Positions 1 through 59,051 of a stretch of DNA of 59,051 nt are shown piece after piece (positions within the stretch are counted from its first letter, which is position 1; every line of letters begins with the position of its first letter). This stretch comes from Paracoccaceae bacterium (lineage in GTDB: Bacteria; Pseudomonadota; Alphaproteobacteria; Rhodobacterales; Rhodobacteraceae), in contig PAQV01000018.1 of the NCBI GenBank assembly GCA_002709405.1, positions 1-59,051 of the forward strand. The letters run 5' to 3'. The notes under the pieces are model-generated. The model was given only the letters and a program-made list of their open reading frames with translations. It was not told the origin of the DNA and ran no database searches. Made by a program: the position numbers and the translations under genes.

Positions 1-662
1 GCGATGGCCACCGAGGCCTCGCCGGTCGAGATCAGGTTCACCATTTCCGACCCGGTGTTGTAGTTCTTCACCGTGTTGGGCTTGAGCTCTTCGATCGCCG
101 CGAAGGCCGCGTCGGTGTCCTCGTAGGCGTCGACACCGGCGTGCTTGCCGGCCATGACGACGACCATCGGGCCGGCGGTGGTGGTGATGCCGGGCAGCGA
201 AACCGCGCCCGCAAGATCTTCGCGCCACAGGTCGCCCCACGAGGTGATCGGCTCGACCTTCTCGGCGTCATAGACGATGCCCGCGCGGCCGACGGCATAG
301 GCCGGGCCATAGGCGCCCTGCGGAGCCTGGGCGATGTCATAAAGCTCTTCGACATTGGGGATGCGCGACCGGTCCAGTTCCTGGAAGATGCCGCTTTCGA
401 TGCCCAGCTGGCTGTAGCTGTCGGTCAGGTAGATGACATCGACGCCCTTGCCGCCACGGGCGGTCAGCTTGCCCAGGCGGTCGGCGTTGTTGCCGGTCTC
501 GAAGACCACGTCGCAGCCGCACTTTTCCTTGAACGGCTCGATGATGTTCGCGTTCAGCTTGTCGCCGTTGTAGCCCCACCACGAGATGGTCAGCGTTTCG
601 GCCTGCGCGGCGGCGGCCGAGGCAAGCAGAGCGATCATCGAGATCTGCAAAGTGGTTTTCAT
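1..662 (-). CDS. ABC transporter substrate-binding protein, polyamine (PotD/PotF) type, 3' end beyond window
   Basis: Periplasmic solute-binding protein of an ABC importer. The ATG is at 662 and the frame stays open to base 1, so only about 220 N-terminal residues are present. The first 21 residues form a signal peptide (MKTTLQ, a hydrophobic stretch, then ASAAAAQA). The mature start, TLTISWWGYNGDKLN, is followed by GVDVIYLTDSYS and a GRAGIVYDAEKV stretch, the layout of the spermidine/putrescine-binding family (SBP_bac). It is transcribed away from the rut operon across a shared 357-bp gap. The substrate cannot be fixed from sequence; a polyamine is the family default, and a pyrimidine or other nitrogen compound is conceivable from the neighbours. 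Confidence 0.85.
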   Translation of the reverse strand, partial: MKTTLQISMIALLASAAAAQAETLTISWWGYNGDKLNANIIEPFKEKCGCDVVFETGNNADRLGKLTARGGKGVDVIYLTDSYSQLGIESGIFQELDRSRIPNVEELYDIAQAPQGAYGPAYAVGRAGIVYDAEKVEPITSWGDLWREDLAGAVSLPGITTTAGPMVVVMAGKHAGVDAYEDTDAAFAAIEELKPNTVKNYNTGSEMVNLISTGEASVAI

Positions 663-1019
663 GTGTGTCCCCCGGGGTCAGGATATGGGTCTTGGTTCTG
701 CGCCCGTTCATTTTCCGCAAGCGAAGGCAGAGGCAAGCCGCCGCCAGACTCATTGCGGTACAAACGATGCACGCGGGCACGATTAGCACAAAAAATGGGC
801 AGCGCGAAGCGATAGCCCGCCCCTGCCCCCCTGCTCTATCACTTCTTCGGGCGTGGCCGCTCAAAGCGTTTGCAAGCCGCCCATTGGCCGTGCGTCCTCG
901 ACGCCACCTGCCCAGCTTTTCACCGATCCGCCGCGCGATCCCGAAAAGCGCCGGTATTTCCTGTGTCCCGCTCCTGATTTTGACTAGTCGGTCAAAAAAC
1001 GCTTCCAAGGAGTTCACAC
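663..1019. other. 357-bp divergent intergenic region between the solute-binding gene and rutA
   Basis: No gene could be supported here; the open frames lack family resemblance. It must contain promoters for both flanking genes. The one clear element is the RutR-type palindrome at 980-995, followed by the rutA ribosome-binding site AAGGAG at 1007-1012. I see no convincing -35/-10 pair. Confidence 0.6.
980..995 (+). promoter_or_regulatory. Putative RutR operator upstream of rutA
   Basis: The sequence TTGACTAGTCGGTCAA lies 24 bp before the rutA start. RutR, the TetR-family pyrimidine sensor, is known to bind TTGACCANNTGGTCAA; the two TTGAC/GTCAA arms match exactly with the correct six-base centre. 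The symmetry extends to TTTTGAC/GTCAAAA. The close position suggests repression of rutA, relieved by uracil or thymine. No rutR gene is in the window. Confidence 0.8.
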
Positions 1020-2101
<1,082 letters not shown>

Positions 2102-2105
<4 letters not shown>

Positions 2106-2797
2106 AGACCGCAACCGCCGCGCCCGAGAACTTTGACTTCGACCCGTCCGATACCGCCCTGATCGTGGTGGACATGCAGAATGCCTATGCCTCGAAGAAG
2201 GGCTACCTGGACCTGGCGGGCTTTGACCTGTCGGGGGCCGAGGCCTGTATCGGCAACATCCAGACAGCCATCACCGCCTGCCGCGAGGCGGGCGTGCTGG
2301 TGACCTTCCTGCAGAACGGCTGGGACGCGGGCTATGTCGAGGCCGGAGGCCCGCTGTCGCCCAACCTGTCCAAGTCGAACGCCATGAAGACCATGCGCCG
2401 CAAGCCCGAGCTGATGGGCCAGCTGCTGGCCAAGGGCGGCTGGGATTACGACATCATCGACGACCTGTCGCCGAAGGACGGCGACCTGGTGATCCCCAAG
2501 CCGCGGTATTCGGGCTTCTTCAACTCGATGCTGGACAGCGCCCTGCGCTCGCGCGGGATCCGGCGGCTGGTCTTCACCGGCATCGCCACCAACGTCTGCG
2601 TCGAAAGCACCCTGCGCGACGCCTTCCACCTGGAATACCACTGCCTGATGCTGGACGACGCCACGCATCACGCCGGCCCCCAGTTCGTCCGCGATGCCGC
2701 CGTCTACAATGTCGCCACCTTCTTCGGATGGGTCGGCAGCACGGCGGATTTCTGCACCGCTCTTACCACGACCCAGAAGGACAGCATTGATGCCTAA
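2102..2797 (+). CDS. rutB: Ureidoacrylate amidohydrolase RutB
   Basis: Isochorismatase-like cysteine hydrolase (231 aa) that removes carbamate from the RutA product to give an aminoacrylate-type intermediate. Visible family features are the N-terminal [17 protein letters not shown] with its catalytic Asp, the central Lys region near [10 protein letters not shown], and [16 protein letters not shown] with the nucleophilic Cys. It is translationally coupled to rutA (4-bp overlap) and overlaps rutC by 8 bp. Confidence 0.95.
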
Positions 2798-3173
2798 GAC
2801 CCCCGTCATCCCCGAAGGCTCGGGAAAACCGCTTGCCCCCTACCTGCCCGGCGTCCTGGCCGACGGGGTGGTCTATGTCTCGGGCACCCTGCCCTTCGAC
2901 AAGAACAACGACGTCGTGCACGTGGGTGATGCCAAGGCCCAGACCAAGCACGTGCTGGAGATCATCAAGTCGGTGGTCGAAAAGGCCGGTGGCACGATGG
3001 ACGACGTGGTCATGAACCACATCTTCGTCACCGACTGGGCCAACTACGCCGCCGTGAACGAGGTCTATGCCGAGTACTTCCCCGGTGACAAACCCGCCCG
3101 CTATTGTATCCAGTGCGGCCTGGTGAAGCCCGACGCGCTGGTCGAAATCGCGACGGTCGCGGTCATCAAGTGA
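2790..3173 (+). CDS. rutC: RutC, RidA/YjgF-family 3-aminoacrylate-processing protein
   Basis: The start is the ATG at 2790 ([17 protein letters not shown]), giving 127 aa, the normal RidA-family size; an upstream in-frame ATG at 2694 lies inside rutB and was rejected. Family hallmarks are the [14 protein letters not shown] segment and the C-terminal [18 protein letters not shown] containing the conserved active-site Arg. RutC acts on the reactive aminoacrylate intermediate of uracil breakdown. Its stop TGA overlaps the rutD ATG (TGATG). Confidence 0.94.
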
Positions 3174-3943
3174 TGCAGTTCAAACACCTCAGGTGCGGGC
3201 GCGAGGGCGCCCGTACTGTCGTTCTGTGCTCGGGGCTTGGCGGGGCGCAGGGCTATTGGACCCCGCATCTGGACGCCTGGTCGAAGGACTACGACCTGGT
3301 CCTGTACGACCAGCGTGGCACCGGCACCAACATGGAACCGCTGGGCCCCACGACGATTGCCGACATGGCCGATGACCTGCTGGAGGTCTGCGAGGCCGCC
3401 GGCGTCGACCGGTTCGACGTGATCGGCCATGCGCTTGGCGGGCTGGTGGGGTTCGACCTGGCCTGCCGGCCCGACTGCCGGATGGACCGGCTGGTGGCCA
3501 TCAACGCCTGGCCCGAAATCGACGCCCACACCGCGCGCTGCTTCGACATCCGCCTGGCCACCCTGGCAGGCCAGGGGCTGGAGGCCTTTGCCGCCCTGCA
3601 ACAGAACTTCCTTTATCCGCCGTTCTGGATCGCCGCCCATCCCGACCGGATCGCGGCCGAGGAAGCCCATGCCGTGGCCCATTTCCAGGGGGCGGACAAT
3701 GTCACCGCCCGCATCGGCGCCCTGCGCGGGTTCCGCCTTGGCGACTGGCCGGCCGAGGGGCCGAAGGTCCTGCTGATCGCCTCGACCGACGATGCGCTGG
3801 TCGACGTGGCCCAGTCCGAACGCCTGTCAAAGGCCATCCCGGGCGCAAAGCTGGTGATCTACTCGCAAGGCGGCCACGCCCTGAACATAACGCAGCAACA
3901 GCGGTTCGAGGCCGATGTCAGCGCCTTCCTGACCGCCGGCTGA
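3173..3943 (+). CDS. rutD: RutD, alpha/beta-hydrolase of pyrimidine degradation
   Basis: Alpha/beta-hydrolase of 256 aa starting at the coupled ATG at 3173 (MQFKHLRC). Visible features are the oxyanion region VLCSGLGGAQGYW, LYDQRGTGTN, the nucleophile-elbow region DVIGHALGGLVGFDLA, and a C-terminal YSQGGHALNI with the catalytic His. The elbow reads G-H-A-L-G-G, so the usual Ser is replaced by Ala; this deserves comparison with other RutD proteins. RutD is thought to speed turnover of aminoacrylate to malonic semialdehyde. It ends the canonical rut block; rutE, rutF and rutG do not follow. Confidence 0.88.
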   Translation: MQFKHLRCGREGARTVVLCSGLGGAQGYWTPHLDAWSKDYDLVLYDQRGTGTNMEPLGPTTIADMADDLLEVCEAAGVDRFDVIGHALGGLVGFDLACRPDCRMDRLVAINAWPEIDAHTARCFDIRLATLAGQGLEAFAALQQNFLYPPFWIAAHPDRIAAEEAHAVAHFQGADNVTARIGALRGFRLGDWPAEGPKVLLIASTDDALVDVAQSERLSKAIPGAKLVIYSQGGHALNITQQQRFEADVSAFLTAG

Positions 3944-3978
3944 CGCGCAATGCACCCGGGGATGCCCAAGGAGAGACC

Positions 3979-4590
3979 ATGAAGATCCAGCCCACCGACG
4001 TGTTCATCGTGGTCGACGTGCAGACCGATTTCGTCAGCGGATCCCTGGCCATCCCCGGAGCTGACGCGATCATCGACCCGATCAATGCCACCGCCGCCCT
4101 GTTCGACCACATCGTCGTGGCGACCGACTGGCACCCGGCCGACCATGTCTCGTTCGCCAGCACTCATGGCAAGGCCCGGGGCGAGGTCATCGACACGCCC
4201 TATGGGCCCCAAGGCGTGCATGCCGATCATTGCGTGCAGGGCACCCCGGGCGCGGAACTGGACCCCAGGCTGAACCTGACCCGGGCGGAACTGATCCTGC
4301 GCAAGGGCTATCGCCGCGACGTGGACAGCTACAGCGCCTTTCGCGAAAACGACGGGGCGACCACGGGGCTTGGGGCCTACCTGCACGCGCGGGGCTTTGA
4401 ACGGGTCTTCTGCGCGGGGCTGGCCCGGTATGTCTGCGTCCTGCAAACCGCCCTTGGCGCCGCCGCCGACGGGTTCGAAAGCTATGTCCTGCGCGATGCC
4501 TCGGCCGGAGACCGCGACGTCGAGGAAAACGACCGCAAGGCGGCAGACGCCGGGGTGCGCTGGATAAACACCTCTGACCTGACCGCCTGA
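3979..4590 (+). CDS. Nicotinamidase/pyrazinamidase-like amidohydrolase
   Basis: PncA-type isochorismatase-fold hydrolase of 203 aa. The catalytic triad of the family is visible: Asp13 in VVDVQTDF, Lys109 in LRKGY and Cys153 in GLARYVCV. Metal ligands fit Asp50, His52 and His56 in TDWHPADHVSF, and HCVQGTPGAEL is the usual signature. GGAGAG lies upstream of the ATG. It sits 35 bp after rutD in the same direction and may be co-transcribed. The GLARYVCV motif differs from the common GLATDYCV, so a ring-opened pyrimidine or another amide is possible as substrate. Confidence 0.8.
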   Translation: MKIQPTDVFIVVDVQTDFVSGSLAIPGADAIIDPINATAALFDHIVVATDWHPADHVSFASTHGKARGEVIDTPYGPQGVHADHCVQGTPGAELDPRLNLTRAELILRKGYRRDVDSYSAFRENDGATTGLGAYLHARGFERVFCAGLARYVCVLQTALGAAADGFESYVLRDASAGDRDVEENDRKAADAGVRWINTSDLTA

Positions 4591-4625
4591 CCGCCCTCCC
4601 CCAAGGCCCAACGCAGGAGCGCCCC

Positions 4626-5369
4626 TTGAACCGACACAGCTTGCGCCAGACCTTCGGCACTACGGGCCCGGTGGTGACCCCGGTGATCCACGTGCTGGAC
4701 ACGGACCAGGCCCTGCGCAACCTCGACGTGGTAGCGGCGGCCGGGTGCCCCGGAGCCTTCCTGATCAACCACGACTTCCCGATGGAGCCCTTCCTGCCGA
4801 TCCTGGCCGAGATCCGCGCCGCCCGGCCCTCGGCCTGGCTGGGGGTGAATTTCCTGGCCCAGACCGGAGCGGTGGCCTTTCCGGTGCTGGCCGATCTGGC
4901 CCGCGCGGGCTGCCGGATCGACGCCTACTGGGCAGATGACGCACGCATTGACGAGCGCGAAGCAACCCAGGCCGAGGCCGACGAGATCTCGGGCATCCGC
5001 GCCGCCTGCGGCTGGCAGGGGCTGTACCTGGGCGGGGTGGCCTTCAAGAAACAGCGCCCGGTCGACCCTGACGACTACGCCTGCGCGGCGGCCAGGGCGG
5101 CGCCCTGCATGGATGTCGTGATGACCTCTGGCATCGCCACGGGGCACGAGGCCGACCTGGACAAGATCGCCACCTTCCGCGCGGCCCTTGGCGAGGCGGC
5201 GCTGGGGCTGGCATCGGGGATCACGCCCGAGAATGCCGGGCGCTACGCCGCGGACGTCGACATCTTCCTCGTCGCCACGGGCATCAATTTCGACGGCGAT
5301 TTCTACAACATCGACCCGGCCCGGCTGGATGCCCTGCTGGCCGTGACCGCCATGGGAGCTTCCGCATGA
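4626..5369 (+). CDS. BtpA-like TIM-barrel protein, function unknown
   Basis: A 247-aa protein using a TTG start at 4626 with GGAG just upstream; no better in-frame start keeps the N-terminus. The segments AWLGVNFLAQTG, VVMTSGIATGHEADLDKI and GLASGITPENAGRYA, then VDIFLVATGIN, have the strand-end loops of a TIM barrel and resemble the BtpA/SgcQ family. A phosphate-binding role of the SGITPEN loop is inferred. The 3' end overlaps the next gene by 4 bp, tying it to a phosphoribosyltransferase and suggesting a nucleobase or nucleotide substrate. Exact function not recognised. Confidence 0.6.
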   Translation: MNRHSLRQTFGTTGPVVTPVIHVLDTDQALRNLDVVAAAGCPGAFLINHDFPMEPFLPILAEIRAARPSAWLGVNFLAQTGAVAFPVLADLARAGCRIDAYWADDARIDEREATQAEADEISGIRAACGWQGLYLGGVAFKKQRPVDPDDYACAAARAAPCMDVVMTSGIATGHEADLDKIATFRAALGEAALGLASGITPENAGRYAADVDIFLVATGINFDGDFYNIDPARLDALLAVTAMGASA

Positions 5370-6007
5370 AAGATCCGAAAGGCCCCCGCGACAACCGCTG
5401 GTACCTGTCGCTGATGTCGCCCAACACCAAGGGTCCGCAATTCGCCTGGCTGGACCCGACCTCGATCTACATCAACGCGGCGGCATTCAACGACCTGCTG
5501 GATGACCTCTGCGCGGACCTGGACCCGAACGAGATCGACGTGGTCGCGGGACTGGATGCCATGGGCTTCGTGCTGGGCGCGGCCATCGCCGCCCGGCTGA
5601 ACCGGGGTTTTCTGCCGATCCGCAAGGCGGGCAAGCTGTGCGTCGACACCGACAAGGTCAGCTTTTCCAACTATTCCGGGCGCACCCAGGACATGGAAAT
5701 GCGCACGCCGGCCTTTGCCCCCGGCACCCGCGTGCTGCTGGTCGATCAATGGGTCGAAACCGGGGGCACGATGGATGGCGCCATCCGCCTGGTCGAACGG
5801 CAGGCAGGCCAGGTCGCCGGGATCGCCACCATCACCATGGAGGAAAACCCCCGGACGGACGCCTATCGGCAGGCCTACAAGGTGGTCTCGGCCGTGCTGC
5901 CCGGCACGCCGTGGCAGGTGCAGGCCAATGCGCAGCGGCTGGCCAGCTTCGATACCTACAAGGCGGAACGCACCTTTCCCACCGCCGGGCGCTCGCCCGC
6001 TCCGTAG
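5366..6007 (+). CDS. Type I phosphoribosyltransferase (adenine phosphoribosyltransferase-like)
   Basis: A 213-aa protein with the PRPP-binding motif VLLVDQWVETGGTM around residues 125-138 and the upstream VVAGLDAMGFVLGAAIAARLNRGFLPIRK segment typical of APRT-type enzymes. The reaction would be base plus PRPP to nucleotide plus pyrophosphate. The N-terminus (RDNRWYLSLMSPNTKGP) is unlike housekeeping Apt. Overlap with the upstream BtpA-like gene by 4 bp indicates coupled translation. The substrate base is unknown; the rut context hints at a pyrimidine or nicotinamide-derived base. Confidence 0.75.
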   Translation: MKDPKGPRDNRWYLSLMSPNTKGPQFAWLDPTSIYINAAAFNDLLDDLCADLDPNEIDVVAGLDAMGFVLGAAIAARLNRGFLPIRKAGKLCVDTDKVSFSNYSGRTQDMEMRTPAFAPGTRVLLVDQWVETGGTMDGAIRLVERQAGQVAGIATITMEENPRTDAYRQAYKVVSAVLPGTPWQVQANAQRLASFDTYKAERTFPTAGRSPAP

Positions 6008-6066
6008 GCACATTGCGGGCAAAAGCCTGGCCACATCCCGCCGGGCCCTAGTAAAACAGTCGGATT

Positions 6067-6080
6067 TTGATTCAGATCAT
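6067..6080 (+). promoter_or_regulatory. FNR/FnrL-type binding site
   Basis: TTGATTCAGATCAT matches the FNR consensus TTGAT-N4-ATCAA at nine of ten defined positions. It lies 54 bp before the start of a di-haem cytochrome c peroxidase gene, a class commonly induced by FNR proteins at low oxygen. Inference from the consensus only. Confidence 0.65.
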
Positions 6081-6134
6081 GGTCGCAGGGGCCCCCGGGG
6101 CCATCAGACTGGGCCACCCCAACCGAGAGCCGCC

Positions 6135-7286
6135 ATGCCCCGTCCCGTCCTGTCCATCGCCCTCGCGGCCCTGTGCCTGTCCGCCCTGCCCCTGCTGCCG
6201 CGCGCCCTTGATGGCAGCAGCCCCGTGCCAGACACGGCCGAGGCCCTGGGCGAACGGCTGTTCTTCGACACCAACCTGTCGGCCAACCGCACCCAGTCCT
6301 GCGCCAGCTGCCACGATCCCGCCCGCGCCTTTTCCGACCCCCGGGGCATGGCCTCGCCCGGGGACGACGGCCTGTCCATGGGCGACCGCAACGCGCCGAC
6401 GGCCACCTATGCCGCCCTGACCCCGGCCTTTGGGCGCAATGACGAGGGCGCCTGGATCGGCGGCCAGTTCCACGATGGCCGGGCCGCGACGCTGGCCGAC
6501 CAGGCCGCCGGGCCGCTGGTCAACCCGATCGAAATGGGCATGCCCGATGAGGCCGCCGTCATCGCCCGCCTGCGCGAGGATCCGGTCTATGAACAGGCCT
6601 TCGCGGCGCTTTACGGCGAGGGCATCCTGGACGACGTGCCCGGGGCCTATGCGGCCATGACCGGGGCCATCGCGGCCTTTGAAGGCACCGATACCTTCGC
6701 CCCCTTCGACAGCCGCTACGACCGCTTCCTGCGCGGCGAAATCGATTTGACCGACGAAGAGGAGCTTGGCCGCGTGCTGTTCTTCTCGGCCCAGTTCACC
6801 AACTGCGCGTCCTGCCACCAGCTGTCGACCCGCCCGACCTATGACCGCGAGACCTTCACCGATTACAGCTACCACAACATCGGCACGCCCGAGAACCACG
6901 ACCTGCGGGCCATGAACGGGGTTGCTCCGGGCACGATCGACGCGGGCCTTCTGGACAATCCGCAGGTCGACGACCCGGCTCAGAGGGGCAAGTTCCGCAC
7001 GCCCACCCTGCGCAACGTGGCCGTGACCGGGCCCTACATGCACAACGGCGTCTTCGACGACCTGCGCACGGTCATCCTGTTCTACAACACCTACAACACC
7101 CGGTCCGAGGCCCGCATGATCAACCCCGAAACCGGCGCCCGGTTCGGCCCGGCCCCGGTGCCCGACACGGTGTCCCTGGACCTGCTCAAGGAAGGCCCGG
7201 CCCTGGACGACCGGCGCATCGACGCGCTGGTGGCCTTTCTGAAAACGCTGACCGACGCCCGATACGAGGACCTGTCGGACGACTGA
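6135..7286 (+). CDS. Di-haem cytochrome c peroxidase (CcpA/MauG family)
   Basis: Periplasmic peroxidase of 383 aa; start ATG at 6135 chosen because it begins a signal peptide (MPRPVLSIAL followed by a hydrophobic stretch), whereas the open frame extends 140 codons further upstream without family resemblance. Two c-type haem motifs are present, CASCH at residues 56-60 and CASCH at 224-228, together with DGRAATL and PYMHNGVFD, typical of bacterial CCP. It would reduce hydrogen peroxide with electrons from a small cytochrome or cupredoxin. An FNR-type box precedes it, and the strand is shared with the lipid genes downstream. Confidence 0.92.
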   Translation: MPRPVLSIALAALCLSALPLLPRALDGSSPVPDTAEALGERLFFDTNLSANRTQSCASCHDPARAFSDPRGMASPGDDGLSMGDRNAPTATYAALTPAFGRNDEGAWIGGQFHDGRAATLADQAAGPLVNPIEMGMPDEAAVIARLREDPVYEQAFAALYGEGILDDVPGAYAAMTGAIAAFEGTDTFAPFDSRYDRFLRGEIDLTDEEELGRVLFFSAQFTNCASCHQLSTRPTYDRETFTDYSYHNIGTPENHDLRAMNGVAPGTIDAGLLDNPQVDDPAQRGKFRTPTLRNVAVTGPYMHNGVFDDLRTVILFYNTYNTRSEARMINPETGARFGPAPVPDTVSLDLLKEGPALDDRRIDALVAFLKTLTDARYEDLSDD

Positions 7287-7318
7287 CACCGCCCACGCCC
7301 CTGTACGGCCCGGCCGCG

Positions 7319-7358
7319 TTGTCACATCTCCTTAGCATCTTTGTCATGCCCCTGTGAC
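7319..7358 (+). promoter_or_regulatory. Pho-box-like repeat (PhoB site) at the start of the lipid-remodelling operon
   Basis: TTGTCAT at 7341-7347 and CTGTGAC at 7352-7358 are spaced 11 bp apart, as in the PhoB consensus CTGTCAT-N4-CTGTCAT; a third copy, TTGTCAC, lies exactly two repeat lengths upstream at 7319-7325. The last repeat overlaps the GTG at 7354, which weakens that codon as the true start of the next gene. Confidence 0.6.
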
Positions 7359-8232
7359 GGCCACGTCATATGCCCCGCCGAAACTTGGCGGGAACCATCG
7401 GGCGGACAAGCGGGTGTACCACAGAACCATATTCCTGTCGGACCTTCACCTGGGCACGCGGGGGTGCCAGGCGGACCTGCTGCTTGATTTCCTGGCCCGC
7501 TACGATCCCGACACGATCTACCTGGTCGGAGACATCTTCGACGGCTGGCGCATGCGCCGGGGCTGGCACTGGCCGCAAAGCCACAACGACGTGGTGCAGA
7601 CCCTGCTGGACAAGGCCCGCCAGGGCACGCGGATCATCTTCATCCCCGGCAATCACGACGAGGTCATGCGCGACTATTTCGGCACCCATTTCGGCGGCAT
7701 CGAAGTGGTCCCCCAGGCCGATTTCACCGCGCTCGACGGCAAGCGCTACCTGGTGACCCACGGCGACCAGTTCGACGTCATCGTCATGAACGCCCGCTGG
7801 CTGGCCCTGCTGGGCGACCGGGCCTACGAGTTCCTGATCTGGTGCAACCCCCGCATCAACCGCATCCGCCGGTTGTGGAGCAACCGCTACTGGTCGCTGT
7901 CCAAGTGGGCCAAGCAGCAGGTCAAGCAGGCGGTAAACTTCATCGGCCAATACGAAGAGGTGCTGGCCGACGATGCCCGCCGGGGCAAGTACGACGGGGT
8001 AATCTGCGGCCACATCCATCATGCCAACATCCGCATGATCGACGAGATCCTCTACGTCAACACCGGAGACTGGGTCGAAAGCTGCACCGCCATCGTCGAA
8101 GAGCCCGACGGCGCCTTGCGCCTGATCGACTGGGAAGCGGCCATGGCCCGCAAGCGGATGCTGGCCCGGCGCATGGCGCGCAAGAAGTCCGGACGGACGA
8201 AGGAACCGCTCGCCCTGCCCCCGGCGGAATGA
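7354..8232 (+). CDS. plcP: PlcP-type phospholipase C (calcineurin-like metallophosphoesterase)
   Basis: LpxH-related metallophosphoesterase of 292 aa from the GTG at 7354; an in-frame GTG at 7414 (272 aa) may be the real start because the Pho-box repeat covers the first. Metal-binding motifs are DLH at 30-32, GDIFD at 59-63, GNHDE at 99-103, THGDQFD and CGHIHH. PlcP cleaves phospholipids to diacylglycerol during phosphate starvation. The genes for converting diacylglycerol to a betaine lipid follow directly (gap 10 bp), which favours PlcP over a lipid A role. UDP-diacylglucosamine hydrolase is the alternative. Confidence 0.82.
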   Translation: MTATSYAPPKLGGNHRADKRVYHRTIFLSDLHLGTRGCQADLLLDFLARYDPDTIYLVGDIFDGWRMRRGWHWPQSHNDVVQTLLDKARQGTRIIFIPGNHDEVMRDYFGTHFGGIEVVPQADFTALDGKRYLVTHGDQFDVIVMNARWLALLGDRAYEFLIWCNPRINRIRRLWSNRYWSLSKWAKQQVKQAVNFIGQYEEVLADDARRGKYDGVICGHIHHANIRMIDEILYVNTGDWVESCTAIVEEPDGALRLIDWEAAMARKRMLARRMARKKSGRTKEPLALPPAE

Positions 8233-8242
8233 AAGGCACCAC

Positions 8243-9469
8243 ATGACACATGCGAAAACCGTTCGGACGCGCATCGACGCGGCCGTAAACCAGAACGCCG
8301 CGCTCAGTTCCGAAGGCGCGCTGGAGCGCCTCTTCGGCCGGTTCTTCCAGGGCCTGGTCTATGCCCAGATCTGGGAGGACCCGGTGGCCGACATGACCGC
8401 CCTGGACCTTGGCCCGGGCGACAACGTGGTCTGCATCGCTTCGGGCGGGTGCAACGTGCTGTCCTACCTGACGGCGGATCCGGCTTCGGTCACGGCGGTG
8501 GACCTGTCGCCCGCCCACGTGGCGGTCAACCGGCTGAAGCTGGCCGCCGCCCGGCACCTGCCCGGCCATTCCGCCTTTTACGACATGTTCGGCCATGCCG
8601 ACCGGGTGGAAAACGTCGTGCGCTTCAACGCCTATATCGCCCCCCACCTGGACGCGACGACCCGCGACTGGTGGCTGGGCCGCACGCTTTACGGCCGCCG
8701 GATCGACTACCTGGCCCGTGGCTTTTACCGCTACGGGCTGCTGGGGCATTTCATCTGGGCGGCACAGCTGGTGTCGCGCCTCGGCGGAGTGGATTTCGCG
8801 CCGCTGCTGCAGGCCCGCTCGCTGGACGAGCAGCAAGCCTTTTTCGACACCCGCATCGCCCCCTTGTTTGACACCCGCACCGTACGTCTGCTGGCCCGCC
8901 AGCGGGCCTCGCTGTTCGGGCTGGGCATTCCGCCGGCGCAATACGACAAGCTGGCCGCCGATGGTGGCGGAGACATCATCCCCGTCCTGCGCGAGCGCAC
9001 GCGCAAGCTGTTCTGTGATTTCCCCATAAGCGACAACTACTTCGCCTGGCAGGCCGCCGGGCGCGGCTATGCCCCTTCGGGCGACGGGCCGTTGCCGCCC
9101 TACCTGGAACAGCGCCACTTTGCCAAGGTCCGGGCCAATGCCGGACGGGTGAGCGTGCTGAACCGCTCGATCACCGACCTGCTGGCCGAGGCACCCAGCG
9201 GATCCCGCGACGTCTATGTCCTGCTGGATGCCCAGGACTGGATGACCGACGCCCAGCTGAACGCGCTCTGGTCCCAGATCACCCGCACCGCCGCACCCGG
9301 CGCGCGGGTCCTGTTCCGCACCGGAGGCACGCCCGACATCCTGCCCGGCCGGGTCAACGATGACCTTCTGGGGCGCTGGCGCTATGATGGCAAGGCCTCG
9401 GCCCAGGCCACGGCGGCGGACCGCTCGGCCATTTACGGGGCGGTGCATTTTTACCGGTTCGAAGGCTGA
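8243..9469 (+). CDS. btaA: BtaA, S-adenosylmethionine:diacylglycerol 3-amino-3-carboxypropyltransferase
   Basis: A 408-aa DUF3419 protein that transfers the aminocarboxypropyl group of AdoMet to diacylglycerol, the first step to the phosphorus-free betaine lipid DGTS. Typical BtaA segments are VYAQIWEDPVADMTAL, the nucleotide-binding loop CIASGGCNVLSYL and VTAVDLSPAHVAVNRLK. It lies between a phospholipase C that would supply diacylglycerol and the N-methyltransferase BtaB. Pho control is inferred from the box upstream of plcP. Confidence 0.93.
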   Translation: MTHAKTVRTRIDAAVNQNAALSSEGALERLFGRFFQGLVYAQIWEDPVADMTALDLGPGDNVVCIASGGCNVLSYLTADPASVTAVDLSPAHVAVNRLKLAAARHLPGHSAFYDMFGHADRVENVVRFNAYIAPHLDATTRDWWLGRTLYGRRIDYLARGFYRYGLLGHFIWAAQLVSRLGGVDFAPLLQARSLDEQQAFFDTRIAPLFDTRTVRLLARQRASLFGLGIPPAQYDKLAADGGGDIIPVLRERTRKLFCDFPISDNYFAWQAAGRGYAPSGDGPLPPYLEQRHFAKVRANAGRVSVLNRSITDLLAEAPSGSRDVYVLLDAQDWMTDAQLNALWSQITRTAAPGARVLFRTGGTPDILPGRVNDDLLGRWRYDGKASAQATAADRSAIYGAVHFYRFEG

Positions 9470-9473
9470 TCCG

Positions 9474-10115
9474 ATGACGGAAACCTCGCAGGCCCATGAT
9501 CGCCTGATGGACGACATCTACCGTTATCAGCGGCGGATCTACGACGTGACCCGCAAGTATTACCTGCTGGGCCGGGACGAGCTGATCGACCGGATGGACC
9601 CCGCCCCCGACGCCCATATCCTGGAGATCGCCTGCGGCACCGGGCGCAACCTGGACCGGATCGACCAGCGCTATCCCGGGCGGCATCTTTACGGGCTGGA
9701 TATCTCGGAAGAGATGCTGACCAGCGCCCGGACCAAGCTGGGGGATCGGGCGATGCTGGCCCAGGGGGATGCCTGCTGGTTTGCCCCCCAGGCCCTGTTC
9801 GGGCGGGACGGTTTCGACCACGTGGTGCTGTCCTACAGCCTGTCGATGATCCCCGACTGGCAGTCGGCCATAACCGAGGCCCTGCGCCACACTGCCCCCG
9901 GAGGCCATGTGCATATCGTCGATTTCGGGGACCAGGGCGATTTGCCGGGCGGGTTCCGGACGCTACTGCACGCCTGGCTGGCCAGGTTTCATGTCACCCC
10001 GCGCGACGATCTGGGGGCCGTGCTGCAGGTACTGTCCGGTGATCGGCCCGTGACGGTCGATCACGGCTGGCTCTACCGGCGCTACGCCCAGATCGCGACT
10101 GTCACGCCAGGCTGA
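9474..10115 (+). CDS. btaB: BtaB, diacylglyceryl-homoserine N-methyltransferase
   Basis: Class I AdoMet-dependent methyltransferase, 213 aa from the ATG at 9474, 4 bp after btaA; the frame is open further upstream within btaA. The N-terminal YRYQRRIYDVTRKYYLLGRD and the motif I loop ILEIACGTGRNL are typical of BtaB. It would trimethylate diacylglycerylhomoserine to DGTS. The gene converges on the helicase gene with only 6 bp between the stop codons. Confidence 0.92.
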   Translation: MTETSQAHDRLMDDIYRYQRRIYDVTRKYYLLGRDELIDRMDPAPDAHILEIACGTGRNLDRIDQRYPGRHLYGLDISEEMLTSARTKLGDRAMLAQGDACWFAPQALFGRDGFDHVVLSYSLSMIPDWQSAITEALRHTAPGGHVHIVDFGDQGDLPGGFRTLLHAWLARFHVTPRDDLGAVLQVLSGDRPVTVDHGWLYRRYAQIATVTPG

Positions 10116-10121
10116 AGACGC

Positions 10122-12227
10122 CTAGCGCTTGCCCCGGCGCGGCGCATCGAACCCGCCCGGGCGGGACGCGCCGGGCTTGCGATAGCCGCCCTTGCCGGCC
10201 TGGGGGCCCTTGGACGGGCCCTTGCCCTTGGCCCCTGCCGCCGCCGGTTTGCCCTTGGCAGGCCCCTTGCCAGCAGACGCCCCCTTGCCTGGCCCCTTGC
10301 CCGGCCCTTTCGCGGGCCTGCCCGGGCCCTTTCCGTCCGTCGGCCGCACGAAACGCTTGGACGTGTCCCGCGCGTCGGCATAAGCGGCCGAGGGCTTCTT
10401 CACGGGCTTTGACGCAGGCTTGTCTGCCTTGGGTTTCGGCCGGGGCTTGGGCGCCGGCGCGTCGTCCCTGGGCGCTTTCGGCGCATCTACAGGCGCATCA
10501 GCACGGGGTTTCGGCCCGGGGATCGCGGGCGCCGTTTCCGGGCGCGGTCCCTTGCGGTGCGGCGGCTTGCGGTGCGGCGGTTTGCCCGGGCGGTCGTCGA
10601 ACCGCCCCCGGTTGTCGTCGCGCGGCCGGCGCGGCTGCGGCGTAAATTCCGGCGCCTCGTCCAGCGCGCGGACCGTCACGCCCTCTTCCAGCGTGCCGCC
10701 TTCATCCAGAACCGCCAGGAAGCCGTCGACCGCCGGTTCGGCCAGTTCCACGAAGGTTTCGCTGTCCTGCACCCGGATCGCCCCGATCGAACTCTTGTCC
10801 AGACGCCCGGCCCGGCACAGCAACGGCAGCAGCCAGCGCGGTTCGGCCCGGTCGTTGCGCCCGACCGACAGGGCCACCCAGCGGCTGGGCCCGAAGTCGC
10901 GCTCGCGCTTCTTGCGGTCGGCGGGCTGTTCGTCGGGGGCCATCAGCTCTTCGGGGGCGGCGTGGCGGGCGTGATACAGGCGCAGGTAGGCGGCAGCGAT
11001 TCGCTCGGGGCTTTGCGCGGCCAGCAGCCGGGCGGCAAAGGCCGCCTGGTCGTCGCTCACCGGTTCGTCCCAGGCCGGATCGGTCAGCAGGCGCTCTTCG
11101 TCGCGGGCCAGGATCGCCTCGGCCGAAGGCGCCACGGTCCACTCCGCCGTGATCTTGGCCCACCGCAGCAGGCGTTCGGTCTTCTTGGCGGCCTTCGGCG
11201 TGACGATCAGCGCCGAGATCCCCTTGCGCCCGGCCCGCCCCGTCCGGCCCGAACGGTGCAGCAGGCTTTCGGTGTTGGTCGGCAGATCGGCATGGATGAC
11301 CAGCGTCAGGTTGGGCAGGTCGATGCCCCGGGCGGCCACGTCGGTGGCCACGCAGACCCGGGCCCGGCCGTCGCGCATGGCCTGCAGGGCATGGGTGCGC
11401 TCGCTCTGGCTCAGCTCGCCCGACAGGCTGACGGTGGACAGGCCGCGGTTGGTCAGCCGGGCAGTCAGGTGATTGACCGCCGCACGGGTGTTGGCGAAGA
11501 CGATGGCGCTTTGATCGTGGTGGAACCGCAGCAGGTTGAAGATCGCATGTTCGCGGTCGGCCTCGGCCACGCGCACCGCCTGGTACGAGATATCGGCGTG
11601 CTGTTCCTTGCCGCTGATCGTGCTGATCCGCTGCGCATCCCGTTGGAATTGCTCGGCAAGCTTGGCGATCATCGGGGGCACCGTGGCCGAGAACAGCAGC
11701 GTGCGCCGGTCCTCGGGGGCCTCTCCCAGCATGAACTCCAGGTCCTCGCGGAAGCCCAGGTCCAGCATCTCGTCGGCCTCGTCCAGCACCACCGCGCGCA
11801 GGCCGGCCATGTCCAGAGAGCCCCGTTCGATGTGATCGCGCAGCCGGCCCGGCGTGCCCACGACGATATGCACGCCACGCTCCAGCGCGCGCCGTTCCTG
11901 GCGCATGTCCATGCCGCCGATGCAGGATGTGATCACAACCCCGGCCTTGGCATAAAGCCACGACAATTCGCGCATCACCTGCAGGGCCAGTTCGCGGGTC
12001 GGCGCGACCACCAGGGCCAAGGGCGCCTCGGCCCGGTCAAAGCGGTCGGCCTCGCCCAGCAGCGTCGGCGCGATGGCCAGCCCGAACCCCACCGTCTTGC
12101 CCGACCCGGTCTGGGCCGACACCAGCAGGTCCTGGTCGGCCAGTTCGGGCGCGCTCACAGCCTCCTGCACGGGGGTGAGATTGGTATAGCCGCGCTCGGA
12201 CAGCGCTTCGGACAGGGGCGTATGCAT
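10122..12227 (-). CDS. DEAD-box RNA helicase with a basic low-complexity C-terminal tail
   Basis: ATP-dependent RNA helicase of 701 aa. The helicase core occupies about residues 1-370: LTPVQEA (Q motif), AQTGSGKT (Walker A), PTRELALQ, TPGRL, LDEADEMLD, SAT, HRSGRTGRAGRKG. A DbpA/RNA-binding-like domain follows (about 440-530, RWVALSVGRNDRAEPRWLLP). The last 150 residues are Lys, Gly, Pro and Ala rich, with KGPGKG and KGPSKG repeats that probably hold RNA non-specifically. Ribosome assembly or cold adaptation are family roles. Start ATG at 12227. Confidence 0.92.
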   Translation of the reverse strand: MHTPLSEALSERGYTNLTPVQEAVSAPELADQDLLVSAQTGSGKTVGFGLAIAPTLLGEADRFDRAEAPLALVVAPTRELALQVMRELSWLYAKAGVVITSCIGGMDMRQERRALERGVHIVVGTPGRLRDHIERGSLDMAGLRAVVLDEADEMLDLGFREDLEFMLGEAPEDRRTLLFSATVPPMIAKLAEQFQRDAQRISTISGKEQHADISYQAVRVAEADREHAIFNLLRFHHDQSAIVFANTRAAVNHLTARLTNRGLSTVSLSGELSQSERTHALQAMRDGRARVCVATDVAARGIDLPNLTLVIHADLPTNTESLLHRSGRTGRAGRKGISALIVTPKAAKKTERLLRWAKITAEWTVAPSAEAILARDEERLLTDPAWDEPVSDDQAAFAARLLAAQSPERIAAAYLRLYHARHAAPEELMAPDEQPADRKKRERDFGPSRWVALSVGRNDRAEPRWLLPLLCRAGRLDKSSIGAIRVQDSETFVELAEPAVDGFLAVLDEGGTLEEGVTVRALDEAPEFTPQPRRPRDDNRGRFDDRPGKPPHRKPPHRKGPRPETAPAIPGPKPRADAPVDAPKAPRDDAPAPKPRPKPKADKPASKPVKKPSAAYADARDTSKRFVRPTDGKGPGRPAKGPGKGPGKGASAGKGPAKGKPAAAGAKGKGPSKGPQAGKGGYRKPGASRPGGFDAPRRGKR

Positions 12228-12383
12228 GGGGTGACGGATCCGTGAGAATGCGGCAGGGCGTGCCGGTCAAGGCCAGCGGGGCCTGAGGTGATCCGCGTCA
12301 ATAGCGGCCCGCGCAGGGGAAGTACATGGGGGAATCGCGTCGATTGTCAGGAACCGGGTTCCCGCGACGGGACGGCACGGACG

Positions 12384-12426
12384 AAAAAAGGCCGGGCCCG
12401 TTCGACCCTGTCGAACCAGCCCGGCC
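12384..12426 (-). terminator. Rho-independent terminator closing the nif region
   Basis: On the minus strand the arms GGCCGGGC/GCCCGGCC (12390-12397 and 12419-12426) enclose a second arm pair GTTCGAC/GTCGAAC with a 3-nt loop, followed by a run of six T. It lies 24 bp after the stop of the SIR2-like gene and separates the nif genes from the helicase gene. Confidence 0.9.
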
Positions 12427-12449
12427 AGCAGCGCCTGTCCGGCTTCCGC

Positions 12450-13292
12450 TCAGCCCTCGGGGACCGAGAGCGCCTCTTCGATCGCCGAGACCGGGAGGTC
12501 AATACGGCGAATGTTCATCGCATCGAGGAATTTCTGTTCCATGCGGGTCAGCGGCCCAGGCAGAACGGCGATGTGGCCCTCGGCCGAGCGTTTCGCCACC
12601 TGGCGGGCGAAGATGCGCAGCATCTGGTCGTCGAACCGGCAGCCCACGAAGAAGAACGGTCGGCCCGTGCGCCGGCGCTGGACCTCTTCGGGGATCGGGC
12701 GCTGGATGTCGATTTCGGTCAGCACCTCGACGTAGTCGCTGTCGGACATCAGGAACGACCGGCCCTCGGCCGCCGTGCCATGGGGCTTGTAAAGCAGCGT
12801 CTGCCAGGCCGGGTCGACCTCGGGGACCTCGTCGCCCGCCCGGGTGTAGGCCCGGGTAAAGATGTCGATCCATTCGCCGTTGCGGCTGACGCCCTGCACC
12901 AGCCCGTAATCCTTCGGCCCGCTCGTCGCGGCCTCGAAGGCCTGGCGCAGACCATCGCCGTACCAGGCATCGACCACCAGCGGAGGCCGCACCCGCGCCA
13001 GCCAGTCATAGACCGGGTTGGGCCCGCTGGCAGCCCCGTCGAAGGCGTCGCGCACGATCTTGTCCAGGGTTGCCCGGAACTTGCGGCTTTCGACATATTG
13101 CGCCACGGACCACAGGTTGCCCTTGGCCCGGCGCGGCGGACGCACCTGGGCTTCTATGATCTCGCACAAGGCTTCGGGCGTGGTCGGCGCGCCGGTGTCG
13201 GACAGGGCCGCGACCTCCGGTCCAAGGTAGGCAATGCGCGTGCCGCTGGCCACCTCGGCCATGGCCAGGTCAAGCAGATCCAGGTCGGACAT
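12450..13292 (-). CDS. SIR2-like protein of the nif region
   Basis: A 280-aa protein; last gene of the nifB operon. The C-terminal half matches SIR2-like (SIR2_2) proteins: the TLLYKPHGT segment with the catalytic-type His, DSDYVEVLTEIDIQRP, and FFFVGCRFDDQMLRIFA. The N-terminal NAD-binding signature (GAGxSxxSGIPDFR) is not recognisable; RIAYLGPEVAAL takes its place. NAD-dependent activity is therefore doubtful. A role linked to nitrogenase maturation is inferred only from the 3-bp spacing to nifT and the terminator behind it. Confidence 0.75.
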   Translation of the reverse strand: MSDLDLLDLAMAEVASGTRIAYLGPEVAALSDTGAPTTPEALCEIIEAQVRPPRRAKGNLWSVAQYVESRKFRATLDKIVRDAFDGAASGPNPVYDWLARVRPPLVVDAWYGDGLRQAFEAATSGPKDYGLVQGVSRNGEWIDIFTRAYTRAGDEVPEVDPAWQTLLYKPHGTAAEGRSFLMSDSDYVEVLTEIDIQRPIPEEVQRRRTGRPFFFVGCRFDDQMLRIFARQVAKRSAEGHIAVLPGPLTRMEQKFLDAMNIRRIDLPVSAIEEALSVPEG

Positions 13293-13295
13293 GGC

Positions 13296-13514
13296 TCAAT
13301 CCTCCTCGGCGGTGGTCAGGCGCCGGGCCTCGACGGTGATCGGCAGCTTGGGCTCTTCGTCGAAGTCCGGCATGGCAAAGACCCAGCCGTTCGACAGCTT
13401 CGCCCAGCCGCCCCACAGACCGGGCTTTTCGGTCTCGACGATCATTTCCTCCAGGTCCTTCTTGGGCACGTAGGCCTCCAGGCCCTTGGACGTGTTGCGG
13501 ATCATCACCTTCAT
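13296..13514 (-). CDS. nifT: NifT/FixU family protein
   Basis: Small 72-aa protein with the family start MKVMIRNTSKGLEAYVPKKD, then LEEMIVETEKPGLWGGW. NifT is conserved in nif operons near nifB or nifHDK, and its biochemical role is unresolved. The start overlaps the nifZ stop by 4 bp and the stop is 3 bp from the SIR2-like gene. Confidence 0.93.
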   Translation of the reverse strand: MKVMIRNTSKGLEAYVPKKDLEEMIVETEKPGLWGGWAKLSNGWVFAMPDFDEEPKLPITVEARRLTTAEED

Positions 13515-13867
13515 GGCGCGGCCTCCTGGGTCGGTTCCGGGGCCGGAGCCCGCGTGACGATGTGGGATTGCAGGGCCGACGGGTCCTCGCGCCGGCGGGT
13601 GAGCATCTCGCCCACGAACAATTCCCGTTCGCGCATGCCGACGACGCTGTCGCGCTCGACGAAATCGACGGCATAGATGTAGAACTGCTGCAGGAAGACG
13701 CCGATGTCGCGGACATAGCCCACGTCGCCCTTCTTCACCACCGTCTCGCCGATCTCCTTGCCGGCCATGGTGCCGTCGTTCTTGATGTTCTTCTTGGAAA
13801 TCACCTTGTCACCCGGCTGAAAGAGCGGGTCGCGGTAGACTTCGATTTCGCGGTCGTCGGTGGACAT
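13511..13867 (-). CDS. nifZ: NifZ, MoFe-protein maturation factor
   Basis: 118 aa from the ATG at 13867; the open frame runs 25 codons further upstream into the preceding gene. IEVYRDPLFQPGDKVISKKN and VVKKGDVGYVRDIGVFLQQF are NifZ hallmarks. In Azotobacter NifZ assists formation of the second P-cluster in NifDK. It lies 4 bp after the LRV gene and overlaps nifT by 4 bp. Confidence 0.93.
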   Translation of the reverse strand: MSTDDREIEVYRDPLFQPGDKVISKKNIKNDGTMAGKEIGETVVKKGDVGYVRDIGVFLQQFYIYAVDFVERDSVVGMRERELFVGEMLTRRREDPSALQSHIVTRAPAPEPTQEAAP

Positions 13868-13871
13868 GGGA

Positions 13872-14615
13872 TCAGGCCTCCTCTTTGAGCTGGGCCAGCC
13901 GCGTGGCGGCCGTTTCACGGATGATGTCTTCGGGGTCGTCAAGCAGGGCGCGCGCGTCGTCGGCGCTGCCGGTTTCGGCCACGGTGTGGCGCACGCGCAG
14001 GTCGTCGTCGGTCACGAACAGGCCGGGCCGGCGTTCGGCGGCGGCCCGGCGCACCAGCGGATCGGGATCGGCGCGGAACCGGTCCAGCCAGTCCGGGCCG
14101 ATGCGCCGGGCCACGATCCGGCGGATCTCGGGATCGGGATCGGGGATCATCACCGGCAGCATGCCCGGGGCCGCCCGGCGGGCGACGATGGACCGGACGT
14201 AGCTGTCCTCGTCGGCGGTCATCGGCAGCAACTGGTCCTGGGGCAGACGGTGGGCCACAGCAATGCGCACCCGCCGGTCGGGGTCCTTGATGCGCCGTTC
14301 CGCGTGCTTGCGCGGCAGGCGCAGGATGGCCATGGCCCGCACACCCGGGTCGGCGTCGCTCAGCAGGCGCTGCAACCGAAAGACCGAGGCCACCCGCGCG
14401 GCGTTCATGCGCGTTTCGAAATAGGGCATCGACAGGCACGCGTCGGCCAGCTCCGGATTGAGCAGGAAGAACCGTTCGATCCGCTTGGCATAGCGGTCAT
14501 GGACACAGGCCCAGCCCTGCCCGCATTGTCCCAGCGCCCGCCGGTCGCGGAACCGGCAGGCCGCGCAATCCAGCGGAGCGCCCTGCCAGTCGACGGGTTC
14601 GGGACCGTCATGCAT
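13872..14615 (-). CDS. Leucine-rich-repeat-variant (LRV) protein with N-terminal Fe-S cysteines
   Basis: 247 aa from the ATG at 14615. Four cysteines near the N-terminus (C17, C20, C31, C37; pattern CX2CX10CX5C) precede tandem helical repeats of about 24 residues built on DPDPxVRRxxAxR units (DPGVRAMAILRLP, DRRVRIAVAHRLP, DPEIRRIVARRIG, DPLVRRAAAERRP). This is the layout of the Azotobacter LRV [4Fe-4S] protein, also nif-linked. Its function is unknown; protein binding during nitrogenase maturation is inferred. It begins 4 bp after fdxN. Confidence 0.85.
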   Translation of the reverse strand: MHDGPEPVDWQGAPLDCAACRFRDRRALGQCGQGWACVHDRYAKRIERFFLLNPELADACLSMPYFETRMNAARVASVFRLQRLLSDADPGVRAMAILRLPRKHAERRIKDPDRRVRIAVAHRLPQDQLLPMTADEDSYVRSIVARRAAPGMLPVMIPDPDPEIRRIVARRIGPDWLDRFRADPDPLVRRAAAERRPGLFVTDDDLRVRHTVAETGSADDARALLDDPEDIIRETAATRLAQLKEEA

Positions 14616-14619
14616 GCGC

Positions 14620-14814
14620 TCAGGCCGGGATGCAGGTTTCGGGCACCGGGCAGACCTCGGCGCATTGCGGCAGGTCGTAGTGGCCCTTGCACTCGGTGCA
14701 GAGCTCGGGGTCGATGATGTAGGTCTCGCCGGTAAAGGCGATGGCGGCATTGGGGCATTCGAATTCGCAGGCGCCGCACACGGTGCAATTGGACTGGACG
14801 ATGGTCAGGGCCAT
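14620..14814 (-). CDS. fdxN: FdxN, 2[4Fe-4S] ferredoxin
   Basis: 64 aa starting [10 protein letters not shown] at 14814, preceded by GGAG; an in-frame ATG at 14877 would add an unsupported leader. Cysteines 10, 13, 16 and 20 form one cluster motif (CX2CX2CX3C); 39, 42, 51 and 55 form the second, with the longer CX2CX8CX3C spacing of Alvin-type ferredoxins. In Rhodobacter capsulatus the homologous FdxN is an electron donor to nitrogenase. It follows nifB by 78 bp in the same operon. Confidence 0.94.
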
Positions 14815-14892
14815 TGGGGTGTCTCCTGGTGGACCTAAAGGGATGGTGGGCGGGGCGACGCCGCAGGCGAGCGTCACCCATCAGCCCGGACG

Positions 14893-16371
14893 TCAGGCCG
14901 TTTCCGCCACCGGCAATCCGCGCTTGGCACGGTACACGGCCGACACGGCGGTCTCGATATACTCGTAGGCATAATCCTGGATCGCCTCGATCCCGGCCGC
15001 CTCCAGGTCCTCGCGCGGGCAATCGCCGATCTTGGCGCACAGGATCGTGTCGATCCCCTCCAGCGTCTTGATCACCAGCTCCAGCTTGTCCTCTTCGCCG
15101 TAGCCGCCCACGCAGTAATTGTCGCAGCGGCGGTGGGTGACAAAGCGCACGCCCTCGGCGTCCACCTCGAAGATCTGGAACTCGGTCGCGTGGCCGAAGT
15201 GCTGGTTGATGCGCCCGCCGCCCTTGGTGGCCACGGCGACCAGCATGGCCTCGGCGGTCTCGGCCACGGCGGCCTCGGTCTCGGCTTTGGCTTCGGCCGC
15301 GGCCGCCCGCCGGTCTTCACGCTCCTTGGCCACCCATTCGCGGTAGGTGTCGCGCTTGGCCGGATCGTAGGTCACCTCGTCCGGCACCAGGTCCATGGTG
15401 AATTCCTGGCCCCGGTCCTCGCCCAGAAGGCCCACCGCGTCGGCCCGGCACTGGCGGCAATGCTTCATCAGGTTGGCCCCGCCGGCGCAGGCATCCTGCA
15501 GCTTCTTCAGCTCGGCCGCGGTCGGCCCGCGCTGGCCTTCCAGCCCGAAGACCGTGCCATGTTCCGGCGCCGAGATCAGCGGCATGATGTTGTGCAGGAA
15601 TGCCCCGCGCTTCTTGACCTCCTTGTTCACCTCCAGCAGGTGCTCGTCGTTGATACCCGGGATCATGACCGAGTTCACCTTCACCAAGATCCCCCGCTCG
15701 TGCAGCAGGTCCAGCGACTGCATCTGCCGTTCGTGCAGGATCTGGCTGGCCTCCAGCCCGTGGCGGCGCTTGCGGTCGTAGAAGATCCACGGATAGATCT
15801 TGGTGCCCACTTGCGGGTCGATCATGTTGATGGTCAGCGTCACGTGGTCGATGTTCATGTCGAGCAGGTCATCGACGTGATCAGGCAGGGCCAGCCCGTT
15901 GGTTGACAGGCACAGCTTGATGTCGGGCAGCTGCTCTTGCACCAGCTTGAAGGTCTCGCGGGTCTTGCGCCAGTCATAGGCGCTGTCGCCCGGGCCGGCG
16001 ATGCCCAGCACCGACAGCTGCGGGATCTCGTTGGCCACCGCGATCACCTTGCGCGCGGCCTGGTCGGGCGTCAGCCGTTCCGATACCACGCCGGGGCGGC
16101 TTTCATTGGCGCAGTCGTACTTGCGGTTGCAGTAGTTGCACTGGATGTTGCAGGCCGGAGCCACCGCCACGTGCATCCGGGCGAAGTAATGGTGCGCTTC
16201 CTCGGAATAGCAAGGATGGTCCTTCACCTTTTCCCAAGTGGCCGGGTCCATGTCTTCGGGGGCATCCGAAGACCCGCAGGCCGAGGATGAACACCCCTCG
16301 GATTCCATCGCCTTGGTCAGGGTATCCTTGGAACCGACCGACAGGCCGTCGAGTGCAATGACATTGGACAT
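14893..16371 (-). CDS. nifB: NifB, FeMo-cofactor precursor (NifB-co) synthase
   Basis: Radical-SAM enzyme (492 aa) that builds the carbide-containing Fe-S core of FeMo-co. The SAM cluster motif is C74-X3-C78-X2-C81 in [15 protein letters not shown], and the N-terminal [10 protein letters not shown] segment is typical. After a charged Ala/Glu linker (about 350-375), a C-terminal NifX/NafY-like domain begins ([20 protein letters not shown]), the usual alphaproteobacterial fusion. A sigma-54 promoter (16416-16430) and a NifA site (16480-16495) precede it. Confidence 0.98.
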
Positions 16372-16415
16372 GGGACGCGCATCCTTCCTGGAGAAAACCT
16401 GTTTCCCCTATCCCA

Positions 16416-16430
16416 GCAAGAATGGGGCCA
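16416..16430 (-). promoter_or_regulatory. Sigma-54 promoter of nifB
   Basis: On the minus strand TGGCCC-N5-TTGC matches the -24/-12 consensus TGGCAC-N5-TTGC with one change. It lies 45-59 bp upstream of the nifB ATG and 50 bp downstream of a NifA site. Confidence 0.88.
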
Positions 16431-16479
16431 AGCGCCATTCCCCCGATTTCAGGACCTTTGCGCCGGTTTGTCCCCTGTT

Positions 16480-16495
16480 TGTCGGCTTCGGGACA
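16480..16495 (-). promoter_or_regulatory. NifA upstream activator sequence for nifB
   Basis: TGTCGGCTTCGGGACA fits TGT-N10-ACA exactly. Further TTTGTC (16467, 16478) and GACAAA (16492, 16501) half-sites surround it, so NifA may bind more than one overlapping site. Confidence 0.88.
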
Positions 16496-16561
16496 AAGGT
16501 GACAAAACGACAGCCGCTTCCCCCCATGCCGCCCGGTTCCCACCACTGCCGCACACAAGTA

Positions 16562-16594
16562 AAGCGCCCGGCCCCACGCGGGGACCGGGCGCTT
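16562..16594 (-). terminator. Rho-independent terminator of nifA
   Basis: Arms AAGCGCCCGG and CCGGGCGCTT, with an inner CCCC/GGGG extension, lie 24-56 bp after the nifA stop. On the minus strand the stem is followed by TTTACTT, a weak T-run. Confidence 0.75.
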
Positions 16595-16617
16595 GCGGCG
16601 CGTCGGGGAGGATTGTC

Positions 16618-18474
16618 TCAGATCTTGCGGACCTCGATGCCGTGCTTTTGCAGGGCATAGCTGATCTGGCGCGGGGTCATGCCCAGTAGCCGGGCGGCCT
16701 TGGCCTTGACCCAGCCTGCCTCTTCCATGGCCGAGATCAGCTCTTCCTTGGCGGTATTGGCCGTCTTGCGCCGGGTTTGGCCGCCGTCGTCGGCATAGGC
16801 CGGCGCCTCGGGCGGGCGGTCGGAAAAGCGGTCGGGCGCCCGTTCAGGTGCCCGTTCAGGGGCACGTTCGGGACCACGTTCGGGCGCACGGTCCCGCCAC
16901 CGTTCGGGCTCGGGCCCGCGCGGACGGACCGCGGGTGTCACCACCCGGCCCACCGCAAGCCCGCCGACGGGAGAGGTGCCATCCTGCAACTGCCAGAGGT
17001 CCGCCGACAGGCAGCTGTTCTGGCGGCAGGCCAGTTCCTCGCCCAGCACGATTTCGCCATCCGACAGGGCCGCCGCCCGGTTCACGCAGTTTTCCAGCTC
17101 GCGCACGTTGCCGGGGAACTTGCACTGGCAGATCGTGTCGAAGGCATCGGGGGCAAAGCGCACGCTGGTCCCGTTCGACGTGTTGAACCGGTCCAGGAAC
17201 AGCTGAGCCAGGGGCCGGATGTCGCTGGGCCGGTCGCGCAGCGGCGGCAGGACGATGGGCACAACGCAGATCCGGAAATAGAGGTCGGCCCGGAATTCGC
17301 CCTTGGCCACCGCATCTTCCAGGTCGCGGTTGGTGGCGGCCACGATGCGCACGTCGACCTTGATCGTCTTCGTGCCGCCGACCCGCTCGAACTCGCCCTC
17401 CTGCAACACGCGCAGCAGTTTGGTCTGGAACACTGGGCTGATCTCGCCGATCTCGTCCAGGAACAAGGTGCCCCCGTCGGCCAGTTCGAACCGGCCCTTC
17501 TTCAGGGTCCCGGCCCCGGTGAAGGCCCCCTTTTCGTGGCCGAACAGTTCCGATTCCAGAAGCGTTTCTGACAGGGCCGCGCAATTGACGCGCACGAACG
17601 GCCCCTTGGCCCGCTTCGACTGGCTGTGCACGGCCCGGGCAAACAATTCCTTGCCCGTCCCGCTTTCCCCCCGAAGCAGGACCGGCGTCTTACGCCCCGC
17701 GACACGGCGAACCTGCTCGATCACGCCGGTGATGGCCGGGCTGTCGCCCAGGATCCCGTCGAAGGTGACCGGAGCGGGCCGCTTGCCACGCTGTTCGGAC
17801 ATCGTCTGCAACAGGCGGCGGGTGTCGGCCTGGGCGCGCTCGCGGTCGCGGGCGATCCGCCGGCGGAAGCGCAGGGCCTGTTCCAGCAGCGAGGCGACCA
17901 TGGTCAGCACCCGCACATCCACGTCCGACATGCCCTGCAGACCGTCGGAATGGCTGCGGTAGGCGGCCAGGACGCCGATGACGAAATGGCTTTGATCGGG
18001 GTCACGCAGGGGCACGGCGATCAGGGTCTGGCCCTCGCCCTGCAAGCGCAGGGGCACGGCGTCGGGGCCGAATTCCTCGGCCAGGTCGAACGACACCAGG
18101 GGCACGCCCGAGCGGAACACCAGCTTGGCCACGACGGCGGGAAAGACCTCTTCGGCCGTCGTTGCATCGTCGCGCAGGAAATTGGTGGCGGCGATCACAT
18201 AGGGGTTGCTTGTGCCGGGTTCGGCATCACCGGTGCCGTCCGGTTCGGCCAGCAGGGCCAGCACGCCATGGCGCAGGTCCATGAACGATGACAGGACATT
18301 CAGGATTTCGGGGACCACGTCGATCGGATCGGGCGCGGTGGCAAAGGACTTGGCGATCTCGTAGATCGCGTCCAGCGCCAGGCGCTCTGCGTTCAGCCTG
18401 TCAGGGGCCTGGGCCGCAGACCGTCGGGGTTTCGCCAATTCACCGGACTCGCTTCTTGTCATGTCGTTCATCAT
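16618..18474 (-). CDS. nifA: NifA, sigma-54-dependent activator of nif genes (oxygen-sensitive type)
   Basis: 618 aa from the ATG at 18474 (a second ATG follows at once; GAGGA lies just upstream). An in-frame ATG at 18726 would add 84 residues without family resemblance. Domains: GAF about 40-205, AAA+ about 236-465 with Walker A GESGTGKE at 269 and GAFTGA at 316-321, and a C-terminal Fis-type HTH 585-618. Cysteines 451, 463, 483 and 488 form CX11CX19CX4C, the motif of oxygen-sensitive NifA. The linker contains APER/GPER repeats (529-547). It follows rpoN on the same strand. Confidence 0.97.
16841..16888 (-). repeat. Four tandem 12-bp repeats inside nifA
   Basis: Units CGTTCAGGTGCC, CGTTCAGGGGCA, CGTTCGGGACCA and CGTTCGGGCGCA (plus-strand reading) are adjacent and in frame, encoding four-residue xPER units in the linker between the AAA+ and HTH domains. 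Unit number could vary between strains without breaking the frame. Confidence 0.85.
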
Positions 18475-18497
18475 CCAATCCTCATCAGATGAGCGAC

Positions 18498-18528
18498 GGT
18501 TGTTGCTGCGTCCAACTTCCGAACAACC
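18498..18528. promoter_or_regulatory. Perfect 7-bp inverted repeat in the nifA leader
   Basis: GGTTGTT-N17-AACAACC lies 24-54 bp upstream of the nifA start, in the 265-bp rpoN-nifA gap. It matches neither the sigma-54 nor the NifA consensus. It could be an operator or an RNA stem; the binder is unknown. No sigma-54 promoter was found for nifA. Confidence 0.45.
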
Positions 18529-18739
18529 TATGGGCGTGTCTGCCTTCGCTATGTCGTCGCTAAGGGACAGGCCCGATTCGCTACACACTAGGGTCAAGCG
18601 TAGCACCGGCCGAGCGGGCATGGCCCTGCTTGCCCCGGACTTGGCACGGTCCGGCGGCAGAGCTGCGCGTTTTCTACGCAAGGACAGCCTGCCCTTGCGA
18701 TTTTCTGCCGCCCCGATACGCGGCACGGCCGGTCTGTCG

Positions 18740-20026
18740 TCACGCCTTCATGGCCCTCCGCCTGCGTTCGTAGGACGAGCCCACCCCCAGCGCCGAGCGA
18801 TACTTGGCCACCGTGCGCCGGGCGATCCGCACCCCCGAGGCCTGGGCCAGGGCCACGATGGCATCGTCGCTGAGCGGCTTGAGCGGGTTTTCCTCGCGCA
18901 GGACCTTTTCGACAAAGCCCAGGGCCCGGTCCCGCGAGACCGTCGCCCCTGCCCCCGTGGTGCTGACCGCGCGCGAAAAGAAGGCCTTCAGCGGAATGGC
19001 CCGGGTCGGCGTCTGGATCATGCGCCCCGACATCGCCCGGCTGATGGTCGAGGCATGCAAGCCCAGCTCGGCCGAAACGTCTTCGAGCGTCAGGGGCGTC
19101 AGATGCGCGGGCCCGTTGTCAAGAAAGGCCGACTGGCGGGCCACCAGCACGGCGGCCGCGCGCAGCAGCGTGTCGCCGCGGCGCTCCAGCGCCAGGGCCA
19201 TGGCCCGGGCCTCGGACAGGGCCTTGCTGCGAGCCTTGCGGGCCTGGGCGTCGATTTCGCCATCGGCCAGGCGGTCTTCCTGAACGGTGATGGTGGGCGA
19301 CGTGGCCCGGTTCAGCTCCACCGTCCAGCCGTCCTCCCCGCGCGAGGCGATGAGGTCAGGCGGAAACACCGGCGTGGCCTGGTGGTCGAAGGCCAGCCCG
19401 GGCTTGGGATCCAGCCCCTTGATCTGGGCCAGGATGTCGGGAATGTCCTTGGGTTCGCAATCGCACAGGTCGGCCAGTTCACGCGACCGGCCCTGCGCCA
19501 GCAGATCGAGATTGCGGATCAGCGTCTCGACCTCCCAGGTCAGGATGTCGGCATCCCGGGCCTGGATCAGCAGGCAATCCGACAGTGACCGGGCAAAGAG
19601 CCCCGCCGGTTCGAACTCCTGCAGGGTCGCCAGCACCTGTTCGGCCCGCACCAGGGGCACCTGGGCCAGCAGGGCGATGTCCTCGACGGGCTGACCCAGC
19701 CAGCCGGTGGGTTCCAGCGCCTCGGCGAAGCGCAGGGCGATCAGCCGGTCGGCATCCGATGCGAAGGACAGCTCGATCTGGTCGGCCACGTGCGACATCA
19801 GGCTGGGCCGGTCGGACGCGATCGAGGCGACCACGTCGAAATCCTCGCCCCCCCGCGCGGCAAAGGCAGAGGGCGGCGTGTAGCGGACATAGGGATTGGA
19901 CTGGGCCAGCTCTGTCAGGTAGTCCGACAGATCCTCGGCGGACATGCCGAGGATGGACAGGGAGTGCAGCATCTGCCCTCCCATCTGCATCGTCTGGCGC
20001 TGAGACACCGTCTGGACGAGTTCCAT
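18740..20026 (-). CDS. rpoN: RNA polymerase sigma-54 factor, nif-linked copy
   Basis: 428 aa. Gln/Leu-rich region I at the N-terminus ([16 protein letters not shown]), a core-binding domain, and the C-terminal RpoN box ARRTVAKYR that contacts the -24 element. It precedes nifA on the same strand with a 265-bp gap, as in Rhodobacter, where the nif-linked RpoN serves NifA specifically. At 428 aa it is shorter than enterobacterial RpoN (about 477), which fits the Rhodobacter type. Confidence 0.95.
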
Positions 20027-20110
20027 CGGTCTATTCTACTCCATTGTCGCCGGTTTCATGTGGCCAGCGGTCGGCGCGGTCCCCCTCCCAGCCCGCGCCT
20101 TGCCGCGAAA

Positions 20111-20138
20111 TGCAGCGCGCGAGCACCCGCGCGCTGCA
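20111..20138 (-). terminator. Hairpin between bfr and rpoN, probable terminator
   Basis: A perfect 11-bp inverted repeat (TGCAGCGCGCG/CGCGCGCTGCA) with a 6-nt loop lies 37 bp after the bfr stop; on the minus strand it is followed by TTTC only. It would end the iscA-to-bfr operon, perhaps incompletely. Confidence 0.65.
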
Positions 20139-20174
20139 GAAACGTGAGATATGAAGATGTGCCGGACCACCGGC

Positions 20175-20663
20175 TTACTCTTCCACCGCGTTGGCGGGCT
20201 GAGCATTGAGCGCCCCGTAATGGGCGGCACCGATGGTGTCATAAAGCTCGATCTGGGTTTCGAGGTAGTCGATGTGGCCTTCCTCGTCGCCCATCAGGGT
20301 CTCGAACAGCTTCATCGACACGTAATCGCCCACGTCATGGCAGACATCGCGGGCTTCCTTGTACAGCGCCCGGGCCGAGTATTCCGCCTCCAGGTCGCAG
20401 TCCAGCGTCTCGCGGATGTTCTCGCCGATGCGCAGCGGGTCCAGCACCTGAAGGTTCGGATGCCCCTCCAGGAAGATGATCCGGTCGATCAGCGTGTCCG
20501 CGTGGCCCATCTCCTCGATGCTTTCCTCGCGGCTTTTGGCGGCCATCTTCTGATAGCCCCAATCGGCCTGCAGCCGGTAATGCAGCCAGTACTGGTTCAC
20601 CGCCGTCAATTCGTGGCGCAGCGCCTTGTTGAGATACTCAAGTACCTTTTCGTTGCCTTTCAT
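20175..20663 (-). CDS. bfr: Bacterioferritin
   Basis: Haem-containing iron-storage subunit of 162 aa. Ferroxidase ligands are visible in [11 protein letters not shown] (Glu18), [12 protein letters not shown] (Glu and His), [11 protein letters not shown] and [10 protein letters not shown]; the conserved Met for haem lies in the second helix ([26 protein letters not shown]). It sits 19 bp after a Bfd-like gene at the end of the nifUSV-mod operon, which suggests it holds iron for nitrogenase cofactor synthesis. Confidence 0.95.
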
Positions 20664-20682
20664 GGTCTTCCCTTCCTGAAGT

Positions 20683-20895
20683 TCATGGCTTGGGCCCTTC
20701 CGGCCGCAGCCTGTCGATCTCCTCCGCTATCGTCTTGTTGACGAGCGCGGCGCAGAACCCGCAGTTCATCTGCCGCCCCGTCGCGTGAAACAGCCGGCCC
20801 GGAGTGATGACGGTCCAGCGTTCCTCGACCAGGGCGGCGCGCACGGTGTCGCGCACCTCGCAGCTTTTCATCTTGGTGCAGGAACACAGGATCAC
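20683..20895 (-). CDS. Bacterioferritin-associated ferredoxin-like [2Fe-2S] protein
   Basis: 70 aa from a GTG start at 20895. Cysteines C4, C6, C45 and C48 (CSC near the N-terminus, CGFC near the middle) follow the CXC...CX2C order of Bfd, although the central spacer of 38 residues is a little longer than usual. Bfd reduces ferric iron in bacterioferritin to release it; direct adjacency to bfr supports this. C12 is an additional cysteine. Confidence 0.8.
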
Positions 20896-20910
20896 CGGGG
20901 CCGCCTTTCG

Positions 20911-21612
20911 TCATTGCCCCATGCGCACCGGGATCGGCACCGCCCGGCAGGTGTCGCGCACCGGGGGCGGCGTGCGGTCTCCTTGCGTCGTGATGCGCCC
21001 GTCGCTCAGCGTGATCACCCGGTCGCACAGGCGGCGGACCTCTTCGGGCGCATGGCTGATGAAGATCATCGGCACCCGGGTGCGGTCCTGCACGCGGGCG
21101 ATCAGGTCCAGCGTGCGGCCCTTCAGGTCCGGGTCCAGCGCCGAGACCGGTTCGTCCAGCAGCAGCAGGTCGGGTTCGGCCATCAGCGCCCGGGCAATGG
21201 CTGCCCGCTGCCGTTCACCCCCCGACAGCCGGCCCGGCCGCGCGCCCAGAAGGTGGCCCAGGTCCAGGGCCGAGATCACCTCGTTCCAGAAATCGGTGCC
21301 CACGTTGCGCGCGCCATAGGCCAGGTTGCGGGCCACGGTCATGTGCGGAAACAGCAGCCCGTCCTGGAACACCAGCCCCACGCCGCGCTGCGCCGGGGGC
21401 ACGTTGATGCCCAGCTCGCTGTTATAAAGCGACCGCCCCCGCAGCGAGATACACCCGGCGGTCGGGCGGATATGCCCGGCGAGGCAGGAAAACAGCGTCG
21501 ACTTGCCGGACCCGGACCGGCCGATCAGCCCGGTGATGCCCTGCGCGGGCACCGAGATATCCACGTCCAGGCAGAAATCGCCGCGCGGGTGATGCAGGTG
21601 AACCTCGATCAT
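20911..21612 (-). CDS. modC: ModC, molybdate ABC transporter ATP-binding protein (short form)
   Basis: 233 aa from the ATG at 21612, overlapping modB by 4 bp. Walker A GRSGSGKS, Q-loop GLVFQDGLLFPHMTV, signature LSGGERQR and Walker B LLLLDEPVSALD are intact. E. coli ModC has about 350 residues; the C-terminal molybdate-binding Mop/TOBE domain that senses cytoplasmic Mo is missing here. This would uncouple transport from trans-inhibition, which is an inference. Confidence 0.9.
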   Translation of the reverse strand: MIEVHLHHPRGDFCLDVDISVPAQGITGLIGRSGSGKSTLFSCLAGHIRPTAGCISLRGRSLYNSELGINVPPAQRGVGLVFQDGLLFPHMTVARNLAYGARNVGTDFWNEVISALDLGHLLGARPGRLSGGERQRAAIARALMAEPDLLLLDEPVSALDPDLKGRTLDLIARVQDRTRVPMIFISHAPEEVRRLCDRVITLSDGRITTQGDRTPPPVRDTCRAVPIPVRMGQ

Positions 21613-22304
21613 GCGGGAACCTCGCCATGGTGGACCTTGCGGGCGATGGCCTCGGAGGCCAGCAGGGCCGCTCCGGCCAGGATCAGGGACAGGACGCACA
21701 GCCGTAACGCGGCCATGTCGCCCCCGGGGCTTTGGGTGACGTTGAACAGGGCCAGCGGCAGGGTCTGGGTCTTGCCCGGGATGTTGCCGGCCAGGGTGAT
21801 GGTCGCGCCGAACTCGCCCACCGCCCGGGCGAAGGCCAGGGTGATGCCGGCCAGGATCCCCGGGGCCATCAGGGGCAGCGTGACGGACACGAAGATGCGG
21901 GCCTCGGACGCGCCCAGGCTGCGGGCGGCGCGGGCATAGCGCGGGTCGATGGATTCAGCCGACTGGCGGATGGCCCGGACCATCAGGGGAAAGCCCACCA
22001 CCGCGCAGGCGATGACCACGGCGCTGGAACTGAAGGCGATGCGGATGCCGAACAGATCGTAAAGCGGCCCGCCCAGCGGACCATTGCGGCCCAGCAGAAC
22101 AAGCATCAGGTAGCCCAGCACCACCGGCGGCAGCACCAGCGGCAGGTGCACCACCGCGTTCAGCAGGGCGTGGCCTGGGAACCGGCGGGTGCCCAGCAGC
22201 CAGCCAAGGGCAATCGCCAGGGGCAGCGAGAAAAGCACGGCCTTGGACGAGGCGCTCAGCGACAGCATCAGCGCCTCTTGTTCCATGGGGCTGAGCTGCA
22301 GCAT
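21609..22304 (-). CDS. modB: ModB, molybdate ABC transporter permease
   Basis: 231 aa from the ATG at 22304 (MLQLSPMEQEALMLSL), 1 bp after modA; the open frame upstream lies inside modA. Five to six membrane segments, the PPVVLGYLMLVLLGRNGPLG stretch and the inner-membrane coupling motif RAVGEFGATITLAGNIPGKT identify ModB. Confidence 0.93.
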   Translation of the reverse strand: MLQLSPMEQEALMLSLSASSKAVLFSLPLAIALGWLLGTRRFPGHALLNAVVHLPLVLPPVVLGYLMLVLLGRNGPLGGPLYDLFGIRIAFSSSAVVIACAVVGFPLMVRAIRQSAESIDPRYARAARSLGASEARIFVSVTLPLMAPGILAGITLAFARAVGEFGATITLAGNIPGKTQTLPLALFNVTQSPGGDMAALRLCVLSLILAGAALLASEAIARKVHHGEVPA

Positions 22305-22305
22305 G

Positions 22306-23106
22306 TCAGAGCCCGCCCGTTGCCAGGAAGCCGTGGGCTTCGAGAATGGCCGCGCCGGCATCGCTCAGCAGGAAATCAAGCACCTTTCGGGCGCCTTCGG
22401 GGTCATCGCCCTGCCCCACCGGGGCCACCAGGTAGCGGATGTCGGGATGGCTGTCCGTGGGGATATTCCACAAGACCTGCACCGGCTGACCGGCCGCGTC
22501 GCTGGCATAGACCAGGCCCAGGGCGGCTTCGCCCTGCGCCACGGCCGCGACGGTGGCCAGGGTATTGCGCATGGGCACCATGGCCGGGGCCACCGTATCC
22601 CAAAACCCGAGGCTTTCCAGCGCGGCCTTGCCGTAAGCGCCCACCGGGGCGGTTTCGGGGTTGGCCACGACAAAGCTGTCGCCGGCCAGGCGGTCGGCCA
22701 GGGCAAGGTCATCCCAGCCCGGCGCGTCTTCGGGGGCGATCAGGACCAGGCTGTTGGACATCAGCACCTTGACGCTGTCGGTCTCGACCAGGCCGGCCTC
22801 GACCAGGTAGCCCATCCACTTGGGATTGGCCGACACGAAGAGGTCGGCCGGCGCGCCCTGTTCGACCTGCCGGGCCAGCATGCCCGACGCGCCATAGCTG
22901 GCCACGGCCTCCTGGCCGCTGGCCTCAAGCGCCGCTTCCAGCGCCCGGTTGGTCGAGGCCGCGGCCAGGATCATCGGCTCCGACCAGACCGGCCGGGGCA
23001 ACAGGGCCAGCACAAGCGTGGCCGCCGAGATGACCCCGGTGATGCCCCCCCGGATCGACCCCGAGATCGACCCCCGAAGACCGCCTGTGATGGCCCCGCA
23101 AGTCAT
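22306..23106 (-). CDS. modA: ModA, periplasmic molybdate-binding protein
   Basis: 266 aa. After the signal peptide the mature protein starts near EPMILAAASTNRALEAAL, with ASGMLARQVEQGAPADLFVSA and the tungstate/molybdate-binding family order throughout. The leader is unusual: MTCGAITGGLRGSISGSIRGGITG repeats Gly/Ser/Ile units before the hydrophobic core, so the real start may be internal. Its ATG overlaps the nifW stop by 4 bp, placing Mo uptake under nif control. Confidence 0.92.
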   Translation of the reverse strand: MTCGAITGGLRGSISGSIRGGITGVISAATLVLALLPRPVWSEPMILAAASTNRALEAALEASGQEAVASYGASGMLARQVEQGAPADLFVSANPKWMGYLVEAGLVETDSVKVLMSNSLVLIAPEDAPGWDDLALADRLAGDSFVVANPETAPVGAYGKAALESLGFWDTVAPAMVPMRNTLATVAAVAQGEAALGLVYASDAAGQPVQVLWNIPTDSHPDIRYLVAPVGQGDDPEGARKVLDFLLSDAGAAILEAHGFLATGGL

Positions 23107-23450
23107 GTGGCCGACACCTTCAGCGCGTCGATCCCCACGAACCGGGCCTTCAGCTTTTCTTCCTCGTCGGTGAAGACCTTGAACACCTTTTCCTTCAGCG
23201 GCGTGCTGTCGACGAAATCGCCATAGGCCTGCTTCAGCACCTGGCGGGCGGCCAGGAACACGCCCTCTTCGTCCAGCCCGCCGAAATCGGCGTCGCGCAG
23301 GTAGGCTCCGAACCGCTTCATGATGTGCAGACGCGAGACGTTCACGACCTCTTCCTCGTAGGGCAGAAGCAGGTAGGTGAAGATGTCCTCGGCCGAGGAC
23401 AGACGTCCGAGATGATCGAGAACTCCGATTTCTTCAAAATCCTTGGGCAT
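23103..23450 (-). CDS. nifW: NifW, nitrogenase-stabilising protein
   Basis: 115 aa from the ATG at 23450 with AGGAAGG upstream; the frame is open for 35 codons beyond but overlaps cysE. LDHLGRLSSAEDIFTYLLLPYEEEVVNVSRLHIMKRF is the NifW core. NifW associates with the MoFe protein and protects it from oxygen or helps its maturation. It overlaps modA by 4 bp. Confidence 0.95.
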   Translation of the reverse strand: MPKDFEEIGVLDHLGRLSSAEDIFTYLLLPYEEEVVNVSRLHIMKRFGAYLRDADFGGLDEEGVFLAARQVLKQAYGDFVDSTPLKEKVFKVFTDEEEKLKARFVGIDALKVSAT

Positions 23451-23472
23451 GGCAGGGCTCCTTCCTGAGGGG

Positions 23473-24213
23473 TCAGTTGTGACAATCGGCGCGGGATTTC
23501 GCGCGGCGGGGAGGACGTGCAGGGCCCGAAGGCGCTGCCGGATCGCCCAGGGCAAGGGCTGCGTCGCGCGCAGCCAGCCGGGCTTCGAGAAAGGCCACGC
23601 GGTCGGCCAGCCGGGCCAGCGAGCGGCCCACCGGGTCGGGCATCAGGTGGTGGTTCAGGTCGACGCGGTAGGGATCGGTCGACACCGCGCGATCGGTCTG
23701 CACGATGCGGGCCGGGATGCCGATGACGGTGGTTTCCGGCGGGACCTCTTCGACGACCACCGAATTGGCCCCGACCCGGGCGCCCGCGCCCACGGTGATC
23801 GGGCCCAGGATCTTGGCCCCTGCCCCGACCATGACCCCGTCGGCCAGGGTCGGATGGCGCTTGCCCGGAGACCAGGACACACCGCCCAGGGTGACGCCAT
23901 GATAGAGCGTGACGTCCCGGCCGACCTCGGCCGTTTCGCCGATGACGACACCGGCGCCGTGGTCGATGAAGAAGCCCGGCCCGATGCGGGCGCCGGGATG
24001 GATGTCGATGCCCGTTACCATGCGGGCGAGATAGGACAGCACGCGGGCCAGGCCCTTCCAGCCCGCCCCCCACAGCCCGTGGGCCATGCGATGGGCGGCG
24101 ATGGCATGTAGGCCGGGATAGGTCAGCGCGGTTTCCACCGGGCCGCGCGCGGCCGGGTCGCGGCCACGGATGGCGGCAAAGTCGCTGCGGATCAGGGCGA
24201 AGAGGCCGCTCAT
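23473..24213 (-). CDS. cysE: Serine O-acetyltransferase, nif-associated CysE
   Basis: 246 aa. Left-handed beta-helix acyltransferase with the hexapeptide region [28 protein letters not shown] and [20 protein letters not shown]. It makes O-acetylserine for cysteine, the sulfur source for NifS. The C-terminus carries an extra Pro/Arg-rich tail ([15 protein letters not shown]). The start overlaps nifV by 4 bp. Nif-linked cysE genes are known from Azotobacter and related clusters. Confidence 0.94.
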
Positions 24214-25400
24214 GCCACCACACCCGAGGCGCGGGCGGCGGGACGGCTGCGGGTCAGCCGGGCGACCATGCGGCGCAGGTCCTCGGAGGTCACCGGCCGC
24301 TTGGTGCGGATCGCGTGGGCGCGCAGCAGGGGCTTCAGCCCGGTCAGCACCTCGTCGCCCGCCGGCAACCCGGCGGAACTCAACGCCGCCCGCAGGCCGG
24401 CCGCACCGGAGTGCTTGCCGATGACGATCTGGCGCTCGCGGCCGAAGCGGCCCGGGGCGCAGCGGGGGTCTTCGTAGGTGTCGGCCTGTTTCAGGATCGC
24501 GTCCACGTGGATCCCGGCCTCGTGGGCGAAGACCAGCGAGCCGGTGATCGGCTTGGACACCGGCAGGTCGCGGCCCGAGGCCATGGCGACCACCGCCGAC
24601 AGGTCAGGCATGGCCCGCAGGTCGATGCCCGTGGCAACATCGCCGGCCTCCAGGGCGGCGGCGACCTCTTCCAGTGCGGCGTTGCCGGCCCGTTCGCCCA
24701 GCCCGTTGACCGTGACCGACAGATGCGTCGACCCGGCCATGGCGGCCATCATCGTGTTGGCCGTGGCCATGCCGAAATCGTTGTGGGCATGGAATTCCAT
24801 CGGCAGCTCGATCCGGGCGGTCAGTTCCGACACCAGCCGGAAGGTGGTGATCGGGTCCAGGATGCCCAGCGTGTCGGCGATGCGGAAGCGGATCGCGCCG
24901 GCGGCCTTGGCCACCTCGGCCAGGCGGACCAGGAAATCGGGATCGGACCGCGAGGCGTCCTCGGCGCCAACCGACACCTCAAGCCCCCGACTGGCAGCCG
25001 CGTAGACCAGCGCGGCCGTTTCCTCCAGGGCCCAGTTGCGGTCGCGCTTCAGCTTGCCCGCCAACTGACGTTCCGATGTGGGGACGGCGAAATGGATCCG
25101 CCGCGCCCCGGTCTTCTGTGCCATGTCCAGATCGTGCATCCGCAGGCGGCACCAGGCCACCGGGACCGCCCGGGTCAGTTCCGCCATGACGGCGCGGATC
25201 TCGGCCACCTCGTCAAAGCCCATGGCGGGGATGCCCACCTCGACCTCGGCCACGCCGGCCCGGTCCAGGGCCCGGGCGATGGCCCGTTTCTCGTCAAGCG
25301 AAAAGGCCACACCGGCGGTCTGTTCCCCGTCCCTGAGCGTGGTGTCACACAACAGGACGGCATGCGGGCCGGCAGCGGAAGAGAAGGCATCGCGGGACAT
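24210..25400 (-). CDS. nifV: NifV, homocitrate synthase
   Basis: 396 aa TIM-barrel enzyme condensing acetyl-CoA and 2-oxoglutarate to homocitrate, the organic ligand of FeMo-co. [18 protein letters not shown] carries the catalytic Arg-Asp pair, and the metal-ligand HAHNDFGMA and the GLGERAGN loop are present. It lies between nifS (44-bp gap) and cysE. Confidence 0.96.
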
Positions 25401-25444
25401 CGATCTGGCTCCTTTTTGGCCCTTTCGGGCGCGGGCTGGCGTTC

Positions 25445-26659
25445 TCAGGCGTATTCGGGGTTGAACCCCTCTGGCTTGGCTCCATCGTCGCTCCAGAAGG
25501 GCGACATCTCGCGCAGGCCCGAGATGATTTCGGGCATGACGGCAAGGACACGGTCGACATCGGCATCCGTCGTCTCGCGGGAGAGCGAGAACCGGATGGC
25601 CCCGTGGGCGGCGGTGAAGGGGATGTCCATCGCGCGCAGCACGTGGCTGGGTTCCAGCGACCCCGAGGTGCAGGCCGACCCGGACGAGGCGGCGATGCCG
25701 GCCTGGTTCAGCTTCAGCAGGATCGCCTCGCCCTCGATGAACTCGAAGGCCACGGTGGCCGTATTGGGCAGCCGGTCACGGGGATCGCCAGTGACGAAGC
25801 AATGGCCGATCTGCTGCACCAGGCCCTGTTCCAGCCGGTCTCGCAGGGCGGTCATGCGGGCGCTGTCATCGGCCATGGTGGCCAGGGTCATGTCAGCGGC
25901 CCGGCCCAGCCCGATGATGGCCGGCGCGTTTTCGGTGCCCGCCCGGCGGCCACGTTCCTGGTGCCCGCCGCGCATCAGCGGCCGGAACCGGGTGCCCTTG
26001 CGCAGGTACAGCGCGCCCAGGCCCTTGGGACCGTGGAACTTGTGCGAGGACAGCGACAGCATGTCGATCTCGGTGGTCTTGAGGTCGATCGGCACCTTGC
26101 CCACGGCCTGCACCGCATCCGTGTGGAACAGCGCGCCATGTTCATGGGCCAGCTCGGCCAGCCCGTCGACGGGGAAGATCGTGCCGGTTTCGTTGTTGGC
26201 CCACATGAAGCTGACCACGGCCACCTTATCCGACAGCGCCGCCCGGTAGGCGTCGATGTCCAGCCGGCCCTGGCTGTCGACGGGGATGCGGTGCACCACC
26301 ACGTCCTCGTGTTTTTCCAGCCAGTCGCACAGCGACAGGATCGCCGGGTGTTCGACCATCGAGGTGATGACCTCGTTCCGGCCGGGCTGCACCTGCAGGG
26401 CTGAGCGGATGGCAGTGTTGTTGGATTCCGTGCCGCCCGAGGTGAAGATGATCTCGTGGTCAAACTCGGCCCCGATCAGGCGCTGCAGCGACTTGCGCGC
26501 CTGGCGCAGGGCCCCGCCCACTTCGGACCCGAAGGCATGGATCGACGAGGCATTGCCGAACTGCTCGGTGAAATAGGGCAGCATGGCCTCGACGACCTCG
26601 GGGAAGACCCGGGTGGTGGCGTTGTTGTCGAGATAGACGGGGGGAAGCGTATCTTTCAT
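25445..26659 (-). CDS. nifS: NifS, cysteine desulfurase
   Basis: 404 aa PLP enzyme that supplies sulfur from cysteine to Nif[16 protein letters not shown] at the N-terminus, [11 protein letters not shown], the PLP-Lys in [14 protein letters not shown] and the active-site Cys in [18 protein letters not shown] are all present. It starts 11 bp after nifU. Confidence 0.97.
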
Positions 26660-26670
26660 GACAGGTCTCC

Positions 26671-27723
26671 TCAGGTCTTGGCCACGGGCATGACACGGAC
26701 CGGACGGCCCAGCGCCTCGGTGATCTTGGTCTGCAACCCGCCCAGCGTCAGCGAGGCGATCTGGCAGCCCGAGCAGGCTCCGGTCAGGTTGACCAGGATC
26801 AGGCTGCCTTCCATGTCGACCAGCTCGACGTCGCCGCCGTCGCGGTGGAAGACCGGGCGCATCTCTTCGATGATCTTGGCCGCGATGATGACCTCCTTGG
26901 CAGCGCTCATGGCGGGGGCGGCCGCCGGAGCGGGAGCCGGAGCAGCGGCCGGGGCGGCCACGGGTGCAGCAGCAGGGGCTGCAGCCGCAACCACCGGCAT
27001 GGCAATCTGGACCGGGGCCGAGGGTTGCGGCGGGGCCATGGGAGTCGGCGGCTGGTCGGGAATGACGAAGCCCTGTGCCTTCTTCTTCACGGGCTGGGGC
27101 GCGGCACCGAAGATATAGGCCTCTTCGGCCTTGATCAGACCTTCGGCGACCATCTCCTTGTTGGTGTCGGCCAGCAGTTCTTCAAGCGGTTCACGGCACG
27201 AGTTACAGCCGCCGCCGGCCTTGGTGTAGAAGGTGACCATTTCCAGCGTGGTCAGCTTGTTGGTCCGGATGGCCCGTTCGATCATCCCGGCATCGACGCC
27301 GAAGCACTTGCAGATCAGCGCGCCTTCCTCGTGGTCGTCCTCTTCCAGCGTCTCGCCGGTATAGGCCGCCACGGCGGCGGTCAGCGCCTCCTGCCCCATG
27401 ACCGAGCAGTGCATCTTCTCGGGCGGCAGGCCGTCGAGGAAATTGGCGATGTCCTGGTTGGTCAGGGTCCGGGCCTCGGCAATGGTCTTGCCGATGATCA
27501 GCTCGGTCAGGGCCGAGGACGAGGCAATCGCGGAGCCGCAGCCGAATGTCTGGAACTTGGCGTCCTCGATGATGTCCGTTTCCGGGTTGACCTTCAGCAT
27601 CAGTTTCAGCGCGTCGCCGCACGACAGCGAACCGACCTCGCCCACCGCGTTCGCGTCGGCCAGGGCGCCGGCGTTGCGCGGGTTGAAGAAGTATTCCTTG
27701 ACCTTGTCGCTATAGTCCCACAT
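26671..27723 (-). CDS. nifU: NifU, Fe-S scaffold protein
   Basis: 350 aa with three domains: IscU-like scaffold (C35, C62, C106), a central [2Fe-2S] domain (C138, C140, C173, C176) and a C-terminal Nfu domain with ACSGCQIA. An unusually long Ala/Pro linker (about 215-275, many AAAPAAAP units) separates the last two. It receives sulfur from NifS and delivers clusters to NifB, NifH and NifDK. Confidence 0.97.
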
Positions 27724-27744
27724 CGGCCTGGGTTCCTCTCTTGC

Positions 27745-28065
27745 TTAGCAGAACGACTTGCCGCAGCCGCACGAGCTTTGTGCGTTGGGGTTGTCGAAGA
27801 CAAAGCCGGACCCTTCGAGCCCGGTCACGAAATCGATCTTGGTGCCGGCTAGGTGGGCCTGGCTTTCTGGATCGACCAGAACGGTCACTTCGCCGGCGCT
27901 GATGACGGCGTCGTCGGGCTGGGCTTCCAGTTCCAGCGCCATGCCGTATTTCATCCCGGCGCAGCCGCCCCCCTGGACCATGACGCGCAAGCCGGCGACC
28001 GGCTGGCCGGCTCCGTCGATGGCGGTCTTGATGGCGCTGCGGGCGGGTTCGGTAATCTCGATCAT
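27745..28065 (-). CDS. IscA/HesB-type A-type Fe-S carrier, nif-specific
   Basis: 106 aa from the ATG at 28065. The three conserved cysteines are in GGGCAGMKYG and the C-terminal SSCGCGKSFC. A-type carriers of this kind (nif-IscA) sit first in nifUS operons. It is the first gene after the sigma-54 promoter at 28108-28122, with AGGAGACCTG just upstream. Confidence 0.95.
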   Translation of the reverse strand: MIEITEPARSAIKTAIDGAGQPVAGLRVMVQGGGCAGMKYGMALELEAQPDDAVISAGEVTVLVDPESQAHLAGTKIDFVTGLEGSGFVFDNPNAQSSCGCGKSFC

Positions 28066-28107
28066 GTCAGGTCTCCTGTCGGTCACTGGGCATTTGGATT
28101 ATCACCA

Positions 28108-28122
28108 GCAAAGAACGTGCCA
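28108..28122 (-). promoter_or_regulatory. Sigma-54 promoter of the iscA-nifUSV-cysE-nifW-modABC-bfd-bfr operon
   Basis: Minus-strand TGGCACGTTCTTTGC matches TGGCAC-N5-TTGC perfectly, 43-57 bp before the iscA start. No TGT-N10-ACA site is visible upstream; instead there are four GACAAA copies (28202, 28225, 28236, 28268) and two TGT-N13-ACA arrangements. Confidence 0.93.
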
Positions 28123-28286
28123 ACCTTTTTCACCAAACTATTTCAGGGGGTTATAAAGCGGCCTGTGGTCTTGGCACGAACATTGACGGAAATGCGACAG
28201 TGACAAAGGCGGGCCGTGCCAGGTGACAAAAGACCGACAAAACGGCGCCGGATGTGCGGTTTGGGCCGACAAAGCGGGGCCCGCGC

Positions 28287-28736
28287 TCAGTCCTCGTCGT
28301 CGGGTTGGTCAAGCTTGGTCGACAACCAGGCCCCGCCGAACCGGTCGGTGGGATCAAGCTCGGCCGATTTCAGAAGGATCTCGCGCGCGGGCGCCAGGCT
28401 GCCGGTGCGGGCCAGGCAATAGCCGATGGCGATCAGCACCTGCAGGTAGAGGCCCGGCGCAAACTCATGGGCGGTGAACGCGGCATCCGCCGGCTGAACG
28501 TCCCGCCAGTCGGGCGCCAGGTTCAGCCGCCGCGCGGCAAAGCCCAGCAGGATTTCGGCCTGTTCAAGCGCGCGCGGATAATCGTGGGTGAAGAAGTAGA
28601 AGCGATAGGCGGCCAGCCGGACGTCGAGGTCATAGGGCGCGGTCTTCAGTGCATGGGCAATGGCGGCCGCACTTTCCAGGGGACGGCTGCGTGCCGCCGT
28701 GGCACCAGCCAGCAAACTCGCCGGATCGAAGCTCAT
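28287..28736 (-). CDS. TPR-like protein of the nif operon, function unknown
   Basis: 149 aa, helical, with two segments resembling tetratricopeptide repeats (YPRALEQAEILLGFAARRL and LARTGSLAPAREILLKSAELDP). It begins 30 bp after nifQ and is the last gene of the nifE operon. No enzymatic motif is visible. A scaffolding role is possible but unsupported. Confidence 0.7.
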   Translation of the reverse strand: MSFDPASLLAGATAARSRPLESAAAIAHALKTAPYDLDVRLAAYRFYFFTHDYPRALEQAEILLGFAARRLNLAPDWRDVQPADAAFTAHEFAPGLYLQVLIAIGYCLARTGSLAPAREILLKSAELDPTDRFGGAWLSTKLDQPDDED

Positions 28737-28766
28737 GTCGGGGTCCCCAGTCGTCCCTCGTCGTCC

Positions 28767-29315
28767 CTAGTCGGGCGCGAAACAATCGTCGCGTTCGTCG
28801 CAGGCGTCGCAGGTGGGCGACAGGCACAGCGAAAAGGCCGCGTCGGAACAGATCTGGCGGTAGAAGAACTTCTTCCAGCGCATGTTCTGCACATTGGCCG
28901 CCGCAAGGCCCGGCAGGTGACGGCGGATCAGACCGGACAGCGCCGAGCGGTCCGGCAGTCCCATGTCCTGCCACAGGTGGTGCGGCTCCATCGAGCGGCG
29001 GGCCAGGATGGCGGCCAGCCAGCGGGCTTCATCCGTGGCCGCCCCGCCCTTCCACAGGACCAGCGTGAAGATCGCGCGCTGGTCGTCGGGAACCGGCGGC
29101 GCGGGCAGGTCAAGATCGGGCAGCGTGGCCCCCGGAACCCAGCGGTCGCGCAGACCGGCAATATCCGCCCCCGACAGCCCAAGCCGTTCGGTCAGCAGGC
29201 CAAGACCGGCGTCGCGTTCGGCAAGGGCGTGATCGAGGATGCAGCAAAAGTCCGACACGGTGACCATCAATGGAGTTGCAGGGACCGGATCGGCCAGGTC
29301 AATCAAGGGGCGCAT
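28767..29315 (-). CDS. nifQ: NifQ, molybdenum donor for FeMo-co synthesis
   Basis: 182 aa from the ATG at 29315, which overlaps fdxB by 17 bp; in-frame ATGs at 29348 and 29267 are alternatives and none has a strong ribosome-binding site. The C-terminal NMRWKKFFYRQIC and the CX4CX2CX5C motif (CLSPTCDACDERDDC) are diagnostic. NifQ carries a Mo-Fe-S cluster to NifEN. Confidence 0.93.
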   Translation of the reverse strand: MRPLIDLADPVPATPLMVTVSDFCCILDHALAERDAGLGLLTERLGLSGADIAGLRDRWVPGATLPDLDLPAPPVPDDQRAIFTLVLWKGGAATDEARWLAAILARRSMEPHHLWQDMGLPDRSALSGLIRRHLPGLAAANVQNMRWKKFFYRQICSDAAFSLCLSPTCDACDERDDCFAPD

Positions 29316-29604
29316 GGGTCTGGCAATCTGCAGGGCAGACCCGGGCACAGGCGCCGCACCCGATGCAATTGTCCGGTTCCGTCAGGGACATGACCGACTT
29401 TTCGATCTCGTCCTCGACATCCTCGTATTCCTCGGTGCCGGTCTGGACCAGGTCACCGTCCTCGGTGATCCCGAACAGGGTCATCACGTCCCGGCCACAG
29501 ACCTTGTAGCACCGGCCGCAGCCGATGCACTTGTCGGGGTCGATGGCCATGAGGAACTTGGGCACGTATTCCGCCCCGCCCCGGTTGTATGCTACCCGCG
29601 CCAT
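29299..29604 (-). CDS. fdxB: FdxB, nif-specific 2[4Fe-4S] ferredoxin (ferredoxin III)
   Basis: 101 aa. Two CX2CX2CX3C motifs: C26, C29, C32, C36 and C80, C83, C86, C90. The second set is preceded by a 40-residue acidic insertion (EEYEDVEDEIEKS), typical of FdxB. It probably feeds electrons to nitrogenase or to cofactor assembly. It starts 4 bp after the DUF683 gene. Confidence 0.94.
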   Translation of the reverse strand: MARVAYNRGGAEYVPKFLMAIDPDKCIGCGRCYKVCGRDVMTLFGITEDGDLVQTGTEEYEDVEDEIEKSVMSLTEPDNCIGCGACARVCPADCQTHAPLD

Positions 29605-29608
29605 CGGA

Positions 29609-29812
29609 TCAGGCCTCGGCCTTCTTGGCCGCTTTCAGCTCGCGGCGGGCGGCGGTCAGATCCTTGTAGACCTCGAAGGTGGCCTGGGCGACTTCGGGGA
29701 TCTTTTCCCAGTCGACCGGCAGTTCCTCGGCCAGGTCGTGCAGGTTCATCTTGGCGTCGGTCGCGCGCATCGACAGTTTCTTCACGCGCTTTTCAAGCTC
29801 TTCCATGCTCAT
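29609..29812 (-). CDS. DUF683 (CCE_0567/Rop-like) nif-associated small protein
   Basis: 67 aa, almost wholly helical (MEELEKRVKKLSMRATDAKMNLHDLAEELP), matching the helical-hairpin family always found beside nifX and the DUF269 gene. Function unknown. An ATG at 29806 is an alternative start. The ATG at 29812 overlaps the stop of the upstream 48-codon ORF (ATGA). Confidence 0.9.
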   Translation of the reverse strand: MSMEELEKRVKKLSMRATDAKMNLHDLAEELPVDWEKIPEVAQATFEVYKDLTAARRELKAAKKAEA

Positions 29813-29955
29813 GGTTTCGTCCTCGGGAGCGGGTTTTGGGCGGGTTTCGGGCTGGCGCGCAGGTGGCGCGACAGGGCGGTGCGGCCGGTGGAGGGTTTCA
29901 GGACCACCGGCGGGATCGGCTTGCGCGCGGGGCGCAGGGGCTGGATCCGGACCAT
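29809..29955 (-). CDS. Putative 48-aa Pro/Arg-rich small protein
   Basis: A short frame filling the gap between the DUF269 gene and the DUF683 gene. It starts 3 bp after the DUF269 stop and its TGA overlaps the next ATG (ATGA), the same coupling as its neighbours. It begins MVRIQPLRPARKPIPPVV; Pro and Arg dominate. About 43 of 48 codons end in G or C, and preferred codons (CTG, CGC, GCC, ATC, ACC) fill the first 35, as in real genes here. No ribosome-binding site is visible and no family was recognised. It could instead be spacer sequence. Confidence 0.5.
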   Translation of the reverse strand: MVRIQPLRPARKPIPPVVLKPSTGRTALSRHLRASPKPAQNPLPRTKP

Positions 29956-29958
29956 GGA

Positions 29959-30432
29959 TCAGGCCCGGGCAGCGTCGGGATAGGTGTCGATGACCGAGGC
30001 CGCGCCATCGACCATCTTCTCGCCCGCTTCGGCCAGCTTGGCCCAGCTTTCAAAGCCGAACCGGTGGATGTCGCGCAGGTGCTTGGACACCACGACCAGC
30101 TTGCCGGCGATCAGAACGACGCGGCCGAAACCCTCGTGGCTCATCTTCTGCATCTGGCTGGCCATGCAGCCGGTCTTCTTCTCTATCATCAGGCCCACGG
30201 CATCGTAGAACTTGCCCACGCGCCACATGACATCGGGATCGGGGTCGCCGATGATCGGAATGTCGCGGCGCTCTTCCTTGGTGACGATGAATTCGTCCAT
30301 CAGGTCGGCATCGGACTTGCCGTCCCACTGGCCATAGCTGTCCTCGGCCCGGATCACGGCCGCCAGCTGGGTCAGGAAGTCGCTTTCGACCATCTCGCCG
30401 CCGCGCGGGGCGTCCATTGTTTCAGCGGTCAT
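29959..30432 (-). CDS. NifX-associated protein (DUF269)
   Basis: 157 aa with the family core DSYGQWDGKSDADLM, VTKEERRDIPIIGDPDPDV and KLVVVSKHLRDIHRFGF. DUF269 proteins follow nifX in most alphaproteobacterial nif clusters; the role is unproven. Its ATG overlaps the nifX stop (TGATG). Confidence 0.93.
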   Translation of the reverse strand: MTAETMDAPRGGEMVESDFLTQLAAVIRAEDSYGQWDGKSDADLMDEFIVTKEERRDIPIIGDPDPDVMWRVGKFYDAVGLMIEKKTGCMASQMQKMSHEGFGRVVLIAGKLVVVSKHLRDIHRFGFESWAKLAEAGEKMVDGAASVIDTYPDAARA

Positions 30433-30914
30433 CAGACCATCTCCTCTTCGTCGTAATCGTCCATGAAATCGGGCTTTTCGTAGGTGCCCAGGATCTTGCG
30501 CAGGAACGGCGGAGGCGTGCCGTTCAGCATGCCCTGCACCTGCTCCAGCACGGCCTCGATCGGTTCGGCGTCCTTGCGCTTGATCGGGTGGATGCCCGCC
30601 TTGACGACCTTGGCCGCCGAGGGCCCGCCGATGGCCAGCGCGAACAGCAGCGCGCAGCCATCCAGCGCCTCGACCTTGGGCGTGATCTTGTCGTCCTGGT
30701 CGTCGTGCTTGCCCGCCTGCTTGGTCACGTTGTCGAATTCATGCGCCGCGATGAAGCGCGCGCCGGTCTTCCAGACCTCGTAGACCGCGAATTTCTTCGC
30801 CGAGCCGAAATGCGCGTTGAGGTTTTCCATGTCATTGGTGGCAATGGCCACGCGCAGGGGCGTCTCGCCCGGGGCCGGCTCTTCGGTATCAATGACGCGT
30901 AGCGTGCGGGACAT
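30432..30914 (-). CDS. nifX: NifX, FeMo-co precursor carrier
   Basis: 160 aa from the ATG at 30914, which lies inside the 3' end of nifN (26-bp overlap). PLRVAIATNDMENLNAHFGSAKKFAVYE is the NifX/NafY cofactor-binding core. NifX shuttles NifB-co or the VK-cluster between NifB and NifEN. The family's C-terminal extension NGTPPPFLRKILG is present. Confidence 0.95.
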   Translation of the reverse strand: MSRTLRVIDTEEPAPGETPLRVAIATNDMENLNAHFGSAKKFAVYEVWKTGARFIAAHEFDNVTKQAGKHDDQDDKITPKVEALDGCALLFALAIGGPSAAKVVKAGIHPIKRKDAEPIEAVLEQVQGMLNGTPPPFLRKILGTYEKPDFMDDYDEEEMV

Positions 30915-32274
30915 GTTCGAACTCCTCTGCAATGGGTTGGGCGCCGAAGTCTTCCGGGGTCGCGCGGTGGTGTTCGGCCTGCACCGTGTTGGCGATCTCG
31001 TAGAGGAACGCGCGGCTGCCCCGGTATCCGACCCGGTTGGCATCCTGTGCGCCCAGCCGGTCGAAGATGGGAAAGCCCACGCGGACCAGCGGTTTGTGCA
31101 GCGCATGGGCGACGTGCCGACCGTGGGAATGGGTCAGCAGGATGTCGGCCCCCTGCTCGGCTGCGCTGCGTTCGAAATCGCCAAGGTCGCCCAGGATGAC
31201 CTCGTCGCAGGGCATCCGGTCGAACATCGACGAGTGTTGGGTGGTGGTGACGGCCGTGACGACCTGCGCGCCCATCGAGGTCAGCGCGTTCGACAGGGCG
31301 AACAGCAGGTCGGGATCGGCCCCGATGGCCACCTTCAGGCCGCCGGTGTGGAAATGTGCGTCGAGGGCGGCATCGATCAGCCGCGAGCGGTCCCGCTTGA
31401 TCGATGCGGGCGGATCCTGCATGCCGGACAGCCCCATCAGGGTGCGCACCAGCGCATCGACCGGCTTGAGGCCCGTGACCGACTGGAACACGCGGTAGGG
31501 CACCAGGGCCTTGTCCTCTATCATCCGGGCCGACTTGCGCATCTGCTCGCCGATGGCCAGCGTGAAGGCGCTGCGCGAGGCCTTTTCGAAATCGGCGATG
31601 GCCGCCCCGCCCAGGGACGTGCCAGACCAGTCGTCGCTGACATGGCCGTCGAGCGAGCCGGAAATGTCCGGCAGGACAACCGGTTCCAGGGCAAAGGCCC
31701 GGATCATCTGGCGGATCTCGTCGATCTCGGCCGGGGTCATGTAGCTGGCGCACAGCAGGTTGACCTGGCGCAGGTCGGGGTCCCTGTCCGCCACCTCGGG
31801 CACCATGGTTTCGACCATCGCCTCGACGGCCTTGGCCCAGCCATCCTGCAGACCGCCCTCGAAATCGGGGGTCGAGGCATAGACGATCTGCGTATCGGCG
31901 AAATCGGCCCGGCGGGCGACGATCTCGCGCAGCTCGCCCGGCACGTCCTCGCCCCGGGTCTCGGTCAGCGCGGTCGAGGCGATGCCGATGAAGCTGGGGG
32001 CCGACTTCTTGCGCAGGTTCTCGATGGCCTCTTCGATCTGGTCGGCCCCGCCCAGGATGGTCGAGACCTCGTTCATGGCCGTCGTCTGCAGGGGCACCGC
32101 TTCCTTGAAGTGGCGGACCAGGTGGACCATGGCGAAGGCGGTACAACCCTGGGAGCCATGGAACAGCGGAATGGATTTCTCGACGCCCAGGTAGGCCAGG
32201 GCCGCGCCCAGCGGGGCCGAGCTTTTCAGCGGCATTGTCGACAAGGCGCGCTTTGGGTGAACCAGCTTTGCCAT
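30889..32274 (-). CDS. nifN: NifN, FeMo-co scaffold beta subunit
   Basis: 461 aa from the ATG at 32274, 2 bp after nifE; the open frame upstream runs into nifE and is not part of it. It resembles NifK: PLGAALAYLGVEKSIPLFHGSQGCTAF with a cluster-type Cys, and DILLTHSHGRHVAHALHKPLVRVGFPIFDR. With NifE it forms the tetramer on which FeMo-co matures. Confidence 0.96.
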   Translation of the reverse strand: MAKLVHPKRALSTMPLKSSAPLGAALAYLGVEKSIPLFHGSQGCTAFAMVHLVRHFKEAVPLQTTAMNEVSTILGGADQIEEAIENLRKKSAPSFIGIASTALTETRGEDVPGELREIVARRADFADTQIVYASTPDFEGGLQDGWAKAVEAMVETMVPEVADRDPDLRQVNLLCASYMTPAEIDEIRQMIRAFALEPVVLPDISGSLDGHVSDDWSGTSLGGAAIADFEKASRSAFTLAIGEQMRKSARMIEDKALVPYRVFQSVTGLKPVDALVRTLMGLSGMQDPPASIKRDRSRLIDAALDAHFHTGGLKVAIGADPDLLFALSNALTSMGAQVVTAVTTTQHSSMFDRMPCDEVILGDLGDFERSAAEQGADILLTHSHGRHVAHALHKPLVRVGFPIFDRLGAQDANRVGYRGSRAFLYEIANTVQAEHHRATPEDFGAQPIAEEFEHVPHATRH

Positions 32275-32276
32275 GC

Positions 32277-33857
32277 TCAGCAATCCTCGAAATCGGTGGC
32301 CGACGAGACGAAGGCGCCAAGCTGGGCCGGCGTAGCGGCAACTGGGGCGGGCTGGGCGTCGCGGGGCGGCAGCGGCGGGGTCAGGGTCACCGGGGCCGAG
32401 GGGCCCGCGGGAATGCCGGTGACCGGGCAATTGCCTGAGGGCGCGGGCAGGACCAGGCTTTCGGTCAGCGGTTCGTCCCAGGGCGCGGGATCGCGCAACT
32501 CGCCCCACATCGGGTTGTTGACGGCCCGGTCGATGGCATGGACCAGGTCGACCATGCCCATGTACCCGGCGTAAGGTTCATGCTTTTCCTGGTTCACGTC
32601 GACCCAGGGCATCTTGGCCTTCAGCGCCACGAACTGCGACCGGCCGCCCGACATCAGCACATCGGCGCCCGCCTCTTTCAGCAGCTTGTACATGTCCTTG
32701 GGCGCCATGTTGTCGAACATGTGCTTGTCGTCGCCCATGATGTCGACCACGCGGTCCTTGTCCTCTTCGGTGGCCTTGCGAACCGAGGTCCCGATGACCT
32801 CCATCCCCAGCTCCTGCAGGGCGGCAACCACCGACCAGGACTTGTGGCCCCCGGTATAAAGCAGCACCTTGCGGCCCGCGACGCGGGGGCGGAACGGCTC
32901 CAGGTCGGCCCAGATACTGGCCTCTTCCTCGGCGATCAGCGCCTCGCAGCGGTCGAGCAGCTCACCATCTGCCCCCTGCTCTACCATCAGCCGGCACATC
33001 TGGCGCAGGCTTTCGGACGTGTCGGAAATGCCGTAGAACGAGCCCTCGAAGAACGGGATGCCATAGCGCTCTTCCAGCTTGCGCGCGACGTTGATCAGCG
33101 CCTTCGAGCAGACCATCATCGTCACCTTGGCCCGGTGCATGCAGGCGACCTGCTTGTAACGCGCATCGGCCGACATCGAGCCCAAGATGCGGATGCCAAG
33201 CTTGTCGAGCAGCGGCTTGATCTGCCAAAGCTCGCCCGACAGGTTGTAGTCGCCCACGATGTTCAGGTCATAGGGCGTGACCTCGTCCGGCTCCATCGTG
33301 CCGATCACGTGGTCCAGCATCGCCTCGCCGGCCAGCTTGTTGCCCAGGTTCTTGGACCCCACGTAGCCGGGCGCGTTGATCGGAATGCAGGGAGTGCCGA
33401 ACTTCTGGCTCGCGGCCTTGCAGACGGCGTCGATATCGTCGCCGATCAGGGCCGGCACGCAGGTGGAATAGACGAAGATTGCGGGCGGGTCGTGCTTTTC
33501 GACCACCTCACGGATGGCCCGGAACAGTTTCTTCTCGCCATGGCCCATGACGATGTCCAGCTCGGTCATGTCGGTGGTGAAACCGATGCGATAGAGTTCC
33601 GACCCCGACGAGGCCGCGCCCCGATTGTCCCAGCCATTGCCCTCGCAGGCCAGCGGCGCATGAACCAGGTGAGCCACATCCACGATCGGCTGCAGCGCGA
33701 TCTTGGCCCCGTCAAAGGCGCATCCCCCCGCAGCGGCCCCCGGCGTCAGCGGCTTGGCACAGCCCTTTTTCCGCTGTTGCTCGGATTTCGAGACATTCGT
33801 CCCGCAGGCGGGTTCATCGAAAACGTCGGCGATCCTGGACTTCAATGCGTCGGCCAT
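32277..33857 (-). CDS. nifE: NifE, FeMo-co scaffold alpha subunit
   Basis: 526 aa, NifD paralogue. The N-terminal CGTNVSKSEQQRKKGCAKPLTPGAAAGGCAFDGAKIAL, in pieces CGTN, GCAKPL and GGCAFDG, is specific to NifE; GDYNLSGELW and YTGGHKSWSVVAAL follow. The C-terminus has an extra Pro/Ala-rich tail of about 50 residues. It begins an operon behind its own sigma-54 promoter. Confidence 0.97.
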   Translation of the reverse strand: MADALKSRIADVFDEPACGTNVSKSEQQRKKGCAKPLTPGAAAGGCAFDGAKIALQPIVDVAHLVHAPLACEGNGWDNRGAASSGSELYRIGFTTDMTELDIVMGHGEKKLFRAIREVVEKHDPPAIFVYSTCVPALIGDDIDAVCKAASQKFGTPCIPINAPGYVGSKNLGNKLAGEAMLDHVIGTMEPDEVTPYDLNIVGDYNLSGELWQIKPLLDKLGIRILGSMSADARYKQVACMHRAKVTMMVCSKALINVARKLEERYGIPFFEGSFYGISDTSESLRQMCRLMVEQGADGELLDRCEALIAEEEASIWADLEPFRPRVAGRKVLLYTGGHKSWSVVAALQELGMEVIGTSVRKATEEDKDRVVDIMGDDKHMFDNMAPKDMYKLLKEAGADVLMSGGRSQFVALKAKMPWVDVNQEKHEPYAGYMGMVDLVHAIDRAVNNPMWGELRDPAPWDEPLTESLVLPAPSGNCPVTGIPAGPSAPVTLTPPLPPRDAQPAPVAATPAQLGAFVSSATDFEDC

Positions 33858-33887
33858 GGCGGTCTCCCTGCTGCTGAGAGAGATGCA

Positions 33888-33902
33888 GCAAGAAGCGGGC
33901 CA
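33888..33902 (-). promoter_or_regulatory. Sigma-54 promoter of the nifENX operon
   Basis: Minus-strand TGGCCC-N5-TTGC, 31-45 bp before the nifE start; one change (A to C) from the -24 consensus. A NifA site lies 63 bp further upstream. Confidence 0.88.
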
Positions 33903-33964
33903 AGTGTGCGGGCTGGCATTGTCGCCGACATTTGCGCGGATGGCGGCTTTTGACGGACGATGGC

Positions 33965-33980
33965 TGTCGGCTTTGCGACA
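33965..33980 (-). promoter_or_regulatory. NifA upstream activator sequence for nifE
   Basis: TGTCGGCTTTGCGACA is a TGT-N10-ACA match, almost identical to the site before nifB (TGTCGGCTTCGGGACA). Confidence 0.9.
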
Positions 33981-34003
33981 ATGCGCGGCTGTCCGGAATG
34001 CAA

Positions 34004-34035
34004 GAAAGCCGGCGTCGGGGTCGACGCCGGCTTTC
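34004..34035 (-). terminator. Terminator-like hairpin after nifK
   Basis: A perfect 13-bp stem (GAAAGCCGGCGTC/GACGCCGGCTTTC) with a 6-nt loop, 18 bp after the nifK stop. On the minus strand TTGCATT follows, so termination or 3'-end protection is likely; nifE has its own promoter downstream. Confidence 0.8.
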
Positions 34036-34053
34036 GTGTCGTGAGGTCTGCCC

Positions 34054-35592
34054 TTAGCGGGTCAGGTCGTAGGAGTAGTCGGTCTCGCCCGGGACGATGG
34101 TGTCGTCGTCGAGCTTGTCAAAGACCGTATCCAGGATCTTGACCAGCGTGGTCAGCGCGCCCTGGTAGCCCCAGGTCGGGAAGCGGTGGTGGTGGTGGCG
34201 GTCGAAGATCGGGAACATCAGCCGGATCAACGGGGTGCCGGTGTCACGCTCTAGGTACTTACCGTAGGAATTGCCGATCAGCATGTCGACGGGTTCCGTG
34301 TTCAGGAACGAGCGCATGTGCCACAGGTCCTTGCCTGCCCAGACCTGCGCCTGCTTGCCGAAGGGCGATGCGGCCAGCATCTCTTCCATCTGCTTGGCCC
34401 ATTTCTTCGACCCGTTGGTCGCCAGGCAATGCACCGGCTCGCCGCCCATTTCCATGACGAAGCGGGCCATGGCATAGACGAAATCCGGGTCGCCGTAGAT
34501 GGCGTAGGTCTTGCCGTGCAGGTGCGCCTGGCTGTCGGCCAGAGCGTCCACGAGGCGGCCGCGTTCCTTCTTCAGGCTGTCCGGGATGGCCTTGCCGGTC
34601 AACTCGCTGATGGTCATCAGGAATTCGTCGGTGGCCTGGATGCCCATCGGGTAATGCAGCGCCGAGGTTTCCTGTCCCTTGGCTTCGCAATATTCCAGCG
34701 TCTTGGGCGTGCAATACTGCTGCATCGACAGGGTGTGCTTGGCGTTCAGCGCTTCCTTGATGTCGTCCAGCTTGGTGCCGCCGTCATACATCCGGAACTC
34801 GCCGTCCGACGGGGTGTCATAGACGTCCGACACATCGCCGAGGAAGGTGAAGTCGACCCCCATCTCGTCCAGCATCCGCTTGATTTCGCGGTTGTTGGCC
34901 ACGGCGAACCCGTCAAAGCCCGGGATGATGTTGATGGCTTCGGTCGGCGTGCGCTCACCCTTGTCCCAGAAGTTCTGCAGGATGCCCTTCTGCATGTTGT
35001 CGTAGCCGTCGACGTGGGAGCCCACGAAGGCCGGGGTATGGGCGAAGGGCACGTCGAAATCTTCGGCGACAGAGCCCTTTTCCTTGGCCTGAAGGATGAA
35101 CGAGTTCAGGTCGTCCCCGATGACCTCGGCCATGCAGGTGGTCGACACGGCGATCATCTTGGGGTCATACAAAGCCTTGGTGTTGGCCAGCCCGTCGATC
35201 ATGTTGTTGAGCCCGCCGAAAACGGCCGCGTCTTCAGTCATCGACGACGACACGCAGGAGGACGGCTCCTTGAAGTGGCGCGACAGGTGCGAGCGGTAAT
35301 AGGCCACGCAGCCCTGCGAGCCGTGCACGAAGGACATGGTGCCCTCGTAGCCGGCGCTGGCAAAGACGGCGCCCAGCGGCTGACAGGCCTTGGCAGGGTT
35401 CACCGTCAGCGACGTGCGCTCCAGGTTCTTTTCGCGGTATTCCCAGGACTTGGTCCAGTCGCCGATTTCCTGGACAAGCTCGTCGGGGTGACCGCATTCG
35501 AACTTGACCTTCTTGTTTTCCAGCATCTCCTTGTATTCGGGCTGCTGAAAGAGCGGTGCGTGATCCAGCACCTTGTCTGCCGATTGGGGCAT
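34054..35592 (-). CDS. nifK: NifK, MoFe protein beta subunit
   Basis: 512 aa from the ATG at 35592 ([20 protein letters not shown]); the frame is open upstream through the nifD-nifK spacer without resemblance. P-cluster cysteines are in [30 protein letters not shown] and [29 protein letters not shown] near the C-terminus is typical. It follows nifD by 130 bp that contain two hairpins. Confidence 0.98.
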
Positions 35593-35662
35593 GGCTTTGA
35601 TCCTTCTGTTGGCCGTCCTCATTCCGAGACGCGCCGGGGGTGAAGAAAACAGTGGCGAGGCC

Positions 35663-35682
35663 GGTGGGCGCGGACGCCCACC
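35663..35682 (-). repeat. Intercistronic hairpin 1, nifD-nifK
   Basis: GGTGGGCG-N4-CGCCCACC, a perfect 8-bp stem with a 4-nt loop in the nifD-nifK gap. It has no T-run, so it is more likely an mRNA stability or translation element than a terminator. Confidence 0.6.
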
Positions 35683-35692
35683 GTTTGCGTAG

Positions 35693-35712
35693 GATGGGTC
35701 ATTTGACCCATC
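35693..35712 (-). repeat. Intercistronic hairpin 2, nifD-nifK
   Basis: GATGGGTCA-TT-TGACCCATC, a 9-bp perfect palindromic arm pair just 10 bp after the nifD stop, stacked upstream (in transcription) of hairpin 1. Confidence 0.6.
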
Positions 35713-35722
35713 TTTGGCCGTG

Positions 35723-37228
35723 TCACTCGGCAGCGATGGCCGGCTTGTCCCAGGGGGCGTCGTACATGCCCCAGACGGGGTTGTTGATCGCCAGGTCCAT
35801 GTCACGGGCGAAGATGGCAAAGCCGTCATAGCCGTGGTACGGGCCGGAATAGTCCCAGCTGTGCATCTGGCGGAACGGGATGCCCATCTTCTGCACCGGG
35901 TACTTTTCCTTGATGCCGGAGCCGACCAGGTCGGGGCGGATCTTCTCGATGAACTTCTCCAGCTCGTAGCCGGTCACGTCATCGTAGATCAGCGTGCCTT
36001 CCTTCACGTAGTGGCCGGTGCGCTTGTAGTCGTCGTTATGGGCGAATTCGTAGCCCGTCCCGGCAATCACCATGCCCAGGTCGTCGTAGGCGGTGACGAC
36101 GTGGCGCGGACGCAGGCCGCCGACATAGAGCATCACCGACTTGCCTTCGAGCCGCGGCTTGTACTTGGCGATCACCTCGTCGACCAGCGGCTGGTACTTG
36201 GCGATGACCTTCTCGGCGTTTTCCTGGATCGTCGCGTCGAAGTTCTTCGCGATGGCCCGCAGGGAGGCGGCGATCTGGGTCGGACCGAAGAAGTTGTACT
36301 CCATCCAGCCGATGCCGTGCTTCTCTTCCATGTAGCGGCAGATGTAGTTCATCGACCGGTAGCAGTGGATGAGGTTCAGCTTGGCCTTGGGCGCCCGCTC
36401 GATTTCCGCGAGCGTCGCGTCGCCGGACCAGTTGCCGACCACGTTCAGGCCCATCTCTTCCAGCAGGATGCGCGAGGCCCAGGCGTCGCCGCCGATGTTG
36501 TAGTCGCCGATGACGTTCACGTCATAGGGACCCGGCTCGTAGGCCTTGACCGCTTCGCTTTCTTCCTGCTCGAACACCCAGTCGCGCACGGCGTCGTTGG
36601 CGATGTGGTGACCCAGCGACTGGGACACACCCCGGAAGCCTTCGCAGCGGACCGGCACCATGGTCTTGCCATGTTCCTTCTTCTTCTCGCGGGCAACGGC
36701 TTCGATGTCGTCTCCGATCAGGCCGATCGGGCATTCCGACTGGATCGTCACACCGTTGGCCAGGGGGAACAGCTCGTTGATCTCGTCGATCGTCTTGCCA
36801 AGCTTCTTGTCACCGCCAAAGACGATGTCCTTTTCCTGGAAATCGGTGGTGAACTGCATGGTGACAAAGCTGTCCACGCCGGTCTTGCCGATGTAGTAGT
36901 TGCGGCGCTGGGACCAGCTGTAGTGGCCGCAGCCGACGGGGCCGTGGGAGATGTGGACCATGTCCTTGACCGGTCCCCAGACAACACCCTTGGAGCCGGC
37001 ATAGGCGCAGCCGCGCACCGTCATCACGCCGGGGATCGACTTGATGTTGGATTTCTGGGTGTCGCACTTGGATGCGATGCCGGTGGTGGGATCGGGGGCT
37101 TCGTCGGTTGCTTCGGACACCCGAAGATGCTTGGCCCGCCGTTTCTTGGCTTTTGCGGGATAGGCTTCGAGCACTTCTTCGATAAGCGCTTCGTAGTCGT
37201 CCGTCCCGTTTGCGTGATCTTTGGCCAT
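35723..37228 (-). CDS. nifD: NifD, MoFe protein alpha subunit
   Basis: 501 aa from the ATG at 37228 ([12 protein letters not shown]). P-cluster cysteines lie in [26 protein letters not shown] and [11 protein letters not shown]. The FeMo-co Cys is in [15 protein letters not shown] and the FeMo-co His in the C-terminal [15 protein letters not shown] region. It carries about 20 extra residues of basic sequence ([12 protein letters not shown]) before the core. It follows nifH by 84 bp with one hairpin. Confidence 0.98.
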
Positions 37229-37270
37229 CCTTTTGGCTCCTCTCACTGGGGTTTGACTGGGAATGGGCGG

Positions 37271-37299
37271 CGGATGCGCGAGGCCTTCCCGCGCATCCG
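37271..37299 (-). repeat. Intercistronic hairpin, nifH-nifD
   Basis: CGGATGCGCG-N9-CGCGCATCCG, a perfect 10-bp stem 14 bp after the nifH stop. Stems here are classically linked to the excess of nifH over nifDK mRNA, because they block 3'-to-5' decay or partly terminate transcription. Confidence 0.7.
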
Positions 37300-37312
37300 G
37301 TCGTTGCGGATC

Positions 37313-38200
<888 letters not shown>

Positions 38201-38270
38201 TCAGGTTCCTTTTGGTCTGTTCAATCTCTCGCGGATGAGACGGTTCACGACCGCGCTCGCAGTAGAAGAA

Positions 38271-38285
38271 GCAGGAAGCGTGCCA
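38271..38285 (-). promoter_or_regulatory. Sigma-54 promoter of nifHDK
   Basis: Minus-strand TGGCAC-N5-CTGC; the -24 half is perfect, the -12 half is CTGC instead of TTGC. It lies 74-88 bp before the nifH start. Confidence 0.88.
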
Positions 38286-38323
38286 AGCCAGAATGCGCGC
38301 CAAGTCTTGTTATTTTTACTTAT

Positions 38324-38336
38324 TATCAATGGCTTG
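38324..38336. promoter_or_regulatory. IHF-type site in the nifH promoter
   Basis: TATCAATGGCTTG satisfies WATCAANNNNTTR at every position and sits midway between the NifA site and the sigma-54 promoter, where IHF bending brings NifA to the polymerase in classical nifH promoters. Confidence 0.7.
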
Positions 38337-38361
38337 TTCAGATTGTCGGTTTTGTGCCGAA

Positions 38362-38378
38362 TGTGCCGAAACCCGACA
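38362..38378 (-). promoter_or_regulatory. NifA site of nifH, N11 variant
   Basis: TGTGCCGAAACCCGACA reads TGT-N11-ACA rather than N10. A TTGTCGG at 38343 pairs with CCCGACAA at 38372 as a wider inverted repeat. NifA may use half-sites from both arrangements. Confidence 0.6.
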
Positions 38379-38470
38379 AGATGGTCCCTGAGGCCTGGAA
38401 ACGGGGTCCAAAGGCCCGACCGGGCTACACCTGGTCTGCGCCCCCCCCTGCGCTTGGCCACGGTCTAAAT

Positions 38471-38504
38471 GAAAACGCGGCCCCCTGGGGTGCAGGGAGC
38501 CGCG
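38471..38504 (-). terminator. Terminator of nifF
   Basis: Stem CGCGGC/GCCGCG with an inner CCCT/AGGG pairing, 36 bp after the nifF stop, followed on the minus strand by TTTTCATTT. Confidence 0.75.
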
Positions 38505-38540
38505 CAGATAAGCGGGTATGGGGCCTGTCCGGCCCGAGTC

Positions 38541-39409
<869 letters not shown>

Positions 39410-39414
39410 GGGGA

Positions 39415-39963
39415 TCAGGCGGCGGCGTCGGCCTTGGCCTCGGTGAGGTAGGCCATCAGGGTTTCGGGCGCGCTTTCGCCGTAGGGGTCCTCGCCATGGT
39501 TGTCGCACATGCCGGGCTCTTCGAACCAGGCTTCGATCACACCGTCATTGACCACGGCGGCGTAGCGCCAGGAGCGCAAGCCGAAGCCGAGGTTGTCCTT
39601 CTGGACCAGCATGCCCATGCGGCGGGTGAATTCTCCGGAGCCGTCGGGGATGACCTTGACGTTCTTGATGCCCTGCATTTCGGCCCATTTGTTCATGACG
39701 AAGCTGTCGTTCACGGACATGCAATAGATTTCGTCTATGCCCTGTGCCTTGAAGTCTTCGAACCCGTTTTCGAAGCCGGGCAGTTGGTAGGTCGAGCAGG
39801 TGGGCGTGAAGGCGCCGGGCAGCGAGAAGAGGATCACGCGCTTGCCGGCGAAGTAATCGTCGGTGGTCATGTCCTGCCAGCGGAACGGGTTCGGGCCGCC
39901 GACGCTTTCATCGCGAACGCGGGTACGGAAGGTGATGTTGGGCAGCTTGAGGCCGGTTTTCAT
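39415..39963 (-). CDS. Peroxiredoxin (Prx5-like) adjoining the nif genes
   Basis: 182 aa thiol peroxidase. The peroxidatic Cys is in GAFTPTCS, with NDSFVMNKWAEMQG and LRSWRYAAVVNDGVIEAWFEEPG typical of the Prx5 group. GGAGCAATCCCC precedes the ATG. It lies upstream of nifF in the same direction, but a hairpin and a separate NifA promoter stand between them. Peroxide removal around nitrogenase is a plausible role, inferred from location. Confidence 0.92.
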   Translation of the reverse strand: MKTGLKLPNITFRTRVRDESVGGPNPFRWQDMTTDDYFAGKRVILFSLPGAFTPTCSTYQLPGFENGFEDFKAQGIDEIYCMSVNDSFVMNKWAEMQGIKNVKVIPDGSGEFTRRMGMLVQKDNLGFGLRSWRYAAVVNDGVIEAWFEEPGMCDNHGEDPYGESAPETLMAYLTEAKADAAA

Positions 39964-40236
39964 GGGGATTGCTCCTTACGGGCTGGCAGTCAGGGGTGTG
40001 ACAGGTTGTTTTTCTGCAGGGGCAAACGGGGCGATGCTTTGGCGCCGGAGGCGGAAAAATCTTCCACAACAGGTGCTTTGCGACCGAAGGCCGGGTGCAG
40101 GGATACCCGTCAGTTTGCATCTGCAGCATGGAGCGACAACGTATTCTGATGCATAGCGGCCATGCGCCGCTGGCGGAGCATGCATTCAGGGATTATGCTA
40201 GAGGGCAAGGCCTCAACCCGTGGAGGAGACAGACCC

Positions 40237-41187
40237 GTGCGCGATCTCAAAATGCCGGACCAGCGGCATCCGGAAAAGGCTCATCGGCCCGACAATGCCC
40301 AACCGCGCAAACCGGCCTGGATCCGGGTCAAGGCGCCCTCGGGGGCGGGGTACAAGGAAACCGCGCAGATCATGCGGGAAAACCGGCTGACCACGGTTTG
40401 TGAAGAGGCGGGCTGCCCCAACGTGGGCGAATGCTGGAACCAGGGTCACGCCACGATGATGATCATGGGCGAGATCTGTACCCGCGGCTGCACCTTCTGC
40501 AACGTGGCCACCGGGCGGCCCGATGCGCTGGACGTGTTCGAACCCGGCCGGGTGGCGCATGCGGTGGAAAAGCTGGGACTGAACCACGTTGTGATCACAT
40601 CGGTGGACCGGGACGATCTGGACGATGGCGGGGCCGAGCATTTCGCCCAGACGATCCGGGCCGTGCGGCACCGGGCGCCGGACACCACTATCGAGATCCT
40701 GACGCCGGACTTCCTGAAATGCGGGCCCGAGGCTCTGGAAACGGTGATCGAGGCGCGGCCCGACGTGTTCAACCACAACCTGGAAACCGTGCCGGGCCTG
40801 TACCCGACGGTGCGGCCGGGGGCGCGTTATTTCCATTCGCTGCGCCTGCTGCAGCGGGCGAAGGAGCTGGATCCGCTGATCTTTACCAAGTCGGGCATCA
40901 TGGTCGGCCTCGGTGAGGATCGTCAGGCCGTGCACCAGGTGATGGACGATATGCGCGCTGCGGACGTGGATTTCCTGACCATCGGCCAATACTTGCAGCC
41001 GACGCCGAAACACCATGCGGTGGATCGCTTTGTCACGCCCGAAGACTTTGCGGCCTATGAGAAAACGGCCTTTGGAAAGGGCTTCCTGATGGTCTCGGCG
41101 ACGCCTTTGACCCGGTCGTCCTATCACGCGGGCGACGATTTCGAGAGGTTGCGGGCGGCCCGGCAGGCCCAGGTGGGCCGCGCCTGA
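40237..41187 (+). CDS. lipA: Lipoyl synthase
   Basis: 316 aa from the GTG at 40237, chosen for the strong GGAGGAGA 7 bp upstream; in-frame ATGs further upstream lack one. Two Fe-S sites: the auxiliary CX4CX5C in [12 protein letters not shown] and the radical-SAM CX3CX2C in CTRGCTFC. It inserts two sulfurs into octanoyl-protein to form lipoate. It faces away from the nif genes and marks the end of that region. Confidence 0.96.
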
Positions 41188-41247
41188 TCGGACAGCACCG
41201 ATACAGCGCCGTTGCGCGGGGGCCTGCGGCTTGCTAACGCTTGGCCC

Positions 41248-41838
41248 GTGCTAGAATTCTGCCTTGCTGTCTTCTTTCTGGTGATCACTCCCGGCCCGGG
41301 CGTCCTGTCGACGGCCGGGGTCGGGTCGGGTTTTGGCTATCGGCCAGGGCTGGCCTATGTGGGCGGGCTGTTCGTGGGCAACAACCTGGTGGCCGTCCTG
41401 GTGATTTCGGGCGTGGCGGCGGTGGCGCTGGCCTTGCCCTGGCTGCGCGGGGTTCTGCTGTTCGCCTCGACTGCTTACCTCTTGTATCTGGCGGGAAAAA
41501 TCGCCTTTGCCGGGGCCGAGATCGGCTTTATCCATGCTGAGCGTCCGCCGGGTTTCTGGAACGGGCTGGCCTTGCAGCCGATCAATCCCAAGGCCTACGT
41601 GGTGTCGACCACGCTGTTTTCCGGCTTTGGCTTTCTGCCCGAAGCGCCGGGCACGGAACTTGCCATAAAGCTGTTGATTTTCAATATCCTGTGGATTCCC
41701 ATTCACCTGATCTGGTTGTGGGCCGGTGTGACCTTGCGGCGGTTGGACCTGGCGCCGCAGGTGCAGCGGACGATCAACTTCGCCATGGCGGGTGCAATGC
41801 TGATCGTCGTGGGCCTGGCGCTGGTGTCTCAGCTTTGA
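41248..41838 (+). CDS. LysE/RhtB-family amino-acid exporter
   Basis: 196 aa inner-membrane protein with five to six hydrophobic segments. The start FFLVITPGPGVLSTAGVGSGFGYRPGL and the central ALQPINPKAYVV are signatures of the family. The GTG at 41248 fits the usual N-terminus; a TTG at 41212 would add 12 residues. The exported compound is unknown. Confidence 0.85.
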   Translation: MLEFCLAVFFLVITPGPGVLSTAGVGSGFGYRPGLAYVGGLFVGNNLVAVLVISGVAAVALALPWLRGVLLFASTAYLLYLAGKIAFAGAEIGFIHAERPPGFWNGLALQPINPKAYVVSTTLFSGFGFLPEAPGTELAIKLLIFNILWIPIHLIWLWAGVTLRRLDLAPQVQRTINFAMAGAMLIVVGLALVSQL

Positions 41839-41848
41839 CAGCCGGCGG

Positions 41849-42724
41849 TCAGGGCAGGGCCTTGAGGTAGGCCGCGATGGCGGCCCGGTCCTCGGCCGGA
41901 AGCCGGGCCATGTTGGAGACCACGTCAGCCATTTCGCCGCCGGCGCTGTCGTAATTCGGGGTGAAGCCGCTTTCCAGGTAATAGGCGATGTCCTCGGCCG
42001 ACCAGTCCAGTTCCGCGGGCGCGATACCTGGAATGGTGCCCTGGCCCGAGGGATTCGGCGCGCCGGTCAACCAGGCCGACCGATCGAGGCCCCCGGTCAG
42101 GTCGCGGGGCGTGTGGCATTCTCCGCAATGGCCCAGGGCCTCGACCAGGTAGCGGCCGCGCTCGATCTCTGGGGTGGAGGCCTCGGCCAGGACCCAATCG
42201 TCGCGCAGGTTGATCATTTTCCATAAGGCTAACCCGCGCCGAACGGTGAAGGGAAAGCCCAGGTCGTGAACGGGGGCGACGGCATCCGAGCCGGGCAGGG
42301 TGTCCAGGTAGGCCTTCAGGTCGACGACATCCTGGGGCTGCATGTGCGTATAGGTCGTGTAGGGGAAGGCCGGGTAGTAATTGGCCCCCTTAGGCGACAC
42401 GCCCTTGATCAGCGCATTGGCCAGGTCCTGCGCGCTCCAGCCCGCGATGCCGGCCTCGGTGGGGGTGATGTTGGGGGCGACGAAGGTGCCGAAGGGGCTT
42501 TCGATCCGGTAGCCCCCGGCCAGGACCGGCGGATCGGCGGGCTCGGCCGCGGGGTCCACGTGGCACGAGGCGCAGCCCCCGGCATGGAAGACCAGCGCGC
42601 CGCGCTCGGCATCCGGGGTCAGCCCGTCAAGAAGATCGGCGTCGACCCGCTGCGGTCGTGTCAGGAACAGGCCCACGCCGACCAGGATGGCTAGGATGGT
42701 CACAAGGCGAAGGATGGCGAGCAT
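41849..42724 (-). CDS. Membrane-anchored di-haem cytochrome c
   Basis: 291 aa. An N-terminal hydrophobic segment (residues 2-20) anchors it or serves as signal. Haem motifs CASCH (51-55) and CGECH (200-204) define two cytochrome c domains, related to the cytochrome subunits of membrane dehydrogenases. No dehydrogenase subunit is adjacent, so its partner is unknown. A 65-aa membrane protein gene lies 18 bp upstream and may share the transcript. Confidence 0.9.
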   Translation of the reverse strand: MLAILRLVTILAILVGVGLFLTRPQRVDADLLDGLTPDAERGALVFHAGGCASCHVDPAAEPADPPVLAGGYRIESPFGTFVAPNITPTEAGIAGWSAQDLANALIKGVSPKGANYYPAFPYTTYTHMQPQDVVDLKAYLDTLPGSDAVAPVHDLGFPFTVRRGLALWKMINLRDDWVLAEASTPEIERGRYLVEALGHCGECHTPRDLTGGLDRSAWLTGAPNPSGQGTIPGIAPAELDWSAEDIAYYLESGFTPNYDSAGGEMADVVSNMARLPAEDRAAIAAYLKALP

Positions 42725-42742
42725 GGCGGGTCCTCACTGGCG

Positions 42743-42940
42743 TCAATCGTCAACGGTCTGAATATGGATCGGGTTGCGCTTGACCCGTTCGGTCTTGGCC
42801 CAGTCGGGCCAGAGCCCGGCCTGGTCGATGCCCCAGATCGCCGCGGCCAGGGCGACCACGGCAAAGATCAGCTTGACCCGCCGCCACGACGGCGGGTTCT
42901 GCGCGATCCGGCGCATGCGCAGAAGATGGATGGGATTCAT
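42743..42940 (-). CDS. Small single-span membrane protein, unknown function
   Basis: 65 aa: a basic N-terminus ([21 protein letters not shown]), one hydrophobic helix (about residues 23-41) and a polar tail. It overlaps the hpt stop by 4 bp, so it is translated with hpt. No family was recognised beyond similarity to short conserved alphaproteobacterial proteins. Confidence 0.7.
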
Positions 42941-43476
42941 TCCGTGAACCGGACCGAGCCGATATAGGGCAGGTTCCGGTTGCGCTGTGCAAAGTCGATG
43001 CCATAGCCCACGACGAATTCGTCGGGGATTTCGAAGCCGATCCAGTCGGCCTTGAAATCGACCTCGCGCCGGGACGGTTTGTCCAGCAGGGCGATGGATT
43101 TCAGCCGCGCGGGCAGGCGGCTGTTCAGCAGGTTGATCACGTGGCTCAGCGTGTGGCCGGTGTCGACGATGTCCTCGACCACCAGCACGTCGCGCCCTTC
43201 AATTTGGCCGCGCAAGTCCTTGATAATACGCACTTCCCGGCTGGATTCCATGGCATTGCCGTAGGACGAGACCTCCAGGAAGTCGACCTCGACCGCCAGG
43301 TCCAGTTCACGCACCAGGTCGGCGATGAAGATGAACGACCCGCGCAGCAGGCCCACCACCACCAGTTTCTCGGTCGAGGCGAAGGTGGTTTCGATCTCTT
43401 TCGCCAGCGCCTCGATCCGGGCGGCAATCGCCTTGGCCGAGATCATTTCGTCAATCACGTACGCCCGATCAGTCAT
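42937..43476 (-). CDS. hpt: Hypoxanthine phosphoribosyltransferase
   Basis: 179 aa from the ATG at 43476. The PRPP loop [14 protein letters not shown], the flexible-loop [15 protein letters not shown] and the base-binding [23 protein letters not shown] place it in the HPRT family. Purine salvage enzyme. Divergent from the COQ10-like gene. Confidence 0.95.
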
Positions 43477-43571
43477 TTGGCCCCCTTGATCTTTCAGCGC
43501 GAGCATACGACACCACGCGCCACTGTCACCCGAGAAACCCGCCGCCACACGCGACAAACGAGCCCGCAACG

Positions 43572-44015
43572 ATGCCGAAACATTCGGAAACCCGGATCCT
43601 GCCCTATACGCCTCAGCAGATGTACGACCTGGTGGCCGATGTCGAAAGCTACCCCCAGTTCCTGCCCTGGTGCGCGGCGGCGCGGATCCGGTCGCGGGAC
43701 CAACAGGGCTCGGTCGAGGTGATGGAGGCCGACCTGGTGATCAGCTTCAAGGTCTTCCGCGAGAAGTTCGGCAGCCGGGTCACGCTTTTTCCCGACGAGA
43801 ACCGGATCGACACCGAATACCTGGACGGTCCGTTCAAATACATGAAAAGCAACTGGGCCTTCGCTGAGGCCGAGGGCGGCTGCGAAGTGGCGTTCTTCGT
43901 CGATTTCGAATTCCGCAACGCGGTGCTGCAAAAGCTGATCGGCGTTGTCTTCAACGAGGCGATGTTGCGCATCGTGCGGGCGTTCGAACGCCGGGCGGCC
44001 GAGCTTTACGGCTGA
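43572..44015 (+). CDS. COQ10/RatA-type START-domain protein
   Basis: 147 aa with the family core [24 protein letters not shown] and [15 protein letters not shown]. Members bind ubiquinone or related lipids; the alphaproteobacterial type is closer to COQ10 than to the RatA toxin. It follows hpt divergently. Confidence 0.88.
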
Positions 44016-44081
44016 TCCCCGCGCGCATCCGGCATCAGAACGGCGTTCCTTTCGGGGACGCCGGGGGCTAACCTGCCGCGC

Positions 44082-45377
44082 ATGACCACCTTGTACCGCC
44101 CTCTGGCCGCCTTTGCGTCGGCCTCCGCCGCGCCCGATCCCTTGGCCCTGCGCATTGCCCGGCTCAGTGCCATCGACTGGATGGCCGTGGGTCTGGCGGG
44201 CCGCGACGAAGACGCTGCGAAGATCCTGCGCGGGGTGCTTGCGGCCGAGGCCGGGCAGGGCGCGGCCCATGGGTTCGGTCTGTCCGCGCCGCTGCCCGCG
44301 CGGGATGCGGCCTGGCTCAATGGCACGACCAGCCATGCGCTGGATTACGACGACACCCATTTCGCCCATATCGGACACCCGTCGGTCGCGGTTTTTCCGG
44401 CGGCGATGGCCATGGGCGAGGCTCAGGACATGGGCCTGTCCAAGGTGATCGAAGCTGCCTTGATCGGGATGGAACTGTCGGTCCGGGTGGGGCTGTGGCT
44501 GGGCCGCGATCATTACCAGGTGGGCTTTCACCAGACGGCCACCGCCGGAGCCTTTGGCGCCACCGCGGCCGCGGGGCGGCTGGCGGGGCTGACGGGCGCG
44601 GCGATGGAACAGGCGTTGGGGCTGGCGGCGACCCAGGCCGCCGGGCTGAAGGCGCAGTTCGGCACGATGGGCAAACCCCTGAACGCCGGGCTGGCGGCTC
44701 GCACCGGGGTCGAGGCGGCCGTATTGGTCGCGGGCGGGTTCACGTCCAGCCCCGAGGCCCTGGACGGGCCGTTCGGGTTCGGCGCGACACATCACGGGGC
44801 GGCAGACGGCCAGGCGCTCGACGGGTTGGGAGACACCTGGCTGTTCGAGCAGGTCAGCCACAAGTTTCACGCCTGTTGCCACGGGTTGCACGCCGCCCTG
44901 GAGGCCTTGCGCGACCTTGACCTGGCGGGCCCCGAGATTGCCCGGCTGACCGTCCACACCCATCCGCGCTGGATGTCGGTGTGCAACCAGCCCGCGCCCA
45001 CCACCGGGCTGGGGGCCAAGTTCAGCTATCGCACGGCGCTGGCCATGGCTTTGGCCGGCCACGACACCGCCCGGCTGGACACTTATACCGAGGCCCTTTG
45101 CACGGATCCCGCCGTCATCGCCCTGCGCGACCGGATCGAGGTGCAAGAGGACGCCTCGCTGGACGAAACCCAGGCGCGGCTGGATGCCCTGTTGCGAAAC
45201 GGTGCGCGCAAGCAGGCAGAGCATGATCTGAATGCCAGGGTGCCGATCGACGCGCGGGAACACCGGGTGCTGGCCAAGGCGGCGGCACTTGTCGGGGACA
45301 AGACGGTCGGGCGGATCACCCAGCTGATCGACAGCGATGCCCCGGCCCGTGACCTCGGCGCGCTTATGGTTGTCTAA
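44082..45377 (+). CDS. MmgE/PrpD-family protein
   Basis: 431 aa helical dehydratase-fold protein; NGTTSHALDYDDTHFAHIGHPSVAVFPAA is the family signature. Members include 2-methylcitrate dehydratase and itaconate decarboxylase; no neighbour fixes the substrate. Its 3' end overlaps the convergent cinA-C gene by 14 bp. Confidence 0.87.
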   Translation: MTTLYRPLAAFASASAAPDPLALRIARLSAIDWMAVGLAGRDEDAAKILRGVLAAEAGQGAAHGFGLSAPLPARDAAWLNGTTSHALDYDDTHFAHIGHPSVAVFPAAMAMGEAQDMGLSKVIEAALIGMELSVRVGLWLGRDHYQVGFHQTATAGAFGATAAAGRLAGLTGAAMEQALGLAATQAAGLKAQFGTMGKPLNAGLAARTGVEAAVLVAGGFTSSPEALDGPFGFGATHHGAADGQALDGLGDTWLFEQVSHKFHACCHGLHAALEALRDLDLAGPEIARLTVHTHPRWMSVCNQPAPTTGLGAKFSYRTALAMALAGHDTARLDTYTEALCTDPAVIALRDRIEVQEDASLDETQARLDALLRNGARKQAEHDLNARVPIDAREHRVLAKAAALVGDKTVGRITQLIDSDAPARDLGALMVV

Positions 45378-45837
45378 GAGACTGCTCCAAAAGGGAAAGA
45401 GCGTGATCCCGGGCGGCCAGGCGCACCTTGTCCCGACCCAGAGCCCCGAAGTCCACCGTTTCGGTGAGAACCGGCTGATCGACACGGGCCAGGCCAAAGC
45501 AGACACGGCCTTCGGGCTTGAACTCGGACCCGCCGGGACCTGCGATGCCGGTGATCGACACGGCCAGCCCGGCTTGCGAATGGGCCAGCGCCCCCGACGC
45601 CATTTCGGCCGCGACCTCTTCGGACACGGCGCCATGGGCCTGCAAGGTGGCCTCGGCCACGCCCAGCATGTCGCGCTTGGCGCCGTTGGAATAGGTGACA
45701 AAGCCCCGGTCGACCACGTCGGAGGAGCCGGGAATATCGGTCAGGGCGGCGGCCACCATGCCCCCGGTGCAGCTTTCGGCGGTGGCAATCATCACACCGG
45801 CCGCGCGGGCCTTCTGCAACAGCTCTGTCACGGTCAT
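45364..45837 (-). CDS. CinA C-terminal-type nicotinamide-nucleotide amidohydrolase
   Basis: 157 aa with the PncC/CinA-C motif TAESCTGGMVAAALTDIPGSS, FVTYSNGAKRDMLGV and SITGIAGPGGSE. It deamidates NMN to NaMN in NAD recycling. It overlaps pgpA by 4 bp. Confidence 0.93.
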   Translation of the reverse strand: MTVTELLQKARAAGVMIATAESCTGGMVAAALTDIPGSSDVVDRGFVTYSNGAKRDMLGVAEATLQAHGAVSEEVAAEMASGALAHSQAGLAVSITGIAGPGGSEFKPEGRVCFGLARVDQPVLTETVDFGALGRDKVRLAARDHALSLLEQSLRQP

Positions 45838-46346
45838 AGCCCCATCACCCCATGCGCGATCCCCGCCAGCAGCACCGTGCCAAGCCCGGCAATCAGCCCG
45901 GCGATCAGGTCGTCCAGCATCACGCCCAACGCGCCTCCGCTGCGGTCAGCCCAGCCGACGGGCCCGGGCTTCCAGATATCGAACAGCCGGAACAGGACAA
46001 AGGCCGACACCCAGCCGGGCCAGAGCACGGTGATCTCGATCCCGTGCAGCCAGGCCGGCAGCGAGATTGACCAGAGCGCCAGCCATTGGCCGGCCAGCTC
46101 GTCGATGACGATTTCCGGCGGATCCTTAAGCCGGTCGGCGCTGACCATGACAGCCGTGGCCCAATAGCCCAAGCCGATCGCCAGGAGCGTTCCGGCGGCC
46201 AAAAGCGGGAAGCCGCCCCAGACATGCAGGGCCCAGGCCAGCGGAAGCGAGGCGGCCGAGGCCCATGTCCCCGGCGCCGGTTTCAGGTATCCCAGCCCGC
46301 CGACGGTCGAAATCAGCCGGGCCCAGATGTGCACACTGCGTTTCAT
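45834..46346 (-). CDS. pgpA: Phosphatidylglycerophosphatase A
   Basis: 170 aa from the ATG at 46346. Membrane protein with the PgpA motifs [26 protein letters not shown] and [13 protein letters not shown]. It forms phosphatidylglycerol. It overlaps both ispDF and cinA-C by 4 bp. Confidence 0.94.
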
Positions 46347-47482
46347 GCCGCCACCAGGGTCGCCGTGGCCAAAGCCGCGATCCCCTCGCCCCGGCCGGTG
46401 AACCCCAGCTTTTCGGATGTGGTGGCCTTGACCGACACGCGATCGGGGGACAGGCCCATGATCCGGGCCATCTCGGCCCGCATGGCGGGGGCATGAGGCC
46501 CGATCTTGGGATGCTCGCAGATCAGCGTGCAATCGGCATGGGTAATGGTGAAGCCGCGCTCACCCGCCAGCGCCACCGCGTGGGACAGGAAAATATGGCT
46601 TTCCGCCCCCTTCCATTGCGGGTCCGACGGCGGGAAATGCTGGCCGATATCGCCATCGGCCAGGGCTCCGTAAATGGCGTCGGTCACCGCGTGCATGCCC
46701 ACATCGGCATCGGAATGGCCCTGCAATCCCCGATCGTGGGGCACGGCAATGCCGCACAGGGTCACATGATCCCCGGGTCCGAAGCGATGCACGTCAAAGC
46801 CGTTGCCGGTGCGAATGTCCATGGATCCTCCGAGGATACGTTCGGCCCGCGCGAAATCGCCGGGATGGGTGACCTTCAGGTTCCGCTCTTCGCCCGGCAC
46901 GATGGAAACGTCCAGCCCTGCCGCACGGGCAACGGCCACATCGTCGGCCGCCGCTTCGGGATGGGCGGCATGGGCCGCGCGAATCGCGTCGAAGTGAAAG
47001 CCCTGGGGTGTCTGGGCCCGGTAAAGCCCGGTGCGGTCTCGGGTGCCCGTGACCCGACCTTCGGCCCCGGTCCAAAGCGCGTCGGTCACCGCCAGGGCCG
47101 GCGCGGCGCCGGGCGTATGGTCCAGGGCATCGGTCACGGAGCCGATCAGGCCGGCGCTGATGCAGGGACGGGCGGCGTCGTGGATCAGCACGCGCGTCAC
47201 GCCGAGGCCCGTGAGCGCATCCAGGCCATTGCGCACCGATGCCGACCGCGTCGCCCCGCCAAGGGCAACGATGTGGCCAGCCTGCCGGAAGGCGGCGGCG
47301 TAATCCAGGTCGTCGGGGTGCAGCACCAGGCAGATCGGCCCGATCCGTGGCGAGCGCACAAAGGCGGCCACGGCATGGTCGATGACCCGCCGTCCGGCCA
47401 GGGGGCGCCATTGCTTGGGAAGCGATCCACCTGCGCGTGTCCCGCGCCCGGCAGCCACGATCAATGCGGCAGTTGTCGTCAC
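46343..47482 (-). CDS. ispDF: Bifunctional IspD/IspF enzyme of the MEP isoprenoid pathway
   Basis: 379 aa from the GTG at 47482 with GGAAGGA 8 bp upstream. The N-terminal cytidylyltransferase IspD ([23 protein letters not shown]) is fused at about residue 220 to IspF ([34 protein letters not shown]). The two catalyse the third and fifth steps of the MEP pathway. The fusion is common in alphaproteobacteria. Confidence 0.96.
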
Positions 47483-47663
47483 GTCATCCTTCCCGTTCCA
47501 GACCGGCGCACTCATAGGGCGCAGCGCCCTGTGACGCAATCTTCACATCGCTTTGCTTAAATAAGTTGCACAGCATCGAAACCGGGCATCAACTGCGGCC
47601 TGAAACATTGAGCGTTTCCCGCAATCTCTATAGCAAGATCAAACGTGCACAAGGTTTAATCAA

Positions 47664-48643
<980 letters not shown>

Positions 48644-48647
<4 letters not shown>

Positions 48648-49735
48648 CACAGGACCTGACCCGCGACGAAGAGATCTGGGCCTCGCTGCCGTTGCCCGCC
48701 TTCCTGATCAGCCCCGAAGACCGGATCGACGATATCAACTCGGCCGCGGAAGGGTTCCTCAATGCCTCGGCCAAGGCGGTCAAGGATACGCCGGTCTGGG
48801 ACCAGGTGATGATCGACGCGCCCATCGAAGAGGCCTTTGACCGGGCCCGCAAGAACGGCACGCCGCTTTTCGTCAACGACATAGACGTCGGATCGGGCAA
48901 CCGCGCGCCGCTGCAATGCGCGTTGCAGATCGCGCCCCTGATGGGGCGGCCCGGCTACATGCTGCTGCTGATTTCGCCGCGCGAGCTGGCCGGGCGGATG
49001 ACCCAAAGCCATTCGGTCAAATCCGCCGCCAAATCCGCCATCGGCATGGCCGAGATGCTGGCCCACGAGATCAAGAATCCGCTGGCGGGAATCACCGGGG
49101 CGGCGCAGCTGCTTAGCATGAACCTCAGCCCGGAAGACCTTGAATTGACGGACCTTATCGTCACCGAAAGCCGGCGCATCGTGAAGCTGCTGGAACAGGT
49201 CGAACAGTTCGGCAACCTCAACGCCCCCGATTTCCGCCCTGTCAATATCCACGACGTGCTGGACCGGGCGCGGCGGTCGGCGCTGCTGGGATTTGGCGCG
49301 CACATGAAGATCGTCGAGGATTATGACCCCTCGCTGCCCATGGCCTACGGAGATCCGGACCAGCTGCTGCAGGTGGTGCTGAACCTGCTGAAAAACGCCA
49401 GCGAGGCCGCCGATCCCAAGGGCGGCACCATCCGCATTCACAGTTACTTCGAACATTCCTTCCGCCTGCGCCGGTCCGACGGCACGGGCCAGTCGCTGCC
49501 CCTGCAGGTCGAAATCATCGACGATGGCCCCGGTCTTCCCGACAAGATCAAGGCAGACATTTTCGATCCGTTCGTCTCGGGCCGCGAGAACGGCACCGGG
49601 CTGGGCCTCGCGCTGGTGTCGAAAATCATATCCGATCACGACGGCTGGATCTCGGTCACCTCGGTGCCCGGCAAGACCGTCTTTCGTTTGTCTTTGCCCC
49701 GTGTGCCGCGCGAATTGCGCGGACAGCAGAACTAG
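48644..49735 (+). CDS. ntrB: NtrB, nitrogen-sensing histidine kinase
   Basis: 363 aa. PAS domain (about 1-120), phospho-acceptor His in LAHEIKNPLAGITGAAQLL, then HATPase boxes NLLKNASEA, DDGPGLPDKI and GTGLGLALV. It phosphorylates NtrC under nitrogen limitation and is controlled by PII. Cytoplasmic, with no membrane segment. Confidence 0.96.
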
Positions 49736-49747
49736 GAGTATTGCCCT

Positions 49748-51115
49748 ATGGACGGCACCGTCCTTGTCGCCGATGACGACCGCACCATCCGCACTGTGCT
49801 GACCCAGGCCCTGACCCGGGCCGGCTGCAAGGTTCACGCGACCTCGTCGCTGACGACGCTGATGCGGTGGGTGGGGGAAGGCAAAGGCGACGTGGTCATT
49901 TCCGATGTGGTCATGCCGGACGGCAACGGCCTGGAAATGCTGCCGAAAATCGCTCAGGACCGGCCCGGGTTGCCGGTCATCGTGATTTCGGCGCAGAACA
50001 CCATCATGACCGCGATCCAGGCAGCCGAGGCCGAGGCCTACGACTACCTGCCCAAGCCTTTCGACCTGCCTGACCTGATGAAGCGCACCGCGCGGGCCCT
50101 CGAATTGAAGCGCCGCGCCCCGACCGAGCCGCGCCCCGACCATATCGAACGCCCCGACGAGCTGCCCCTGGTGGGCCGCACGCAGGTCATGCAATCGCTG
50201 TACCGGCTGGTCGCCCGGGTGATGAACACCGATCTTCCAGTGCTGATCTGTGGTGAAAGCGGGACCGGCAAGTCCTTGATAGCACGGGCTATTCACGACT
50301 TTTCGGACCGGCGGACGATGCCCTTTGTCACGGCCACCGGCGCCGATCTGCGCGACCTTGAAGGCCCGGCGCGCATCCTCGCCCGGGTCAAGGGCGGCAC
50401 GCTGCTGATCGACGAAATCGGCGATGTCGAGGACGAGATCCAGGCGCGGATCGTGCGCATGATGGACGCGCCCGGTGATCACGCCCCGCGCTTCATGGCG
50501 ACCTCGCAGCACGATCTGTCGGGCGCGATGGATGCCGGCAAGATGCGGCAGGACCTGTATTATCGCCTGTCGGGAGCCACGATCCACGTGCCGGCGGTGC
50601 GGGAACGGGTCGACGATATCCCGCTGCTGGCCGATCACTTCCTCGCCCGGGCCGAGCGCGAAGGCGCGCCCAAGCGGGTGCTGTCCGAAGAGGCTCAGGA
50701 GCTGTTCCGCGCCTATTCCTGGCCCGGCAACGTGCGCCAGCTGGAAAACGCCATCCGCCGCCTGGTGCTGACCTCGCGTGCCGAGGAAATCGCGCGCTCT
50801 GAGGTCGAGGTCGTTCTGGGGGCCCAGCCCGAGATGGAACCGGCGCTTGGGGGCAACAACACCGAGAAACTGTCCTCGGCCGTGGCCCGTCATCTGCGGC
50901 GCTATTTCGACCTGCACGGCAACCTGCTGCCGCCTCCGGGGCTGTATTCGCGGATCCTGCGCGAGGTCGAGCTGCCCCTGATCGAGATCGCACTCGACGC
51001 AACGGGCGGAAATCAGGCCAAATGCGCCGATCTTCTGGGGATCAACCGAAATACCTTGCGGAAGAAGATCACAGACTTGGATATTCAGGTGACACGGCGC
51101 CGCAAACTGATGTAA
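49748..51115 (+). CDS. ntrC: NtrC, nitrogen response regulator lacking the GAFTGA loop
   Basis: 455 aa. Receiver domain with Asp53 in [14 protein letters not shown]+ domain with Walker A GESGTGKS (169-176) and Walker B TLLIDEIG (218-225), and a C-terminal Fis HTH ([20 protein letters not shown]). Between PFVTATGA and the Walker B the sequence is short and contains no GAFTGA, the loop needed to contact sigma-54. Rhodobacter NtrC has the same loss and activates sigma-70 polymerase, including at nifA. Confidence 0.96.
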
Positions 51116-51183
51116 AACCGTCACAGATCGTGGCGGTCCGGTCCCACAACCGGAGATAGACCACGAGATTTGGCGGTCGCCGC

Positions 51184-53475
51184 TTGACGCGGCACATCAA
51201 TTCGTGGGGGCAGCGGGTGGCAACCGGGTCACACAGAAGTCTGGCGACGCTCAGCCGGTTGCGGCGAGCGCGGCGGATGCAGAATGCCGCGACCTTCGGG
51301 TTGGTGGTGCTGGGGCCGGTGCTGGCCCTGGCGACATATCTTGTGCTGGGACCGATGGATCAGGGCGCGTCGTCGCCTGCGCTTCGGTCGATTCTGCTTG
51401 CCGATCTTGTTTACATCATCGTCGTCGCCGCCCTTGTCCTGGGGCAGGTGGGACGTCTGGTAGCGGCGCGGCGGGCCCGCTCGGCCGGATCGCGCCTGCA
51501 CCTTCGCCTGACCGGCGCCTTCGCGATGCTGGCCCTGATCCCGACGGTAACGGTTGCCGTCTTTGCCGGTCTGACGGTGAACATCGGGCTGGAAGGCTGG
51601 TTTTCCGACCGGGTCCGCCAGGTCGTTGGCTCGTCGCTTGCCGCCGCCCAGGCCTATGAAGCCGAGCACCGCGAGGACCTGTCGCAAGATGCGCTGGCGC
51701 TTGCGGATTTCCTTAACAGGGCGCGCCGCAGCACCACCTTCATGACCGACGGCGAATTGCGGGCGGTCTTGTCGAACGGGCAATTGCAGATCCAGCGCGG
51801 CCTGCGCGAGGCTTATGTGATCGACGGCTCGGGCGAGATCCGGGCGCGTGGCGAACGCTCCTATCTCTTCAATTTCGAAATGCCCTCCAGCGACCAGTTC
51901 ATCGAGGCCGCCGAAAGTGGCATGGCAATCATAGAGGACTGGGATAACAACGAATTTCGCGCCTTGATCCCGCTGGCGTCCTTCGTGGACCGGTACCTCT
52001 ACATCAGCCGTGACGTCGATGGCGAGATCCTGAACCTGCTGGACGAAACCCAGGAAACGGTCCGTCTGTACCAGCAATTGGAAAATGAGCGGGGCAGGGT
52101 GCTGTTCGAATTCAGCCTGCTGTACTTGGGCTTTGCGCTGATCCTGATCCTGGCCGCGATCTGGGCTGGGCTGTGGTTCGCCGAACGTCTGTCGCGTCCG
52201 GTCGGGCGCTTGACCGGAGCGGCCCAGCGGGTCGGGGCGGGCGATCTCGACGTACAAGTGCCAGAAGAGCGGGGCGACGATGAAATTTCCATGCTGGGCC
52301 GCTACTTTAACCAGATGACCCGGCAGTTGAAGGCCCAACGGCAGACGCTTCTGGATAACACGCGCCAGATCGAAGAACGGCGGCGGATGTTTGATTCAGT
52401 GCTCAGTTCGGTCACCTCGGGCGTGGTTGGCCTGGATCCGGCGGGGCGCGTGACCTTCGTGAACCGCTCGGCCGAACGGCTGCTGGACTGGTCGGGGGAT
52501 GAACAATCGCTGGCCCTGGCGGCCGCCGTGCCCGAGTTCGGCCCGCTGTTCGACGAACTTCGAGAAGGCCCGCGCGAGGTCACCCAGGGCGAGGTCAAGG
52601 TCGTGCGCCAGAACGGCCAGGAAAATCTGCTGGTTCGCATGGCGACACGGCGGTCCGGTGATGGCGGGCTAGAGGGCTACGTTGTCGCGTTTGACGATGT
52701 GACCGACCTGGTCTCGGCGCAGCGGATGGCGGCCTGGGGCGATGTGGCCCGTCGCATCGCGCATGAAATCAAGAACCCGTTGACCCCGATCCAACTGTCG
52801 GCAGAGCGCATCAAGCGCAAATTCTCTCCCATCGTGGGTGACCAGTCAGAGCGGCTGGATGCCATGACGGACGTGATCGTGCGCCAGACAAACGATCTGC
52901 GGCGCATTGTCGACGAATTTTCCAAATTTGCGCGCATGCCCGAACCTGAACGTCGGTCCGAAGATTTGGCCCAGGTAGTACGCGATGTTGTGATGCTGCA
53001 GCGCAATGGTCAGCCCGATGTGAAGATCAAAAGCGACCTTCCCGAAGGTCCGCTGCTGGCGGAATTTGATTCCACCATGATCTCTCAGGCGCTGACGAAC
53101 CTGGTGAAAAACGCGGGCGAGGCGATTGACAGCTACCTGCAGACCGGCGCGAACATCGCCCCGGAAATCCGCGTGGCGCTCAGGGCGGATGGGCCCTTCG
53201 CCCGGATCACCGTGGCCGACAACGGCATTGGCCTGCCCGAAGATCGGGCGCGACTGTTCGAACCCTACGTGACGACCCGCGACGAGGGGACAGGCCTGGG
53301 CCTGCCCATAGTCAAGAAAATTATCGAAGACCATGGCGGCGCATTGAGTCTTCAGGACGCTCCGTCGTTCGACGGAACGGACCATGTCGGCGCCATGGCG
53401 GTGATCCGGTTGCCCTTGGGCACCGGTGCCACCGCGCCCCAGTACAAAGCCCAACAGATAGAAGAGGCGACGTGA
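51184..53475 (+). CDS. ntrY: NtrY, membrane nitrogen/redox sensor kinase
   Basis: 763 aa from a TTG at 51184; a GTG at 51217 and an ATG at 51276 are alternatives, since the first has no strong ribosome-binding site. Three to four membrane segments at about 36-110 and 300-330 flank a periplasmic sensor, followed by HAMP, PAS, HisKA (ARRIAHEIKNPLTPIQLSAERI) and HATPase (NLVKNAGEA, DNGIGLPEDRA, GTGLGLPIV). Partner of NtrX, 1 bp downstream. Confidence 0.94.
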   Translation: MTRHINSWGQRVATGSHRSLATLSRLRRARRMQNAATFGLVVLGPVLALATYLVLGPMDQGASSPALRSILLADLVYIIVVAALVLGQVGRLVAARRARSAGSRLHLRLTGAFAMLALIPTVTVAVFAGLTVNIGLEGWFSDRVRQVVGSSLAAAQAYEAEHREDLSQDALALADFLNRARRSTTFMTDGELRAVLSNGQLQIQRGLREAYVIDGSGEIRARGERSYLFNFEMPSSDQFIEAAESGMAIIEDWDNNEFRALIPLASFVDRYLYISRDVDGEILNLLDETQETVRLYQQLENERGRVLFEFSLLYLGFALILILAAIWAGLWFAERLSRPVGRLTGAAQRVGAGDLDVQVPEERGDDEISMLGRYFNQMTRQLKAQRQTLLDNTRQIEERRRMFDSVLSSVTSGVVGLDPAGRVTFVNRSAERLLDWSGDEQSLALAAAVPEFGPLFDELREGPREVTQGEVKVVRQNGQENLLVRMATRRSGDGGLEGYVVAFDDVTDLVSAQRMAAWGDVARRIAHEIKNPLTPIQLSAERIKRKFSPIVGDQSERLDAMTDVIVRQTNDLRRIVDEFSKFARMPEPERRSEDLAQVVRDVVMLQRNGQPDVKIKSDLPEGPLLAEFDSTMISQALTNLVKNAGEAIDSYLQTGANIAPEIRVALRADGPFARITVADNGIGLPEDRARLFEPYVTTRDEGTGLGLPIVKKIIEDHGGALSLQDAPSFDGTDHVGAMAVIRLPLGTGATAPQYKAQQIEEAT

Positions 53476-53476
53476 G

Positions 53477-54889
53477 ATGAGTGATATTCTGATTGTCGAT
53501 GACGAGCGCGACATCCGGGAACTGGTGTCGGACATCCTTGAGGATGAAGGCTATTCGACGCGAAAGGCAGGCACTTCGGACGAGGCTATGGCGCAGATCA
53601 ACTCTGAAGCGCCGGCGCTGCTGATCCTGGATATCTGGCTGAAGGACAGCCGGATGGACGGGATCGACATCCTCAAGACGGTGAAACGCGACAACCCGGA
53701 CGTTCCGGTGGTGATCATCTCGGGCCATGGCAACATCGAAATTGCCGTGGCCGCGATCAAGCAGGGCGCATACGATTTTATCGAAAAGCCCTTCAATATT
53801 GACCAGTTGCTGGTGGTTATTCGCCGCGCGATGGAGGCGTCGCGGCTGCGGCGGGAAAATGCCTCGCTTAAGCGGAGAGAGGTCACGAGCGCGGACATGA
53901 TCGGTCGGTCGGCGGCCTATCGCGGGCTTGTGGGACAGCTGGACAAAGTCACCAAGTCGAACGGACGCGTGATGCTGACGGGCCCGGCGGGCAGCGGCAA
54001 GGAGATCGCCGCCCGGTACATTCACGCCAATTCGAACCGGGCCAATGCGCCGTTTGTGTCGGTCAACTGCGCGTCGATCGCGCCGGAGCGGATGGAAGAG
54101 GTTCTGTTCGGCCGTGAAACCCCAGACCGCGGGGTAGAGCCCGGGTTGCTGGAAGAGGGTCATGGCGGTGTCGTCTATTTCGACGAGGTGGCCGACATGC
54201 CGGTGGGGACCCAGTCCAAGATCTTGCGCGTCCTCGTCGATCAGCAGTTTCAGCGGGTTGGCGGCACCGACAAGGTTCGGGTCGATCTTCGGGTGATTTC
54301 CTCGACCAACCGCGACCTGGAATCCGAGATTGCCAACGGGTCGTTCCGGCAGGAGCTGTTTCATCGGTTGAACGTGGTGCCGATCGCCGTGCCTTCGCTG
54401 GAAGAACGGCGGGAGGACATCCCGGTTCTGGCCGAACATTTCATTGCTGCCTGCCATCAGGCTCAGGGGCTGCCTTTGCGAGAGTTGTCGGAAGAAGCGG
54501 TTGCGCTGATGCAGACAATGATTTGGCCGGGCAATGTGCGCCAGTTGAAGAACCTGGTGGAACGGGTGCTGATCCTGGGCGAGGGAACCGGCCCGATCGA
54601 AGCGCGGGAATTGCCGGAAGAAGGTGACAAGGGGACGGATGACGGGCGCATGGTCATGTCGGGTGCGCTGGCCGCTTTGCCTTTGCGCGAAGCGCGGGAA
54701 GCCTTTGAACGCGAATATCTTCTTACGCAGATCAACCGGTTTGGGGGCAACATTTCACGGACGGCAGCCTTTGTCGGCATGGAGCGTTCGGCGCTGCATC
54801 GGAAGCTGAAATCGCTGGGTGTTGTGACCACCAACAAGGCCGGTGCGCGGGTTGCACATGTGGACGAAGCGCAAGAGGCGGCCGAATGA
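53477..54889 (+). CDS. ntrX: NtrX, response regulator
   Basis: 470 aa. Receiver with Asp52 in LILDIWLKDSRMDGID, AAA+ domain with Walker A GPAGSGKE and VVYFDEVADMPVGTQSK, and Fis HTH at the C-terminus (FGGNISRTAAFVGMERSALHRKLKSLG). Where NtrC-type activators have GAFTGA it reads LFGRETPDRGVEPG, the usual NtrX degeneration. GATGAG lies upstream of the ATG. A 10-bp stem overlaps the stop. Confidence 0.95.
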   Translation: MSDILIVDDERDIRELVSDILEDEGYSTRKAGTSDEAMAQINSEAPALLILDIWLKDSRMDGIDILKTVKRDNPDVPVVIISGHGNIEIAVAAIKQGAYDFIEKPFNIDQLLVVIRRAMEASRLRRENASLKRREVTSADMIGRSAAYRGLVGQLDKVTKSNGRVMLTGPAGSGKEIAARYIHANSNRANAPFVSVNCASIAPERMEEVLFGRETPDRGVEPGLLEEGHGGVVYFDEVADMPVGTQSKILRVLVDQQFQRVGGTDKVRVDLRVISSTNRDLESEIANGSFRQELFHRLNVVPIAVPSLEERREDIPVLAEHFIAACHQAQGLPLRELSEEAVALMQTMIWPGNVRQLKNLVERVLILGEGTGPIEARELPEEGDKGTDDGRMVMSGALAALPLREAREAFEREYLLTQINRFGGNISRTAAFVGMERSALHRKLKSLGVVTTNKAGARVAHVDEAQEAAE

Positions 54890-54900
54890 CGGCCGCCTCT
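54874..54900 (+). terminator. Hairpin across the ntrX stop codon
   Basis: AGAGGCGGCC-N7-GGCCGCCTCT, a perfect 10-bp stem with the TGA in its loop. There is no T-run on either strand. Possible 3'-end stabiliser or weak terminator for the dusB-ntr operon. Confidence 0.55.
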
Positions 54901-54922
54901 GGGTATGTCGGGTGATGTGCGC

Positions 54923-56752
54923 TCACCCTGCAAGCCGCATGTCTTCCCCGGACCCGTAACTTGAAGATGCGAGGCCAGACACCCGGAACCTGTTGATCAA
55001 AGCAAGCAGTTGATCCGTATCCGATGCCAGGGCTTCGGTGCAGGCTGTGGTTTCTTCGGCCATTGCGGCGTTCTGCTGGGTGGTTGCGTCCATATCGTTC
55101 ATCGCCGAAGTGAGCGAGCGAAGAGTCGTATCCTGCTCGGAAGCGCTCTCGGCAATGGTCGATACAATGTCCCGGGCGCCCTTGATCTGCTCAAAGATGC
55201 GCTTCAGCGCCTCTCCGGTGTCACCGACCAATTTCACGCCATTTTCGACATGGCCCGACGAACCGGCGATCTGGTCCTTAACATCCTTGGCCGCCGCACT
55301 CGAGCGTTGCGCCAGGTCGCGCACCTCCTGGGCCACAACAGCGAAACCCTTGCCGCTTTCACCGGCCCTTGCGGCCTCGACACCTGCGTTCAAAGCCAAA
55401 AGATTCGTCTGGAAGGCGATGTCCTCGATCACGCCGATGATGTTGCCGATCTGAGCAGAAGAGGCTTCGATCCGGCTCATCGCCTCGATGGCGTCGTTGA
55501 CGATGGTGTCAGAGGTTTCCGTTTCCTGAGAGACTGTTACCACGCGCGTGGCGGCATCGCGTGCACCTTCGGCCGTCTGGCGCACGGCGGCGGACAACTC
55601 TTCCAGCGCGGCAGAGGTTTCTTCAAGATTGGCGGCCTGGCGCTCTGTCCGCTGCGACAGTTCCATGGACGCCCGACGGATTTCCTCTTTCGAGGCGGCA
55701 ATGTCCGTGCCCTTTTCCGTCACTTCACTGATGGCCCGTTCCAGTTTGCCAATGGCGGTGTTGAAATGGTCACGCAGGGTGGCGTTCTCGGGCCCCAGGT
55801 CCTCGCAACGGACTGTCAGATCGCCATCGGCAACCGCCTCCAGTGCGACTCGGATGGCATCGACCACCCGAACCTGGCGTTCGGCTTCGGCCTTTTGCAT
55901 CGCGAGATTGCTCTGCCGCTCGGCATCCATTGCGGCGCGCTCCTCCGCTCGCTGACCTTCAAGCACCAGCCGTTCACGCACCTTGTCCTGAAGGGCCTTT
56001 GTCGATTTTGCCATGTGCCCGGCTTCATTGGTGCCCGACGCGTGGGGAATTTCGATATCCACGTCGTCCTGAGCCACGGCATCAAGGGCATTTCGCACCC
56101 GCCCCAAAGGCCGCGTAATCGTCAGACCGAAGAGCAGGGCAAGGACGGCCAGAAGGGCAACTGCCGCGCCACCGATGACAGACATGCGCTGTAGTTCCTC
56201 CGCGATCATGCGTTCGATGTCTTCGACGTAGGCGCCCGTTCCGACGACCAGTTCCCAAGGCTCGAACGCGTCGGTGTAGCTGTCCTTGTCAAACAATTCC
56301 TCTGGATCGCCGTCGGGCAGGGTCCATTGATAGGTGGTAATGCCGCCGCCTGACATCGCAACATCGAGAAATTCGCGGACGAACAGCCGCCCGTTCTTGT
56401 CTGCCAGTTCTGATTGGTCTTCGCCGACCAAAGCGGCGCTCGGGTGCACAACGAAGACACCGGAAAATTTCGACACGAACATGTAGCCATGTGGGTCGAA
56501 GCGTATGGAGCCAATGGCATCAAAGGCCTTTGCCTGCGCTTCGGCGCGTGTCAAATCGCCGGCGTTTTCAAGGTCATGATAGTGTTGGAGAATGGCAATA
56601 GAGCTGTCCACCTGGGCCCGCAACATGTCGTGCCGCGTGGCGAAAGCCGTGTCATGAAGGCGGCCGACCATCAGATGTGTCAGCCAGGCCATGACCATCG
56701 CCATGATGATGATCAGGGCTACGAGTTTGTGCATGATGGTCAGATGCTTCAC
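54923..56752 (-). CDS. Methyl-accepting chemotaxis protein with a periplasmic Cache domain
   Basis: 609 aa from the GTG at 56752, chosen for CAGGAG at a 6-nt spacing; the ATG at 56734 is the alternative. A membrane helix near 10-30, an sCache_2-type sensor (FDPHGYMFVSKFSGVFVVHPSAALVG, then YTDAFEPWELVVGTGAYVEDI), a second helix near 190-210, HAMP, and the MCP signalling hairpin (FQTNLLALNAGVEAARAGE). No C-terminal CheR-docking pentapeptide. The ligand is unknown; small carboxylates are usual for the family. Confidence 0.93.
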   Translation of the reverse strand: MKHLTIMHKLVALIIIMAMVMAWLTHLMVGRLHDTAFATRHDMLRAQVDSSIAILQHYHDLENAGDLTRAEAQAKAFDAIGSIRFDPHGYMFVSKFSGVFVVHPSAALVGEDQSELADKNGRLFVREFLDVAMSGGGITTYQWTLPDGDPEELFDKDSYTDAFEPWELVVGTGAYVEDIERMIAEELQRMSVIGGAAVALLAVLALLFGLTITRPLGRVRNALDAVAQDDVDIEIPHASGTNEAGHMAKSTKALQDKVRERLVLEGQRAEERAAMDAERQSNLAMQKAEAERQVRVVDAIRVALEAVADGDLTVRCEDLGPENATLRDHFNTAIGKLERAISEVTEKGTDIAASKEEIRRASMELSQRTERQAANLEETSAALEELSAAVRQTAEGARDAATRVVTVSQETETSDTIVNDAIEAMSRIEASSAQIGNIIGVIEDIAFQTNLLALNAGVEAARAGESGKGFAVVAQEVRDLAQRSSAAAKDVKDQIAGSSGHVENGVKLVGDTGEALKRIFEQIKGARDIVSTIAESASEQDTTLRSLTSAMNDMDATTQQNAAMAEETTACTEALASDTDQLLALINRFRVSGLASSSYGSGEDMRLAG

Positions 56753-56919
56753 GCTGGACTCCTGCAAGATTGCGCATGTGAGAGCCCGCCCCGGCATTCA
56801 CCGAAACGAGGCAATCGTCACAATGTCCGCAAGATCTTAACAGGTCGCGAAGACAACCCGTCCAACACACCGATCATCCTGACAAAACGCTTCGAATACG
56901 CCTTGAATTTGCGAGGGCA

Positions 56920-57378
56920 TCAGCCCAGCTCGAGGATCTGGTAACTTCCGTCGCCATTGCGAAACGCGCAGGAATTCGGCCCCAGAACAGGCAGGCGTTC
57001 GGTCCGGCCGGAAGGGATGCTAAGTCCAACGGGGCACAGCGGAATCCGCACCGGCGCATAGCCTTTGTCCCCCATGCATTGGTCGGTCACCTTCCGGCGC
57101 AACGGTTCATTCACGTCTATCGTGTAGACGTAGCTTTCAGACCAGTAGGGGTTTCCGTAGAAACAGCCTCCGGCGCCGCAATAGGCGGTTCCGGGGTAAA
57201 AAAATGAAGGGGTCGAACGCAGTTGGTTGTTTGGGGGCACTTCCTGAGCCGCGGTAACCTGGCAGTCGGTGGTGTCCGTTTCCAGCCGTGCAACGTCGAC
57301 ACCCGGTTTGTAGTAGGTCGACAGCGGCGCGCAGGCACCGGCGACCAGAACAAGGGCAAGAGGCAGGATCGGTTTCAT
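56920..57378 (-). CDS. Putative outer-membrane or periplasmic lipoprotein, unknown function
   Basis: 152 aa from the ATG at 57378: MKPILPLALVLVAGAC gives a signal peptide with a lipobox-like end (AGAC). The mature part has five more cysteines, arranged as QVTA, TAYCGAGGCFYGN, TDQCMGDKGYAPVRIPLC and NSCAF. It is not recognised further. Base composition is a little lower in GC than in neighbouring genes. Confidence 0.75.
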   Translation of the reverse strand: MKPILPLALVLVAGACAPLSTYYKPGVDVARLETDTTDCQVTAAQEVPPNNQLRSTPSFFYPGTAYCGAGGCFYGNPYWSESYVYTIDVNEPLRRKVTDQCMGDKGYAPVRIPLCPVGLSIPSGRTERLPVLGPNSCAFRNGDGSYQILELG

Positions 57379-57491
57379 GATCGTACACTGGCCCATGAGA
57401 ACGGGCGATACAAATGAATTGACCGTTAAAGGCCTCTCTGCCATGCAGAAACTTCCGGAGAATTCGACACCGAACGCCTGGGAGAGACCTG

Positions 57492-58868
57492 TTGAAAGTC
57501 ATCATCTGCGGCGCCGGCCAGGTGGGTTGGCAGATCGCGCGGCACCTTTCGGGGGAGCTCAACGATGTCACCGTGGTCGACAGCAATCCCGAACTGGTGC
57601 GCCGCGCCACCGAGACGCTGGATGTCCAGGGCATCGCCGGATTTGCCTCTTACCCGGATGTGCTCGACCGGGCGGGGGCACGCGATGCGGACATGATCAT
57701 TGCCGCGACCCATTCGGACGAGGTCAACATGGTCACCTGCCAGGTGGCCCATTCGGTCTTTTCGATCAATCGCAAGATCGCCCGGCTGCGGGCACAAAGT
57801 TACCTGCACGCGATCTATTCCGATCTGTATCGCCGCGATCATCTGCCCATCGACGTGGTAATCAGCCCGGAACGCGAGGTTGCCAATGCGGCGCTGAAGC
57901 GGTTGAGGGCCCCGGCGACCTTCGACATCGAAACCTTCATGGATGGGCGCGCGCAGCTGTTGGGCGTGCAGGTCGACGAAGGCTGCCCGGTGGTCAACAC
58001 GCCGCTGCGCCAGCTGACCGATCTCTTTTCGACCCTGCGCGCCGTGGTCGTGGGTATCCGCCGTGAGGGTACCCTGTTCGCGCCGGAACCCGGCGATCAG
58101 GTCTTTGCCGGGGACCAGGTCTATGTTTTCGCCCATCGCGAAGACGTGCCCCGCACGCTGGAGGTCATGGGCAAGACGCAGACCAAGCAAGACCGCGTGG
58201 TCATCGTGGGCGGAGGCAATGTCGGGCTGACGGTGGCCTCGGCCCTGGAAAAGGGCGAAGCGCGGATCCGCGCCCGGGTGATCGAACGCGACCGCGCCCG
58301 AGCTGAAATTGCCGCCGAAGCGCTGGAACGGACGATCGTGCTGCATGGAGACGGGCTGGACGCGGCCCTGTTGCACGAAGCCGGGGTCGGGCAGGCCGAT
58401 GCGGTGATCTCCCTGACCGATGACGACAAGACCAACATGCTGGCCGCGGTCCGGGCAAAGGCGGAAGGTGCCAAGATGTCCATCGCCCTGGTCAACGACC
58501 CCACATTGTCGCCGCTGATGGAGCCCCTGGGCATCGACGCCTACATCAACCCGCGCGCCACGACGGTCAGCTCCATCCTGCGCCATGTTCGCCACGGCCG
58601 GGTCCGCGCGGTCTATTCCATTGGCGACGCCGAAGCCGAGGTCATCGAGGCCGAGGTCATGGGCACCTCTCCGATGGCCGGACAGCGGCTGCGCGACATC
58701 GACTTTCCGGAAGGCGCGCTGGTCGGGGCGGTGATGAAGGGCGACAAGGTGATGCGCCCGGCCGGGGCCTTGCGCATCGACGAAGGGGACGTGGTCGCCA
58801 TTTTCGCCATGGCCGACGATGTGCCCGAGATCGAGCGCCTCATGCAGGTCTCGATCGATTTCTTCTGA
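57492..58868 (+). CDS. trkA: TrkA, potassium-uptake NAD-binding regulatory protein
   Basis: 458 aa from a TTG at 57492 with GGAGAG 5 bp upstream. Two RCK units: MKVIICGAGQVGWQIARHL and, about residue 235, DRVVIVGGGNVGLTVASAL, each followed by a TrkA-C domain. It gates the TrkH channel in response to NAD(H) or ATP. trkH starts 1 bp downstream. Confidence 0.95.
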   Translation: MKVIICGAGQVGWQIARHLSGELNDVTVVDSNPELVRRATETLDVQGIAGFASYPDVLDRAGARDADMIIAATHSDEVNMVTCQVAHSVFSINRKIARLRAQSYLHAIYSDLYRRDHLPIDVVISPEREVANAALKRLRAPATFDIETFMDGRAQLLGVQVDEGCPVVNTPLRQLTDLFSTLRAVVVGIRREGTLFAPEPGDQVFAGDQVYVFAHREDVPRTLEVMGKTQTKQDRVVIVGGGNVGLTVASALEKGEARIRARVIERDRARAEIAAEALERTIVLHGDGLDAALLHEAGVGQADAVISLTDDDKTNMLAAVRAKAEGAKMSIALVNDPTLSPLMEPLGIDAYINPRATTVSSILRHVRHGRVRAVYSIGDAEAEVIEAEVMGTSPMAGQRLRDIDFPEGALVGAVMKGDKVMRPAGALRIDEGDVVAIFAMADDVPEIERLMQVSIDFF

Positions 58869-58869
58869 C

Positions 58870-59051
58870 ATGGCCCGCGCCCGGTCCAGATCGCGCAACA
58901 GGGCAGGGGCCGGACGGCTGACCCTGTTCCTGCTGCTGTTCGGCATCTCGGCGGCGGCGATGTTTCCGCCCGCCTTGCTGGGCACGATGAACGACGACGA
59001 CCAGGCCGCCCGGTCGTTCTTTTATGCGGGCGCCCTGGGGTTGCTTCTGGT
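58870..59051 (+). CDS. trkH: TrkH potassium channel subunit, N-terminal part, cut by the window end
   Basis: The ATG at 58870 lies 1 bp after the trkA stop. About 60 residues are visible: MARARSRSRNRAGAGRLTL, a hydrophobic helix (LFLLLFGISAAAMFPPALLG), an acidic loop (TMNDDDQAARS) and the start of a second helix. This is the TrkH/TrkG membrane start. Identity is supported by position after trkA. Confidence 0.75.
   Translation, partial: MARARSRSRNRAGAGRLTLFLLLFGISAAAMFPPALLGTMNDDDQAARSFFYAGALGLLL

Follow-up and report, generated by a model that had tools for sequence, protein, structure and literature searches.

Within a window of 59,051 nucleotides from a Paracoccaceae bacterium (GenBank assembly GCA_002709405.1, contig PAQV01000018.1), a small open reading frame of the nif block, here termed ORF48, is apparently a real, lineage-limited and undescribed small-protein gene of nif operons, as judged from sequence comparison. 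Selection seems to have maintained it in certain marine and phototrophic bacteria, and relatives of these have lost it. Our computations found its position and its overlapping start and stop codons conserved, its significant copies restricted to the nif locus among the genomes covered, and the gene lost or broken in many related diazotrophs. We lean towards the view that ORF48 is translated and that its product docks onto a partner of the maturation group as an optional adaptor; docking on a Nif maturation protein is suggested by the location of the gene, the charge of its product and a short conserved motif. A new small nitrogenase accessory protein, as proposed in the original prediction, is the favored reading: the part that describes a selected, nif-locus-restricted gene was supported, with the same position in 14/14 intact copies, and the role in nitrogenase function is putative.

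The operon has the order nifX-DUF269-ORF48-DUF683-ferredoxin III (Table 1), and the window also encodes NifE, NifU, NifS, NifV, NifA, RpoN and NifB. Ferredoxin III is followed by a 193-aa gene (positions 28767 to 29348) with a C-terminal cysteine cluster, which we take to be NifQ-like; it had no NCBIfam match at E 1e-10. In excerpts of a study on R. capsulatus, the proteome includes FdxB, a Rop family protein, DUF269 and NifX, and the operon is given as nifENX-rcc03277-rcc03276-fdxB (PMC6925177). A gene list for Rhodovulum tesquicola, likewise taken from an excerpt, contains NifX, the NifX-associated protein, one hypothetical protein and ferredoxin III (PMC9412634); our guess is that this hypothetical protein is probably DUF683.

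Table 1. Coordinates of ORF48, its signals and its neighbors in the window
Feature	Position	Strand	Remarks
nifX (TIGR02663)	30432..30914	-	Acidic C-terminal tail; start at 30914 is a choice inside a longer ORF
NifX-associated protein (DUF269, TIGR02935)	29959..30432	-	Directly upstream of ORF48
ORF48	29809..29955	-	48 codons from ATG to TGA; small, basic, Pro-rich product of 48 aa with core LKPSTGRTALSRHLR; matches no family
CGAGGACG	29818..29825	-	Shine-Dalgarno-like stretch for DUF683, within ORF48 3' end
ATGA	29809..29812	-	ORF48 TGA overlapping DUF683 ATG; same 4-nt overlap in 13/14 intact copies
DUF683/Rop-like (PF05082) gene	29609..29812	-	Directly downstream of ORF48; E 6.7e-28
Ferredoxin III, nif-specific (TIGR02936; fdxB of the original prediction)	29299..29604	-	E 2.4e-40

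The predicted position of ORF48 was borne out, with a spacing of 3 nt from the DUF269 stop (TGA-TCC-ATG) and the ATGA overlap as described. On the claim of gene-like codon use, third-position GC (0.90) resembles that of DUF269 (0.87); in full, GC by codon position was 0.69/0.60/0.90 for ORF48 and 0.64/0.40/0.87 for DUF269, and the higher second-position value is as expected of a Pro-rich protein. In one genome, however, such a layout is weak evidence, because shuffled gaps often give such an ORF. Among 20,000 dinucleotide shuffles of the 146-nt DUF269-DUF683 gap, 5,286 (26%) contained a comparable ORF (ATG or GTG, at least 40 codons, start no more than 20 nt from the gap start), and 1,734 (9%) contained one also ending on the ATGA overlap. 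At least one forward frame was fully open in 4,920 of 5,000 shuffles. It is conservation among homologues that places ORF48 well beyond chance; the single-genome argument was weak, and its conclusion was largely right.

Homologues were sought with DUF269 (within the genus also DUF683) as anchor, and the gap was read in each of the related loci and profile hits. ORF48 occurs with nif genes: tblastn and gap reading yielded 14 distinct intact homologues, all from Rhodobacterales and every one in the gap between DUF269 and DUF683. Besides the window copy, these were from Alloyangia pacifica (two strains), metagenome bin L024, Salipiger pentaromativorans, S. abyssi, Pseudooceanicola nanhaiensis, Tropicimonas isoalkanivorans, Actibacterium ureilyticum, a Frigidibacter bin, Rhodovulum marinum and genomes L117 and L120, together with a divergent copy (L040); L026 and L116, identical over 735 nt, were counted once. 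All 14 start with ATG (in L030, an in-frame GTG lies one codon upstream), the distance to the stop of DUF269 being -1 to +15 nt, and the one copy departing from the 4-nt overlap with DUF683 (L038) overlaps by 11 nt. The majority pattern reads M-I/V-R/Q-I ... P ... LKPxxGRTxxSRxLR, with the common core GRTxxS, and residues M1, I4, P13, G24, R25, T26, S29 and R33 were invariant in the 13 aligned rows.

The check called for in the original prediction, an alignment of this gap across Rhodobacterales with a dN/dS-type test, revealed that the amino acids of ORF48 are under purifying selection across genera, with the Rhodovulum-group pair L045/L120 as an exception. Under the GY codon model, run on 12 of the 14 copies (divergent L040 and L026, a near-copy of L025, were left out), the whole ORF had an omega of 0.17 with F3X4 and 0.29 with F1X4, and residues 2 to 34 had 0.04 and 0.17, next to 0.085 or 0.13 for DUF683 and 0.04 or 0.13 for DUF269 with the same frequency models; since synonymous divergence between rows is ∼0.53 on average, the sizes of these values are rough, and their sign is to be trusted over their size. 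Omega = 1 was rejected, with twice the log-likelihood loss at 97, 57, 144 and 63 (a loss of 28 to 72 units) on the same fixed tree and with the best of five kappa values. pS exceeded pN in 62/66 pairs from the 12 rows and in 84/91 pairs from all 14; the synonymous excess was absent from L045/L120 (omega 1.02), and pS was not greater than pN in 3 further pairs of the 66. Differences by codon position were 0.35, 0.31 and 0.51 in the 13 copies other than L040. The C-terminal tail, which overlaps the DUF683 ribosome-binding stretch, varied at each codon position (0.47, 0.54, 0.58), and its K/R bias may come in part from the Shine-Dalgarno-like stretch lying there.

This pattern bears on the second option of the original prediction, that ORF48 only couples translation, acting as a leader that brings ribosomes from DUF269 to DUF683 while its peptide is inert. 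Such a leader would fit the ATGA overlap, the start close to the DUF269 stop, the Shine-Dalgarno-like stretch for DUF683 within the ORF48 3' end and the ease with which open frames arise at this base composition. However, coupling requires an open frame and not a conserved core, and the amino acid constraint peaked in the core (omega 0.04 to 0.17), which lies apart from the ribosome site of DUF683. Moreover, DUF683 is still present in 20 loci that lack ORF48, at a distance from DUF269 of 1 to 24 nt in 8 and 34 to 90 nt in 12, so that a leader ORF is not needed. The option is therefore disfavored, and we consider it unlikely.

As to initiation, Shine-Dalgarno-like pairing was -5.3 kcal/mol on average upstream of the ORF48 copies (range, -1.7 to -11.7) and -6.0 kcal/mol on average upstream of DUF683. 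Some homologues may possess their own ribosome site. In the window, the pairing of ORF48 (-2.5 kcal/mol) equals the local background median, which makes re-initiation from DUF269 a fair guess there: ribosomes ending DUF269 would initiate again a few bases on, at the ATG of ORF48, and those ending ORF48 would pass to DUF683 via ATGA.

Openness of the frame tells little on its own, given that the forward +2 frame over ORF48 was stop-free in 11/13 rows; the forward +1 frame had stops in 13/13. An antisense gene was rejected, as all three antisense frames contain stops in some of the 13 rows, although this is a weak test. Fusion with DUF269, or read-through from it, was rejected as well, because the frame relation is not conserved among copies (the distance from the stop of DUF269 to the ORF48 start is -1, 3, 4, 5, 7 or 15 nt). 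It is also highly improbable that the region is a conserved RNA or DNA element, such as a riboswitch or processing site, over which a reading frame is open by accident. The GRT block does contain several invariant nucleotides in the nucleotide alignment (11 of the 14 copies), but variation is greatest at the third codon position, no Rfam match reached the gathering score between positions 29200 and 31000, and the consensus fold amounts to only -0.67 kcal/mol and has 6 pairs, of which 2 show changes on both sides. On the Rfam scan and this fold, an RNA element was rejected.

The distribution of ORF48 was placed on a tree of DUF269 and ferredoxin from 47 Rhodobacterales loci and 5 outgroup loci of other orders, from which same-genome repeats were omitted by handle or by eye (e.g., L006 to L009, L011, L012, L015, L017, L026 and L046; further, L074 to L086, L118, L121, L122, L124 to L126, L129, L130 and L133 to L136). 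ORF48 was intact in 14 of the 47 loci, frameshifted in 2 (near the start in L028, in the first half in L043) and absent from 31, of which 20 keep DUF683 and 11 gave no DUF683 hit. In these 11 (L013, L014, L016, L018 to L020, L044, L050, L123, L131 and L132), the hit was lacking between DUF269 and ferredoxin III, and ferredoxin III lay ∼200 nt or less after DUF269. With the outgroups scored as absent, at least 8 changes are needed on the tree to account for intact or broken copies versus the rest. ORF48 is absent from a congener (G001) and from two R. capsulatus loci, in which DUF683 follows 1 nt after DUF269, and within the genus of Alloyangia pacifica DSM 26894, 5/20 genomes have it. The gaps of L028, L043, L129 and L130 (Rhodovulum, Tropicimonas) resemble stages of ORF48 loss: some copies are frameshifted, and what may be short remnants terminate at the same ATGA. 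Frameshifts or stops in orthologous gaps, named in the original prediction as evidence against the gene, gave a mixed outcome: the frameshifted and absent cases mean that ORF48 is dispensable in many relatives and not that it is unreal. Since many diazotroph relatives lack it, the gene is not generally needed for nitrogen fixation, and its product probably assists the nitrogen-fixing machinery in an optional role.

Loss in relatives raises the question of whether the window copy is itself a decaying remnant that is functionless in this strain. The two frameshifted loci, the possible short remnants in other Rhodovulum loci, the congener without ORF48 and the relaxed L045/L120 pair would be in line with decay; against it, the window frame is intact, all positions invariant elsewhere are present, and the window clusters on the tree with L117 (Alloyangia/Salipiger genus; 99/92 support), which has an intact copy. 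Decay in this strain thus seems quite improbable. The window and G001 (L007, L010) are 80% alike in DUF269 and 71% in DUF683, whereas Alloyangia/Salipiger are closer to the window (85% in DUF269, 82 to 90% in DUF683); together with the tree, these values point to a possible transfer of nif blocks between genera.

A profile search of 38 whole genomes, at least two of which look like duplicates, scored at most 150 candidates per genome and gave strong matches (E 6.7e-6 or better) at the nif locus only, the next best having E 0.0078. No significant second copy was present in the window's own genome (next best, E 0.52). In a class-wide draw of 385 genomes, unsorted for nitrogen fixers and with at most 18 candidates per genome scored, no strong match was found beyond the window's own genome; 101 genomes had a match at E 0.1 or better, mostly over short stretches, the best besides the window's own being 2.7e-4. 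A six-frame motif search of the fetched loci returned the ORF48 copies and two class hits, L094 and L096. Neither was accepted as a copy: the L094 string is antisense to a 208-aa ORF and looks like chance, and the L096 string contains a stop.

The claim that ORF48 matches no known nif protein was confirmed in Pfam, NCBIfam, PHROGs, PDB and Rfam. The window protein and two homologues hit no family in Pfam or NCBIfam (E up to 5), the window protein had no match in PHROGs (E up to 1), and no solved structure in the PDB matched (best E, 0.26); a plasmid collection gave no match either. Titles and abstract openings of papers on DUF683/DUF269, R. capsulatus nifX-orf4-fdxB, small nif proteins, Rop-like proteins and CCE_0567 do not describe ORF48. 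Copies may already exist under "hypothetical protein" accessions.

The ORF48 product is Pro-rich, has a mass of 5.3 kDa and contains 11 K/R and no D/E; all 14 copies have a net charge of +7 to +12. Cysteine occurs in 1/14 copies, which makes an iron-sulfur protein unlikely, and neither Cys nor His is invariant in the 13 rows. AlphaFold2 predicted an extended chain with one helix at residues 27 to 33 (mean pLDDT, 75.7; pTM, 0.25). When DUF269 and ORF48 were modeled as a chain, most of DUF269 folded at high confidence and ORF48 showed no secondary structure, with a pLDDT of about 49 to 66 from 5 alignment rows with ORF48; read by confidence and secondary structure, the model does not support DUF269 as a partner. 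In two further weak tests, aimed at other partners, no DUF683 column split cleanly with ORF48 presence (best mutual information, 0.33 bit), and the acidic tail of NifX did not discriminate, being acidic in carriers and noncarriers. In the 47 loci read, whether or not they carry ORF48, this tail comes after a conserved PPFLRK block; it is only weakly acidic in L014, L019 and L020.

The charge and proline content would also suit a basic peptide with nucleic acid or membrane lipid, and not a Nif protein, as its target. We regard such a binder as unlikely, given that the loci and genomes covered have ORF48 at a single operon position and that it lacks a family match, although neither observation is decisive. 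On the adaptor reading that we prefer, the product would be a largely unfolded, strongly basic peptide whose LKPxxGRTxxSRxLR stretch would form a short helix upon binding and dock on a member of the group that matures the FeMo cofactor. The most plausible candidates are DUF683, NifX or some other acidic surface that the operon provides, and the role of the peptide would be that of an optional adaptor rather than a catalyst. These steps, from peptide to adaptor, are the least certain of the proposed mechanism. More speculatively, and with considerable doubt, ORF48 might be the founder of a new nif adaptor peptide family, largely unfolded, in which GRTxxSRxLR docks DUF683 (or NifX) and tunes cofactor delivery in some Rhodobacterales.

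If true, this last reading would offer a first handle on the role of the uncharacterized DUF683 protein. The fixed place of ORF48 before DUF683 provides a concrete testable pair. Repeated loss supplies natural comparisons of carriers and noncarriers, and a conserved gene without match in the searched family libraries, within an operon of a type that has received much study, implies that nif parts lists may be incomplete for this group.

Among known systems, the closest is DUF683/Rop-like PF05082 itself, which is also very small, belongs to the same operon and lies beside DUF269 in the loci read. In contrast to ORF48, it extends to nif loci far beyond Rhodobacterales and has a matching Pfam model, whereas ORF48 is basic, Pro-rich, predicted to be mostly extended, seen in only some Rhodobacterales and without a model. 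NifT, NifW and NifZ are small, noncatalytic, encoded in nif operons and in some cases dispensable; unlike them, ORF48 matches no Pfam or NCBIfam model. Translationally coupled ORFs with ATGA overlaps are known as well, and ORF48 resembles them in its position and start/stop overlap but differs in that its amino acid sequence itself is constrained.
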